Assembly (NCBI GenBank): GCA_013001045.1 | Contig: JABDNG010000064.1 | Location: 1 to 64,000, forward strand | Source: Woeseiaceae bacterium | Lineage (GTDB): Bacteria > Pseudomonadota > Gammaproteobacteria > Steroidobacterales > Woeseiaceae | Length of the DNA: 64,000 nt | Direction of reading: 5' to 3' | In this document: piece by piece, positions 1 to 64,000 of the stretch | Position numbering within the stretch: position 1 is the first letter of the stretch | Layout: each line of letters opens with the position of its first letter | The notes under the pieces: generated by a model | The model's database searches: none | The model's input: the letters and a program-made list of their open reading frames with translations, nothing else | Told to the model about the DNA's origin: nothing | Program-made: the position numbers and the translations under genes

Positions 1-50
1 GCCAGCTTTCCGTCAGCTTCGCTGACCTCAATCTCTTTAATCCAGGACAT
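1..50 (-). CDS. 5' fragment of a gene cut by the window edge; N-terminus MSWIKEIEVSEADGKLA resembles AhpD/carboxymuconolactone decarboxylase-like peroxidase-related proteins
   Basis: Reverse complement of 1-50 reads ATG TCC TGG ATT AAA GAG ATT GAG GTC AGC GAA GCT GAC GGA AAG CTG; overlaps the end of the next upstream gene. Confidence 0.45.
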   Translation of the reverse strand, partial: MSWIKEIEVSEADGKL

Positions 51-1161
51 GGTTCCTCGCTACGGTGGCCTCATCGGCGATTTTGTTATCGCTGGCGCTC
101 TGGTGCTCGAGAAAATCAAAAGTCGCACCGTCATCACCAAAAACAAATACGCGGCAGTCACCCCAATCGGATGCGAGCGTCCACGACTTGCCCTCTGCGA
201 CATCGCCGCGTATGCGCGTGGTCTCGCACCGTGCTTCAAAGCGTTTGACGTTACCATTGAGATTGGCAAAAGAGAACGTTCGGCGAGAGGGCCGATAGTG
301 CCAAAGCGGCTCACCTTTGTCGCAATTGCAGGGATTATAGATAGTCGCGCTGGCCCTGATGACCTCGTCGGATTTCATCGCCGCAGTTATTTGAGCGGCG
401 CGAGGGCCGAATTCGGCCAGCTCCGCGCTGTTGTCACGCTCTTTTTCCAGCAAGGCGTATGTTCGAAGCGCGTCGGCAAACAGTCCGAATTTGTCCTCCA
501 ACTCGAAGATCCTGCTCAGTAATTCGCGGCGGTCTTTGCCACCGAGCGCCTTGCGCGTCCCGATGGCGAGCGCACGCCGGTAATTTTCAAGCTTGCCGGC
601 GAAGTTCGCCTCGGCGCCGTCGACGCGGCCCATCATCAGCCACAGCATCGCTGACTCGTAGAGATTCCAGCCGCCCAATGCGTAAGCCTCATCGACCAGG
701 CGGCGAGCGTTGTCATATTCCTCGTGGTGCAGGTGCGTAACAATGCGGCGATACCGGCGGATGAAGTTCGATGTGGCGGCGTCTCGACCGCGCCGGATTT
801 CGGTACGAACAGTCACGATATTGTCGGGTAGCTCGGCGTCGGAGCTTGCAACATCGAAACGCCAACTCGGCAGCACCTTGCGAGCTTCCTCCTCGAAGCC
901 GGCGCCACCGCTCGATTCGATGATGATCGGGTCGATCGCGCGGCCGTCGGGCGTTACAACAAAGTGCATCCTGACCCAGCCTTCCTGGCCATTGCGCACG
1001 GCGTGACCGGGATAATCCGGTGGGGCCTGATCGATGACCAACGCCTTGCCCAGATTACTGAGCTCATGATCAAGTGTCTGTGCGTGACAAAGCGACACGT
1101 TTGCGAGGAGCGCGGTGAGCAGTGCGACGCTGGAGACTCCATTCCGAATACTGAGTGCCAT
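37..1161 (-). CDS. secreted TonB C-terminal-domain protein (energy transducer TonB-like)
   Basis: 374 aa, signal peptide, PDYPGHAVRNGQEGWVRMHFVVTPDGRAIDPIIIESSGGAGFEEEARKVLPSWRF = TonB_C-type motif. Confidence 0.75.
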   Translation of the reverse strand: MALSIRNGVSSVALLTALLANVSLCHAQTLDHELSNLGKALVIDQAPPDYPGHAVRNGQEGWVRMHFVVTPDGRAIDPIIIESSGGAGFEEEARKVLPSWRFDVASSDAELPDNIVTVRTEIRRGRDAATSNFIRRYRRIVTHLHHEEYDNARRLVDEAYALGGWNLYESAMLWLMMGRVDGAEANFAGKLENYRRALAIGTRKALGGKDRRELLSRIFELEDKFGLFADALRTYALLEKERDNSAELAEFGPRAAQITAAMKSDEVIRASATIYNPCNCDKGEPLWHYRPSRRTFSFANLNGNVKRFEARCETTRIRGDVAEGKSWTLASDWGDCRVFVFGDDGATFDFLEHQSASDNKIADEATVARNHVLD

Positions 1162-1222
1162 GCAATGCTTCCTTCTTGTTATTGCGCCGGCGTGGCAGCC
1201 GGCCCCCTATCGTCGGATGCTG

Positions 1223-1645
1223 TCAGGTTGCAAAAAGTTGCGTCGGGTCTGCAAAGCTTTTGAATTCCAGAGCGTTTGAAGACGGGTCATACAGAAACAG
1301 GGTAGCCTGTTCACCCACTTCGCCCGCAAATCGAATTCGGGGAGAAATGAGAAATTCGCACCCGGCGTCTTCGAGTCTGTCGGCAAGTGCCCGCCAGTCA
1401 CCCATATTCAGGACGACGCCGAAATGTCGCGAAGGCACCGCATCGCCGTCGACAGGATTGGTTGCCGAATTCCGACCGTCGTCGTCGACGAGGTGGAGCG
1501 TGAGCTGATGCCCAAAGAAGTCGAGGTCCGTCCAACGCGATGCGGTCCGGCCCTTGCCGCAACCCAGCAAGCCGCAATAGAAGGCCTCGGCGGCCACGAG
1601 ATCGGTCACAGGGATCGCGAGGTGAAAAGGACAGAGCTCAGCCAT
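1223..1645 (-). CDS. VOC (glyoxalase/bleomycin resistance) family protein
   Basis: [27 protein letters not shown]...; overlaps hemF stop by a few nt. Confidence 0.85.
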
Positions 1646-2549
1646 CGGCCTCTCCGAGCCAGTCGCGCGGCCTCAGGTAGTCCCGATAAAGCGTCTCCTC
1701 GGCTGATTCGGCCTCAGGAGCCCAGTTGTACGCCCAGCGAACTTGCGGTGGCAACGACATGAGTATCGATTCCGTGCGTCCGCCAGACTGCAGGCCGAAC
1801 AGGGTTCCACGATCGTACAGCAGGTTGAATTCGACGTATCGTCCGCGCCGATAAAGCTGGAAGTTTCGCTGCCGGTCGCCGTAAGGATGCGCGACACGTT
1901 TTTCCAAGATTGGCTTATAGCCGCGCAGGAAGCTGTCGCCGACCGATTGAACAAAGGCGAAGCTCTTGTCGAAGCCCTGTTCGTTGACATCATCGAAGAA
2001 CAGTCCACCGACACCGCGTGTTTCATCACGATGCTTGAGATAAAAGTAGCTGTCGCACCAGGTCTTGTAACGCGCGTACAGATCTGCGCCGAATGGTTCG
2101 CAAGCGGCTTTTGCCGTCGTGTGCCAATGCAACACATCCTCGTGAAAAGGATAATACGGCGTGAGGTCGAAGCCGCCACCAAACCACCAGACGGGGTTTT
2201 TCTCGCCCGCAGTAAAAAAGCGGAGATTCGCGTGTGTCGTCGGAACGTAAGGATTGCGCGGGTGCAGCACGAGGGAAACGCCAACCGCCTGAAAGCGCTT
2301 TCCGGCAAGCTCGGGGCGGGTTTTAGTGGCCGATGGCGGCATCTTGTCGCCGAATACGTGCGAAAAACCGACACCGGCCTGCTCGAACACGGCACCTTCC
2401 GCCAGCACGCGGCTCTCACCGCCACCGCCGCCGGGTCGTTCCCAGGTGTCGCGCGCGAAGCGTTCCTTGCCATCGCATTCCTCGAGTTCCGCGCAGATAC
2501 GGTTTTGCAGCGCCAACAGGTAGGTCTTTACGTCGTCGATAGGGCTCAT
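1638..2549 (-). CDS. hemF: oxygen-dependent coproporphyrinogen III oxidase
   Basis: [22 protein letters not shown]..., [45 protein letters not shown]. Confidence 0.97.
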
Positions 2550-2551
2550 TG

Positions 2552-3100
2552 TCAGCGTGGTCGCAGCACTTTTTTGCTGTGCAGATTACGAATTTCAGAC
2601 GCGCCGGACGCGGGTCCGCAGTCGCCCGGAACGATGTAGTCTACACGAGCACCAAATTGTCGGCGCAGCACGATGCGATGGCGTGCCGTCGATCTTCCAC
2701 TCAGGTTGGCGCTTGTTGACACAATCGGAGAATCAACGGCATCGCAGATCGCGGCGGCAACCGGGTTGCTTGTCAGGCGAACTGCGAGGCCGGCGTGCCT
2801 GCCGCGGATTAAAGGGTGAACCCTGGGCCCCGGCGACACGACCCATGTCACGGGTCGGGTCGGCTCCGGCGCGGGAAGTGATTGCCTGTCGGACAAGGAC
2901 ACCCATCCGTCCAGCTGATCGACGCTTGACGCGATGAGAATCAGGCCTTTTGCGACGTCGCGTTGCTTGATGTTCAAGAGTCTGGCGACGGCCGCGATGT
3001 CATCCGGCAGGCACCCCAGGCCAAATACGCCCTCGGTCGGATAGGCGATGACGCCACCACCGAGTAACACTTCAGCAGCACGCGTAACAAACATCATCAC
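2552..3100 (-). CDS. tsaC: L-threonylcarbamoyladenylate synthase (Sua5/YciO/YrdC family)
   Basis: [20 protein letters not shown]...; [12 protein letters not shown]. Confidence 0.92.
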
Positions 3101-3107
3101 TCAGTAC

Positions 3108-5588
3108 TCAGCCGCTTTTCTTTTTCGCTTTTTTTGCGGCCTTCTTCTTCGCGGTTTTTCTCGCAGTTTTCTTCTTGGCTTTCTTCCTGGCCTTTTTCTT
3201 GGCGGGTTTCTTTTTTGCGGCCTTCTTCTTGCTGGTGCTCGTCGCGGCCTTCTTTTTCGCGACTTTCTTCTTGCCTCTGCGGCCTCGCTCGGGCGCCGCG
3301 GCCAGTAATTCCTGGCACTCTTCGAGGGTTAGCGACTTGGGTTCCCTGTCCTTGGGAACGCGAGCGTTTTTCGCCTTATTGGTAATGTACGGCCCATAAC
3401 GACCGTTAAGTACCTGGATGCCTTCTTCCTCGAAATCCTGAATGATGCGATTCGCATCTTCGATCTTTTTGGCCTCGATCAGCTCAAGCGCCCGCGGCAA
3501 CTCGATCGTGTAAGGATCGTCGTTATTGTCTTCGCCACCGCGAATGGATACGTACTTGTCGCCGTAGCGAACATACGGGCCGAAACGTCCGACACTTGCG
3601 GATACGGGCAATCCATCCGGAGTCTCGCCGAGTTTTCTCGGCAACTTGAACAGAGCCATCGCCGTCTCGAGGTCGATGTCGTTCATCTTTTGACCCGGCC
3701 GCAAGCCGGCAAATTTCGGCTTCTCTTCGTCGTCTTTGGTGCCAATCTGAACGAAAGGACCGTAGCGGCCCATGCGCACGGTCACCGGCTTGCCGGACTT
3801 CGGGTCGGTTCCCAATTCACGCGCCTGCGCAACCTGTTCGCGAGTCACCGAGGTCTCTTTATCTTCACAGAGCTCGTGAAATGGCTGCCAGAAGTCTTCG
3901 AGCACGGGAACCCACGCTTTCTCGCCGAGCGATACAAGGTCGAGATCGTCTTCGAGTTTTGCCGTGAAATCGTAGTCGACGTATTTCGTGAAATGTTCCG
4001 TCAGGAATCCGATGACGATGCGACTGATGTCGGTCGGCAAAAAGCGCTTGCCGTCCATTTCGACATACTCACGATTCTTGAGTGTCGCGATGATGCTGGC
4101 ATAGGTAGAGGGCCTGCCGATGCCGTACTCCTCGAGTGTCTTGACGAGGCTGGCTTCAGTGAACCGTGGCGGTGGTTCCGTAAAGTGCTGTTCGGGGCGC
4201 AGCGCTTCGAGCTTGATCGTGTCGCCCTCGCTGATTTCGGGCAGCAGGCGGTCGGTGTCGTCATCTTTCGAGTCGTCCTTACCTTCCTGGTAAACCGCCA
4301 TGAAGCCTGGCTCGACAAGCACCGAACCGTTCGCACGCATTCGATGGCCTTGTTCCGCGGGGCCGGCGGCCATTTCGATAGCCACCGTATCGAAGACGGC
4401 CGGTACCATCTGGCAGGCCATCGTTCGCTTCCAGATCAGTGAGTAGAGCTTGTACTGATCGTCGTCCAGAGATCCCCTGATCTCGTCCGGTATATAGGCA
4501 ACGGACGTCGGGCGCACAGCCTCGTGCGCTTCCTGCGCGTTTTTTGATTTGTTCTTGAACGCCCGGGCCTCATCCGGCACGTTGTCCGCGCCGTAGCGCT
4601 CCGTGATCACCTGCCGTATTTCTTCAACTGCGGACGCTGCAAGCGTCACGGAGTCGGTACGCATATAGGTAATCAGTCCGACATTTCCCTCGCCAGGCAA
4701 CTCAATACCTTCGTAGAGTCTCTGAGCGACCCGCATGGTGCGCTGTGTGTTGAACCCGAGTTTGCGAGACGCCTCCTGCTGCAATGTTGACGTCGTAAAA
4801 GGCGCAGCCGGATTGCGACGGCGTTGCTTCTTGGTGACGCTTACGACATCGAATTGACCCTGCGCCGCATCGAGAATCGTTCTTTCGACATCGCGTGCCG
4901 CGGTTTCGTCTACAAAACTGAATTGTTCGACCTTGTCGCCTTTATAGCTGACGAGGCGCGAGACAAACGGTTGCTCGTTTTTGCTGACGTCCGCTTCGAT
5001 CGACCAGTACTCGCGCGCCTTGAATGCTTCGATCTCGAGTTCGCGCTCGACGATCATGCGCAGCGCCGGGCTTTGTACGCGACCGGCGGAAAGACCCCGC
5101 TGCACCTTTTTCCACAGCAATGGTGACAGGTTGAAGCCAACCAGGTAATCGAGCGCACGACGAGCCTGCTGCGCGCCGACGAGGTCGCCGGATAACTGGC
5201 GTGGGTTGGCGACGGCGTCCTGCACGGCCTGTTTGGTGATTTCATGAAACACGACACGATGCACGGCCTTAGAATTCAGTGCTTTTCTTTCCTTAAGCAA
5301 CTCAATCAAATGCCATGAGATGGCCTCGCCCTCACGATCGGGGTCAGTTGCGAGGTAAAGGGCATCGGCTTTCTTCAGCGCGCGCATGATGGCCTTGACG
5401 TGTTTTTCATTGCGCTCAATAACCTGGTACTTCATCGAGAATTGATTCTCGGTGTCAACGGCGCCCTCTTTGGGAACCAGGTCCCGAACATGGCCATAGG
5501 ACGCCAAGACATCGAAATCCTTGCCCAGGTACTTGCTGATCGTCTTCGCCTTGGCAGGCGACTCAACAATGACGAGATTCTTTGACAT
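3108..5588 (-). CDS. topA: DNA topoisomerase I with lysine-rich C-terminal tail
   Basis: NLVIVESPAKAKTISKYLG (Toprim), GLITYMRTDSVTL active site, repeated FGPYV/RYGPYI topo C-repeats, poly-K tail. Confidence 0.97.
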   Translation of the reverse strand: MSKNLVIVESPAKAKTISKYLGKDFDVLASYGHVRDLVPKEGAVDTENQFSMKYQVIERNEKHVKAIMRALKKADALYLATDPDREGEAISWHLIELLKERKALNSKAVHRVVFHEITKQAVQDAVANPRQLSGDLVGAQQARRALDYLVGFNLSPLLWKKVQRGLSAGRVQSPALRMIVERELEIEAFKAREYWSIEADVSKNEQPFVSRLVSYKGDKVEQFSFVDETAARDVERTILDAAQGQFDVVSVTKKQRRRNPAAPFTTSTLQQEASRKLGFNTQRTMRVAQRLYEGIELPGEGNVGLITYMRTDSVTLAASAVEEIRQVITERYGADNVPDEARAFKNKSKNAQEAHEAVRPTSVAYIPDEIRGSLDDDQYKLYSLIWKRTMACQMVPAVFDTVAIEMAAGPAEQGHRMRANGSVLVEPGFMAVYQEGKDDSKDDDTDRLLPEISEGDTIKLEALRPEQHFTEPPPRFTEASLVKTLEEYGIGRPSTYASIIATLKNREYVEMDGKRFLPTDISRIVIGFLTEHFTKYVDYDFTAKLEDDLDLVSLGEKAWVPVLEDFWQPFHELCEDKETSVTREQVAQARELGTDPKSGKPVTVRMGRYGPFVQIGTKDDEEKPKFAGLRPGQKMNDIDLETAMALFKLPRKLGETPDGLPVSASVGRFGPYVRYGDKYVSIRGGEDNNDDPYTIELPRALELIEAKKIEDANRIIQDFEEEGIQVLNGRYGPYITNKAKNARVPKDREPKSLTLEECQELLAAAPERGRRGKKKVAKKKAATSTSKKKAAKKKPAKKKARKKAKKKTARKTAKKKAAKKAKKKSG

Positions 5589-5615
5589 CTTGGATTATGG
5601 GCCTCAAAAGCAGAA

Positions 5616-5637
5616 AACCGCGGACTATGCCGCGGTT
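5616..5637 (-). terminator. stem-loop between smg and topA, probable Rho-independent terminator
   Basis: Perfect 8-bp arms AACCGCGG-ACTATG-CCGCGGTT; on the minus strand followed by TTTTCTGCTTTT. Confidence 0.6.
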
Positions 5638-5684
5638 CAATTACAGGCTTGTTCGCAGTGTGTCAAGAGATTCGCATTTCTCGA

Positions 5685-6161
5685 CTAATGAATTGAGCCA
5701 GATGTGTCCTCGAACACAAGGTCTTCCATGCGAGCGTAGGCGAGCTCCTGACCCGGTTGACTGAACAAGACCATGAGCACAACCCACTTGATCTGATCGA
5801 CGTCGATATCGGCCGTTTCCAGCGCCAGCAAACGGTCCACTAGTATCTCGCGCTGCGGGGGTGACAGAATACCGATCTGCTCGAGGTACGTGATATAGCC
5901 GCGGCAGCCCGCATCCAGCCGTTCGTGTTCGAAGTCATTGAATATGCGAGTGCCGTGCCCGGTCTGACTGCCGTAGTCGAGGCATTGCTGCTGGTCTGTC
6001 AATGCGTCCAGCCACGAGAGCGCGCGCTCGATCTCGGCGTCACCGAAGCCCGCGCGCGACAACTCGGCGCGCAGCTCACTCTGGTCGGCTTCCGGTTCTT
6101 CTTCCGTGTCGACGTACGTCTCGAACAGGTACATGAGCACGTCAAGTACGTTTTCTTTCAT
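5685..6161 (-). CDS. smg: Smg family protein (DUF494)
   Basis: MKENVLDVLMYLFETY...; conserved topA-smg-dprA synteny. Confidence 0.93.
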   Translation of the reverse strand: MKENVLDVLMYLFETYVDTEEEPEADQSELRAELSRAGFGDAEIERALSWLDALTDQQQCLDYGSQTGHGTRIFNDFEHERLDAGCRGYITYLEQIGILSPPQREILVDRLLALETADIDVDQIKWVVLMVLFSQPGQELAYARMEDLVFEDTSGSIH

Positions 6162-6200
6162 GCCTGGAGCGGTTCCTTGCGCTGTCGTTTGACTAAATGC

Positions 6201-7301
6201 TCAATTTGATAAGATGTATCGTCCGCCGGACAATGACTCCACTTCTCCATGGAGCTCCAGGATCAGAAGCATGGAGGAAAGCTGATCGATCGTCAATCCG
6301 GATTGGATTTCCATCTCGTCGATCGACATGGGGTCATGGCTGAGAATAGCCCGTAGCTCGTCGTAATCATTGTCATTATCATCGGGCGGTGCTTTCGCAA
6401 GTACCGGACCTTCTGCTTTCTGCCGCATGTGCCCGGTCAGCGGCGCGAGCTCATTGATGATATCGCCGGCAGTCTCTACGAGTTTTGCGCCTTGTCGAAT
6501 GAGCTCATGGCAGCCTCGAGCCAGCGGATTATGAATCGAACCCGGTAGTGCGAATACTTCTCGGCCCTGTTCCGCAGCCAGCCGCGCCGTTATCAGTGAG
6601 CCGCTGCGCCTGGCGGCTTCGATGACCAGGGTTCCGAGGCAGAGGCCACTGATGAGCCTGTTGCGTTCCGGGAAGCGCCAGGGCAGTGGTCGTGCATCCA
6701 GCGGGTATTCGGAGACCAGCGCCCCGCTTTTCACGATTGCATGGGCAAGGTCACGGTTAGCCGTGGGGTACACGCGGTCAATGCCATGGCCGAGAAAAGC
6801 AACGGTGCCACCACCGGCATCGAGAGCCCCCCGATGAGCGGCGGTATCTATTCCCTCGGCAAGGCCACTGACGATTGAGAATCCCTGCCGGGCGAGGTAT
6901 CTCGCAAATTCAAGTGAATTGCGCAATCCACCTCGTGTCGGGTTTCGACTACCGACGATCGCTATCGATGGCAGATGCAGGGCGTCGATGCTGCCGTTCA
7001 CATATAAAAGGAGTGGGCGTCCCGGAATTTGCGTAAGAAGTTCGGGGTAACTGTCATGACCGAAGGTAACCAGGTGATGCGCATCGTTCTCGAGCCAACG
7101 CAGGCTCCTGGACAGTTCCTCGTCGTCCGGCGACAAGATTGCCGAACTCTTGTCGTCGGATAACCCGGCATCAACAAGGTCACGCGCCTTCTGCGCGACA
7201 ATGGTTTCAACATCGCCAAACCTGGACAAGAGCCCATGCAGCTCGGCAACGCGCAGCTCTGCTTGCGCGAGAATCAGCCATGCCCGGCTTGTTTGATCCA
7301 T
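6201..7301 (-). CDS. dprA: DNA-processing protein DprA
   Basis: IAIVGSRNPTRGG...FSIVSGLAEGIDTAAHRGAL...; start chosen at MDQTSRAW (track ORF extends to 7343). Confidence 0.95.
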   Translation of the reverse strand: MDQTSRAWLILAQAELRVAELHGLLSRFGDVETIVAQKARDLVDAGLSDDKSSAILSPDDEELSRSLRWLENDAHHLVTFGHDSYPELLTQIPGRPLLLYVNGSIDALHLPSIAIVGSRNPTRGGLRNSLEFARYLARQGFSIVSGLAEGIDTAAHRGALDAGGGTVAFLGHGIDRVYPTANRDLAHAIVKSGALVSEYPLDARPLPWRFPERNRLISGLCLGTLVIEAARRSGSLITARLAAEQGREVFALPGSIHNPLARGCHELIRQGAKLVETAGDIINELAPLTGHMRQKAEGPVLAKAPPDDNDNDYDELRAILSHDPMSIDEMEIQSGLTIDQLSSMLLILELHGEVESLSGGRYILSN

Positions 7302-7391
7302 TGGCGAATCCGAGAACGGGTAACAGGACCATGATACCGCCACAGGCCGGATATGCTCTGCACATAATTGGACGCCATAGTGGCAAATGGC

Positions 7392-7426
7392 ATAAAAAAA
7401 ACGGCGCCGTCAAGGCGCCGTCGTTT
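7392..7426 (-). terminator. Rho-independent terminator downstream of the LysM gene
   Basis: ACGGCGCC-N5-GGCGCCGT stem followed on the minus strand by a T run. Confidence 0.85.
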
Positions 7427-7448
7427 TAACAATGCTGAGGGTGTGCGT

Positions 7449-8648
7449 TTAGCGAATCGGATTCCGTACGGCGTCAAGCACGTGAATGGCCTGTGTCGCT
7501 TCCATCACGAGTCCGTAGCTGATCCGATCGAAGGTCTTGAACACCATGACCGTCCCTGCTTGCTCATCCGGCAGCCGGACCTTGCCACCTGCGATACGGT
7601 CACGTATGACCTCGCCGGTCTGGAAAACCGACAGGACATCGCCGATGGACAAGCCGTGATTCGAGCCGCGATTCATGACGACAACCTGGTACTGACCTAT
7701 CTGCGTAACGCCACCAACAACCGAAATGATACGGCCGTCGACAACAGAGCCAGGTGCGGTCGGGAAGAAGTTCAGCGGGAGATCAACGACTTCAGGCAAC
7801 AGGCGATCGCCTCTCAAGGCCTCCCGATTCGTGTCCGTCAACGCGACGGTAGCGGGGTCCCCGCCTCGCTGAAGTTGTCCCTCACCGACGACGAGACCCT
7901 CGTAGCCGATCAGGCGGTTGTCGTCCGGATCATGCAAAGGATCGCCTATGTGGACAACGTTGTAGCGTGAGCCCAGCGCATCGCCGGAAATGCCACGTAC
8001 ATAGATTTCATTGCCAGCGGCGGCGACGAGGTGTTCACCACGCGTTTCGAGCAGGTAGGGCAGCGAGTCTGCCTGGTCTTTCTCGAGAATAACGCCGGAG
8101 CTTAAGAAAGCAGCGACCGCCTCATAGGGAATGCTGCTGATCGCTTCTGTCAGCGGCGTGATTCGCGCCTGTGGCGATAGCCGGTAAGCCGATCCCCGCA
8201 CGTTCGTGATGCGTGGCTGCCCATCGATATAGACCAGGCCGAGCACGTCGCCGGGGTAAATGAGGTGCGGGTTTTCAATATCAGGATTGACGTACCAGAT
8301 TTCGGGCCAGTACCACGGGTCCTTGAGGAAGGTCCCGGCGATGTCCCAGAGCGTATCGCCGACCTTGACGACGTATTCGTTGGGAGCCCCCGACGCCAGC
8401 GGCACAGGCTCGCTGACGCGTTGCAGAACCGGTTCGTTGTACGACGGCTGCGACGTTGCGCTACTGCGCCCGGGCTCGAGCGACGAGGAAGCGCCGCCAG
8501 ATGCCTGCGACGATGAGACGACAGGCGTGCCGGTACTCTGCGACGCATCGTTGGAAAACGGATTCAAAGAGCATCCGGCCAGGGTAACCGCCAGCGAAAC
8601 AAACGTCAGTCGGTAACTGTTTTTCAGGCATATCTTGCTGAGAGACAT
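7449..8648 (-). CDS. LysM peptidoglycan-binding domain lipoprotein
   Basis: Lipobox LAGC near N-terminus; YVVKVGDTLWDIAGTFLKDPWYWPEIWYVNPDIENPHLIYPGDVL = LysM; start at MSLSKIC. Confidence 0.9.
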   Translation of the reverse strand: MSLSKICLKNSYRLTFVSLAVTLAGCSLNPFSNDASQSTGTPVVSSSQASGGASSSLEPGRSSATSQPSYNEPVLQRVSEPVPLASGAPNEYVVKVGDTLWDIAGTFLKDPWYWPEIWYVNPDIENPHLIYPGDVLGLVYIDGQPRITNVRGSAYRLSPQARITPLTEAISSIPYEAVAAFLSSGVILEKDQADSLPYLLETRGEHLVAAAGNEIYVRGISGDALGSRYNVVHIGDPLHDPDDNRLIGYEGLVVGEGQLQRGGDPATVALTDTNREALRGDRLLPEVVDLPLNFFPTAPGSVVDGRIISVVGGVTQIGQYQVVVMNRGSNHGLSIGDVLSVFQTGEVIRDRIAGGKVRLPDEQAGTVMVFKTFDRISYGLVMEATQAIHVLDAVRNPIR

Positions 8649-8929
8649 AATTCGCGGGTGCTCCATACAAATTGGTTTGGGCCGGGGCTTTCCAGGCATT
8701 GCTATACTATGTCGATCCGATCAAGCTTAGGCTGCTAATTACGTCACATTTCCGGCCCCAGTTGCGGCGCGGAAGGGTGTTTTTCAGGCGGCATTGTCTG
8801 ACATCTTATTCAATAAAGTCAAACATTTAGGTCGTTTATGTGGGAGTCCACGCGAAATATAGTCGGATTCATTATGTTTCGAAGGGTTGATTTTGAGTAT
8901 TCGGCCGCAAGAATGGCCTGTAAGTAATT

Positions 8930-9448
8930 ATGGCGAAACTGAAGATTTTGGAATTTCCTGACCCGCGGCTCAGGACGAAAGCAACCCCCGTTGAGGTGGT
9001 TGACGATAACTTGCGCGCGTTCATCGGTGACATGTTCGAAACGATGTACGCCGCGCCCGGTATCGGCCTCGCCGCGACCCAGGTAGACCTGCACAAGCGT
9101 CTCCTGATCACCGACGTGACGGCCGACAAGTCAGAACCACACGTGTTGATCAATCCTGAAATCCTTGAAAGAGACGGCGTTACGATCAGCGATGAGGGTT
9201 GCCTCTCTGTTCCGGGGTACTACGAAGAGGTCGAGCGTGCCGAGCATATTCGGGTTCGTTTTATCGATCGGCAGGGCGAGGCGCAGGAAATGGAGGCCGA
9301 AGGACTGCTGGCGATTTGTATCCAGCATGAAATGGACCACCTGGACGGCAAGTTGTTTGTAGACTACCTGTCCGAGGCCAAACGGCAGCGCATACGCAAG
9401 AAGCTGCTCAAAGAGCGCCGCCATCAATCCGCCGCGGTCGTCTTATAG
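8930..9448 (+). CDS. def: peptide deformylase
   Basis: [39 protein letters not shown]. Confidence 0.97.
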
Positions 9449-9484
9449 GCGATCGGCCGGGGAGTCACAACCAACACCGCCGTT

Positions 9485-10444
9485 ATGAAAGATCCCAGGG
9501 TGATATTTGCCGGTACACCGGAGTTCGCGCGTGCCTCATTGTCGGCGCTGGTCGATGCCGGGGTGGTGCCTGTTGCGGTTCTGACCCAGCCGGACCGGCC
9601 CGCCGGGCGCGGCAAGCGCGTGACGCCAAGTCCTGTTAAACGTTACGCCGAAGAACACGACATTCCCGTTATGCAACCGCCGACTCTGCGCGATGATGAC
9701 GTTGTGGCGCAGCTTCTCGCACTCGAACCCGACATCATGGTCGTTGCAGCGTATGGCCTGATACTTCCGCAAACGGTCCTGGACATTCCGGCTCGAGGTT
9801 GCCTGAATGTACATGCCTCCGTATTGCCTCGCTGGCGCGGCGCGGCACCCATACAGGCTGCGATCCTGGCGGGTGACAAGACCACCGGAGTCAGCCTGAT
9901 GTCCATGACGGCCGGCCTGGATTGCGGACCCGTGTACGTGGCCGCACCGCTGGCCATCGCACCTGGCGAAACGGCAGGTGCGCTGCATGATCGACTCGCA
10001 ACGCTCGGCGGCGACACGCTGGCCCAGTACCTCGACGATATTCTGGAGCAAAGAATAACGCCGGTTCCGCAGGACGAGTCGGCCACCACGTACGCCGGCA
10101 AGATTAATAAAAGCGACGCGCAGCTGGACTGGTCACAAAGCGCCGTAGACCTCGAGCGCCGTGTGCGTGCCTATGATCCCGTTCCGGGCGCGTTTTTTTT
10201 CGCCAGTTTGCGCGGCGGCTCTGACATTGCTGAACCGCTGCGCATCAAGTGCTGGCGCGCAGCGAGCGTGGCTGATATCGACGCGACGCCGGGCACGGTC
10301 GTTTCCAGTGGCGCCGATGGCATCGATGTCGCATGCGCGTCGGGTGCGCTTCGTCTTCTCGAATTGCAGCTGCCGGGCAAGCGACGCGTAAAGGCCAGGG
10401 AGTTTGCCCATCAGATCGATCTGACCGATCGAATTCTGAGTTAG
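9485..10444 (+). CDS. fmt: methionyl-tRNA formyltransferase
   Basis: VIFAGTPEFARASLSAL..., LNVHASVLPRWRGAAPIQAAILAGD. Confidence 0.97.
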   Translation: MKDPRVIFAGTPEFARASLSALVDAGVVPVAVLTQPDRPAGRGKRVTPSPVKRYAEEHDIPVMQPPTLRDDDVVAQLLALEPDIMVVAAYGLILPQTVLDIPARGCLNVHASVLPRWRGAAPIQAAILAGDKTTGVSLMSMTAGLDCGPVYVAAPLAIAPGETAGALHDRLATLGGDTLAQYLDDILEQRITPVPQDESATTYAGKINKSDAQLDWSQSAVDLERRVRAYDPVPGAFFFASLRGGSDIAEPLRIKCWRAASVADIDATPGTVVSSGADGIDVACASGALRLLELQLPGKRRVKAREFAHQIDLTDRILS

Positions 10445-10457
10445 GCGGCGGACGACA

Positions 10458-11783
10458 ATGGCGGTTGCCGGAGCAAAAGTACGTGCAGTTGCCGCAGAGG
10501 TTCTCGATGCAGTGATATCGAACGGCGAGTCGCTCGATACTGCAATCGCATCGCACGAAGTTCGTATATCGCCTGACGATCGTTCCTTGTTGCGCATGTT
10601 GTGTTACGGCGCATTAAGGCGCCACTGGACGCTGCAGGGTTGGGTAGCACAACTTCTGGAAAGACCGCTGCAGCGAAAGGATCGCGTGATCAACGCACTA
10701 CTTCGCATCGGCCTCTATCAACTCAATGACACACGGATTCCCGATCACGCGGCCGTTTCACAAACAGTGGAGGCAGCGCGCTTGTTGCGACGCCCAAAAC
10801 TCGCGGGACTGATAAACGCCTGCCTGCGTCGTTTTCAGCGTGACAATCTCGCCGACATTTCTCCGGCAACTGAAGAGGCACGCTGGAATCACCCGCAGTG
10901 GTTGATCGAAATGTTTCGGCGCGATTGGCCCGATGACTGGGAAGCCATACTTTGCGCAAATAATGAACGCGCACCAATGTGGCTGCGGGTGAATTCGTCG
11001 CGACACGATGCCGTCAGCTACCGCGCGCAACTGGGCGATCTTGCAATCCCGGCGGAGACGCTGGCGGGCGTTCCTGACGCGTTGCGCCTGGCTGAGCCAC
11101 GCGGCGTGGATGAACTACCGGGATTTGCCGAGGGTGACGTCTCGGTACAGGATGCGGCCGCACAGATCGGGGCCCGCTGGTTGCTCGGCAGCAAGGCCAC
11201 GCGCGTACTGGATGCCTGTGCTGCGCCAGGGGGCAAGACCGGTCATCTGCTCGAGGTGGGCGGGGAAGAGATCGCGTTGACGGCCGTGGACAGTGACGCA
11301 TCACGCGTTGAGAGCATCAGGGGAAACCTCGCTCGAATCGGACGCAGTGCAACCATTATCGTCGCCGATGCATCGAAACAGAGTGAGTGGTGGGATGGTC
11401 AGGCATTTGACGGCATCCTGCTGGATGCGCCGTGCTCAGCGACCGGGGTGATCCGGCGGCATCCCGATATCAAATTGCTGCGACGGGCCAGTGATATCGA
11501 GCGTTTAAGCGACTTGCAGAGCGGGTTGCTCGAGGCGCTTTGGCCGCTGCTCTTGCCGGGCGGGCGCTTGCTGTACGCGACCTGCTCGACGCTGTCGGCG
11601 GAAAACGAGGCGGTATTGGGTCGGTTCCTGGCGAGCCACGATGATGCAGTGGAAGATGACGTGTTGCCAAATAACAACATCCGCGATCTAATGCGGAGAA
11701 GGGCATGCGGGTATCAAATTCTGCCGGGAACGGCGGGGCTCGATGGCTTTTATTACGCGTGCCTCGAAAAGAAGGTTTCCTGA
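10458..11783 (+). CDS. rsmB: 16S rRNA (cytosine-967-C5)-methyltransferase
   Basis: VLDACAAPGGKTGHLLE, DAPCSATGVIRRHPDIK, LLYATCSTL. Confidence 0.96.
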   Translation: MAVAGAKVRAVAAEVLDAVISNGESLDTAIASHEVRISPDDRSLLRMLCYGALRRHWTLQGWVAQLLERPLQRKDRVINALLRIGLYQLNDTRIPDHAAVSQTVEAARLLRRPKLAGLINACLRRFQRDNLADISPATEEARWNHPQWLIEMFRRDWPDDWEAILCANNERAPMWLRVNSSRHDAVSYRAQLGDLAIPAETLAGVPDALRLAEPRGVDELPGFAEGDVSVQDAAAQIGARWLLGSKATRVLDACAAPGGKTGHLLEVGGEEIALTAVDSDASRVESIRGNLARIGRSATIIVADASKQSEWWDGQAFDGILLDAPCSATGVIRRHPDIKLLRRASDIERLSDLQSGLLEALWPLLLPGGRLLYATCSTLSAENEAVLGRFLASHDDAVEDDVLPNNNIRDLMRRRACGYQILPGTAGLDGFYYACLEKKVS

Positions 11784-11789
11784 AACACG

Positions 11790-12392
11790 ATGTTGACGTC
11801 CCTGCGAAACTACCGAAACAGGATCACGAAGTATGCAGTGCTCGTGGCGATGGCTGTGCTCGCGATCGGTACAGGCGTTGCGCAGGATGCAGCCGAACGT
11901 GAGGGTTACTTCGAGGTTCGTTCCGCGACGACGGAAGTTCTCGGCGGCGTGCATACGCTGGACGCGCGACTGCAGCTGGTCTTGAGTAGCGAGGCGCTTG
12001 CCGCACTCGAAAGTGGCGTTACGCTGACCATCGAACTGCAGATGCAGGTCATCCGGGTGCGTCGCTGGCTCATGGACGACGCCGAGGCTGAACTCGCTAT
12101 ACGGTATGAGCTCGAGTATCGACCGATCAGTCAGCGTTACATCGTAAAGAACCTGAACAGTGGAGAACAGGACTCCTTCGCAACACTCTACTCCGCGCTA
12201 AACAGCCTGGGCCGCGTCCAGGGCCTGCCCGTTATTGACGATGCGTTGCTCGAGCCAGACAGTAATTACCGGCTTCGTTTGCGCGCAATGCTCAATACGC
12301 AGCAGTACCCTGCAACGCTTCGCTTGCTGTTTTTCTGGCGCGGCCAGTGGCAGTTACAAAGCGAATGGTTTGAATGGTCGCTCGAACGCTGA
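11790..12392 (+). CDS. DUF4390-family protein
   Basis: ~200 aa with N-terminal hydrophobic segment, located between rsmB and ntrY; 3' end overlaps ntrY. Confidence 0.75.
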
Positions 12393-14608
12393 AACGGGCT
12401 CTTTATTTTCTGGTGGCGGCGTCCGGCGTCGGACTCGCGCTCACCGCATTATTCCTGCTGACACAGACGGTGCAGAAGTCTGACGATTTTGATCGTCTGC
12501 AGGACATTATTCTTGCGATCAACATTGCCGGCGGTGTTCTGCTCGCCGCACTCCTGGTCGGTAACCTCACTCGTTTGCTGCGTGACTACCGGCAGAATGT
12601 GCCGGGCGCCAAACTCAAGGCCCGTATGGTTGCGATGTTCGTCGGTCTCGCGGTTCTTCCGCTACTCGTCGTCTTTTATTTCTCGATGCAGTTCATCAAT
12701 CGCGGCATCGACAGCTGGTTCAATGTGCAGGTTGAAGAAGGACTCGATAACGCGTTGACACTCAGCCGCGCCGCGCTCGAAATGCAAAAGCGGCAGAATT
12801 TAGTCGCGACACAACAAGTGGCACAGAGGCTGTCACTGGTGAGCGACCGCCAGGTCATCTTCGAACTCAGTCTGTTGCGGCGAGAAATCGGCGCGAGTGA
12901 AATGACGTTGTACGGTGACAACAACACGGTGCTTGCAACGAGCTCGGACAGTTCCACGGCGGTGTTGCCGAAGCCCTTATCCGAAGAAGTCGTATTACAG
13001 ATGCAACAGGATCGGCCGTTCGTTAGCCTCGAATCGTATGGCAGTGACAGCGTAGAAGTACGCACCGCAGTCGTCTTCAGACAACAAGGCAGGGGTGCAC
13101 GGCAGGTGCGCGTTGTCCAGGCTCACTTCCCGGTGACCGAACGTCTTGGCCGCATGATCAGCAGCGTGGAAAAGTCGTACCAGGAGTACCAGCAATTGCT
13201 GTTCTTCCGCGAGGACCTGAAAGACCTGTTGTCATTAACGCTCGCGTTCGTGTTATTGCTGAGTTTGCTCGCCGCTATTTATGGCGCATTTGTCCTGTCG
13301 CGCCGGCTCGTCGCGCCGATCCAGGATCTCGTGGCTGGCACCAGGGCTGTGGCCATGGGCGATTTCGACACGCGCTTGCCGACGCCAACCCGCGATGAGA
13401 TCGGTTTCCTGATTAGCTCGTTTAACGACATGACGCAACGGCTGGCGACCGCGAGACGTGAGGCCAGTCTGAACCAGGCGCTGGTCGAGGCGGAGCGTGC
13501 GAATCTCGAGGTCATCCTCGCGCGCCTGTCCACCGGCGTCCTGGCACTCGAGACAGACCTGAGAATACGCACGGCGAACCAGGCGTCCGGGTCAATCCTG
13601 GGCGTCGATCTCGAGAGCCGCACCGGTGAGTCGCTGACCGAGGTTGCCAAGGACAATCCGCTCCTCGAACAATTCGTTGATGTCGCGTGCGTACACCTTG
13701 ATGCCGGAGAAACAGACTGGCGCGAACAGATCGTATTGCGCGGCGACGTAGGTCGGCGCGTGTTGACCTGCGCATGCACTACGTTGCCCGGCGACGAGGA
13801 TCATGCGGCCGGTTACGTTATCGTGTTCGACGACATTACGGCGCTGCTGCAAGCGCAGCGAGATGCGGCCTGGGGCGAGGTCGCGCGGCGCCTGGCGCAT
13901 GAGATCAAGAACCCCTTAACCCCGATTCAGTTATCGGCTGAACGGATGCGTCGTAAATACCTGCATACATTGCCCGAGCAAGAGGGTCAGGTGCTTGATC
14001 GTGCGACGCATACGATCGTGCAACAGGTCGAAGCCATGAAAGAAATGGTAAACGCGTTCAGCGACTACGCGCGCGCACCGGACATGGACTTCAGCCTGTT
14101 CGATTTGGATATGCTGGTGCATGAAGTAGTTGACCTTTATCGCGCGCAGGAAAGCGGGGTCGAGATCGTGCTGACGACAGATCCGACGATGCCGTTGATT
14201 GAGGCCGATATCGGGCGCGTACGGCAAATCCTGCACAATCTGATGCGAAACGCGGTGGAGGCCCTGGAAGGGCTGGACAAAGGAAGGATTGACGTCCATG
14301 TCAGTGCTGCAGAAATCGATGACGTCGACATTATCCAGATCAAAGTCGAGGATAACGGGCCGGGCTTCAACAGGGGCTCCCTGGATCAGATCTTTGATCC
14401 ATACGTTACGACGAAGCCCAAGGGCACCGGCCTCGGGCTCGCAATTGTTAAGAAACTGGTGGAAGAGCACGTTGGCTCGATTCGCGCAAGCAATCGAAAA
14501 GACGGAGGAGCAATGATCAGCATCCGCCTGCCTGTAAACGATGCGGCGCGTGAACAGATTATCGCTAGGGCGCCTCGACGCGCAGACAAAAGGAGGGAAC
14601 AGGCATGA
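12374..14608 (+). CDS. ntrY: NtrY-like sensor histidine kinase
   Basis: Multiple TM segments, [35 protein letters not shown]-box, [16 protein letters not shown]. Confidence 0.92.
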
Positions 14609-15963
14609 GCAATCCTCATGTATTGGTGGTCGACGACGAGGCAGACATTCGGGATCTGATCCAGGACATCCTGTCGGACGAAAATTTTGGCGTAACTGTC
14701 GCGGCGAACGCGGACGAGGCTCGTCAGGCCCGCGCGAACAGGAAGTTCGACCTTATTCTTCTCGATATCTGGATGCCAGACACCGATGGTATTACGTTAT
14801 TGCGCGAGTGGTCTGACGGTGGCGACCTGACGTGTCCCGTGGTCATCATATCGGGTCACGGCACGGTCGATACGGCGGTCGAGGCCACGCGACTGGGTGC
14901 CTTTGACTTTGTAGAGAAACCGCTGTCGATCGCGAAACTGCTACGCACAGTTGAGGGCGCGCTCGCCTCGGCCGGGCGGCAGGCGCGTGCTGCACACAAG
15001 TTGCTGCCTTCATTGCTGGCCCCGGTTGGCCGCAGCCAGCTGATGCAGGGATTGCGGGAGCGCATCCAGCAGTTTGCGCGGCACGACGGATCGGTGTTGA
15101 TGAGCGGTGAACCGGGGACCGGGCGTGGCGCGTTTGCCCGATACATGCACGCCTTGAGCCGCCGGGCCCACGAGCCGCTCACGAGCCTTACGGCAGCGTC
15201 GATTACCGACGACAACATCGAAAAGCAGTTCCTTGGATCGAAGAGCGGTGAAGAGGCTGTCGCCGGCGTGTTCGAGCGTGCCGCCGGCGGCACGCTGGTT
15301 ATCGATGAGCTCGCCGACCTGAGCGCCGCCGCGCAAAAGGTGTTGTTTGGCATACTGGAGGATGGCAGTTTCACTCGCGTCGGCGGCACCGGGCGCATCA
15401 AAGTGGATGTGCGGATCGTGGCAACGGTTGGGGCCGACTATGAATCCAAGATCGACTCCGGCGAATTGCGCCGTGACCTGGTCGCTCACCTGAGTGAGTT
15501 GAGCATACGCATACCGCCGTTGCGCGAATATGCGGAAGATGTGCCAGAGCTATTGACGTATTACGTCGACAAGCTTGTCGATTCGGAAGGGCTGAAATTC
15601 AGGCGATTCAGCGTTGCGGCGCAAAATCGCCTGAGGAACTATCCGTGGCCGGATAATGTGCGCGAGTTAAAGAACCTCGTGCGGCGCTTGCTGTTGTCTG
15701 GTCGTGGTGAAGATATTTCGCTCGAAGAAGTTGAGGCGGAGATCAGCGCGACAGCTGCGGTAGACGAGCCCCTGGTCAAGCAGGACCTCCTGGCGTTGCC
15801 GTTACGCGAAGCGCGCGAACAATTCGAACGTGCCTATCTGCAACAGCAACTGGTGCTTTGCGACGGTAAGGTCGGACAGCTCGCAAAACGTGTGGGAATG
15901 GAACGGACGCACCTGTACCGGAAACTGCGGGCACTTGGCGTGGACTTCAAGTCGGTCACCTAG
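14605..15963 (+). CDS. ntrX: NtrX-like sigma-54-type response regulator
   Basis: [21 protein letters not shown] receiver, AAA-like central domain, Fis-type HTH C-terminus ([16 protein letters not shown]). Confidence 0.9.
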
Positions 15964-16041
15964 AACGATTAACGTCAACCCCACCACGCAACGTCTGATC
16001 GCGGCGTCGATCGCCGGGGAATCTCAGTCGCTCGGACAGCT

Positions 16042-16066
16042 GTTTCACAAACTCGCTTTGTGAGAC
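16042..16066. repeat. stem-loop downstream of ntrX (possible terminator-like structure)
   Basis: GTTTCACAAA-CTCGC-TTTGTGAGAC, 10-bp arms with one G-U type pair. Confidence 0.55.
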
Positions 16067-16107
16067 ACCCCGGCACTCGCCGCCGCTGCCCGAGAGTGTG
16101 CTGATAG

Positions 16108-16234
16108 GAGGGCTGTGGTTGGGGAGTTCCTCGAGCGTCGTGCGAACCTCGGTCCCGCTTGACGGGAGCCCGATGAGAGCGAGGCAGGACGCCGAGCGAG
16201 CTTAAGCGAGAGGAACTCCCCAAGCGCGGCCCTC
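16108..16234. repeat. ~127 bp imperfect palindromic element; structured RNA or MITE/REP-like repeat
   Basis: Outer arms GAGGGCTGTGGTTGGGGAGTTCCTC / GAGGAACTCCCCAAGCGCGGCCCTC (14 bp perfect inner part, 25 bp total with two wobble and one mismatch); nested TCCCG-CTTGA-CGGGA hairpin. Confidence 0.6.
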
Positions 16235-16264
16235 TAAGTAAGAAGTTTGGGTGGTGGTTCAGCG

Positions 16265-17455
16265 TTAGTCGTCTGAGACTTGCAGGACGTGCGGTTTTAC
16301 CGGTGGGCGCGAGGTCGGCAGTATCCGTCCGTCTGAGAGAAACTGAAGGCCCGGCTCACCGAAGTCAGCAGTACTTAAACCACGTATCAGATCCAGCGCC
16401 CGATGTCGCGGATCGACGCTTGGACCGGCCGGGCGCAGCTGAATTGTCGAGACGATTTTGCCTTCGACAAACACACCGTTGCCGTCCAATGTCGTAGTGA
16501 GTATTGGAGCGATTCCCTTGATGCCCGCGACACTGATGCCGTAATACGTGGCGAAATTGCCAAGGCTGTAGGCAATGAGCCGACCATTGTAATTCTCCAT
16601 ACCGCGCACGACGTGCGGTCCATGGCCGATGACCAGGTCCGCGCCGGCGTCAACGACGCCCCGAGCGAACCAGACGACGTCACCCCGCGGTTCACCGTAA
16701 TACTCCTCCTCCGCAAACGGAACGTGAGTAACGTCGGTACCTTCCGCGCCACCGTGAAACGAGACCACGACAATGTCATGGGATGCCGAAAACCTCGCGA
16801 CCGTTTCGAAGGCGAGATCGTAGTCGAGCATCATGTTTGAATTCTTGGTTACGGCATAGGCGAGAACGGCGACGCGGATGCCGTTGAACTCAAGGCTTGC
16901 GAAGTCGTCGACGCGTCCGGAATGATGCATACCCGCCGCGGCAATTGCCTGCATGCTGCTGCTGCGGCCCTCCTCTCCAAAGTCACGAGCGTGGTTATTC
17001 GCGAGGCTTAACACGTCGAATCCGGCTGCGCGGTAATGCTGCGCGTAGCGCGTCGGTGAACGAAACAGGTAGCAGGCACTGGGGTTGCTGCATTTTTTTC
17101 CCGGTTCGCCGCCGTCGAGCAGAACGCCCTCGAGATTGCCGAACGTGAGGTCGGCCGACGACAGGTACGGCGCCACGTCGGCAAGAAAGCCGACACCGTC
17201 GTCGTCGGGCAGGTGGTTTCGCGGATAGTCGGTGCCGATCATCATGTCGCCAACCGAGGCGATACTGATGCGCATGGCCGATTTGTCAGGCGCTTGCGGG
17301 GACGGCGGTAATTCTGCGGTCTGTGGCGCGGCCTGTTCGGGGGGTGCCGGTGGCTCGGCAGGCGCTTCGGGCGCCGGGCTCGTTGCGCAGCCCAGCAGTT
17401 GCAGCAGCGCTACAACGAGGCCGACGTACCGAATCTGCCTGTGAGCCCTAGTCAC
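16265..17455 (-). CDS. CapA family (PGA capsule-synthesis-type) lipoprotein
   Basis: LLGCAT lipobox, ISIASVGDMMIGTDYP, ADLTFGNLEGVL, VLSLANNHARDFG, DLVIGHGPHVVRGME. Confidence 0.88.
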   Translation of the reverse strand: MTRAHRQIRYVGLVVALLQLLGCATSPAPEAPAEPPAPPEQAAPQTAELPPSPQAPDKSAMRISIASVGDMMIGTDYPRNHLPDDDGVGFLADVAPYLSSADLTFGNLEGVLLDGGEPGKKCSNPSACYLFRSPTRYAQHYRAAGFDVLSLANNHARDFGEEGRSSSMQAIAAAGMHHSGRVDDFASLEFNGIRVAVLAYAVTKNSNMMLDYDLAFETVARFSASHDIVVVSFHGGAEGTDVTHVPFAEEEYYGEPRGDVVWFARGVVDAGADLVIGHGPHVVRGMENYNGRLIAYSLGNFATYYGISVAGIKGIAPILTTTLDGNGVFVEGKIVSTIQLRPAGPSVDPRHRALDLIRGLSTADFGEPGLQFLSDGRILPTSRPPVKPHVLQVSDD

Positions 17456-18026
17456 TGAGGCGAATCCGGAATACGTCTATCTTGGCGGCGCGCAAACGAC
17501 TGCGCAGCATGTTCAATTCATCCAGGTCGTCGGTTGGACCAATGTAGACACGATGGTAGTCGCGGTCATTGACCTTGACGCGCTGGATGTGGGATTCGAT
17601 ACCATGCAGCGCGAGTTCGGCGCGCCTCCGATCGGCATCGTTGTTCGTGGAAAACGAGCCGGCCTGGAGTACGTAAACGCCGGGCTCCTCGATCGCCTTC
17701 GGTGTTACGTTCGCGGCAATGTCCGGCTCTTCATCCGGGGTGACGACCTCGAAATTAGGCAATATGTCGTAGAAGGTGAAGCGCCTGTCTCTTGTCGACT
17801 CCTCGGCCTCAACGGTCTTCGTTCCTTCGCGGTTGTCATCGAAGGATTCCGGCAGGCTGGCGGGTCGCGGTGAGGGCGCCTGCGCCACCATCGCAGGCTC
17901 GCGGTCTTTCACGTAAACCGCAACGGCGACGGATAAGCCGATCGCCAGACCAAAAAGCATCCAGACAAACGGTGGGTACCCCGACTTCTTTGAACGACGC
18001 ACGCGACGTTTTTTGCGTTTCGCCAT
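17448..18026 (-). CDS. SPOR domain protein (FtsN-like)
   Basis: Basic N-terminus, TM, C-terminal YVLQAGSFSTNNDADRRRAELALHGIESHIQRV SPOR motif. Confidence 0.88.
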   Translation of the reverse strand: MAKRKKRRVRRSKKSGYPPFVWMLFGLAIGLSVAVAVYVKDREPAMVAQAPSPRPASLPESFDDNREGTKTVEAEESTRDRRFTFYDILPNFEVVTPDEEPDIAANVTPKAIEEPGVYVLQAGSFSTNNDADRRRAELALHGIESHIQRVKVNDRDYHRVYIGPTDDLDELNMLRSRLRAAKIDVFRIRLSD

Positions 18027-19807
18027 TACATCTTCTCCGGGGCGGATACGCCGAGAATGCCGAGGCCGTTCGCAATGACGACCTGCGTCGCAGAGATCAG
18101 ATAAAGCCTCGCGTCTCGTAACGCGTCATTATCGACGATAAACGCATGTGCGTTGTAATACGTGTGAAAATCATTGGCGAGATCGCGCAAGTAATGCACC
18201 AGGTGTTGCGGTGCGCGATTGTTTGCAGACAATTCGACGACTTCGGGATAGCGGCTCAACGACGTCATCAGTGTCTTTTCCTGGGGTTCGAGCAGCAACC
18301 CGAGCTGTTTCTGGCCGTTATCGCTGTTCCAGGCAAGTGATTTTTCGCCGAGCTGCCGAAAGACACTCGCCACACGGGCGTGCGCATATTGAATGTAATA
18401 GACCGGGTTGTCACTGGATTGCGACTTTGCGACGTCGAGGTCGAATTCGAGGTGCTGATCATTTGACCGCGACACGTAGTAGAAGCGCGCAGCATCGTTG
18501 CCGACCTCCGCGCGGAGTTGACGCAGCGTGTCGAATTCGCCCGAGCGTGTCGACATCTGCACCTTCTTGCCGCCGCGGTAAAGTGCAACGAATTGCATCA
18601 GCTCGACTTCAAGGCTGTCGGCTCCGTAGCCCATTGCCTCGAGTCCGGCCCTGACCCGGGTGACATAGCCATGGTGGTCGGCGCCGAGAATGTCGATCAG
18701 ATGATCGAAACCACGTTCTCGTTTGTCGAAGTGGTAAGCGATATCCGAGGCAAAATAGGTTTTGATGCCATTTTCGCGAACGACAACGCGATCCTTCTCG
18801 TCACCGAAGTCCGTCGCCGGGAACCAGGTGGCGCCGTCCTTCTCGTACAGCATGCCACGCTCCTTCAGAACATTGAGCGCGTCATCGATGCGATTGGATG
18901 TTGTCAGGCTTTGTTCGGAATACCACGTGTCGAACGTTACACCGAATTCGGCGAGATCGTCTTCGATGTCGTCGCGAATCGAATCCAGGGCCTGTTGTCT
19001 CACCTGATCGAAGCCGGTGTCGCCGAGCAGTGTCTTCGCTCTGGCGATCAATGCCTCGACATACGCCTCTTTATCGCCATCCGGCGCATCGGCGGGAAGA
19101 TCGGAAAGGACGGCGTCTGCGCTGACCGTATTGACGCCGTCGATATTTATTTCGGCGGCGATGTCACGAATATAGTCGCCGCGATAGCCGCCTTGCGGAA
19201 ACGGGACGGCAATACCCTGTTTTTCGAGCAGGCGCAGCCAGACGCTTACGCCCAGGATGTCCATTTGCCGGCCCGCATCGTTGACGTAGTATTCGCGATG
19301 CACCGGGTAGCCAGCGGCCTCGAGCAGGTTGCCGACGGTGGCGCCGTAGGACGCGTGTCGACCATGCCCCACGTGCAGTGGTCCGGTCGGGTTCGCCGAC
19401 ACAAACTCAAGCAAAATTTTTGGCGCATCCCGTTCGGGTTGTCTCCCGTAGCTGTCGCCCTTTTGCAGAATCGACGCCAGTTCGGCATAAAAAGCGGACG
19501 GGCTCAGGTGAAAATTGATAAAACCCGGTCCGGCAATCTCCGTCCGGCTGACATCCGCGCTCTCGGCCAGCGCGTCGATGATGGACGCCGCTATGTCGCG
19601 CGGGTTCTTGCGAGCCGGTTTTGCGAGGCGCATGGCGATATTGCTGGCGAAGTCCCCATGGCTGGCGTCGCGGGTGCGCTCGACCGTGTCTTCGATGGAT
19701 AAATCGGACGCGGCTTCCGCCAGTTCAGGCAGGCCGGCAAGGGCATTTTCGACAAGTTGCGTGACGATGTGTTTCATTACGGAGGGGCCAGATTTGCGAG
19801 GCGGCAA
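18026..19807 (-). CDS. argS: arginyl-tRNA synthetase
   Basis: EFVSANPTGPLHVGHGRHASYG, VQMSTRSGEFDTL; 593 aa. Confidence 0.97.
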   Translation of the reverse strand: MPPRKSGPSVMKHIVTQLVENALAGLPELAEAASDLSIEDTVERTRDASHGDFASNIAMRLAKPARKNPRDIAASIIDALAESADVSRTEIAGPGFINFHLSPSAFYAELASILQKGDSYGRQPERDAPKILLEFVSANPTGPLHVGHGRHASYGATVGNLLEAAGYPVHREYYVNDAGRQMDILGVSVWLRLLEKQGIAVPFPQGGYRGDYIRDIAAEINIDGVNTVSADAVLSDLPADAPDGDKEAYVEALIARAKTLLGDTGFDQVRQQALDSIRDDIEDDLAEFGVTFDTWYSEQSLTTSNRIDDALNVLKERGMLYEKDGATWFPATDFGDEKDRVVVRENGIKTYFASDIAYHFDKRERGFDHLIDILGADHHGYVTRVRAGLEAMGYGADSLEVELMQFVALYRGGKKVQMSTRSGEFDTLRQLRAEVGNDAARFYYVSRSNDQHLEFDLDVAKSQSSDNPVYYIQYAHARVASVFRQLGEKSLAWNSDNGQKQLGLLLEPQEKTLMTSLSRYPEVVELSANNRAPQHLVHYLRDLANDFHTYYNAHAFIVDNDALRDARLYLISATQVVIANGLGILGVSAPEKM

Positions 19808-19852
19808 TTCTACCCGGATATTTCCGTGGATGTGGATCCCGCGACTGCCAGG

Positions 19853-22030
19853 TTAGAAGAGCTCGATCGGATCCACGTCAATAGACCAGCGAACCCTGCG
19901 GGCCATGGGTTCCTGCTCGAGCGCTGGACGCAGTTCTCGCAGCAGGGTATGCAGCTTTTGGCGATCGCCGCTTTGTAGCAGGAGCTGTGCGCGGTAACGG
20001 CCGGCCTTGCGGGCCATGGGCGCATCGACAGGACCGAGGATACGCAATGTATCGTCGGCCTTGTCGGCGACGCGCCGTCGTGCGAGCTCGAGAAATTCCA
20101 GGGCGTCGCCGTGGCGATGCGCTGCGGCCCGGATCAGGGCCAGTCGCGTAAATGGCGGCCAACGTGTGGCCTCGCGCTCCGCGAGCGCCTCCTCCGCGAC
20201 CCGTCCGTAACCGCCTTCAATCAGCGTTGACCAGAAGGGGTGATCCGGAAAGGCCGTCTGAATGAGTACGTCTCCGCGGCGGCTTTCGCGACCCGCGCGT
20301 CCAGCGACCTGCACAATGGATTGCGCCAGACGCTCCGCGCTACGAAAGTCTGTGCCGAACAGACCCTGATCCGCGTTAACGATGCCTACGAGTGTCAGAT
20401 TTGGGAAATGGTGGCCCTTGGAGAGCATCTGCGTTCCGACCAGGATGTCGGCGTCACCCTGCGTCGCCTGTTCGAGCACGTCGTGTATGGCGCCCTTCTT
20501 TTGCGTGCTGTCGCTGTCAACGCGCATGATCGCGTGCCCGGGAAACCGCAGGCGCAACGTCTCTTCCAGGCGCTCGGTGCCCTCACCCAGTGGTTTGACG
20601 ATTTCGCCGCATTCACCACAGCTCGTGTCGAGTGGGCGGCAGGCGCCACAATGGTGGCACCGCAGTTGATTACTGCGCGCGTGCACGGTCAGGCGAGAGT
20701 CGCATCGCTCGCAGCCCGCGATGTGTCCGCAGCTGGCGCAAATGAGCGTCGGTGCAAAGCCGCGCCGATTAAGAAAGATCAATGCCTGGCCACCGGCTTT
20801 GAGGTGGTTGTCGATAGCGTCGCCAAGTGGCTCACTGATTCCATCTGTTGCCGGCATGCGAACCGTATCGACGAGGTGCATGGTGGGGGGCTCTGCGCCG
20901 CCCGCACGTATCGGCAGGTGCAGATGTTTGTAGTTGCCATCGCGGCAATGCTGCAACAACTCCAGTGTGGGCGTTGCGGTTCCGAGAATGACGGGAATAT
21001 CGAGTTGTTTCGCACGCACGATGGCAAGATCTCTCGCCGAGTATCGCAGGCCCTCCTGTTGTTTAAAGGAATGATCGTGTTCTTCGTCAACGATAATCAG
21101 GCCCGGGTTCTTCAGCGGCGTGAAAATTGCCGAGCGCGTTCCAACCAGTAAACGTGCGGCACCCGAACGCGCCGCGCGCCAGGCCGCCAGTCGTTCGATA
21201 TCACTAAGGCCCGAGTGCAACAGCGCCGGTTCAATGCCGAGACGATTACGCAAGCGTGCGACGAGTTGCGGAGTCAGCCCGATTTCGGGCGCCAAAACCA
21301 GCACTTGTTTGCCCTGCTCAATGAAGTCCTGCATGCGTTGCAGATAAACCTCGGTTTTGCCGCTGCCGGTCACGCCGTCAATCAGGTAGGCACCGAAGGT
21401 ATCGCTGCCACGTAAAACGGCCAGGGCTGTTCCTTGATCGTCGTTCAGCGTCAGTTGCTCCGCAGCAGAACTCGTCAGCGTTTCGTCGAAGTCGTCGGCA
21501 CGCGCTTCGAAGCGTGTGATGTAGCCTTTCTCGAACAGTCCCGTCGCCGCGCGTCGCCAGTTTGGCAATTCCTCGGTCAGACGCGTCGCGGCGACCCCGT
21601 TACCGCCGGCGTCGAGCAGGTATTCGAGCAGTTCGGCCTGTCTGGGCGCACGCTTTGCCAGCGCTTCAATGTCGACTGATCCGGCCATATCGCTGATCGT
21701 GATGGTCTCGACAGTCGGGTGCAGCGGCTTGCCCTGCCGCAGGAACGCGGGTAACGCAGCGGCGACGACTTCGCCGATCGGGTGGTGGTAGTAATCGCTG
21801 GTGAATCGGATCAACTTGAGATCGTTTGCGTCCAGCAGGGCAGATTTATCGATGGCTGCGTCGCAATGCCGTAGTTTTCCGGCCGGCAGGGCGGACTCGT
21901 TCGCGTGTCCCAGCACCAGTCCGACCTGCTGCCGGCGGCCGAAGGGCACCAGTACCCGGCAGCCCGGCGCGGGCAGGGCGCCGGCCTTTGGTGGCAGGTA
22001 GTCGAACTCGCGCGACAAAGGCACGTTCAC
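19853..22030 (-). CDS. priA: primosomal protein N' (replication restart helicase)
   Basis: VNVPLSREFDYL, YLIDGVTGSGKTEVYLQ, IIVDEEHDHSFKQQEGLRYSARD, zinc-binding CASCGHIAGCERCD...CHHCG. Confidence 0.96.
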   Translation of the reverse strand: MNVPLSREFDYLPPKAGALPAPGCRVLVPFGRRQQVGLVLGHANESALPAGKLRHCDAAIDKSALLDANDLKLIRFTSDYYHHPIGEVVAAALPAFLRQGKPLHPTVETITISDMAGSVDIEALAKRAPRQAELLEYLLDAGGNGVAATRLTEELPNWRRAATGLFEKGYITRFEARADDFDETLTSSAAEQLTLNDDQGTALAVLRGSDTFGAYLIDGVTGSGKTEVYLQRMQDFIEQGKQVLVLAPEIGLTPQLVARLRNRLGIEPALLHSGLSDIERLAAWRAARSGAARLLVGTRSAIFTPLKNPGLIIVDEEHDHSFKQQEGLRYSARDLAIVRAKQLDIPVILGTATPTLELLQHCRDGNYKHLHLPIRAGGAEPPTMHLVDTVRMPATDGISEPLGDAIDNHLKAGGQALIFLNRRGFAPTLICASCGHIAGCERCDSRLTVHARSNQLRCHHCGACRPLDTSCGECGEIVKPLGEGTERLEETLRLRFPGHAIMRVDSDSTQKKGAIHDVLEQATQGDADILVGTQMLSKGHHFPNLTLVGIVNADQGLFGTDFRSAERLAQSIVQVAGRAGRESRRGDVLIQTAFPDHPFWSTLIEGGYGRVAEEALAEREATRWPPFTRLALIRAAAHRHGDALEFLELARRRVADKADDTLRILGPVDAPMARKAGRYRAQLLLQSGDRQKLHTLLRELRPALEQEPMARRVRWSIDVDPIELF

Positions 22031-22137
22031 GGCAATCGTTAATAGCGGGCCGTTGCTAATCGGGGCATCACTCAGTTATTTGACATAATACGGCAAACCC
22101 GCCTGGAATCCTGTCAACCGGGGTCGAAGCTCAGCCG

Positions 22138-22824
22138 TTGAACAAGGGAGACAAGTTAGATGACCACGTCGTGGAGTCAAGAGATATGGACGTCAGCACC
22201 GCGGTTTTTGCGGTATCGTATTCCGGCACGCCGATAACAGGGACACGAGCACTGCAAAAAGAACGGCAACTCAACCAGTTTTTGGCCGAAGTGGAGCGGC
22301 GTGCGCTGCGTATTGCGGAAATCGGTGTCCGTAATCGGGCTGACGCGCTGGACCTGGTCCAGGACGCGATGATCAAGCTCGTGCACAACTACTCCGAGCG
22401 CGGTCAGGAGGAATGGGCGCCGCTGTTCTACCGCATCCTGCAAAATGGCGTTCGTGACTGGCATCGTCGACAGGCAGTGCGTAATCGCGTCATGGTCTGG
22501 TTTGGCCGCAAAGGCTCTGACTACAATGACTATGACGCGGTCGCGGCAGCTCCCGATCCAATTGGACGGACACCGGACGAGGAACTGTCAAACAGCGAGG
22601 CCATGCAACACCTGGAAGCGGCGGTGCATGACCTGCCCAGGCGGCAACGTGAGGCATTCATGTTGCGAACGTTCGAGGGCCTCGATGTGGCCGGGACCGC
22701 GGTCGCAATGGGTTGTAGTCAGGGTAGCGTGAAAACACATTACTCCCGTGCGGTACATTCGTTGCGGGAACAGCTGGAAGAGCACAGGCCTGAAGGTTAC
22801 GGGCCTGGGGAAGGGTCGCGATGA
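22138..22824 (+). CDS. RNA polymerase sigma-70 family (ECF-like) factor; start may be at 22186
   Basis: ADALDLVQDAMIKLVHNYSER region 2, DLPRRQREAFMLRTFEGLDVAGTAVAMGCSQGSVKTHYSRAVHSLR region 4. Confidence 0.9.
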   Translation: MNKGDKLDDHVVESRDMDVSTAVFAVSYSGTPITGTRALQKERQLNQFLAEVERRALRIAEIGVRNRADALDLVQDAMIKLVHNYSERGQEEWAPLFYRILQNGVRDWHRRQAVRNRVMVWFGRKGSDYNDYDAVAAAPDPIGRTPDEELSNSEAMQHLEAAVHDLPRRQREAFMLRTFEGLDVAGTAVAMGCSQGSVKTHYSRAVHSLREQLEEHRPEGYGPGEGSR

Positions 22825-23177
22825 ACGAAACAAACGATGCGTTCGACAAGAAGGCGAAAGCCATGTTCGACGAGTCTGTCGACGGACTGGATGCGGCGAC
22901 GTTGTCGAAGCTGAATCGAAGTCGCCATCAGGCACTGGCCCAATTGCAGCGCCGGCGACAGACGTGGTCTCGCTGGATGCCGGCGACAGGCGTTGCCGCC
23001 GCCGTGTTGGTTGCAGTGATATTGCTGCAGAGTCCGATGGCTGTTAACGAAATTCCGGGACTGACGACGCCGACTGACATGGAAATCCTGCTCGGCGAGG
23101 ACAGCATAGAGATGCTCGAGGAACTCGAGTTCTACAGCTGGATAGACAGCGCGGACCTGGATAACGATGTTGGCTGA
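22821..23177 (+). CDS. single-TM protein, candidate sigma-factor partner (DUF3619-like)
   Basis: Overlaps sigma gene by 4 nt; cytoplasmic N-terminus, TM GVAAAVLVAVILLQ, acidic C-terminus. Confidence 0.65.
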   Translation: MNETNDAFDKKAKAMFDESVDGLDAATLSKLNRSRHQALAQLQRRRQTWSRWMPATGVAAAVLVAVILLQSPMAVNEIPGLTTPTDMEILLGEDSIEMLEELEFYSWIDSADLDNDVG

Positions 23178-23403
23178 TCGAACATTGCGAGCCCTGGCCT
23201 GGGGCGCCTTGTTGTGCGGCGGTGCAGCATTTGCAGCAGAGGAGGACGTGCCGGACCTGGAATTTCTGGAATATCTCGGCATGTGGGAAGAATCGGATGA
23301 AGACTGGCTGATTCTCGATGAAAGGATGACGGTCGATAATGAAAAGCGGATCGATCCCGCACCGGAAGGTGAAGCGTCGACGGAGAAAGACGATGAAAGT
23401 TAA
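23167..23403 (+). CDS. small secreted protein of unknown function
   Basis: Signal peptide then acidic stretch; overlaps both neighbours, suggesting one operon. Confidence 0.65.
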   Translation: MLADRTLRALAWGALLCGGAAFAAEEDVPDLEFLEYLGMWEESDEDWLILDERMTVDNEKRIDPAPEGEASTEKDDES

Positions 23404-23866
23404 TTCCATAATCATTATTGTCGCGTTGCTTGTCTTTAGCTCGGCTGTTGCCGAGGACGAAGGCATTAGCTGGGCTGAGCTAAATGACGGCCAACGGGAG
23501 GTGCTGAGCCAGCTGGAACAGAGCTGGGATACGTTGCCCGCGACACGCCAGGCGACGCTGGCACGCGGCGCGGAGCGATGGGACGGGATGTCACGCAAAC
23601 AGCGCGAAGCTGCCCGCGCCCGATTCAGTTCCTGGCGTGAGCTGTCCGATGATCGGCGCGACCAAATCCGTGAACGGGCGCAGATCTTCAGGAGCCTTCC
23701 TGCCGCGGAGCAAGATCGTATTCGCAGGAACTTCCGTAATTATCGCGAGATGAATCGCGATCGCCGGGAGCAGCTCAGAGACCGCTACAAACGCATGACG
23801 CCTGAGCAGCGGCAACGTTTGCGTGATCGCCTGCAAAAAAGGCCACGCACAACCGTACGCGACTAG
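23393..23866 (+). CDS. DUF3106-family periplasmic protein
   Basis: Signal peptide MKVNSIIIIVALLVFSSAVA; repeated WDTLPATRQATLARGAERWDGMSRKQREAARARFSSWRELSDDRRDQIRERAQIF pattern. Confidence 0.85.
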   Translation: MKVNSIIIIVALLVFSSAVAEDEGISWAELNDGQREVLSQLEQSWDTLPATRQATLARGAERWDGMSRKQREAARARFSSWRELSDDRRDQIRERAQIFRSLPAAEQDRIRRNFRNYREMNRDRREQLRDRYKRMTPEQRQRLRDRLQKRPRTTVRD

Positions 23867-23889
23867 AGACCCCCCTGGGAAAAAGCGTA

Positions 23890-23924
23890 GAAAAAGGCCT
23901 CCTTCTGGTGGCCTTTTTCTTTGT
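23890..23924 (+). terminator. Rho-independent terminator after the sigma/DUF3106 operon
   Basis: GAAAAAGGCC-N10-GGCCTTTTTC perfect arms with T run. Confidence 0.88.
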
Positions 23925-23975
23925 GCCCGCAGATAGCCTTCGTTACACTGCCGCAGTCCAGAGGGAGGCGTACGA

Positions 23976-25514
23976 ATGAAAATCGGTGTTCCGAAAGAAA
24001 TCCACGCTGAAGAGCGACGAGTTGCGACGACGCCCGAGGTTGCTGCCGAGCTCATCAAACTCGGTTTTAGTGTCGCAGTTGAGGCCGACGCCGGAGCTGC
24101 GGCCAGTTATTCCGATGACGCTTATACGCAAGCCGGATGCGATGTCATCGTCTCGAGCAGCGATTTGTGGATGCATGCCGATCTGATTCTCAAGGTCAGG
24201 CCGCCAGAGGGCGCCGAGGCGGCAGCGCTGCGCCCCGACCAGACGTTGATCAGTTTCCTATGGCCAGGCCAAAACCCGGAACTGCTCGAGCAGCTGACCG
24301 AAAGCGGCGCGACAGTGATGGCGATGGACAGCGTGCCGCGCATCTCTCGCGCGCAGAAGATGGACGCACTCAGTTCCATGGCAAACATCGCCGGCTATCG
24401 GGCCGTTATTGAGGCGGCGCAACATTTCGGACGATTTTTCACCGGACAGATTACGGCGGCGGGAAAAGTGCCTCCGGCCAAGGTGATGGTCATTGGCGCA
24501 GGTGTTGCGGGACTCGCGGCCATAGGTGCCGCGAAAAGCATGGGCGCCATTGTTCGCGCCTTCGACACACGTCCCGAGGTCAAAGAGCAGGTTGAGAGCA
24601 TGGATGCCGAATTCCTGATGCTCGATTTCGAAGATGACGAGGGCGGATCTGGCGAGGGCGGCTACGCCAAAGTAATGAGTGAGGAGTTCATCAAAGCCGA
24701 GATGGCGCTGTTTGCCGAACAGGCGAAAGACGTCGACATCATCATCACGACGGCGCTGATCCCGGGTAAGCCGGCACCGCGGCTCATTACGGCCGAGATG
24801 GTTGATTCAATGAAAGATGGCAGCGTCATCGTCGATCTTGCAGCGGAGCAAGGGGGTAACTGCGAACTCACGAGAGCAAACGAAGTGGTGCACACAGGTG
24901 GCGTTTCTATCATTGGTTACACGGACCTGCCCAGTCGACTCGCCGCGCAGTCCAGTCAGCTCTATGCAACCAACCTGAGGCACTTAATTACCGACCTTAC
25001 TCCGGAGAAGGATGGCAATATCGTTGTCGACTTTGACGACGAAGTCGTTCGCGGGGCGACCGTTTGTAAAGACGGGAAGACGACCTGGCCGCCGCCTGCT
25101 CCAAAGCTCTCGGCGGCGCCGCCAAAAGCGCAGCCCACGCCGACAGCGGTCGTTGTCGAGCCGAAGAAAAAGTCGGTCGTCGGTCCGGTCATTGCAGCCG
25201 TCGTCGGCGGCCTCGCGTTGCTGGGCCTCGGCGCGGTGGCTCCGGAGTCCTTTATGGCGCATTTCACAGTGTTCGTACTGGCGTGTTTTATCGGCTACAT
25301 GGTCATCTGGAATGTTTCACCGGCATTGCATACGCCACTCATGAGCGTCACGAACGCGATTTCGAGCATTATAGTCATCGGCGCACTCTTACAAATCAGC
25401 TCGACAGACAAAGTCATCATGTGGATAGCCGTCGCTACGGTGCTGATTACGAGCATCAATATTGCAGGTGGCTTTGCCGTAACACGCCGCATGCTCGAAA
25501 TGTTCCGGAAGTGA
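23976..25514 (+). CDS. pntA: NAD(P) transhydrogenase subunit alpha
   Basis: [71 protein letters not shown]-terminal TM domain. Confidence 0.97.
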
Positions 25515-25521
25515 GGTCGAC

Positions 25522-26922
25522 ATGATTCCTACAGGCGTAGTTACCGTTTCGTACATCACAGCGACGGTACTTTTCATTCTGGCGCTCGGCGGCCTGTCGC
25601 ACCAGGAAACCGCAAGACGTGGCAACTGGTACGGCATCATCGGCATGGCTATCGCGCTGCTGGCGACGATCTTCGGCGAAAATGTCACGCAGAACTTCGG
25701 CTTGCTTATTATCGCGTTACTGGTCGGTGGCAGCATTGGCTTGGTGCTCGCGCGTCGCGTGCAGATGACACAAATGCCGGAGCTGGTCGCAGTGTTGCAC
25801 AGCCTTGTCGGTCTTGCGGCAGTTGCGGTGGGTTTCGCGAGCTTCATGGACCCGAATAAACACTATGTTGGTATCGAGCTCACGATTCACGACATAGAGA
25901 CCTACCTCGGCATCTTGATCGGCGCGCTAACGTTTTCGGGTTCCGTCATTGCGTTCGGCAAGCTCTCGGGCCGCATTGGCGGCAGTCCGATGCTGTTGCC
26001 CGCACGCCATTGGCTCAATCTGGCCTTGCTGCTCGGTGCGATATGGTTCGGACGCGAGTTTGTATTGCAGTCGGCAGCGGGTGGCGGCATAGCGCCACTC
26101 ATAATCATGACGGTTATCGCACTGCTGTTCGGCGTGCACATGGTGATGGCAATCGGTGGCGCCGACATGCCCGTCGTCGTGTCGATGCTCAACAGTTACT
26201 CGGGATGGGCGGCATCGGCAACCGGCTTCATGCTTAACAACGATCTGTTGATCGTTACCGGTGCACTGGTGGGTTCGAGTGGCGCCATCCTGAGTTACAT
26301 CATGTGCCGCGCCATGAATCGAAAATTCCTGTCGGTCATTGCGGGTGGTTTCGGCACCGGCGGCGGCGCAGCTGCGAGCAGCGGTGGCGAGCACCAGGGC
26401 GAGGTTGTTGCGATCGATCCACAGGAGACGGCTGCTTTGCTGGCGGGCGCCAAGGAAGTGATGATCGTTCCCGGTTACGGTATGGCCGTCGCACAGGCGC
26501 AGCATACGGTCTTCGAGATCACGCGCGTGTTGCGAGAAAAAGGCGTCAATGTTCGATTCGGCATCCACCCGGTTGCAGGCCGAATGCCCGGCCATATGAA
26601 CGTATTGCTGGCTGAAGCCCGCGTGCCTTACGATATCGTGTATGAAATGGACGAGGTCAACGACGATTTCCCGAACGTCGATGTGTCCGTGATTATCGGC
26701 GCAAACGATATCGTGAATCCATCAGCACAGGACGAACCGGACAGCCCAATCGCCGGTATGCCGGTGCTGGAGGTCTGGAAAGGCTCGACATCCATTGTTC
26801 TAAAACGCAGTATGGCAACAGGTTACGCCGGCGTTCAGAATCCGCTGTTTTTCAAGGACAATACGCGCATGTTGTTCGGCGACGCGAAGGAAACGCTGGA
26901 CGAGGTTTTGAAGGCGCTCTGA
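25522..26922 (+). CDS. pntB: NAD(P) transhydrogenase subunit beta
   Basis: [54 protein letters not shown]. Confidence 0.97.
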
Positions 26923-26965
26923 AGTTTCGTCATAATCGCGGTGTAACCAGTGGCTTACATGAGGT

Positions 26966-27625
26966 TTGGTAATGCTCGCAGGACTCGCATCCGATATTTC
27001 GCAGCAGGTTCTAAGGACCGACGTTGCCGGAATGCCGCTCGAGTGGATTGACTACCGCGAAGCGGTACGTCTCTACCATGCCGAGCAGGTTGCGTACGAC
27101 TGCGGGACACGCCTTTACTCGGTGTTTGGCGGCTACAGCTCACTGGACGGCCGCCGCAGTCGCATCGACGTCAACTCGATTATTGCCACACATGGATCCA
27201 GCCGAAGCCTTTCGCGAAACCGCGACAAGTATGTGCCGCCGCTGAATAATCGGACCTTGTTCAAGCGCGACGCAAACCTGTGTCTCTATTGCGGCATGCG
27301 TTACATGACGCGCGACCTGACACGCGATCACGTTACGCCGGTCTCGAAAGGCGGCACTGATTCCTGGACCAACGTCGCGACGGCGTGCCGTCGTTGCAAC
27401 AACTACAAGGGTGGTCGCACGCCCGAGCAGGCGGCAATGCAACTGATCGCTGTGCCCTTCACGCCGAATTATGCCGAGTACATTTATCTCAAAGGCCGGC
27501 GCGTTTTGGCCGACCAGATGCAGTACCTGCTGGCACATATCCCACGCTCGAGCCCTTTGCACGCGCGACTGAGCGATCATTTGTCAAATGGTGAAGAGAT
27601 CCTAGAAGTGCACTTCCACGACTGA
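26966..27625 (+). CDS. HNH endonuclease
   Basis: LFKRDANLCLYCGMRYMTRDLTRDHVTPVSKGGTDSWTNVATACRRCNNYKGGRTPEQA HNH motif. Confidence 0.92.
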   Translation: MVMLAGLASDISQQVLRTDVAGMPLEWIDYREAVRLYHAEQVAYDCGTRLYSVFGGYSSLDGRRSRIDVNSIIATHGSSRSLSRNRDKYVPPLNNRTLFKRDANLCLYCGMRYMTRDLTRDHVTPVSKGGTDSWTNVATACRRCNNYKGGRTPEQAAMQLIAVPFTPNYAEYIYLKGRRVLADQMQYLLAHIPRSSPLHARLSDHLSNGEEILEVHFHD

Positions 27626-28515
27626 TGCAGTACCTGATTGACGCCAGCGTCTATGTTTTTCGCGCTTACTATTCCATGCCCGACGACATGGTTGATGAAT
27701 CGGGCAACCCGATCAACGCGCTCTATGGCTTTTGTCGCTTCATCGGCGATTTCATGGAGTCCGTGACGCCCGAGTACGTTGCCGTATTATTTGACGAGAG
27801 TCTGTCGAAGTCCTTTCGCACGGAAATCTACCCCGAGTACAAAGCCAATCGAGACCCCGCACCACCGGAACTGAAACGACAGTTTGAACAATGCCGGCGA
27901 TTCGTTCGGGCGATGGGCTTGATGGAGTGCGCCAGCCCGAAGTACGAGGCGGATGACCTGATCGGCACGCTGGTCGAACACGGGCGCCGCAATGGCCGGC
28001 CGTCGACGATTGTGACGCGGGACAAGGACCTGACCCAGTTGCTGAAAAAAGAAGACGTATTCTGGGATTTCGCCGGAAAGGGCAAATTGCGTTATGAAGA
28101 GATTCCAGATTCTTTCGGTGTCTGGCCAGAACAGATTGCCGATTTTCTCGCGTTAGCGGGTGATGCCGTCGACAATATCAAGGGTGTGCCTGGTGTCGGC
28201 AAGAAAACGGCGACGGTGCTGCTGCAGCATTTTGGCAGTCTTGACGAGATCTATGACAACCTTCACAAGGTGCACGAGGTTAACGTGCGCGGCGCTAAGA
28301 CGCTGGGCGTCAAACTCGAAACACACAGGGACGACGCGATACTCGCGCGTCGCCTGACAGGCATCGCCTGCGATGCGCCAATCGAAAACGCCGAAGCGGC
28401 GATGCAGCCGTCCGCACCGCGGCTCGGGGAGATCCATGCGCTGTTCGATGAGGCTGGTATCGGCACGGCCTTGCGACGGCAGGCGGAGCGCGTCTCCGAT
28501 ATCTACCGGCACTAG
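27625..28515 (+). CDS. 5'-3' exonuclease (flap endonuclease/Xni-like)
   Basis: YLIDASVYVFRAYYSMP, YKANRDPAPPELKRQF, SPKYEADDLIGTL, LAGDAVDNIKGVPGVGKKTA; start overlaps HNH stop (TGATG). Confidence 0.92.
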   Translation: MQYLIDASVYVFRAYYSMPDDMVDESGNPINALYGFCRFIGDFMESVTPEYVAVLFDESLSKSFRTEIYPEYKANRDPAPPELKRQFEQCRRFVRAMGLMECASPKYEADDLIGTLVEHGRRNGRPSTIVTRDKDLTQLLKKEDVFWDFAGKGKLRYEEIPDSFGVWPEQIADFLALAGDAVDNIKGVPGVGKKTATVLLQHFGSLDEIYDNLHKVHEVNVRGAKTLGVKLETHRDDAILARRLTGIACDAPIENAEAAMQPSAPRLGEIHALFDEAGIGTALRRQAERVSDIYRH

Positions 28516-28529
28516 CGGGCTCCCTGGCC

Positions 28530-29399
28530 ATGCCCGACTGGTCATCGATAAGCGAACATCTGCGGAGCGCCGGCCTAGCGCTCGACAAGCCGCTGGCACC
28601 GCGACCTGTCGGCGGTGGAGATATCAGCGCTGCATGGCGTCTTGACACCAGGAACGGCGACGTCTTTCTCAAGACTGGCCCGCTCTCGGCGAGCGACATG
28701 TTTGCGGCTGAGGCTGCGGGCCTTGCGGAGATAGCGGCATCTAATGCGGTGCGTGTCCCCGACTTGCTGGCGACCGGTCAGTCCGGAGACGCGGCATTTC
28801 TTGCGCTGGAGTGGCTGGACCTCGACAAGCCCGGTTCGAACACTGAACGATTGTTCGGCGAGCAACTGGCCACGCTGCATCGTACGGTCAAGGACCGGTT
28901 TGGCTGGCACCGGGACAACACGATCGGTCTTACGCCGCAGCACAACCGCTGGTCCGTCGATTGGGTGGATTTCTTTCGAGAGCATCGCCTCGGCTATCAG
29001 CTCGAGCTCGCCGCAAGGAACGGTTTTGCCGGCGAGCTGCAGCGCAAGGGCATGCAACTCATGAAACGCATGCCGTTGTTTTTCGAGAGTTACGATCCCG
29101 TGCCGTCGCTGCTGCACGGCGATTTGTGGGGGGGCAATTGGGCAAGCAGCGGCGGTGAGCCCGTACTTTTTGACCCCGCAGTTTACTTTGGCGATCGCGA
29201 GACGGACATTGCGATGACGCGGCTGTTTGGCGGGTTTGGCGGTGCGTTCTACGACGCCTACCAAACTGCCTGGCCGCTGGCGCCCGGAAGCCATGACCGA
29301 CAACAGCTCTATCAGCTCTACCATATCCTGAATCACCTCAACCTGTTTGGCAGTGGCTACCTGGGTCGGGCTCTGGCGTTGACAAAAGCGCTGCTGTAG
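28530..29399 (+). CDS. fructosamine kinase family protein
   Basis: SLLHGDLWGGNWASSGGEPVLFDPAVYFGDRETDIAMTRLFGGF. Confidence 0.93.
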   Translation: MPDWSSISEHLRSAGLALDKPLAPRPVGGGDISAAWRLDTRNGDVFLKTGPLSASDMFAAEAAGLAEIAASNAVRVPDLLATGQSGDAAFLALEWLDLDKPGSNTERLFGEQLATLHRTVKDRFGWHRDNTIGLTPQHNRWSVDWVDFFREHRLGYQLELAARNGFAGELQRKGMQLMKRMPLFFESYDPVPSLLHGDLWGGNWASSGGEPVLFDPAVYFGDRETDIAMTRLFGGFGGAFYDAYQTAWPLAPGSHDRQQLYQLYHILNHLNLFGSGYLGRALALTKALL

Positions 29400-29422
29400 G
29401 GTCTCGCAGCAAGGAGAGCAGA

Positions 29423-30691
29423 TTGAACAAGACAGTAGTCGTTATTGCCGCAATGACCCTGGTCGCGGCGCTTGCGCTGACACAAATCGCGATGCGCGAC
29501 GCCGATGCGCCGGGCATCATCATCGAACGTCTCGCGCGAATCGATTCAGCAATTAACACCGAGGTAGAAGCTGGCGAGATACCGGGCGCGGTGGCGCTCA
29601 TCGTGAAGAATGGAGAGGTCGTTTACCACAAGAGTTTTGGTTTTGCGGATATCGACTCGCAATCGCCCATGCAACCGGACAGCATCTTTCGAATCGCGTC
29701 CATGACGAAATCAATCACCACGGTTGCGGCGATGGTGCTCTATGAACAAGGCCATTTTCGTCTGAACGACCCCGTCGCCCGATACATCCCGGAATTCGCA
29801 GAAATGAGCGTGATCAGCGAAGTCGATGGTGAAGGCAATGTGACGGCAGCTGTTCCTGCGACGAAACCGATCAAGATCATCGATCTCATGACGCATTCCT
29901 CCGGGATCGGCTACCCGTTCATCCCCAGCAAGGCACAGAAGACCTACTACGATGCGGGACTTATTGACGGCCTGACAATCAAAGACCTGAAGCTTGCGTC
30001 GCAAATGAAATTGCTTGCTGCTCAGCCGCTGCTTTTCGAGCCCGGTTCCGAATTTGCGTACGGTCTGAGCACGGACCTTCTCGGCTACCTTGTTGAAGTT
30101 GTCAGCGGTAAGACTCTCGATCGATTTTTTGCGGATGAGATATTCGAACCGCTCGGCATGGACGATACGCATTTCTATCTACCGGAGAGCAAGTACGGTC
30201 GCCTGGTTACTTTGTACAATGATGTTGACGGCGTCGGCCTGGTCGCGCATGAGGGCACGGGAACCGATATCGAAGTCAACGATTCGCTGTATCCCGTCAT
30301 TGGTGCGAAGACCTACTTTTCAGGGGGCGCTGGATTGTCGTCTACTGCAGAAGACTATGCACTGTTTCTGCAGATGCTACTGAACGATGGTGAACTCAAC
30401 GGCGCAAGAATTCTCGGCCGCAAGTCGGTCGAACTGATGCGCACGGGTCGGGTGGATTGGGACGGTGATGATGTCCCCGATTTCGGTCTCGGTTTCGCCG
30501 TCGTGTCCGATGTGGGCAAGAACGGTGAACTTGCGTCGCCAGGAACCTATGCCTGGGGCGGGGCGTTCGATACGTCGTACTGGATCGATCCGGAGGAGAA
30601 ACTGATCGGGGTTTATATGTCTCAGGCCCGACCTACAAAATCCGACCTCGGCAGAAGATTCAGTACGCTCGTCTACCAGGCGCTGGAATAA
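29423..30691 (+). CDS. serine hydrolase (beta-lactamase family, class C-like)
   Basis: FRIASMTKSITTVAAMVL (SxxK), FAYGLSTDLLGYL, LMTHSSGIGY. Confidence 0.9.
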   Translation: MNKTVVVIAAMTLVAALALTQIAMRDADAPGIIIERLARIDSAINTEVEAGEIPGAVALIVKNGEVVYHKSFGFADIDSQSPMQPDSIFRIASMTKSITTVAAMVLYEQGHFRLNDPVARYIPEFAEMSVISEVDGEGNVTAAVPATKPIKIIDLMTHSSGIGYPFIPSKAQKTYYDAGLIDGLTIKDLKLASQMKLLAAQPLLFEPGSEFAYGLSTDLLGYLVEVVSGKTLDRFFADEIFEPLGMDDTHFYLPESKYGRLVTLYNDVDGVGLVAHEGTGTDIEVNDSLYPVIGAKTYFSGGAGLSSTAEDYALFLQMLLNDGELNGARILGRKSVELMRTGRVDWDGDDVPDFGLGFAVVSDVGKNGELASPGTYAWGGAFDTSYWIDPEEKLIGVYMSQARPTKSDLGRRFSTLVYQALE

Positions 30692-30705
30692 CGATTGCAC
30701 AGTGT

Positions 30706-31470
30706 CTAGACGGGAACCTCGAAGTGACCCGTTTCCTCGACTTCGTAGGACTCGCCAAGAAAGTCTTCCTTGAAGCCGAACAGAGCCGTACCCTCAGGCG
30801 CTCGAATCTCGACGAAGGCGCCTTCGAAACCGGGATACCGCTCGAAGTCCATGTCGTGCTGCCGCAGGGCAGCCATTAATGCTTCCCTGTCCTGACACTT
30901 GAATGACAGGGACGGGCCATTCAGGGCAATACTCTCCGATAGCCCAATTGGCACTCCATCGGCGTCGAAACGCATGTGCGTGGTCGGCTCTTCACGCATG
31001 TCCAGCAGGTTGGGGGCGATCGGCGCCCAGAACTGAGCCGCCCTCAGCGTGTCACGTACGGGCAGAGTGAGCTCGAGCAAACTGCCACATAGCGAATCTC
31101 TCTCGGCCTCCTCGCTGGCATGAAACGTGCGTGCTTCGAGCATGGTGATCGTGTGGCCGTCCCGGTCCGCGAAGCGGAGTTCGTTGAAGGATTCTTCGCC
31201 CAGCTGCATAAAGCTGAAATCGTAACCATGGTCGGACATTTTCCGTGCGCGCTTCGCGAGATTAGGCTTCACGAACGTGATGGCGGGCGCGTCAAATTCC
31301 CGGTCGTGCAGGCCGATGTGCAATTCTCCATCGCTGACGACGGCATACTTGTGTTCCCAGACGTCACCGATCTCAAGCTCGACAAAACCGAGTGTCTTGT
31401 AAAAAAGCAGCGACTCGAGCACATCGCTTGTTTGCACGGACAGCTCGAGAAATCGACCAATGGTGCTCAT
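30706..31470 (-). CDS. VOC family protein with two glyoxalase-like halves
   Basis: Start taken at MSTIGRFLELSVQTSDV (track ORF reaches 31536); stop/start 4-nt overlap with hemH. Confidence 0.75.
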   Translation of the reverse strand: MSTIGRFLELSVQTSDVLESLLFYKTLGFVELEIGDVWEHKYAVVSDGELHIGLHDREFDAPAITFVKPNLAKRARKMSDHGYDFSFMQLGEESFNELRFADRDGHTITMLEARTFHASEEAERDSLCGSLLELTLPVRDTLRAAQFWAPIAPNLLDMREEPTTHMRFDADGVPIGLSESIALNGPSLSFKCQDREALMAALRQHDMDFERYPGFEGAFVEIRAPEGTALFGFKEDFLGESYEVEETGHFEVPV

Positions 31471-32552
31471 CGGGCGGCCCCCATGGCTAGTGCACGCTCT
31501 CTTGACGCAGGAGCCTGGGGATACGACCTTGGCCAACCGCCGAGATGCTTTTCGATGAGGTCGGTCAAAAAATGGATATGCTCGTCACGAGCATTCAGTG
31601 CGGGTATGTATCGCAGCACCTTTCCACCCGACTCGGTAAAAAACCTGGCATTTTGCATTGCGATTTCCTCGAGCGTTTCAAGACAATCCGTCGAAAAGCC
31701 AGGACAGACAACATCGAGGCGATCCACGCCCTGCTTGCCGAGCGCAGCAACCGTTTCGTCGGTGTAGGGCCGAAGCCACTCCTCTCGACCCACGCGTGAT
31801 TGAAAAGACAGTAACCACTGATCGTCGCCGAGCTCGAGCGCGGCAGCGACAAGTCGCGCGGTCTTCTGACACTGACAGTGGTACGGATCCCCTTTGAGCA
31901 ACGTGCTCTTGGGCACACCGTGGAAAGAGAACATGAGCTTGTTTCCTCGGCCGTGCTGCGTCCAGAATTCGCGGATGCTCGCGGCGAGCGAGTCGATGTA
32001 GCCTTGCTCGTCGTGGTACTGGTTGATGAAGCGTGTCTCGGGTATCCAGCGCAGTCGACTCAACTTGCGGGCGACCGCGTCGACGACGGAGGCCGTCGTC
32101 GTTCCCGAATATTGTGGATACATCGGCAATACCAGGAGTCGAGTTGCGTCCTTCGCGAGCAAGCGATCGACGGCGTCGGAGATGGAGGGATCGCCGTAAC
32201 TCATGGCGAGTTCGACATTCACAGCGCCAGGCATGCGGGCATCGAGCGCGGTCGCGATGCCGTTGGCAATGGCTTTCGAGAAGATCATCAGGGGCGAGCC
32301 GGCGTCGGTCCAGATCTTTCGGTAGGCTGCCGCAGAGCGTGACGGACGGATCCGCAAGATGACGAGGTTGAGAATCAGCCACCAGAGCCAGCGCGGATAT
32401 TCAATGACGCGCGGGTCGGAAAGGAACTCTTTGAGAAAGCGACGCACTGCCGGCGCCGTCGGTGCCTCCGGTGTGCCGAGGTTAACCAGCAGGATTCCCG
32501 TCGACTCCGAACGTCCATGTTCGAATTGAGATGGTGATTCGTAGGTCGGCAT
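31467..32552 (-). CDS. hemH: ferrochelatase
   Basis: ILLVNLGTPEAPTAPAVRRFLKEFLSDPRVI, LMFSFHGVPKSTLLKGDPYHCQCQKTA, FQSRVGREEWLRPYTDE. Confidence 0.97.
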   Translation of the reverse strand: MPTYESPSQFEHGRSESTGILLVNLGTPEAPTAPAVRRFLKEFLSDPRVIEYPRWLWWLILNLVILRIRPSRSAAAYRKIWTDAGSPLMIFSKAIANGIATALDARMPGAVNVELAMSYGDPSISDAVDRLLAKDATRLLVLPMYPQYSGTTTASVVDAVARKLSRLRWIPETRFINQYHDEQGYIDSLAASIREFWTQHGRGNKLMFSFHGVPKSTLLKGDPYHCQCQKTARLVAAALELGDDQWLLSFQSRVGREEWLRPYTDETVAALGKQGVDRLDVVCPGFSTDCLETLEEIAMQNARFFTESGGKVLRYIPALNARDEHIHFLTDLIEKHLGGWPRSYPQAPASRERALAMGAAR

Positions 32553-32622
32553 AAGACTTGAAACACGACTGAGACGCGCTCAACAGTACTTTAAAGCTAT
32601 GCCGGGCGCCAGCCGATCAGGC

Positions 32623-32628
32623 TATAAT
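32623..32628 (+). promoter_or_regulatory. TATAAT, candidate -10 box for the downstream small gene
   Basis: Exact TATAAT 38 nt upstream of ATG 32666, but no good -35 at 17+/-1 bp. Confidence 0.3.
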
Positions 32629-32665
32629 CGCTTGTCTTAATTGACATTTGTTGTACCACTCCCCG

Positions 32666-33097
32666 ATGAACGAGCTTCCCGAAACGAAACCAGGTCCACC
32701 CGATCGCCGGACGCTGGTCCGTGACATCGCCGTTCTGCAGGCCAAGCTCATCGTTGATGGCTTGCGCGACCTGCTCCTTGTCCCCGCGTCATTGATTGTT
32801 GGCATCGTGAGCCTTGTGTCGAGTGGCGATGGCCGACCGGGCCACCAGTTCTATCGCCTGCTCAGCATTGGCAAGCAAAGCGAACGCTGGATTAACCTGT
32901 TCGGCGCATTGAAAAATGCACCGGCAGACCTGGAGATGGCCGAGCCGTTCCCGAATGCTGATATGGACGATCTTGTCGGGCGACTCGAGACGTTCGTCGT
33001 CGACGAGCACAAGCGCGGGGGCATTACAGCGCAGGCCAAGCGTCGTTTTGACAAGGCGCTCGATGCGATTCAAAGCGCGCGACGTAGAGGCACCTAG
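32666..33097 (+). CDS. conserved hypothetical protein
   Basis: 144 aa ORF filling the intergenic space; hydrophobic segment LLLVPASLIVGIVSLVSS. Confidence 0.7.
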   Translation: MNELPETKPGPPDRRTLVRDIAVLQAKLIVDGLRDLLLVPASLIVGIVSLVSSGDGRPGHQFYRLLSIGKQSERWINLFGALKNAPADLEMAEPFPNADMDDLVGRLETFVVDEHKRGGITAQAKRRFDKALDAIQSARRRGT

Positions 33098-33200
33098 GCG
33101 GTCGAATAACCTGATTATGTGAACTCGCCCCGGTATGCGGCAGGCGGCGTTGTTATCCTCGCGGCAGAAACGGGCATTGTCCGGAAATCAGGGAAGAAAC

Positions 33201-34109
33201 ATGACGAGACTACTCATTGCAGCATATGCTGCGTGCTGCCTGGCGGCCTGTGGCGGTGGCGCGTCAGCGCCCGCCGGGGACGGCACGGGCATCGTCAGCA
33301 TCGCGATAACGGATGCCGCCGTCGATTCGGTTTCCGTCGTCATGGTTGAGTTCACCGGCGTCGAACTGAAAGCGAAGAATGGCGAAAACGTTGTCGAGAT
33401 ATTCGATTCGCCCAAGTCAATCGATCTGCTCGAACTCCAGGACGGTCGAACAGAGGAATTGCTGCCGGACACGCGCGTCGATGCGGGCGAGTACAACTGG
33501 ATTCGCCTGGCAGTCAATGCCGAGGTCGACAATATCAGGAACTCCTACGTCATCACGGAAACGGGCGAAGAGGTCGAACTCGGAATCCCCAGCGGCAGCC
33601 AAAGCGGCCTGAAACTCGTCAGCGGTTTTACGGTGACTCAGAATGGCGCAACCAATCTCGTGATCGACTGGGACCTGCGCAAGGCATTGTCGAACCCGAC
33701 AGGACAGCCCGGCATGCATCTGCGACCGGCGTTGCGCATTACGGACATGGCGATGTATGGAACGCTCCGGGGTACCGTGGCCGAAGCGCTCACAATGGCG
33801 GATGAATGCGGTGAAGATTCGAGCGTCGGCAATGCCGTTTATTTGTACGAAGGGACAGTCGATACGCCCATGGATATTCGTGCGGCCGAAACCGACCCCG
33901 TCGCAACCGCGACGGTCGCTGCCGATCTTGGTTATTCAATTAGCTACCTGTCGCCTGGTGACTACACTGCGGCATTTACGTGCCATGCGAACCTGGACGA
34001 TACTGCGGCAGATGCAATCGATGAGATCGTTTTCTCTGTTGTAGATACTGAGGTTACGATCGTCGATGGCGAGACCACGGTGCTCGACTTCGCCGCGCTT
34101 ACTATGTAG
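33201..34109 (+). CDS. DUF4382-type lipoprotein
   Basis: Start MTRLLIAAYAACCLAACGGG lipobox; GTGIVSIAITDAAVDSVSVVMVEFTGVELK. Confidence 0.85.
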   Translation: MTRLLIAAYAACCLAACGGGASAPAGDGTGIVSIAITDAAVDSVSVVMVEFTGVELKAKNGENVVEIFDSPKSIDLLELQDGRTEELLPDTRVDAGEYNWIRLAVNAEVDNIRNSYVITETGEEVELGIPSGSQSGLKLVSGFTVTQNGATNLVIDWDLRKALSNPTGQPGMHLRPALRITDMAMYGTLRGTVAEALTMADECGEDSSVGNAVYLYEGTVDTPMDIRAAETDPVATATVAADLGYSISYLSPGDYTAAFTCHANLDDTAADAIDEIVFSVVDTEVTIVDGETTVLDFAALTM

Positions 34110-35816
34110 CTATTTTTCGACGTCGCGGCCGGACAGCAAATCATCGAGGTCCGGCGGCGGGTGGTCGGGCCCCATCCGGCCGGTCGCGAGTCGACTGATG
34201 TATTCCCTGTAAGCGCGCATCGCCTGGTAGCCGAAGAACCAGCATATTGGAATGTTCGCAAACAGCATGACACCGGTCCCTATGCCCGTCACATTGTCGA
34301 GGTCCGTGTCCGTCTGCACGAGACCCAGTGTTGCAACGATGATCAGCAGGCAATAAACGAGCTTGTAGCCAAGCACGGATTTTTCGCCGGCGAGAAACAC
34401 CATGCCTTGCTCACCGTAATAGCTCCAGGAGATCATGGTGGAAATTGCGAACAACCAGGCCGCGATTGAAACCAGCCATTTGCCGAGGCCAGGTGCCACA
34501 CTGTCGAAAGCCTTCGCGGTCAGCGTTGCACCGATATAGCTTCGATACAGGCCGCCGCCTACGATCGTAGGCGCGACAGGGCCGGCAAACCCGTCCCAGG
34601 TCGTCGAGAATCCGTCAGCACCGGCATGAACCACGCCCTCGATGCGATGAAACACCAGGCCGGTCTCCGGGTTTTCATTCGCTTCGACAACCAACGTCGT
34701 CTTGTCACCATCGACCCAGTCATAACCTGGAAGCGGCGTCTCCGAAAACAACCAGCCGTCCTGGGTTTGTACGGCCTCAGGCAGCGGATCGAGCATGACG
34801 TCGGGCGCGCGGTTCCAGATGCCCGTTGAAAGGATGATCAGTGCTGTAAACGTACAGACAACGACCGTGTCGATGAATGGTTCGAGGCCCGCGACGATGC
34901 CTTCGCGAACCGGCTCGTCGGTCTTGGCCGCCGAGTGGGCGATCGGCGAAGAGCCTTGTCCGGCCTCATTCGAAAACGCCGCGCGCTTCAGGCCGAACAG
35001 GAAGGCGGACGCCGCGGTGCCGCCGATAAACGCTCCGCCCGCCTCGGTCGGCAGGAAGGCCGATTTGACAATCAGCGCGAACATGCCGGGCAGATCGCCG
35101 ATGTTGACGGCGAGAACGTAGCTTCCGGCGATAAGGTAAAGCACGACCATCAACGGGACGAGGGTCGCCGCTACTTTGCCGATACGTTTGATGCCGCCAA
35201 TAATGACGGTGCCCACGATTATGGCCAGCACGATGCCGGTGATCCAGCTGGGGACCGAGAAGTACTCTTCGGTTAATTCGCCAACGTTCCAGGCCTGAAA
35301 CATGTTGCCGCCGGTAGCCGTGGAAACCAGCAGCGTCAGGCAGAAGATGATGCCGATGGTGCGACCGAGCCTGGGCATGCCCCGACGTTCAAGTGCTTTG
35401 GCGACGACCCACATTGGTCCGCCGTGAGGATTATCGGGATCGTCGGTGTTGCGATAGAGCATCGACAGCGTCACTTCGGTGAGCTTGATCGACATACCGA
35501 GGAAGCCGATAACCCACATCCAGAATACGGCGCCGGGTCCGCCGAGCGCGATTGCCAATGCGACGCCGCCAATGTTGCCGAGACCTACGGTTGCGGACAG
35601 GGCCGCGGACAAGGCTTGAAAATGATTAATGGCGCCCGGGTCGTTGGGGTCATCATAGACGCCGCGAATGACCTTGGGACCGTGGGTGAGAGCGCGGTAT
35701 TGTGAAAACCCGCTCCAGAAGGTGAACAAGACGCCGGTGCCGACGATTGCGTAGAGCACGTACTGGTGCCACAGAATTCCGTTCAGCGTGGCAAGGACTT
35801 CGCTAAATTCTCCCAT
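34110..35816 (-). CDS. alanine/glycine:cation (Na+) symporter, AGCS family
   Basis: ALSATVGLGNIGGVALAIALGGPGAVFWMW, AFSNEAGQGSSPIAHSAAKT; contains ~95-aa extra loop. Confidence 0.93.
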   Translation of the reverse strand: MGEFSEVLATLNGILWHQYVLYAIVGTGVLFTFWSGFSQYRALTHGPKVIRGVYDDPNDPGAINHFQALSAALSATVGLGNIGGVALAIALGGPGAVFWMWVIGFLGMSIKLTEVTLSMLYRNTDDPDNPHGGPMWVVAKALERRGMPRLGRTIGIIFCLTLLVSTATGGNMFQAWNVGELTEEYFSVPSWITGIVLAIIVGTVIIGGIKRIGKVAATLVPLMVVLYLIAGSYVLAVNIGDLPGMFALIVKSAFLPTEAGGAFIGGTAASAFLFGLKRAAFSNEAGQGSSPIAHSAAKTDEPVREGIVAGLEPFIDTVVVCTFTALIILSTGIWNRAPDVMLDPLPEAVQTQDGWLFSETPLPGYDWVDGDKTTLVVEANENPETGLVFHRIEGVVHAGADGFSTTWDGFAGPVAPTIVGGGLYRSYIGATLTAKAFDSVAPGLGKWLVSIAAWLFAISTMISWSYYGEQGMVFLAGEKSVLGYKLVYCLLIIVATLGLVQTDTDLDNVTGIGTGVMLFANIPICWFFGYQAMRAYREYISRLATGRMGPDHPPPDLDDLLSGRDVEK

Positions 35817-35834
35817 CGTGCTCCCTTGTAACGT

Positions 35835-37133
35835 TTATGCGGCCTCCATGATGGCCGAGACTCCCATGCCGCCTGCCGTGCATATCGAAATCAGGCCGCG
35901 GCCCGAGCCTTGCTCCTGAAGCATCTTGGCCATAGTGCCAATAATGCGAGCGCCTGTCGCGGCGAACGGATGACCAATCGCGATACTGCCGCCTTTCATA
36001 TTGAGCCGGGAAAGGTCAATCGGGCCCATTGGCTGGCTGCGGCCGAGCTTGTTGCGGCAGAACTCCTCGGACTGCCAGGCCTTCATCGTGGCGATTGTCT
36101 GCGCTGCAAATGCTTCATGAATCTCGTAAAAGTCAAAATCCTGCAGTTCAAGGTCGGCCTGTTTCAGCATATCCGAGACAGCATAGGCAGGCGCCATCAA
36201 GAGCCCTTCCTCGCCGATGAAATCCACGGCTGCCGCCTTCGCAAAGGTAAGGTATGCCATGATCGGCAGGTTCTTCTGTCGTGCCCAGTCATCGGACGCG
36301 AGCAAAACTGCCGCCGCGCCGTCAGTAAGCGGCGTGCTGTTGCCGGCAGTCATGGTGCCGGCGCCGCCTCTGTCAAATACCGGCTTCAGCGCGCCGAGTT
36401 TTTCGAACGTTGTATCGCGACGAATATTGTTATCTTCCTCAACATCCATGAAGGGCACGACGAGGTCCTCGTACCAGCCTGCATCATAGGCCGCTGCCGC
36501 CTTGATGTGACTCGAGAGCGCCAGCTGGTCCTGGTGGTCTCGCTGTACGTCCCACTGCTTCGCTGTTATTTCCGTACTTTCTCCCATTGAAAGCTTGGTG
36601 CGAGGTTCTTCGACACCGGGAAGCTCCGGTTTGAAGTGTCTGGGACGAAAACGAAACAGCGGTTTGATACGGCCCATCATCGATCGCGATCGATGGATGT
36701 CGAGCAGAATGCGGCGATAGTCATCGGGGTAAACAATCGGCGCGTCGCTGACGGTGTCTGTCCCGCCAGCCATGCCGGCCTCGATCTGGCCCAGCGCGAT
36801 CTTGTTGGCGATCATGATGGCGGCTTCGATGCTGGTACCACAAGCGCGCTGCAGGTCGACGCCGGGCGTACGCAGGGACAGGCCGGAATCAATCACACTC
36901 TCGCGAGCAAGGTTCCAGTCTCTCGAATGCTTGATGACTGCACCGAGAGCGACATCGCCCAGCGTCTGGCCCCTGAGATCAAATTTTTGCACGATACCGC
37001 TCATCGCCGCGACCATAAGGTCCTGGTTCGTGCAATCGCGATATGCCGTATGCGATCGACAAAACGGAACTCGTGCTCCGCCGACAACCGCGACTCGAAT
37101 AGCTCGTCCATCGTGCAACATACTTGTCTCCAC
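35835..37133 (-). CDS. acetyl-CoA C-acyltransferase (thiolase; FadI-like)
   Basis: DLQRACGTSIEAAIMIANKIALGQIEAGMAGGTDTVSDAP, MKGGSIAIGHPFAATGARI, SICTAGGMGVSAIME. Confidence 0.93.
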   Translation of the reverse strand: METSMLHDGRAIRVAVVGGARVPFCRSHTAYRDCTNQDLMVAAMSGIVQKFDLRGQTLGDVALGAVIKHSRDWNLARESVIDSGLSLRTPGVDLQRACGTSIEAAIMIANKIALGQIEAGMAGGTDTVSDAPIVYPDDYRRILLDIHRSRSMMGRIKPLFRFRPRHFKPELPGVEEPRTKLSMGESTEITAKQWDVQRDHQDQLALSSHIKAAAAYDAGWYEDLVVPFMDVEEDNNIRRDTTFEKLGALKPVFDRGGAGTMTAGNSTPLTDGAAAVLLASDDWARQKNLPIMAYLTFAKAAAVDFIGEEGLLMAPAYAVSDMLKQADLELQDFDFYEIHEAFAAQTIATMKAWQSEEFCRNKLGRSQPMGPIDLSRLNMKGGSIAIGHPFAATGARIIGTMAKMLQEQGSGRGLISICTAGGMGVSAIMEAA

Positions 37134-37198
37134 TGATAATTGTGATGCGAGGCGCGCGGCAACTTTACACCATTCATGGACATGACCTCTAGGTTAAG

Positions 37199-38566
37199 AT
37201 GCCCGACATGATTGAGAGAGACGGCCGCAATTTGGGAGACGAGGCAAAATCGTTGTTGCGACTTGGTGGTCCCCTGATCGTTAACAATCTTGCGGTCGCC
37301 GGAATGCAATTCGCGGACGCGGTCATGGCGGGGCAGCTGGGCGCCGATTCCCTGGCGGCTGTCGCGGTCGGGGGCAGCGTCTGGATGCTCGGGTTCTCGT
37401 TCTGCCTGGGCCTGTTAATGGCCATCTCGCCGATTGTCGCGCGCCACTTCGGTGCCGGAACTGTCGGTCATGTCGGGCGCTATACGCGGCAGGGCATCTA
37501 CCTGGGCTTGTGCATGGGGCTGCCGCTGATCCTTATCGGACAATTTGTGGTTGGACCATTGCTGGAAACTATCGGTATCGACCCCGAGTTTCGTGATCTG
37601 ACGACGGGCTATGTCGGCGCGATCATGTTCGGCGCACCCGGTATATTTATTTTTCTCGCGCTCAGATTCACGACGGAAGGAATCGGCCACACGCGCCCGA
37701 TCATGTTTACCTCCATCTTTGCATTGAGCTGCAACGTGTTTCTGAACTACGTGCTTATGTTCGGAAAATTCGGTGCGCCCGCGATGGGCGCTGTTGGCTG
37801 CGGTGCGGCGAGCGCAATCAGCATGTGGCTTGTCGCGCTGGTTCTCGCCATGCACGTGCTAATAAGCAAGCACTACCGGCCTTTCAAGATATTCTCGCGC
37901 GTCGCACCATTGCGCCTGTCAGTACTCAAAGAGATCGTCAGTATCGGCGTACCGATCGCGATAACTATTACAGCAGAAATCGGGCTGTTTGCCGCCGTTT
38001 CGATTCTCATGGGTACTCGCGGTACCGAAATAACGGCGGCACACCAGATAGCGATTAACTTTGCTTCGACAATGTTCATGGTACCGCTCGCGCTGAATTC
38101 GGCGACGACGGTACGCGTCGGTCAGCTGCTCGGAGCAGGTGATCCATACGGTGCGCGAACGAGCGGCGCAGTGGGTATCAGTCTCTGCGCGCTCTTCATG
38201 GGTATGTCGGCCATGCTCTTGCTGGTGTTCAGAGACCTCGTTGTCACGCTATACACGGATGATGTCGCGGTTAAAGGTATTGCGGTGAGCCTCTTGTTGA
38301 TGGCCGCAATATTTCAGGTTGCCGACGGTGTGCAAATAGGTGCGGCCGGTGCCCTGCGCGGATACAAAGATACCCGCGTTCCGATGGCCATCAACATGTT
38401 TGCTTATTGGGTACTGGCGTTTCCGCTCGCGTTCCTGGCGGCAATAACGTACAAAGCGCCACCGAATTATGTCTGGGGTGGCTTCGTCGTTGGCCTGGCG
38501 GCGGCGGCCATTCTTTTGACGTGGCGATTCAATCGTTTGTCAAAATCAAAGTTGCGGACTGTTTAG
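37199..38566 (+). CDS. MATE family efflux transporter (NorM-like)
   Basis: 12-TM pattern; RLGGPLIVNNLAVAGMQFADAVMAGQLGADSLAAVAVGGSVW. Confidence 0.92.
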   Translation: MPDMIERDGRNLGDEAKSLLRLGGPLIVNNLAVAGMQFADAVMAGQLGADSLAAVAVGGSVWMLGFSFCLGLLMAISPIVARHFGAGTVGHVGRYTRQGIYLGLCMGLPLILIGQFVVGPLLETIGIDPEFRDLTTGYVGAIMFGAPGIFIFLALRFTTEGIGHTRPIMFTSIFALSCNVFLNYVLMFGKFGAPAMGAVGCGAASAISMWLVALVLAMHVLISKHYRPFKIFSRVAPLRLSVLKEIVSIGVPIAITITAEIGLFAAVSILMGTRGTEITAAHQIAINFASTMFMVPLALNSATTVRVGQLLGAGDPYGARTSGAVGISLCALFMGMSAMLLLVFRDLVVTLYTDDVAVKGIAVSLLLMAAIFQVADGVQIGAAGALRGYKDTRVPMAINMFAYWVLAFPLAFLAAITYKAPPNYVWGGFVVGLAAAAILLTWRFNRLSKSKLRTV

Positions 38567-39231
38567 CTTCCGCCCTGGCCGAAATCGGGACTATCGCCGG
38601 CCAGGTAGTCATTCTCTTCGGGTGTGTTTTCGCGATTCAAAAGCTTGTTGCGATGGGGGAAGCGCCCGAACTGATCGATAATATCTTTATGCAATTCCGC
38701 GAACTGCAGGACGGTCTTGAACGTCTCGCGATAGGTTGGTGAAACAGTCTCGACAAGACGGCGGTAGATCTCCACCGATTTTGCCTGCACCTTCTTCGAC
38801 TCGGCATGCTGCAAAGGCATATAGAAGAATACCTTCTGGATCGGCGTGAGGTCCTGGTCCAGTTTTTCCATGGCGCCTCGTACACAAAGCGTGAGGGCGA
38901 GCTGGTCCCTGGCAAACGCTTTAGCCGTGCCGCGATAAAGGTTGCGGCGGAACTGATCGATCAGCAGGATGAGTGCGAGTCGCCCATGGGGCTTTGCCGC
39001 CCAGTGATTGAGTGCGCCCTTTGAGGCCGCTCTGACCTCGTCCGCGAACTCTCTTTCGATCTCAAGATCAAAGACAGGGTCTTCGCTGAACCAGATATCC
39101 ATGCGGCGGTCGATCTGTGGCGCCAGTAGCGCATGTTCCTTGAACCAGAACGACAGGACAGCGTCGATGCGTACCTGGTCAGCATCGGTAATTGTCGCGT
39201 CCATGCTTTCGCTAAGGAGTTTGACTGGCAT
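38563..39231 (-). CDS. DUF924 family protein
   Basis: VLSFWFKEH...LALILLIDQFRRNLYRGTAKAFARDQLAL...FFYMPLQHAE...FGRFPHRNKLLNRENTPEENDYL. Confidence 0.93.
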   Translation of the reverse strand: MPVKLLSESMDATITDADQVRIDAVLSFWFKEHALLAPQIDRRMDIWFSEDPVFDLEIEREFADEVRAASKGALNHWAAKPHGRLALILLIDQFRRNLYRGTAKAFARDQLALTLCVRGAMEKLDQDLTPIQKVFFYMPLQHAESKKVQAKSVEIYRRLVETVSPTYRETFKTVLQFAELHKDIIDQFGRFPHRNKLLNRENTPEENDYLAGDSPDFGQGGS

Positions 39232-39355
39232 CTCGGATTCCTGGCTAATCGTTCAGCACCAGTGTGCGGTCGTTACCCGGCACGAAGTGCGAACACGGTC
39301 ACAAATTGGGCTGAACTATTCAACTGATAGGCGGTATGGCAGTAGACTTTAGCAG

Positions 39356-39841
39356 ATGAAAGATCGTCTATCCCGAATTTGCCGACCGGCCGTGCGTCGC
39401 TCGAGGGTGTTTGCAGGCGCATTGATCGTGCTCTTGTGTGCTTGCGGCGGGCCATCGACGGCGCCCGAGGAGGAGCTCCGAGACTGGGTGCAGCGCGGCG
39501 TGGCGGCGGCTGAGGCTAAAGAGCGACGCGTGCTGACCGCAATGATTTCGCCCGCGTACGCAGATGCTCGCGGCTATGATCGCGATCGAATTGGAAATCT
39601 GTTTCGCGCCTATTTTCTGCGAATGAACACGATCGAACTGGTGACGGCCATAGAGGAGATCAACGTCATCGGTGACTCGGCCGCCGAAGTGCTGATCACG
39701 GTGGGGATGGCCGGACGGCACGACGGTATCATGGGCTTTAGTGCCGACGCTTATCGGTTCTTATTGGAGGTAGAGAAGGACGGCGATGATTGGGTGTTAC
39801 TCTCTGCGCGGTGGGGACAATTGGGCAAGGAGTTGAAATGA
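39356..39841 (+). CDS. hypothetical lipoprotein
   Basis: Lipobox LLCACGG; 161 aa; overlaps next gene start. Confidence 0.75.
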   Translation: MKDRLSRICRPAVRRSRVFAGALIVLLCACGGPSTAPEEELRDWVQRGVAAAEAKERRVLTAMISPAYADARGYDRDRIGNLFRAYFLRMNTIELVTAIEEINVIGDSAAEVLITVGMAGRHDGIMGFSADAYRFLLEVEKDGDDWVLLSARWGQLGKELK

Positions 39842-40323
39842 ACATGAAGTCTCGAACGATTGCATTGGCGGTTGCGTCGATTGCACTGGGTCTCTCGGGC
39901 TGCGCGTCGACCCTGGAAAACCTGGTCAAGAGCCCCGGCATCGAATTGCGTGACATTCAGGTCATTGGGCTCGGGCTGGATAGCCAGAACTTCCTGTTGT
40001 CCTTCGATATCAGCAACCCAAACCCGTTTTCGCTACCCATAAGTTCGGTCAGTTATGGCATCAAGCTGGACGGCCATCGCTTCGCGAGCGGCCAGACACC
40101 CAGCGAGTTTTCGGTGCCGGCCAGTGGCGCGACGCAGTTTGCAATTAGCGTTGACCTGAATTTGCTGCAGACGGCGCCGCAGCTGCTCACGATCGTACGC
40201 CAGGGGATCCGCCAGGACGTGATGTACGAACTCGACGGCCAGCTGGCCGTCGATATTCCACTCACGCCGCCCGTTTCTTACCACAACAGCGGATCCATTC
40301 GGCTGAGCGCCGGATCGCGGTAG
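39838..40323 (+). CDS. LEA type 2 / WHy domain lipoprotein
   Basis: LGLSGCAS lipobox; ELRDIQVIGLGLDSQNFLLSFDISNPNPFSLPISSVSYGIKLDG. Confidence 0.88.
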   Translation: MNMKSRTIALAVASIALGLSGCASTLENLVKSPGIELRDIQVIGLGLDSQNFLLSFDISNPNPFSLPISSVSYGIKLDGHRFASGQTPSEFSVPASGATQFAISVDLNLLQTAPQLLTIVRQGIRQDVMYELDGQLAVDIPLTPPVSYHNSGSIRLSAGSR

Positions 40324-40334
40324 ATGTGGTCGTC

Positions 40335-40355
40335 GCGCCGCGGACACCGCGGCGC
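40335..40355. terminator. GC-rich stem-loop downstream of the LEA2 gene (no U-tract)
   Basis: Perfect arms GCGCCGCGG-ACA-CCGCGGCGC. Confidence 0.4.
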
Positions 40356-40569
40356 AGCCATGGTTACGCGCGCAACCAACCGCCCGGGCCCCGTACGGGC
40401 GCCGAAAACCGGCAAAATCGACAGAATTCGGGCTAATAAAACCCTGTTTTGGGCTCGTTTGGCTCTCGGATCGAATTCCTGATCTATACTTATCGGTTCC
40501 CGGCGTGTTGCGCCAACCCAATTTGACCGGTTAATGACAGGGGTCGCTCGCGCGATCCTCACGGCCCGT

Positions 40570-46430
<5,861 letters not shown>

Positions 46431-47192
46431 CTATTCCTGGTGCGCAAGTGATGAAGTCGGAGACGCGAACAGTCTTGGCAAGGGGTTGAATCGTGTCATC
46501 AGCCCGGGCTCCATCTCTCTCAGCAGCAGTTGATCCAGCCAATCGATGATCCGGCCCATCTGTTCAAGGTCCTGTTTGACGCGGTGTTGCGGTAATTCGT
46601 AAATGCCGAGGCCGAGATTGGCGGCATGCACATAGTTCTGGCTGTCGCGCAGTATCGCGATGGTCGGAGTCTCAAAATTATTCAGGATCTTCAGTAGCGC
46701 TGAGAGGCTCTTCGTGTTTTGTCGCGTGCGGTTCGCCACGACGGCCACAGGTCGGTCAAACTCGGTCTGGAGCAGAAGCTCGGCAATAAAATTGGCCGTA
46801 GCGTGAGTATCGAATGCCGATGGCAATACAGGTACCAGAACGCAGTCGGCGTCGTCGGTGAGCTCTGCTATCTCGCGTCGACCCAGGGCGGCCGGCGTGT
46901 CGATGATCACCGCACCGGCCTCCTTCGGCTTGCGCAACGACCAGCTGTGTTTTCCAGGCATTGCCAGCTCGTCGATCGTTATGCCGTTGATCATGCAGCT
47001 GGTTTTTGGCCGGCGCTCCAGCCAGCGTGATGTGTAGCCCATGGGGTCGGTATCGATCAGCGTAGGCGCGGGCCCACGCAGCGCAAAGAAACTCGCCAGG
47101 TTGGTAGCCAGTGTCGTCTTACCGCACCCACCTTTGGGATTCAGTATGACGATCTTGTTTGAGTCGTCTCGATAGGGAGCAATTTTCATCAA
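46431..47192 (-). CDS. orphan ParA/MinD-family ATPase
   Basis: IVILNPKGGCGKTTLATNLASFFA deviant Walker A; VIIDTPAALG Walker B. Confidence 0.88.
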   Translation of the reverse strand: MMKIAPYRDDSNKIVILNPKGGCGKTTLATNLASFFALRGPAPTLIDTDPMGYTSRWLERRPKTSCMINGITIDELAMPGKHSWSLRKPKEAGAVIIDTPAALGRREIAELTDDADCVLVPVLPSAFDTHATANFIAELLLQTEFDRPVAVVANRTRQNTKSLSALLKILNNFETPTIAILRDSQNYVHAANLGLGIYELPQHRVKQDLEQMGRIIDWLDQLLLREMEPGLMTRFNPLPRLFASPTSSLAHQE

Positions 47193-47348
47193 GTCATCCG
47201 CTGCTGAACGGATGATACTCCTACAAGACTTGAAGTCACAAACGGCCGGACACGATGCGTGGCGCCTGTGCGTGGTCTAAACTTGAAGTAGCATCAGAGC
47301 TTAAATTGGCAAACTGCGGATATCCTTTGAAAACCTGGAAGAGAGAAA

Positions 47349-47525
47349 ATGGAACTGAAAAACAAAGAAGATATTAAGCCTCTTTGTCCACATTGCTCCA
47401 CGCTTCTGAGCGAGTTGTGGTTTCAAAAACTGAAAGGATTCTGGGGCCAACGTTACATCTACTTCTGCGGTTCATGCCGCAAGGTGCTCGGCGTGTCTCA
47501 CCGCAAAGGCTTCTGGATGGGTTAG
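47349..47525 (+). CDS. 58-aa zinc-ribbon-like small protein (below ORF-track length cutoff)
   Basis: Translation MELKNKEDIKPLCPHCSTLLSELWFQKLKGFWGQRYIYFCGSCRKVLGVSHRKGFWMG* with CPHC...CGSC; GGAAGAGAG-type RBS upstream. Confidence 0.7.
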   Translation: MELKNKEDIKPLCPHCSTLLSELWFQKLKGFWGQRYIYFCGSCRKVLGVSHRKGFWMG

Positions 47526-47584
47526 GAGCGCTGCCTGTCGACATCGATCGATGGCCGCGAACCTCAAGGCTCAGCCATTGACGC

Positions 47585-48544
47585 TCAACAGCGCGCCTTG
47601 ATAGCCGCAATGTGTTCCTGAAACTTGCGGCTAACCGCCAGCGGCATGATGGTTGATTCATTACGGCCCTGCAGAAGGTCCTCTCCGACGGCCTTTGCCT
47701 CAAAGTTGTAACCATGAGATTCGCGTTTATCGGCAAAGCTCGAGACGTGCTCGTCGACGCGAAAGAGGTGGCATTCGCGTGCGCACCAGAAATCGGGAAT
47801 AACTATATGGCCCTTGTCGCCGATGACATAGGTTCGGTTGGGCAGCTTGCAGCGAAATGACGTTGAAAGCGACGCGGTGCAATTCGGGTAAGACGAGATA
47901 GCAACAACGTCGTCTTCCACGCCATTCGGCGCATTGCGCGAGACGACGTCGATGCTGATCGGGTCACTGCGAGTAAACAGATAGGCAATGGCGATCGGAT
48001 AGATGCCCATATCCGGCAATACACCACCACCCAATTCAATGCTGTACTCTCTTCGATCGGCGCTATAAGGCAGTATTGGATAACCAAAGTCGGACTTGAC
48101 ATGCTGCAGGCGGCCGATTTCGCCCGACTCGAACCAGGCCAGCGCCTGTTGAATCGCAGGGAGGAACCAGGTCCACATGGCCTCCATAAGATAACCACCA
48201 GTTTCGGCAACAACGCCCATCAATGTATCGACCTGTTCGACCGAAATCGTCAGGGGCTTCTCACAAAGTACCGCCTTGCCTGCCCGCAAAGCTTCGCTGC
48301 TGTTTTCGAGGTGCAGGGTATGCGGCGTTGCAATATAGATTGCGTCAATGTCGGGATCGTCATACAGCTCCTGGTAACTCGAATAGGCAATCTTGATACC
48401 GTGCCTGGCCGCGAAATCGGCTGCCGTTTTCTCGGAGCGTGACGCGACAGCCGCCAGGTGAGCGTTGTCGACGAAAGCAAGATCGTCGGCAAACTGATGC
48501 GCGATGCGCGCCGTACTCAGGATTCCCCAACGTATTTTATTCAT
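47585..48544 (-). CDS. Gfo/Idh/MocA family oxidoreductase
   Basis: IRWGILSTARIAHQFADDL, AIYIATPHTLHLENSSEALRAGKAVLCEKPLTI. Confidence 0.93.
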   Translation of the reverse strand: MNKIRWGILSTARIAHQFADDLAFVDNAHLAAVASRSEKTAADFAARHGIKIAYSSYQELYDDPDIDAIYIATPHTLHLENSSEALRAGKAVLCEKPLTISVEQVDTLMGVVAETGGYLMEAMWTWFLPAIQQALAWFESGEIGRLQHVKSDFGYPILPYSADRREYSIELGGGVLPDMGIYPIAIAYLFTRSDPISIDVVSRNAPNGVEDDVVAISSYPNCTASLSTSFRCKLPNRTYVIGDKGHIVIPDFWCARECHLFRVDEHVSSFADKRESHGYNFEAKAVGEDLLQGRNESTIMPLAVSRKFQEHIAAIKARC

Positions 48545-48554
48545 GATTGCCGGA

Positions 48555-50579
48555 TCAACTCAGCCGCGGTAACAGTACGCGAAACCTGACGCCATGGTCG
48601 ACGTTGTCAGCCTCGATGTGCCCACCATGACCCACGGCAATCAGGCGCGCAACGTAAAGCCCAAGGCCCAAGTGTCGCGTGTTTTCGCCGCTACGCATCG
48701 AGACCATCGAATCGAACATCTGCGTGCGCATTTTTTCCGGTAACGGTGGACCCGGGTTGGTCACCGAAACCTCAAGGCCGTCGTCAACAGCAACCAGACG
48801 AAGGGAGATTGTGTCGCCTTTGCTGCTGAAGTCGACCGCGTTGTCCACAAGCTTGTCGAGCATCTGGATGAGCAGCTCGGGCGACCCGGTCGTGTCTGCG
48901 CGCGTCAGCGCACAGTCGAAATCAAATCTGCGTTCTTCATAAACATCCCGATACGCGGTCACGGTTGATTCGAGAACCTTCTTGAGGTCGAAGCGTTCCG
49001 GCTCTGCGTTGGCCATCAGTTCCTCGACCCGATTCGCTTCACTCATCGCGCTCAGGATTCGTCGCAAGCGGTCTGCTCCTTCGCGAGCACGTGTCGTGTA
49101 GCCAACACCCGCCTCGCTGAGCGGCTCATGTTCGAGGTTTTCGAGAGAGGAGGTGACGATTGCGAGCGGCGTGCGAAGTTCGTGCGACAATTTCGACGCA
49201 AGCGACCGGAGGTACTCGTTGTAGTCGCCAAGTTGCTGCAGCACGCTCGAAAAACTGCGAGAAAGGTCACCCACTTCATCGACGGCAAGCGCACTGGGTA
49301 GCGCGGATTGCAGTGACTCGTTGTCGAGCGCCGCCTCGGCCGCGACCGACAGATGGCGAATGCGTCGCGACAACCAGGTCGCGTAGCCGAGCAAAGTACC
49401 CGCGACCAGCAGCGTCGCGACAAGCGTCACGTTGATAAGCCGAGCGAGCCCCTCGTTCGTCAGGCTCAGAATTGCGTCTGTACCCTGCTGCAGAATTGCG
49501 GCGCCCAGTTTATCGCCGCCTGCCGTGATCGGCGCGGCAACCGCTACGATGGCCTTGCCGGTGTCATCACCACGAAACCAGCTTGCCATTTCGCGGCCGT
49601 CCAGCGCGGAGCTGACGTAGGCTTGTTGTTCGCGTCCCGTCGGGTCGGGGTCCGAGAATTTGGTGTCTTTACCGCTCTCAACCAGCAAGTTGTAGGTCCG
49701 TCGAGCAAACCCGGCGCGTATGTTGGCGGTAGAGCTATTGTTCAGCTCCCCGACAGCCGCTATTCGCCAGCCGTTGGTGTCGGTGATCATGAGGCGCATG
49801 CCTGGCTGCACCAGCCGGGTGGCGATAGCGCTGAGTTCCACGGACTCGCGCACCGCCGGGCCGGGCCCAGTTCCCGAGAAGCTGCTGCTGCGAGTGCCCG
49901 GTTGTCTGGCGTCATCGGTGTTGTTAACCACGAGGCCCAGGTGCGTGCCGAGCAGCGTGGCCGGGATCCGCGCTTCGAGCCGATAGCCGCCCGGAATGTC
50001 CTGCCAATGTGCGGTAATTGTCGGCTCGGGGGCGACGCCATAGGCGTCTTGTTTGTAGCTCAGTATCTTGCCCGGGGCTTCCGCCGCAAACGCGATCGTA
50101 TCCTGCAGATACGGAGGATTGCTGCTGATGAGATTGATGCGATCGGCGTACCGCGAGCCCTCATCCAGAAGGAACGATTGTGACATCGCATAGACGACCT
50201 GGCGGTCACTGACTTCGACATACAGGTAGACCGACTGGCCAAAGGATCCAATTACAAAAACCACGGGACCGTCCGCACCGCGTATTGAACGTAACGACTC
50301 CGACGGCAAGGGCCAGTCATCGAAATATCCGTCAATTTCGGGGCGTGCTTCGAGATTGTGCAGGTACAGCTGGTCGCCCGTGCTGAATGCGTCATCGTGA
50401 AGCGGAAACTCTTCACGATACTGGGCCATGGAATTGGCGAGCGCGCGTGCGGTTGCCGCGAGCATTTGCTGCTGCCCCGCGCGCAGTGCGGATTCGGTCT
50501 CGCGAATAAATTCACACCCGGCCCACGGGAGCATCAGTGTCAGCAGACTGACGAGCAGTAACTGGCGCTTTAGATTCAT
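48555..50579 (-). CDS. proteobacterial dedicated sortase system histidine kinase
   Basis: KLSHELRTPLAIVTSSLENLEHE H-box, HLGLGLYVARLIAVGHGG; periplasmic PEIDGYFDDWPLP CBM9-like segment; adjacent RR, target and sortase. Confidence 0.9.
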   Translation of the reverse strand: MNLKRQLLLVSLLTLMLPWAGCEFIRETESALRAGQQQMLAATARALANSMAQYREEFPLHDDAFSTGDQLYLHNLEARPEIDGYFDDWPLPSESLRSIRGADGPVVFVIGSFGQSVYLYVEVSDRQVVYAMSQSFLLDEGSRYADRINLISSNPPYLQDTIAFAAEAPGKILSYKQDAYGVAPEPTITAHWQDIPGGYRLEARIPATLLGTHLGLVVNNTDDARQPGTRSSSFSGTGPGPAVRESVELSAIATRLVQPGMRLMITDTNGWRIAAVGELNNSSTANIRAGFARRTYNLLVESGKDTKFSDPDPTGREQQAYVSSALDGREMASWFRGDDTGKAIVAVAAPITAGGDKLGAAILQQGTDAILSLTNEGLARLINVTLVATLLVAGTLLGYATWLSRRIRHLSVAAEAALDNESLQSALPSALAVDEVGDLSRSFSSVLQQLGDYNEYLRSLASKLSHELRTPLAIVTSSLENLEHEPLSEAGVGYTTRAREGADRLRRILSAMSEANRVEELMANAEPERFDLKKVLESTVTAYRDVYEERRFDFDCALTRADTTGSPELLIQMLDKLVDNAVDFSSKGDTISLRLVAVDDGLEVSVTNPGPPLPEKMRTQMFDSMVSMRSGENTRHLGLGLYVARLIAVGHGGHIEADNVDHGVRFRVLLPRLS

Positions 50580-50589
50580 CGCCGCTCGC

Positions 50590-51282
50590 TTAGTCGCTCA
50601 GCCAGCGGTAGCCCATGCCGTAGACTGTTTCGATCGCGTCAAAACTCGCATCGATGTCGAGGAACTTTCGGCGGATGCGCTTGACGTGCGACGTAATCGT
50701 ATTGTCATCGAGTACCGCCTGCGCCGCATCCATCAATTGTTGTCGGTTCTTCACGTGACCCGGGTACCGCGCGAGTGCATGCACGAGCCAGAACTCTGTG
50801 AGCGTCAGGCCGACGGGGACGTCTTGCCAATAAATGGTCATGCGTTCCGTATCGATGACAAGGTCACCGCGCGTGATCTTGCTTTCCGCACCTTGCGGTT
50901 TTTGCAGCGCATCGAGACGCCGGAACAAGGCGGCAATACGCGCCATCAGGTGCGGAAGGCTGATGTCCTTGGTCAGATAGTCGTCGGCGCCGAGGCGTAG
51001 CCCGGAGACGGCGTCGAATTCGCTGTCACGCGCCGTCAGGAAGATGATTGGCAAGTCGGCTGCGCGCACCCGAAGTTCGCGACACAACTCGAAACCACCC
51101 TCGACATCGTCCTCCAGGTTGATGTCGATGACGACAAGGTCCGGCAGCCGGCTCTCGAAAGCTTCGAGTGCCGGGGCGCGAGCCTCGTAGGTATCGACGA
51201 CATAACCCTCACGGCGAAATGCCGCCGCGTAGTTATCTCTAATCGCCGCTTCGTCTTCAACGATTGCTATCCGTTTCGCCAC
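50590..51282 (-). CDS. proteobacterial dedicated sortase system response regulator (OmpR type); start may lie upstream to 51303
   Basis: AKRIAIVEDEAAIRDNYAAAFRREGY receiver; winged-helix C-terminus IRRKFLDIDASFDAIETVYGMGYRW. Confidence 0.9.
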   Translation of the reverse strand: MAKRIAIVEDEAAIRDNYAAAFRREGYVVDTYEARAPALEAFESRLPDLVVIDINLEDDVEGGFELCRELRVRAADLPIIFLTARDSEFDAVSGLRLGADDYLTKDISLPHLMARIAALFRRLDALQKPQGAESKITRGDLVIDTERMTIYWQDVPVGLTLTEFWLVHALARYPGHVKNRQQLMDAAQAVLDDNTITSHVKRIRRKFLDIDASFDAIETVYGMGYRWLSD

Positions 51283-51396
51283 ATTGGCCTCCCGTCGCCA
51301 CAATTTGCCACATTACGCCGGTGCATTGCCATGCCGCCGTCGGCAGACGGGCGTTTTGAAGGGTTGCAATAGTGTGGACGCCAAAGGGAGGCCGCA

Positions 51397-53457
51397 ATGA
51401 ACAACTTCAATACCAGTATTCGTGTGCGGATAGCGCAACTTGTCTTGCTGCTCATCGGGCCAGTCATGGTTCTTGCCGAGGAGCCTTTGCCGAGCCAGGC
51501 GCAGGCAGGCAGCCTGCTGTGGCGAATGCAGCAGGGCTACACGACGGCGACCCTCATGAACACCGAGGTTGATATGCAGATCAGCGGGCTGGTTGCCCGC
51601 GTTTCCGTGCGGCAGGAATTTTTAAACGAAGGCGCCGAATGGGTGGAGGGTATCTACGTGTTTCCGCTACCCGATCGGGCGGCAGTCGATCGCATGCGGC
51701 TGCATATTGGAGACCGCTTTATCGAAGGCGAGATAGAGGAGAAGGAACGTGCCAGGAAGACCTATGAGCAAGCGAAGCAGGCCGGCAAAAAAACCAGCCT
51801 TGTGCAGCAGCAGCGCGCCAACCTGTTTACAACGTCGGTGGCAAACGTCGCACCCGGTGAGCGAGTGGTCGTCGAGATCGAATACCTGGAGGAGATACGC
51901 TACGAAGAAGGCCGCTTCAGCATTCGGTTCCCAATGACGTTGACGCCGCGATACATCAGCGGACAGTCCATGCCTGACAAGCTTGGTAGCGGCTGGTCCG
52001 CGGATACCGACCGGGTCCCCGATGCGTCCCTGATCACGCCGCCGATGGTGTCGAGTTCAAAAGGCCACAAGCTCGCTCTTGCAGCGAACGTTAATGCGGG
52101 CATGCCGCTCGCCATAATCACGAGTCGTTACCATCCCGTCGACGTTGCCGAACACGATGGGCGGTACACAGTGACGCTTGGCGGTGGCCAGGTGCCGATG
52201 GATCATGACTTCGAGCTGGTCTGGCAACCCGTCGCTTCAGCGGCGCCGCGGGCGATGATCTTCTCAGAAACGATAGAAGGCGAGCCCCATCACCTCTTGA
52301 TGGTTATGCCACCGGACCAGGATGAGGCGCCGCCTGTTCTCATGCCGCGTGAAGTCATTCTGATCATCGATACGTCGGGGTCCATGCACGGCGTGTCCAT
52401 TGCACAGGCAAAGCGGGCGGTGAGTCTTGCGCTGGAGGGCCTGCAGCCCACGGATCGGTTCAATGTCATCGAATTTAACTCAACGACCAATGCGCTTTAC
52501 CCGGAGAGCGTCATGGCAAGCTCGTCGAGCGTCGATAGCGCCAAAAAGTTCGTGCAGCAGTTGCGAGCGAACGGCGGTACCGAGATGCGCCCGGCATTGT
52601 CCATGGCACTGAACAATGAGTCTCGGGAAACGCACTTGCGCCAGATCGTTTTCATCACGGACGGTAGCGTCGGCTACGAAGACGAGATGTTTTCGATGAT
52701 CGAAGACAGGCTCGGTGATGCGCGTTTGTTTACGGTCGGCATCGGATCGGCGCCCAACAGCTGGTTCATGCGGCAGGCGGCCGAAGCCGGTCGTGGGTCA
52801 TTTACGTTCATCAGTGCCCTGCACGAGGTTCGTGAGAAAATGGATGGCCTGTTCCGCAAACTCGAACACCCGCAGGTAACCGGTATCACGGTGGACTGGC
52901 CCAGCGGTGTCGTTGTTGACGGCTACCCGCAGACAGTTCCCGACCTGTATCTGGGTGAGCCTGTAACCGTTAAGGCGAGAGCAAGCGGCGAGTATCGCGC
53001 CGGCGACACGGTACGCGTCAGCGGCGACTCCGTGACAGGCGGCTGGTCGAAGGCGCTGCCGCTGGATTCATCGCAAAGCGATGAAGGTGTCGGTGCACTT
53101 TGGGCGCGGGCCAGAATTGCAGACCTTATGCACAATGAACGTCGCCACAGTGAGCCCGATGAGACTCGCGCGGCGATCGTAGCGACGGCGATGCGGCATC
53201 ACCTGGTCAGCAAGTACACGAGCCTGGTCGCGGTCGACAAGACGCCGGCGCGCCCGGCCGATGATCCATTGTCGAGCGAGCAGGTGCCCAACCTCATGCC
53301 TTACGGCCAATCGACGAACGCGATCTTCGGCTTCCCCGCGACGGCCACGAATGCGCCGATGCTGCGCCTGATCGGAATCGCGTGCCTGCTGGCCGCGTTG
53401 CTGCTCTCTGCCGCGCTGCAGGCCGGCCAGTGGCGCCTTCGTGTCCGCGCCGCGTAG
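51397..53457 (+). CDS. marine proteobacterial sortase target protein (VIT + VWA domains)
   Basis: VIT region (GIYVFPLPDRAAVDRMRLHIGDRFIEGEIEEKERARKTYEQAKQAGKKTSLVQQQRANLFTTSVANVAPGE); MIDAS DTSGSMHG; C-terminal FPATAT + TM + basic tail. Confidence 0.93.
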   Translation: MNNFNTSIRVRIAQLVLLLIGPVMVLAEEPLPSQAQAGSLLWRMQQGYTTATLMNTEVDMQISGLVARVSVRQEFLNEGAEWVEGIYVFPLPDRAAVDRMRLHIGDRFIEGEIEEKERARKTYEQAKQAGKKTSLVQQQRANLFTTSVANVAPGERVVVEIEYLEEIRYEEGRFSIRFPMTLTPRYISGQSMPDKLGSGWSADTDRVPDASLITPPMVSSSKGHKLALAANVNAGMPLAIITSRYHPVDVAEHDGRYTVTLGGGQVPMDHDFELVWQPVASAAPRAMIFSETIEGEPHHLLMVMPPDQDEAPPVLMPREVILIIDTSGSMHGVSIAQAKRAVSLALEGLQPTDRFNVIEFNSTTNALYPESVMASSSSVDSAKKFVQQLRANGGTEMRPALSMALNNESRETHLRQIVFITDGSVGYEDEMFSMIEDRLGDARLFTVGIGSAPNSWFMRQAAEAGRGSFTFISALHEVREKMDGLFRKLEHPQVTGITVDWPSGVVVDGYPQTVPDLYLGEPVTVKARASGEYRAGDTVRVSGDSVTGGWSKALPLDSSQSDEGVGALWARARIADLMHNERRHSEPDETRAAIVATAMRHHLVSKYTSLVAVDKTPARPADDPLSSEQVPNLMPYGQSTNAIFGFPATATNAPMLRLIGIACLLAALLLSAALQAGQWRLRVRAA

Positions 53458-54022
53458 GGTCGCGGGGCGCTGGCTCGTGGCCTGCCTCTTGTGCCTCGGC
53501 TTCTGGCAGCTGGGAAGCGGCGCCTACATTCCGGCCAAGGCCTGGTTGGCGCAGGAACTCATGCAACGGGCATGGCTGCGCGCAGGCAAAGACGTCGAGC
53601 GTGCGGTGCCGTGGCCGTGGGCCGACACGTGGCCGGTTGCCCGCCTGAGATCAAAGTCTCGCCAGGTTGACCTGATCGTCCTCGCTGGCGGCTCGGGTCG
53701 CACACTGGCCTTCGGCCCCGGGCACCTGAGCGCCAGCGCGATGCCCGGTGAGATCGGGAATACCGTGATCGCGGGGCACCGTGATACCCACTTCAAGTTC
53801 CTGAAGACGGTCGAGAAGGGCGAGCTTCTGAGCGTTGAATCCACAAAGGGCCAGAAGCATTTTTACAAGGTGATCGGTGCAGATGTCGTTGATTCACGCA
53901 AAGGAAGCCTGCTGCTGGATACGGATGTGGCAATGCTGACACTCGTAACCTGCTATCCGTTCGAGGCGTATGAATCCGGCGGCCCGTTGCGCTACGTCGT
54001 TACGGCGAAGAGGGTGTTTTGA
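53441..54022 (+). CDS. class GN sortase (GTG start)
   Basis: TVIAGHRDTHFKFLKTVEKGE, LTLVTCYPFEAYESGGPLRYVVTA (His, Cys, Arg catalytic pattern); 17 bp overlap with target gene. Confidence 0.93.
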   Translation: MSAPRRVAGRWLVACLLCLGFWQLGSGAYIPAKAWLAQELMQRAWLRAGKDVERAVPWPWADTWPVARLRSKSRQVDLIVLAGGSGRTLAFGPGHLSASAMPGEIGNTVIAGHRDTHFKFLKTVEKGELLSVESTKGQKHFYKVIGADVVDSRKGSLLLDTDVAMLTLVTCYPFEAYESGGPLRYVVTAKRVF

Positions 54023-54542
54023 CGGTTTGAATGCACAGTAACGCGGCCGCGCTGATAGCGTCCGTAATCTGCCCGTCAAGCACCATGGCAACGGCGTCTT
54101 GCAGCGGCAGTTTGCGGATTTCCAGTTCCTCGGTTTCTTCGAAGCTTGTTTCACCGAACGTCAATTCGGTTGCAACGTAGGCAAAGCCGAGCTCATCCGT
54201 AATTGAATTACTGGGATGCAGGCGCATCAGCTCCTGCCAGTTCGCGGCACGGATGCCGGTTTCTTCCTGCAACTCGCGCTTTGCGGCAAGGAGTGGCGGC
54301 TCGTCAAGCGGCGCTCCGCCCATGGGCAGCTCCCAGGAATACTCGCCCAGTGTGTAGCGATCCTGGCCGACCAGCCACGTATTATTGGCGTCGTCGAGCG
54401 CGATGATTGCGACAGCGACGTTCTTGAAATGCACATGTCCATAGAAGTTTTCGCCGCCGCCCGGATTGACGACATGGTCTTCCTGCACTTGCATCCAGTC
54501 ATTCTCAAAAATCGTTCGCGATGTGAGTTTCTTCCAGCTCAT
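54000..54542 (-). CDS. NUDIX hydrolase (NudE-like)
   Basis: GGAPLDEPPLLAAKRELQEETGIRAANWQEL Nudix box. Confidence 0.92.
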   Translation of the reverse strand: MSWKKLTSRTIFENDWMQVQEDHVVNPGGGENFYGHVHFKNVAVAIIALDDANNTWLVGQDRYTLGEYSWELPMGGAPLDEPPLLAAKRELQEETGIRAANWQELMRLHPSNSITDELGFAYVATELTFGETSFEETEELEIRKLPLQDAVAMVLDGQITDAISAAALLCIQTVKTPSSP

Positions 54543-54997
54543 GATGTCTTGCCGGCAAGTTCTGTCTCGACCATTAATTTAAAGCGATTCAAGTCTGTGT
54601 CGGTGCGCTTACGAATCGACTTACGCATGAAGAACGCCATAAACTTCATGAATCCTCTGAAATTGTAGTTTGTGTTTACGATCCAGCGTGTCTTGCCGTC
54701 ATCGGTATCTTCAAAATTATTGAAGATAACAACGGTTCCCCATTTCGATTCATAGGTGCCTCCCAGGAAGTCGAGCTCGCGGCGCGCCGTGACGGTCTCG
54801 ATCATTACCATTTTACGGCCCTTCTCTTCGTAAACGAGTTCGGATATGGCATCGGGCTGACCCGGTGTTCCTGACTTATGCGTGAATGATAGTAATGTCG
54901 GCTGCCACTTCGTCATATTGTCGGGGTCGTCGAACATGCGCCAGACAGTAGTGCGATCCGCGTCGATAATTATTTCGGTCTTGTGTTTCATCCCCAA
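54539..54997 (-). CDS. SRPBCC family protein
   Basis: TEIIIDADRTTVWRMFDDPDNMTKWQPTLLSF. Confidence 0.85.
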   Translation of the reverse strand: MGMKHKTEIIIDADRTTVWRMFDDPDNMTKWQPTLLSFTHKSGTPGQPDAISELVYEEKGRKMVMIETVTARRELDFLGGTYESKWGTVVIFNNFEDTDDGKTRWIVNTNYNFRGFMKFMAFFMRKSIRKRTDTDLNRFKLMVETELAGKTS

Positions 54998-55039
54998 TAC
55001 CTGTATTCGTCCGTGTCAATCATAGCCTATCGGGCCGCA

Positions 55040-56407
55040 ATGGAAGCGCAGAAAGCCAGACTTACAAACGGGCCCGTTGGCCGGCACCTTGTCGATATGA
55101 CGTTGCCGATGCTACTCGGCATTACGACGATGATGGGCCAGTCGTTCATCGACGCGTGGTTTCTCGGTCGGGTCGGTGATCGTGCGCTGGCAGCCTACAG
55201 TTTTGGTTTTCCGATATTGATGATTGTTACCAGTGTCGCTATCGGCCTTGGGGCTGGCACATCATCGGTCGTCGCACGCGCCATCGGCGCCGAAGATCAT
55301 AGTCGGGCGAAACGGCTGGTAACCGACAGCCTGATTCTGTCCTTCCTTATTACAGCGTCAGTCTGCGTGGTCGGTATTCTGACCATCGATCCCCTGTTTC
55401 GTGTTCTCGGCGCTCCGGATGACATGCTGCCGATGATCCGGAGCTTCATGATCATCCTGTACAGCGGCGTTTCCTTCGTCGTAGTCGGAATGGTGGGCAT
55501 GAGCGGCATGCGGGCAACGGGTGATACGCGATTGCCGAGCAAGCTCATGATCGCAGGCGCCGTTCTGAATATCGCGCTCGACCCCATTCTTATTTTCGGA
55601 CTTGGACCGATTCCGGCGATGGGCTTGAATGGCGCGGCGATGGCCGCGTTGCTCGCGAGGGGGGCAATATTCACGGGTACGCTCTACCTGCTAATACACA
55701 AGCTCGACATGGTCACGTTCAGGAAACCGGCATTCGCCGAATTGAAGAAGTCGTGGACGGACATTCTGCACGTCGGACTGCCGGCTGCGGGGACGAATGC
55801 CATCGTACCTGTTGGTCTTGCAGTTATCACGGCGATGATTGCACGCTTCGGGCCGGAAGCCGTGGCCGGGTTCGGCGTCGCGAGCCGCATCGAGTCGCTG
55901 GTGCTGGTGCTCTACTACGCATTGTCGGCTGTCATAGGTCCTTTCGTCGGCCAGAACCTGAGCGCGGGTAAAGAGGACAGGATTCAGATGTCACTGCGGC
56001 TGTGTGCCGGGTTTTGTATTTCAAGCGGCCTCGTCGTTGCCGTCCTGCTGGGGTTACTGGCCGGCTTCCTGCCAACGCTGTTCAGCGATAGCGATGCCGT
56101 CGTTAGCGTTACTCGATCATTCCTCTTGATAGCGCCGATAAGTTATGGGGCATACGGAATCGTAATGGTCGTGAATGCAGCGTTTAACGGGCTCGGCAAC
56201 CCGATGCCGGGCGTCATCATCAGCGTCACCAGAATAGCGGTGTTGTATGTTCCGCTTGCGATGCTCGGCGTGCGTTTGTACGGCATCGTGGGAATCTTTG
56301 CGGCCTACGCGGTCGCAAACATTGTCTCCGGCGTCTTCGGTTACTACTGGGCGAGGTCGAACGCGCATCGGCTATGCGAACGCTCGGCCAGTCAGTCTAT
56401 GGGCTGA
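55040..56407 (+). CDS. MATE family efflux transporter
   Basis: GPVGRHLVDMTLPMLLGITTMMGQSFIDAWFLGRVGDRALAAYSFGFP; start at MEAQKARL. Confidence 0.92.
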   Translation: MEAQKARLTNGPVGRHLVDMTLPMLLGITTMMGQSFIDAWFLGRVGDRALAAYSFGFPILMIVTSVAIGLGAGTSSVVARAIGAEDHSRAKRLVTDSLILSFLITASVCVVGILTIDPLFRVLGAPDDMLPMIRSFMIILYSGVSFVVVGMVGMSGMRATGDTRLPSKLMIAGAVLNIALDPILIFGLGPIPAMGLNGAAMAALLARGAIFTGTLYLLIHKLDMVTFRKPAFAELKKSWTDILHVGLPAAGTNAIVPVGLAVITAMIARFGPEAVAGFGVASRIESLVLVLYYALSAVIGPFVGQNLSAGKEDRIQMSLRLCAGFCISSGLVVAVLLGLLAGFLPTLFSDSDAVVSVTRSFLLIAPISYGAYGIVMVVNAAFNGLGNPMPGVIISVTRIAVLYVPLAMLGVRLYGIVGIFAAYAVANIVSGVFGYYWARSNAHRLCERSASQSMG

Positions 56408-57183
56408 ATCAGCAGTGTCTGCAAGGCGGATCCCACGGGTCCCTTTTCATCGAACAATGTTGCCCGAGAAAGGCCGATACCGGTTGGCTCCCAAAACGAA
56501 ACAGCGCTGGACGCAAGCCATTCCGATTCGGGTAGCCGATGCAAAACGATGGTGAGGTCGGGATTGACGAACGTCATGTCGGTCAGTTCTGCGTTTCTCG
56601 ACGTACCGTTGCCACAGTCTGCCAATGGACAGATGCTTTGAAACGGTGACGGGGTTTCGTTGTCGAGCAACGGCGGGGTGCGCATCCAGAGTGTGGTCGG
56701 TCCCGGCGCGTTCGACTCGCCCGGCGGGTACGCGACTTCTATCGAATCGCGAAAAAATGGCAGGTCATGATGGGCGTTTTCAACGGCGAACCTGCCGGGC
56801 GTAGCATCTTTTCTCGAGGGTCCCTGAACGACCGTCGTGGGCAGTTTTCCGAAATCAGCTTTTACAAGGTGAAGACTCGTCGCCGTGGCACAGACTTTGC
56901 CCGCAGCGTCCGTCAGCGTGGCGCTGCCCGTTGCGGCGGCGCGCCCGCTTCGAGTGACTTTCGCATCGATACGAAACCCGGACATCGGGATCGGCCGCGC
57001 ATAATCGGTTGTGATTCGAACGAGTTGCTTGTCAGTCAGGGACTGCTCCAGCGCGCGTACTATTAATCCGGTTACAGGCCCCGCATGGCACGCGTCGGCT
57101 GACCACGGGCCGCGTGCACCATCGTTGCCAACAAACCACTCGTCGTTGCGGATTGAGAAGAAAGTTCGTTTATCGTTGATCAT
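56392..57183 (-). CDS. thioesterase family protein (TesB-like acyl-CoA thioesterase)
   Basis: GPWSADACHAGPVTGLIVRALEQ; tandem hot-dog-like layout. Confidence 0.8.
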   Translation of the reverse strand: MINDKRTFFSIRNDEWFVGNDGARGPWSADACHAGPVTGLIVRALEQSLTDKQLVRITTDYARPIPMSGFRIDAKVTRSGRAAATGSATLTDAAGKVCATATSLHLVKADFGKLPTTVVQGPSRKDATPGRFAVENAHHDLPFFRDSIEVAYPPGESNAPGPTTLWMRTPPLLDNETPSPFQSICPLADCGNGTSRNAELTDMTFVNPDLTIVLHRLPESEWLASSAVSFWEPTGIGLSRATLFDEKGPVGSALQTLLIQPID

Positions 57184-58507
57184 GATCCAAAGACACCATC
57201 GGTATTACGGTTCTGCGGTAGCCAATATGCATGCCAATACCACGGCTGGCCATGAACAATAGAAAAGCAAGCCATAGTCCATCATTACCCAGCGGCTTTA
57301 AAAAATACCAGGCGGGAAGAAACACAAGGAGCGTAGAAATGATCATGATGTTGCGCATCTCCTTCGCACGTGTGGCGCCAACATAGACGCCGTCGTAAAG
57401 AAAACACCATACGGAGACGAGTGGCGAAGCGATCATCCAGGGAAGGTAGCGAATCGCCGCCTCCCGAACATCGGGCAGGTCAGTCAGTATGCCGATAATC
57501 GTGCGGCCCGCGACAAGGTAGACGAGAGTAAACGCGATAGAAAAGATGAGCGACCACTTGAGCGTCAGTCGGACTGACTCCTTAAGTGCATCGCGTCGCT
57601 TCTGGCCGATTGCCTTGCCGACGAGCGCTTCCGCTGCATGCGCCACGCCGTCGAGGCCAAATGACGTCAGGTTCTGAAAATTCATTAGCACCGCATTCGC
57701 AGCCAGCACGAGTCCGCCGAGGCGTGCGCCTTGTGCCGTAACGAAGCCAAGCGTGAACATCAGTGCCATCGTGCGCACGAACAGGTTGGCGTTTACTGAG
57801 AAGAATGCCTTATACGCGGCGACGTTAATCAGCCTTGCGACCGGCCAGTGTCCGGCGCGTTTTCGGAGTGCGGAAAGTGCGAACGCCCCGCCGACCGCGA
57901 GTCCGGAATACTCGGCAAAAACAGAGGCGAGAGCGACGCCATCGACTTTCATACCAAGAGCGAGAACGAAGACCAGGTCGAGGACAATATTGGTGATATT
58001 GATGGTTAGAAAAATGAGCAAGGGAATCCTGGCATTCTGCAATCCGATGAACCAGCCGATTAACGCGAAATTGGCGAGTGTGCCGGGTGCGCTCCAGATT
58101 CGGATCGAAAAATACTCGAGCGCATGCACATGTGTTTCGGCGTCGGGGCCGAGCAGGTACATCGCGGCACTTCCGAGCGGAGCCTGTAATGCGATTAACG
58201 TGAACGCGATCAGCATCGCGACGATCAGGGCCTGACCGAGCGAAACGCGCAAGCCATCATTGTCGTCGGCACCAAAACTCTGTGCGGTGATGCCCGTGGT
58301 GCCCATGCGCAGGAAATTAACGCCGGTATACAGGAAGCTGAATATCATTGCGCCGATGGCGACGGCGCCCAGGTAGACGGGACTGTCGAGATGCCCGGTG
58401 ACACCGGTGTCGACCATGCCGAGGAGCGGTACCGAGACATTGGACAAGATCATCGGCGCCGCGATACGCCACATGTCCCGGTTCTGCGGTAGACGACCGT
58501 CCGTCAA
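57170..58507 (-). CDS. MATE family efflux transporter (DinF-like)
   Basis: IAAPMILSNVSVPLLGMVDTGVTGHLDSPVYLGAVAIGAMIFSFLY. Confidence 0.92.
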   Translation of the reverse strand: MTDGRLPQNRDMWRIAAPMILSNVSVPLLGMVDTGVTGHLDSPVYLGAVAIGAMIFSFLYTGVNFLRMGTTGITAQSFGADDNDGLRVSLGQALIVAMLIAFTLIALQAPLGSAAMYLLGPDAETHVHALEYFSIRIWSAPGTLANFALIGWFIGLQNARIPLLIFLTINITNIVLDLVFVLALGMKVDGVALASVFAEYSGLAVGGAFALSALRKRAGHWPVARLINVAAYKAFFSVNANLFVRTMALMFTLGFVTAQGARLGGLVLAANAVLMNFQNLTSFGLDGVAHAAEALVGKAIGQKRRDALKESVRLTLKWSLIFSIAFTLVYLVAGRTIIGILTDLPDVREAAIRYLPWMIASPLVSVWCFLYDGVYVGATRAKEMRNIMIISTLLVFLPAWYFLKPLGNDGLWLAFLLFMASRGIGMHIGYRRTVIPMVSLDHDQR

Positions 58508-58514
58508 ACAGTAT

Positions 58515-59687
58515 TCACCCGAAGGCGTTTGTGCCGGTCAACTCCATACCGACGACAAGCTGGTGAACCGTTTCGGTTCCCTCATAAGTGATGACGCTTT
58601 CGAGGTTCAGCATGTGGCGAATCGGCACATATTCGGCGCTGATGCCGGCGCCACCGAGAATGTCGCGCGCGTCGCGAGCGATATCGAGTGCCGCGCGGCA
58701 ATTGTTCCACTTGGCCAGCGAAACTTGCGTCGGTTTCAGTGCACCCTTGTCCTTGATACGGCCGAGTCGCAACGACAGTAGCTGCGCCGTCGTGATTCGA
58801 CGACTCATGTCCGCAAGACGAATTTGCATCGCCTGTGTGTGCGCGACGGGGCGATTAAAAAGTATTCGGTCCTGAGAGTATTTGAGCGCTTCATCCAGGC
58901 AAGCCTGTGCAGCGCCGATGACGCCCCAGGTTATACCGTAACGCGCTTGCGTGAGGCAGCTGAGCGGTCCTTTCAGGCTAGACACGCCCGGCAATACGTT
59001 GGCGGCAGGGATACGGACATCATTAAAAAACAATGCGCCCGTAACGGACGCGCGCAGCGAGAATTTGTTTTCGATTTCCTGAGTTTCGTAACCCGGCATG
59101 TCCTTCTCGACGATGAAACCCCTCACGCCCTCATCGGTCATGGCCCAGACGACAGCCGCATCCGCGATCGTCGCGTTGGTGATCCACATTTTGGAGCCGT
59201 TCAGTATCCAGTCGTCACCGTCGCGCTTCGCGTGCGTCTTCATGTTGCCCGGATCGGAACCACCATGCGCTTCAGTCAAACCGAAACAACCGATTGCCTC
59301 GCCGCGCGCCATGGCTGGCAACCATCGCTGCTTCTGTTCCTCGGAGCCGTAAGCATGAATCGGGAACATGACAAGGCTGCTCTGTACCGAAACGAAACTT
59401 CTGAGCGCGCTGTCACCGCGCTCGAGTTCCTGGCAAATCAGGCCGTAGCTGACACTGTTGAGGCCAGCACAATCATAGCCGTCGATAGACGTGCCAAGCA
59501 GCCCCAGTTCGGCGACTTCGCCGATCAGGTGCCGTGGGAACCGGTGTTGCTCGAAGGCTTCGCGCATCAGCGGAATCACCTTGTCGTCGACGTAGCGCGC
59601 GACGGTGTCCTTCACCATGATTTCGTCTTCGCTCAATTCAGAACGGACGTCGTACAGGTCGAGTGGGTCAAGCTGTTGCGTGCTCAC
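58515..59687 (-). CDS. acyl-CoA dehydrogenase, glutaryl-CoA dehydrogenase-like
   Basis: CFGLTEAHGGSDPGNMKTHAKRDGDDWILNGSKMWITNA; YEGTETVHQLVVGMELTGTNAF. Confidence 0.92.
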   Translation of the reverse strand: MSTQQLDPLDLYDVRSELSEDEIMVKDTVARYVDDKVIPLMREAFEQHRFPRHLIGEVAELGLLGTSIDGYDCAGLNSVSYGLICQELERGDSALRSFVSVQSSLVMFPIHAYGSEEQKQRWLPAMARGEAIGCFGLTEAHGGSDPGNMKTHAKRDGDDWILNGSKMWITNATIADAAVVWAMTDEGVRGFIVEKDMPGYETQEIENKFSLRASVTGALFFNDVRIPAANVLPGVSSLKGPLSCLTQARYGITWGVIGAAQACLDEALKYSQDRILFNRPVAHTQAMQIRLADMSRRITTAQLLSLRLGRIKDKGALKPTQVSLAKWNNCRAALDIARDARDILGGAGISAEYVPIRHMLNLESVITYEGTETVHQLVVGMELTGTNAFG

Positions 59688-59748
59688 GGGGATCCTCGCG
59701 GGTGGTGGGGCACTGATTCTAGTCGAAGTAGCCTATCGTGGCACCCGT

Positions 59749-60216
59749 CTAATAGGGGATACCAAGGCGCCGGTAGATGACCGACAGCAACCAGGCGGGA
59801 CCGATCATCATGAGCTGAAGGTCCTGCAAAACGGCCCTAACGCCTCCCGACCCACGGCGGCCAAGCCAGAGGCCGACGATGCCCGCGACGACAAAGCCCG
59901 TGGAAACGCCGAGCGCCGGATAACTCGATGCGGTCAGCCAAAGCTGCAGTGACGCGAGCCCCAACATAAACGGCAGCATGCCGATGGCGATCGACAGCGA
60001 AATAATGAAGTAGTAAATGGTGGTGGCCATCAGGAATGCGCTACCCCAGTTGAGGAATGGCGATATTTCGTAGAATTCTGCCGGCACCGGCAGGTACCAC
60101 AAAAGGCCAACGGTGCCCACGACGACCATGGGTACAGCCGCCCAGAAAACCCAGGGGTTTGTGAGGTCGCTGTGGTTTTGCTCGTAGCGTAGCAGCCAGT
60201 TGTCGGTATCGCTCAT
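59749..60216 (-). CDS. DUF962 / Mpo1-like membrane protein
   Basis: WLLRYEQNHSDLTNPWVFWAAVP..., VLQDLQLMMIGPAWLLSVIYRRLGI; 4 TM pattern. Confidence 0.75.
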   Translation of the reverse strand: MSDTDNWLLRYEQNHSDLTNPWVFWAAVPMVVVGTVGLLWYLPVPAEFYEISPFLNWGSAFLMATTIYYFIISLSIAIGMLPFMLGLASLQLWLTASSYPALGVSTGFVVAGIVGLWLGRRGSGGVRAVLQDLQLMMIGPAWLLSVIYRRLGIPY

Positions 60217-60393
60217 CGGATCTTCCACTCGGCGACCCGCTATTCTACACGTAGCCTGCGAATCCTGTGACGTAGCACGCAGTATCGGAAATTAATGCGA
60301 CTTTTCTGAACATAAGGGTCACAATTAAGTCTGTGTTCAGGTAATTAGCGACTACAATGCGCGGGTATTTAATCCAGGCAAGAGGATAGGATC

Positions 60394-61071
60394 ATGAGTA
60401 ACAAATCTCCAAAACTGCTTCTCGCACTGACCGTGTTCGCGGTCTTCGTGAGTGGTTGTGAAACGTTGGACCCGTATACACGGGAAGAGAAAACCAGCAA
60501 GGCCACGAAAGGCGCGCTGATCGGTGCGGCCGCCGGCGCGGTTGTGGGCCTGATATCGGGCGACGACGCCGTCGAGCGCAGGCAGCGTGCCTTGATCGGC
60601 GCCGGGGTCGGTGCATTGGCCGGCGGTGCGATTGGCAACTACCAGGATCGTCAGGAAGCCAAGCTGCGCGCCGAACTCGAAGGCACGGGCGTCAGCGTGA
60701 CGCGAATTGGCGACAACATCACCCTCAACATGCCGGGTAATGTCACGTTCGCGACGAATAGCTCGGATTTGAGTCCGGCATTCTTCGACGTGCTGAATTC
60801 CGTCGGTAAAGTACTGGGCGAATTCAACAAGACCGTTGTCGAGGTTGCCGGCCATACCGACAGTACCGGTACCGATTCGTACAACCAGAGCCTGTCGGAA
60901 CGTCGAGCCGGGGCGGTTTCGAGTTACCTGACAGCACAAGGCGTAAGCGGGCAGCGCCTGATCACCGTGGGTATGGGTGAACAGCGGCCAGTCGCGGACA
61001 ACAGCACACCTGAAGGCCGCCAGGCCAACCGGCGTGTCGAAATCACGATGGTGCCAATAACGGCCGGCTAG
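60394..61071 (+). CDS. OmpA family lipoprotein (YiaD-like)
   Basis: VFVSGCET lipobox, glycine-zipper segment, VEVAGHTDSTGTDSYNQSLSERRAGAVSSYL. Confidence 0.93.
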   Translation: MSNKSPKLLLALTVFAVFVSGCETLDPYTREEKTSKATKGALIGAAAGAVVGLISGDDAVERRQRALIGAGVGALAGGAIGNYQDRQEAKLRAELEGTGVSVTRIGDNITLNMPGNVTFATNSSDLSPAFFDVLNSVGKVLGEFNKTVVEVAGHTDSTGTDSYNQSLSERRAGAVSSYLTAQGVSGQRLITVGMGEQRPVADNSTPEGRQANRRVEITMVPITAG

Positions 61072-61091
61072 AAGTTCCAGAGCAGCAAGAT

Positions 61092-61127
61092 AACGCGGCG
61101 GCCAGGGATGGTTCGCCGCGTTTTTTT
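61092..61127 (+). terminator. Rho-independent terminator after OmpA-family gene
   Basis: AACGCGGCG-N13-CGCCGCGTT followed by T7. Confidence 0.92.
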
Positions 61128-61141
61128 ATCAGGAGTGTCGC

Positions 61142-61459
61142 TTGAGTCGAAGGTTTAACAAGCGCGACACCGGCACCTGGATCGAGATCACGGGATTCGT
61201 GAGGCGGCTGCTGGTGGATGATGACGATGGTTCCCGCCATCAGCGCTTCATCATTGATATCGGCAATCGCGCCACGCTCCTTATTGCCCACAATATCGAT
61301 CTCGCGAAGCGGGTTCCCTTGGGACTCGGTGACCGGGTGTACGTGCGCGGCATGTACGAATGGAACGACCTGGGTGGCCTGGTGCACTGGACGCATCATG
61401 ATCCGCTGGGTATCGAAGATGGCGGTTACGTGCGCTACCGACGACACGATTATCGGTAG
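61142..61459 (+). CDS. DUF3465 family protein
   Basis: WIEITGFVRRLLVDDDDGSRHQRFIIDIGNRATLLIAHNIDLAKRVP...GLVHWTHHDPLG..DGGYVRY. Confidence 0.85.
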   Translation: MSRRFNKRDTGTWIEITGFVRRLLVDDDDGSRHQRFIIDIGNRATLLIAHNIDLAKRVPLGLGDRVYVRGMYEWNDLGGLVHWTHHDPLGIEDGGYVRYRRHDYR

Positions 61460-61473
61460 CACAGCAATCACGC

Positions 61474-61506
61474 ACAAAAAAAGGCCGCTCACCGAGCGGC
61501 CTTCTC
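61474..61506 (-). terminator. Rho-independent terminator of rpoH (possibly bidirectional)
   Basis: AAGGCCGCTC-ACC-GAGCGGCCTT perfect 10-bp arms; long T run on the minus strand. Confidence 0.92.
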
Positions 61507-61522
61507 GTTCATGCGGACTTAT

Positions 61523-62386
61523 CTAAACAGCCATCGCGTTGCCGAGTTTCTTGATAGCGTTGGCCTCAATCTGTCGAATGCGCTCAGCTGAAACGCCGTA
61601 CTCCGCGGCGAGTTCGTGCAGCGTCATCTTCGTATCGCTGAGCCACCGCTGTTCGAGAATGCGGCGGGATCTGTCATCAAGAATATTGAGCGCGGACGCC
61701 ATGCGTGTGCTTGCGTCCGAATGCCAGTCGTCCGCCTCGACGAGCACAGCGGGATCGGCATCCGGGCTCGGCAGGTACGCGGCCGGCGTGAAGTTGCGGT
61801 CATCATCGGCATCCGGAGTCGGGTCAAAGATGGCATCACGAGAATGCAGTCGTTTCTCCATTTCCGTGACTTCCTTCGCGCTAACGCCCAGGTCCTTGGC
61901 GACTGCTTCGGTTTCGGCAGCCGATAACCAGGCAAGGCTCTTTTTCGCTCTGCGAAGATTGAAAAACAGCTTACGTTGCGCCTTGGTTGTCGCAACTTTC
62001 ACGATGCGCCAGTTCTTGAGGACAAACTCGTGTATCTCTGCACGAATCCAGTGCACGGCGAATGACACCAGGCGCACGTCGTAACTCGGATCAAAGCGTT
62101 TCACCGCCTTCATGAGACCAACGTTGCCTTCCTGGATCAGATCGTTCAGGGGCAGGCCGTAGCCTGTGTAGCCTTTGGCAATATGTACGACAAATCGCAA
62201 GTGCGCCATGACCAGGTCGCGTGCGGCATCGAGATCTTCATGATCGCGAAAGCGCGTTGACAGTGCCTGTTCATCTTCTTTCGACAGAACAGGAATGGCG
62301 CCGACGGCCTGAATATAGGCATCGAGACTGCCTACCGGGCCTGCCAGTACCAGATCGTGGTTGTACTTTGCTACAGCGTTTGTCAT
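61523..62386 (-). CDS. rpoH: RNA polymerase sigma-32 factor
   Basis: LRFVVHIAKGYTGYGLPLNDLIQEGNVGLMKAVKRFDPSYDVRLVSFAVHWIRAEIHEFVLKNWRIVKVATTKAQRKLFFNLR (RpoH box). Confidence 0.97.
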   Translation of the reverse strand: MTNAVAKYNHDLVLAGPVGSLDAYIQAVGAIPVLSKEDEQALSTRFRDHEDLDAARDLVMAHLRFVVHIAKGYTGYGLPLNDLIQEGNVGLMKAVKRFDPSYDVRLVSFAVHWIRAEIHEFVLKNWRIVKVATTKAQRKLFFNLRRAKKSLAWLSAAETEAVAKDLGVSAKEVTEMEKRLHSRDAIFDPTPDADDDRNFTPAAYLPSPDADPAVLVEADDWHSDASTRMASALNILDDRSRRILEQRWLSDTKMTLHELAAEYGVSAERIRQIEANAIKKLGNAMAV

Positions 62387-62413
62387 CGACTACCTCCGTG
62401 ATGGCGAGCAATT

Positions 62414-62440
62414 TTAGCACTCGCAATCTTAGAGTGCTAA
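62414..62440 (-). promoter_or_regulatory. CIRCE operator (HrcA binding site) upstream of rpoH
   Basis: Perfect TTAGCACTC-GCAATCTTA-GAGTGCTAA inverted repeat with 9-nt spacer. Confidence 0.93.
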
Positions 62441-62456
62441 TAAATGACTGAGTTCC
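62429..62456 (-). promoter_or_regulatory. candidate sigmaE-type promoter of rpoH
   Basis: Minus strand GGAACTC-N16-TCTAA, same spacing as the E. coli rpoH P3-type promoter; -10 lies inside CIRCE. Confidence 0.6.
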
Positions 62457-62531
62457 CAGCAGAAAAAAATTATTTTTATAATTAAAACAATATCTTGCGG
62501 TGTCTAGCGGGCCCTGGATTATGTTTAATAA

Positions 62532-63497
62532 TTAGCGTGGCTCGATGCGCCGCATGTGTCGGGCCGTCGTGAGCCACGAGCCGAGCAGCCCCAGGAAGAT
62601 GCCGAGGCCAACGATAGCGGCGCTTTCCTCGAGGCCCAGTGATGCAACAACAATGTTGCTCTGATAGAGGCCGGATAGCCGCGCGACGGGCCCCTCGAGC
62701 AGGTACAAACCGTAATGAACCAGGGCCAACGCCATAAGCCCGCCAAGCAAGCCATACCAGAGACCCGTCCAGAGAAAAGGACGTCGAACAAATGCATTGG
62801 ATGCACCGATCAGCTTGGTGACTTCGATCTCATCACGACGATTTTCGATATCAAGGCGAATCGTGTTGCCGATAATGACGACGATTGCGACGCCGAGCAG
62901 CCCGGCGCCAATCCCGATGGCTTGCCTGACGATGTCCAGTATCGCGTGGAAACGCTGCACCCATTCGGTATCGACCTGCACGTGATCGATTTCCGGCAAA
63001 TTACCGATCTCTTCCTGCAGCAAAGTGAGCGACTCACTCGTATTGCCGGCTCCCGGCCTTACAACCAGGGTATGCGGCAATGGATTGCCGGGCAGCTGGC
63101 TCAGCGCATCACCGAATCCGGATTGCTTCTTGAATTCGGCGAGGGCGTCGTCGGCCGAAATAAAATCAACCTTGTCGACGTCTGCCCGTTGCCCGATAAG
63201 TCGGCCAAGTGCTGCGCCGTCATCGACCGAAATCTCCTGTTTCAGGAAGACCGAAAAGTCGAACGCATTGTCCCAGCTGCCACTCACGCTTCGCGCATTC
63301 TTGACGACGACGTTGATGGCGGCGGGTAATGCCAGCGTGACGGCAATGACGAGGATAATCATGAAGCTCGCAAACGGCTGACGCGCGAGCCGGCCGAGCG
63401 ATCCTAAAGCTGTACTAACGTGGCGAGTTACCCAGATAGACAGCGGTCCCGATGAACGAACCGGGGCTACGGCATCGGCGTTACGGGTTACTGCCAT
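62532..63497 (-). CDS. ftsX: cell division protein FtsX
   Basis: Four-TM permease; AINVVVKNARSVSGSWDNAFDFSVFLKQEIS; start at MAVTRNADAV; ftsE-ftsX-rpoH synteny. Confidence 0.95.
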   Translation of the reverse strand: MAVTRNADAVAPVRSSGPLSIWVTRHVSTALGSLGRLARQPFASFMIILVIAVTLALPAAINVVVKNARSVSGSWDNAFDFSVFLKQEISVDDGAALGRLIGQRADVDKVDFISADDALAEFKKQSGFGDALSQLPGNPLPHTLVVRPGAGNTSESLTLLQEEIGNLPEIDHVQVDTEWVQRFHAILDIVRQAIGIGAGLLGVAIVVIIGNTIRLDIENRRDEIEVTKLIGASNAFVRRPFLWTGLWYGLLGGLMALALVHYGLYLLEGPVARLSGLYQSNIVVASLGLEESAAIVGLGIFLGLLGSWLTTARHMRRIEPR

Positions 63498-64000
63498 GGA
63501 TCGCTCTCCTGCTGCAGCCGACCGTCTTCCAACGCAATGCGGCGACAACCCAGACGGTCAATCAACGAAATATCGTGACTGGCAATTAACAAGGTCACAC
63601 CAACCTCGTTGAAGCGACGGAATATGCGCATGACTTCAAGTGACAGGTCGGGGTCGAGGTTGCCCGTTGGCTCATCCGCAATGAGGAGCTTTGGCCGGGT
63701 TACGATCGCGCGTGCGATGCCGACGCGTTGCTGTTCACCAGCGGAAAGCGTCTCGGGTCTCTGTTTTTCCTTGTGCAACAGGCTGACTTGATCGAGCGCC
63801 GCACGAACTCGCCGGCCGGCATCGCGATGATTGACGCCGGCGATGATCAGAGGCAATGCAACGTTATCGAAGACCGTGCGGTCATAGAGCAGTTTGTGAT
63901 CCTGGAATACCATGCCGATTTGCCGTCGATAGGCGGGAATTTTTCGACGTTTGACGCGGCGCGTGTTCTGGCTATCGACGATGACCTGCCCGGCAGTCGG
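63488..64000 (-). CDS. ftsE: cell division ATP-binding protein FtsE, 5' end beyond the window
   Basis: Frame open to 64000 (PTAGQVIVDSQNTRRVKRRKIPAYRRQIGMVFQDHKLL); LSAGEQQRVGIARAIVTRPKLLIADEPTGNLDPDLS. Confidence 0.96.
   Translation of the reverse strand, partial: PTAGQVIVDSQNTRRVKRRKIPAYRRQIGMVFQDHKLLYDRTVFDNVALPLIIAGVNHRDAGRRVRAALDQVSLLHKEKQRPETLSAGEQQRVGIARAIVTRPKLLIADEPTGNLDPDLSLEVMRIFRRFNEVGVTLLIASHDISLIDRLGCRRIALEDGRLQQESDPWQ

Follow-up and report, generated by a model that had tools for sequence, protein, structure and literature searches.

A long BIME-like dispersed element of two structured, outward-facing hairpins at gene ends in Woeseiaceae

The palindrome in the spacer between an ntrX-like and a capA-like gene of a Woeseiaceae metagenome-assembled genome (MAG) is one damaged copy of a composite dispersed element that consists of two hairpins. 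It lies in a stretch of 64,000 nucleotides (contig JABDNG010000064.1), here called the window. The element occurs in many copies, its stems stay paired through compensatory changes, each of its two modules prefers one strand, the modules face outward, and they sit at gene ends, at sites that species share while the occupants are exchanged. Probably, the window holds a decayed copy of a BIME/REP-dimer-like element with two long structured modules pointing outward (A<B>) between convergent 3' ends, for which we infer a role as RNA, CsrA binding and spread. On the best reading, the element is a new, long BIME-like variant with partly TwoAYGGAY-like hairpins.

Extent and parts of the element

The initial annotation had placed a structured element at 16042-16234. 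The palindromes it described are present, but its boundaries were too narrow: the composite element extends from roughly 15977 to 16257 (Table 1), and alignment to the best copies begins near 16000 and ends at about 16233-16258. In the window the two modules, A and B, are 86 and 123 nt long; elsewhere they reach about 150 nt. RNA folding of 16042-16240 gave -100.4 kcal/mol (z = -4.58 against 200 shuffles).

Table 1. Features of the element and its flanking genes in the window.
Feature	Position	Strand	Remark
ntrX-like response regulator gene	14605..15963	+	left flank
C-rich left tail AACCCCACCAC	15977..15987		complementary in character to right tail
Module A hairpin	16001..16086	-	R1 model match; covarying; wobble-tolerant RNA/ssDNA 'sense' strand is minus
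Small stem-loop of the initial annotation, GTTTCACAAA-CTCGC-TTTGTGAGAC	16042..16066		tip of module A; local alternative pairing, as drawn not conserved
Module B multibranched hairpin	16110..16232	+	TwoAYGGAY-like, decayed copy; R2 model match, 116 bits; covariation
Module B closing stem	16110-16132 / 16210-16232	+	long, variable
Short REP-like palindrome CCTCGGTCCCGCTTGACGGGA	16147..16167	+	inside module B; 21 bp
P3 hairpin GGCAGGACGCC	16183..16193	+	single GGA site left, similar to a CsrA site
G-rich right tail GGGTGGTGG	16249..16257		
capA-like gene	16265..17455	-	convergent right flank

The first stem-loop has the sequence originally given, but it is not a separate unit, being merely the tip of a conserved hairpin in which 16001-16026 pairs with 16061-16086. 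Its 10 pairs form in about 70% of cells, compared to 93-97% for the larger hairpin (77 copies). The arms described for the large palindrome, 16108-16132 and 16210-16234, do pair over 25 positions, with 22 Watson-Crick pairs, two G.U pairs and one G.G mismatch (16118/16224), and 14 bp of these are perfect (16119-16132 with 16210-16223). Both nested pairings, GCGTC/GACGC and TCCCG/CGGGA, were found as well, although the latter belongs to a 21-bp palindrome sitting within the window copy.

This short palindrome occurs in eight copies in the genome of the window (G000) at up to three mismatches, and the reversed control gave none. At two other loci (L028 and L033) it was inserted without loss. Several genomes of the genus have it, either alone or within modules A and B (the window, L028, L030, L033, L016, L017 and L019).

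Short tails flank the modules. Of 91 sampled sites, 43 had the C-rich tail on the left and 5 had it on the right, while the G-rich tail was on the right at 38 and on the left at 3. Reading from either gene, a C-rich, G-poor tail comes right after the stop codon, and such tails could be candidates for likeness to Rho entry sites.

Copies are dispersed in the genome and across the order

BLAST recovered about 10 near-full copies and many partial ones in G000, and further copies in four other genomes (G009, G023, G024 and G037). With covariance models, after removal of opposite-strand duplicates, G000 contained about 15 A and 12 B modules. In the order, module B matched 32 of 196 genomes, which belong to four families and 12 of 60 genera; module A matched 7 of the 196, mostly inside the genus. 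An exact 22-nt module B pattern was found on 17 contigs among about 85,000 genomes; 15 of these carry Woeseiaceae in their title, and the other 2 come from a single unclassified gammaproteobacterial MAG. Copies within one genome resemble one another; those from other species were sampled among the best matches.

An Rfam scan of window region 14000-19000 returned no match at E<=1. When G000-type copies and A modules were searched against Rfam, nothing was found for A, and for B only a resemblance to RF01731, in relatives. A literature search for hairpin repeats between convergent genes with compensatory change found nothing.

Stems covary and each module prefers one strand

The initial annotation took dispersed copies as a sign of a repeat and covariation as a sign of a non-coding RNA, and the element has both: the copies listed above and very strong covariation in the two modules. 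Since the alignments were fitted to the model, raw percentages, such as the 94.6% of cells paired in 51 B copies of the genus, weigh less than the slid and shuffled controls and the listed stems. Shuffling lowered that value to 80.1% and left 80 double-changed cells versus 269. Across the order, module B had 315 double-changed cells versus 88 after shuffling, and pairing fell to about 30-45% when the partner was slid by 1-3 columns. The closing stem, nearly unrelated in sequence at this level, was still 93-97% paired. Module A had 174 double-changed cells (duplicates removed), and its pair cells were standard in 93% of cases when read on the plus strand and in 97% when read on the minus strand (77 copies). 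An individual example is the P3 pair 16184/16192, which is G-C in the window and G-C, A-U or C-G among copies. The per-column difference between genomes was 0.13-0.18 in the B core versus 0.43 in the outer stem, which means that the core sequence is constrained too. A MITE in the strict sense, with 25-bp terminal inverted repeats, as first suggested, does not agree with arms that are not a fixed sequence and vary freely yet stay paired.

Wobble pairs distinguish the strands. On the plus strand, B stems contained 143 G.T and 22 A.C combinations and A stems 9 and 71, which indicates that module A folds on the minus strand. A model-free recount that scored G.T and A.C alike gave ratios of 98:14 for B and 18:181 for A, the latter inflated by fixed positions, and the order-level B copies kept the same direction (39:16). 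For the strand asymmetry and for the pairing in module A, deduplicated counts were used in place of ones that included opposite-strand duplicates of the same loci. Mutation bias was considered as the source of this asymmetry and ruled out, because unpaired columns had no matching bias (C>T 5.7% and G>A 4.0% in B; C>T 5.1% and G>A 6.6% in A). By these counts, B pairs as RNA (or ssDNA) on the plus strand and A on the minus strand. A strand-specific skew that is absent at unpaired columns suggests that selection acts on a single-stranded fold (RNA or ssDNA) of one particular strand. The initial reading of a structured RNA was partly right; a small RNA from the ntrYX 3'UTR is not supported.

Module B resembles TwoAYGGAY RNA

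TwoAYGGAY RNA (Rfam RF01731, clan CL00106) is a proposed CsrA-binding RNA (PMC4333381), and G000 encodes a CsrA gene. In one relative (L203) the RF01731 model fell on the exact B interval and strand with 36.4 bits, below its gathering threshold of 43 bits. Only one relative (G091:C246) reached that threshold, with a full-length match of 44.6 bits at a place where the B model matches too; most copies scored below it. No RF01731 match was found genome-wide in G000, including the window copy. We call module B TwoAYGGAY-like because RF01731 falls on the corresponding stretch in relatives. Both have a long, poorly conserved external stem around two GGA-loop hairpins on the same strand. Unlike in TwoAYGGAY RNA, the loops of B are often AGGAC or AGGGAC and not AYGGAY, and the element has many dispersed copies in which B and a second module, either A or another B, face outward.

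Two CA(N)GGAYG sites were present in 38 of the 51 genus copies, spaced 38-39 nt apart in 37 of those. In a wider set, 24 of 30 copies had exactly two such sites and one more had three, usually with a spacing of 38-43 nt. A slightly narrower GGA-site pattern was expected 0.05 times per shuffled copy. The window copy still has module A and the stem of B, with just one GGA site of the AYGGAY type left. Its first site is lost: the P2 segment that carries it is missing beside the 21-bp palindrome, whereas L028 and L033 have kept P2 next to the palindrome. With a single GGA site, CsrA binding by the window copy is doubtful. We therefore refrain from classing the window element as TwoAYGGAY RNA; its intact relatives are TwoAYGGAY-like.

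Outward pairs occupy shared sites at gene ends

At 32 of 33 two-module sites the modules faced outward, as A<B>, its flip, or A<A>. B<B> pairs were found in other families (L214, G091) and in G049 (L139). A third hairpin type (stem TTCGTTGGCG with an AGCGAG-rich loop) replaces B beside A, also outward-facing, in L039 (800-1150, minus strand) and in the ntrX/capA spacer of L066. One contig stretch with an A module (L196) also matched two RNA families, the c-di-GMP-I-GGC riboswitch above the gathering score and the Xoo8 sRNA weakly, under the gathering score (2071-2154 and 236-516).

Among 85 classifiable sites, 55 lay between convergent, 29 between co-directional and 1 between divergent genes, compared to 8, 39 and 9 of the gene junctions in the window; genes were called with a simple codon-usage caller checked against the window. 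The median distance between a site and the stop-codon side was 40 nt.

Sites are often shared between species. Of 94 sampled sites, 72 formed 22 groups, each common to at least two species. Yet orthologous modules were hardly more similar than non-orthologous ones (B 0.60, A 0.55, where 0.5 means no site signal), so sites persist across species while the occupying module gets replaced. Same and opposite orientations at orthologous sites were counted at 37:43. Inversion in situ, first suggested by this ratio, was rejected, as outward geometry (left <, right >) together with module exchange or loss accounts for the orientations without it.

The ntrX/capA spacer itself varies in this way. It contains A<B> in G000, both modules in the opposite arrangement in G037, A alone in G023, B alone in G024, and A adjoining a different hairpin in G034. 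In 12 relatives, ntrX and capA overlap or are at most 19 bp apart. Occupied and empty sites were too diverged for defining a target-site duplication. In L072 and L087, which are from other species, the spacer holds long, near-perfect palindromes unrelated to the element.

These comparisons bear on the small RNA first proposed, a discrete transcript processed from the ntrYX 3'UTR. The strong fold at the ntrX 3' end would suit it, but the element is not ntrYX-specific, is absent from the ntrX/capA site in at least 12 relatives, and differs there in module orientation and content among the five genomes just named. Moreover, solo modules between co-directional genes had no preferred sense orientation with the upstream gene. 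We consider this origin very improbable. The tally of such solo modules, 14 antisense versus 6 sense, further argues against simple action in the 3'UTR of the upstream gene.

The placement could also reflect bidirectional terminators that separate convergent genes. Quasipalindrome correction (template switching) would then keep their arms complementary, and they would have little function at the RNA level or in mobility. Convergent placement, the short distance to stop codons and the unrelated palindromes in the same spacer of L072 and L087 are in line with this. However, it leaves the conserved multibranched core, the strand asymmetry and the modules shared across families unexplained, and we regard it as quite unlikely.

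Comparison with known dispersed palindromes

REP and BIME sequences are dispersed extragenic palindromes that form inverted dimers and lie in convergent or co-directional spacers near stop codons (PMC3733652). REP units measure 20-40 bp and include GTAG- and CGTC-tagged families, the latter with stems of 8-9 bp (PMC3733652). The element resembles them in its multiple extragenic palindromic copies, its frequent inverted dimers and its location between convergent or co-directional genes close to stop codons. It differs in module length (about 86-150 nt), in cores that are branched and conserved in sequence, and in that no linked RAYT was found. Both modules contain CGTC, located within the structure instead of tagging the end of an 8-9 bp stem. 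The REP-like dispersed palindrome considered in the initial annotation fits in behaviour and placement, but classical REPs are shorter and less structured than these modules.

REPINs are REP doublets mobilised by RAYTs, with the inverted pair as the unit. The element shares the inverted pair, but it is not associated with a RAYT, modules of different type can form a pair, and its stems covary freely. Like MITEs, it is small, non-coding and dispersed, and has inverted repeats; unlike them, it has no fixed terminal inverted repeat, and only the short C-rich and G-rich tails recur.

A search for a linked RAYT (Y1 transposase) flanked by the element found none. Y1_Tnp searches detected a single RAYT-like gene for G000, as well as four full IS200-type genes, located in G009, G016, G017 and G032. 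RAYT/IS200 was rejected as a driver, since none of these genes is flanked by the element and their presence is uncorrelated with it. The RAYT-like gene of G000 (L043, 1462-2199) is followed by direct repeats with GGTCCGACCCGCGGATTGC, which are unrelated to the element.

A purely selfish alternative is that A and B are non-autonomous ssDNA hairpins, moved single-stranded by a strand-reading nuclease of the HUH/RAYT type or another kind, without an RNA role. The strand-specific G.T tolerance would fit an ssDNA hairpin used in transposition too, the dimer geometry resembles that of REPINs and BIMEs, and copies within a genome are alike. On the other hand, Y1_Tnp genes were no commoner in element-bearing genomes (tally), the Y1_Tnp genes found are not flanked by the element, and a double-GGA core matching an RNA family would not be expected. 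This alternative is possible, though unlikely.

Discussion

If the BIME-like reading with an RNA role is correct, each module would form a folded RNA in transcripts leaving either convergent gene. The folded modules may then act as bidirectional 3'-end or termination structures and protect mRNA. Intact B modules, with two GGA hairpins, might bind CsrA/RsmA. Either a trans-acting activity or ectopic recombination between sites may have spread the copies.

A bolder proposal is that mobile TwoAYGGAY-like candidate CsrA-binding hairpins, multiplied as outward pairs at conserved convergent sites, act together as a distributed CsrA sponge that is fed by transcription, with occupants exchanged between sites. 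We put this forward tentatively and consider it unlikely.

The element brings a structured candidate regulatory RNA together with dispersed extragenic palindromes, two things that are usually separate. Tolerance of wobble pairs on one strand is a simple sequence test for the strand on which folding is selected, and it can be used on REPs and BIMEs in general. If module B binds CsrA, the function of TwoAYGGAY RNA becomes testable, and the number of copies at gene ends would determine how much CsrA is available in this marine sediment lineage.
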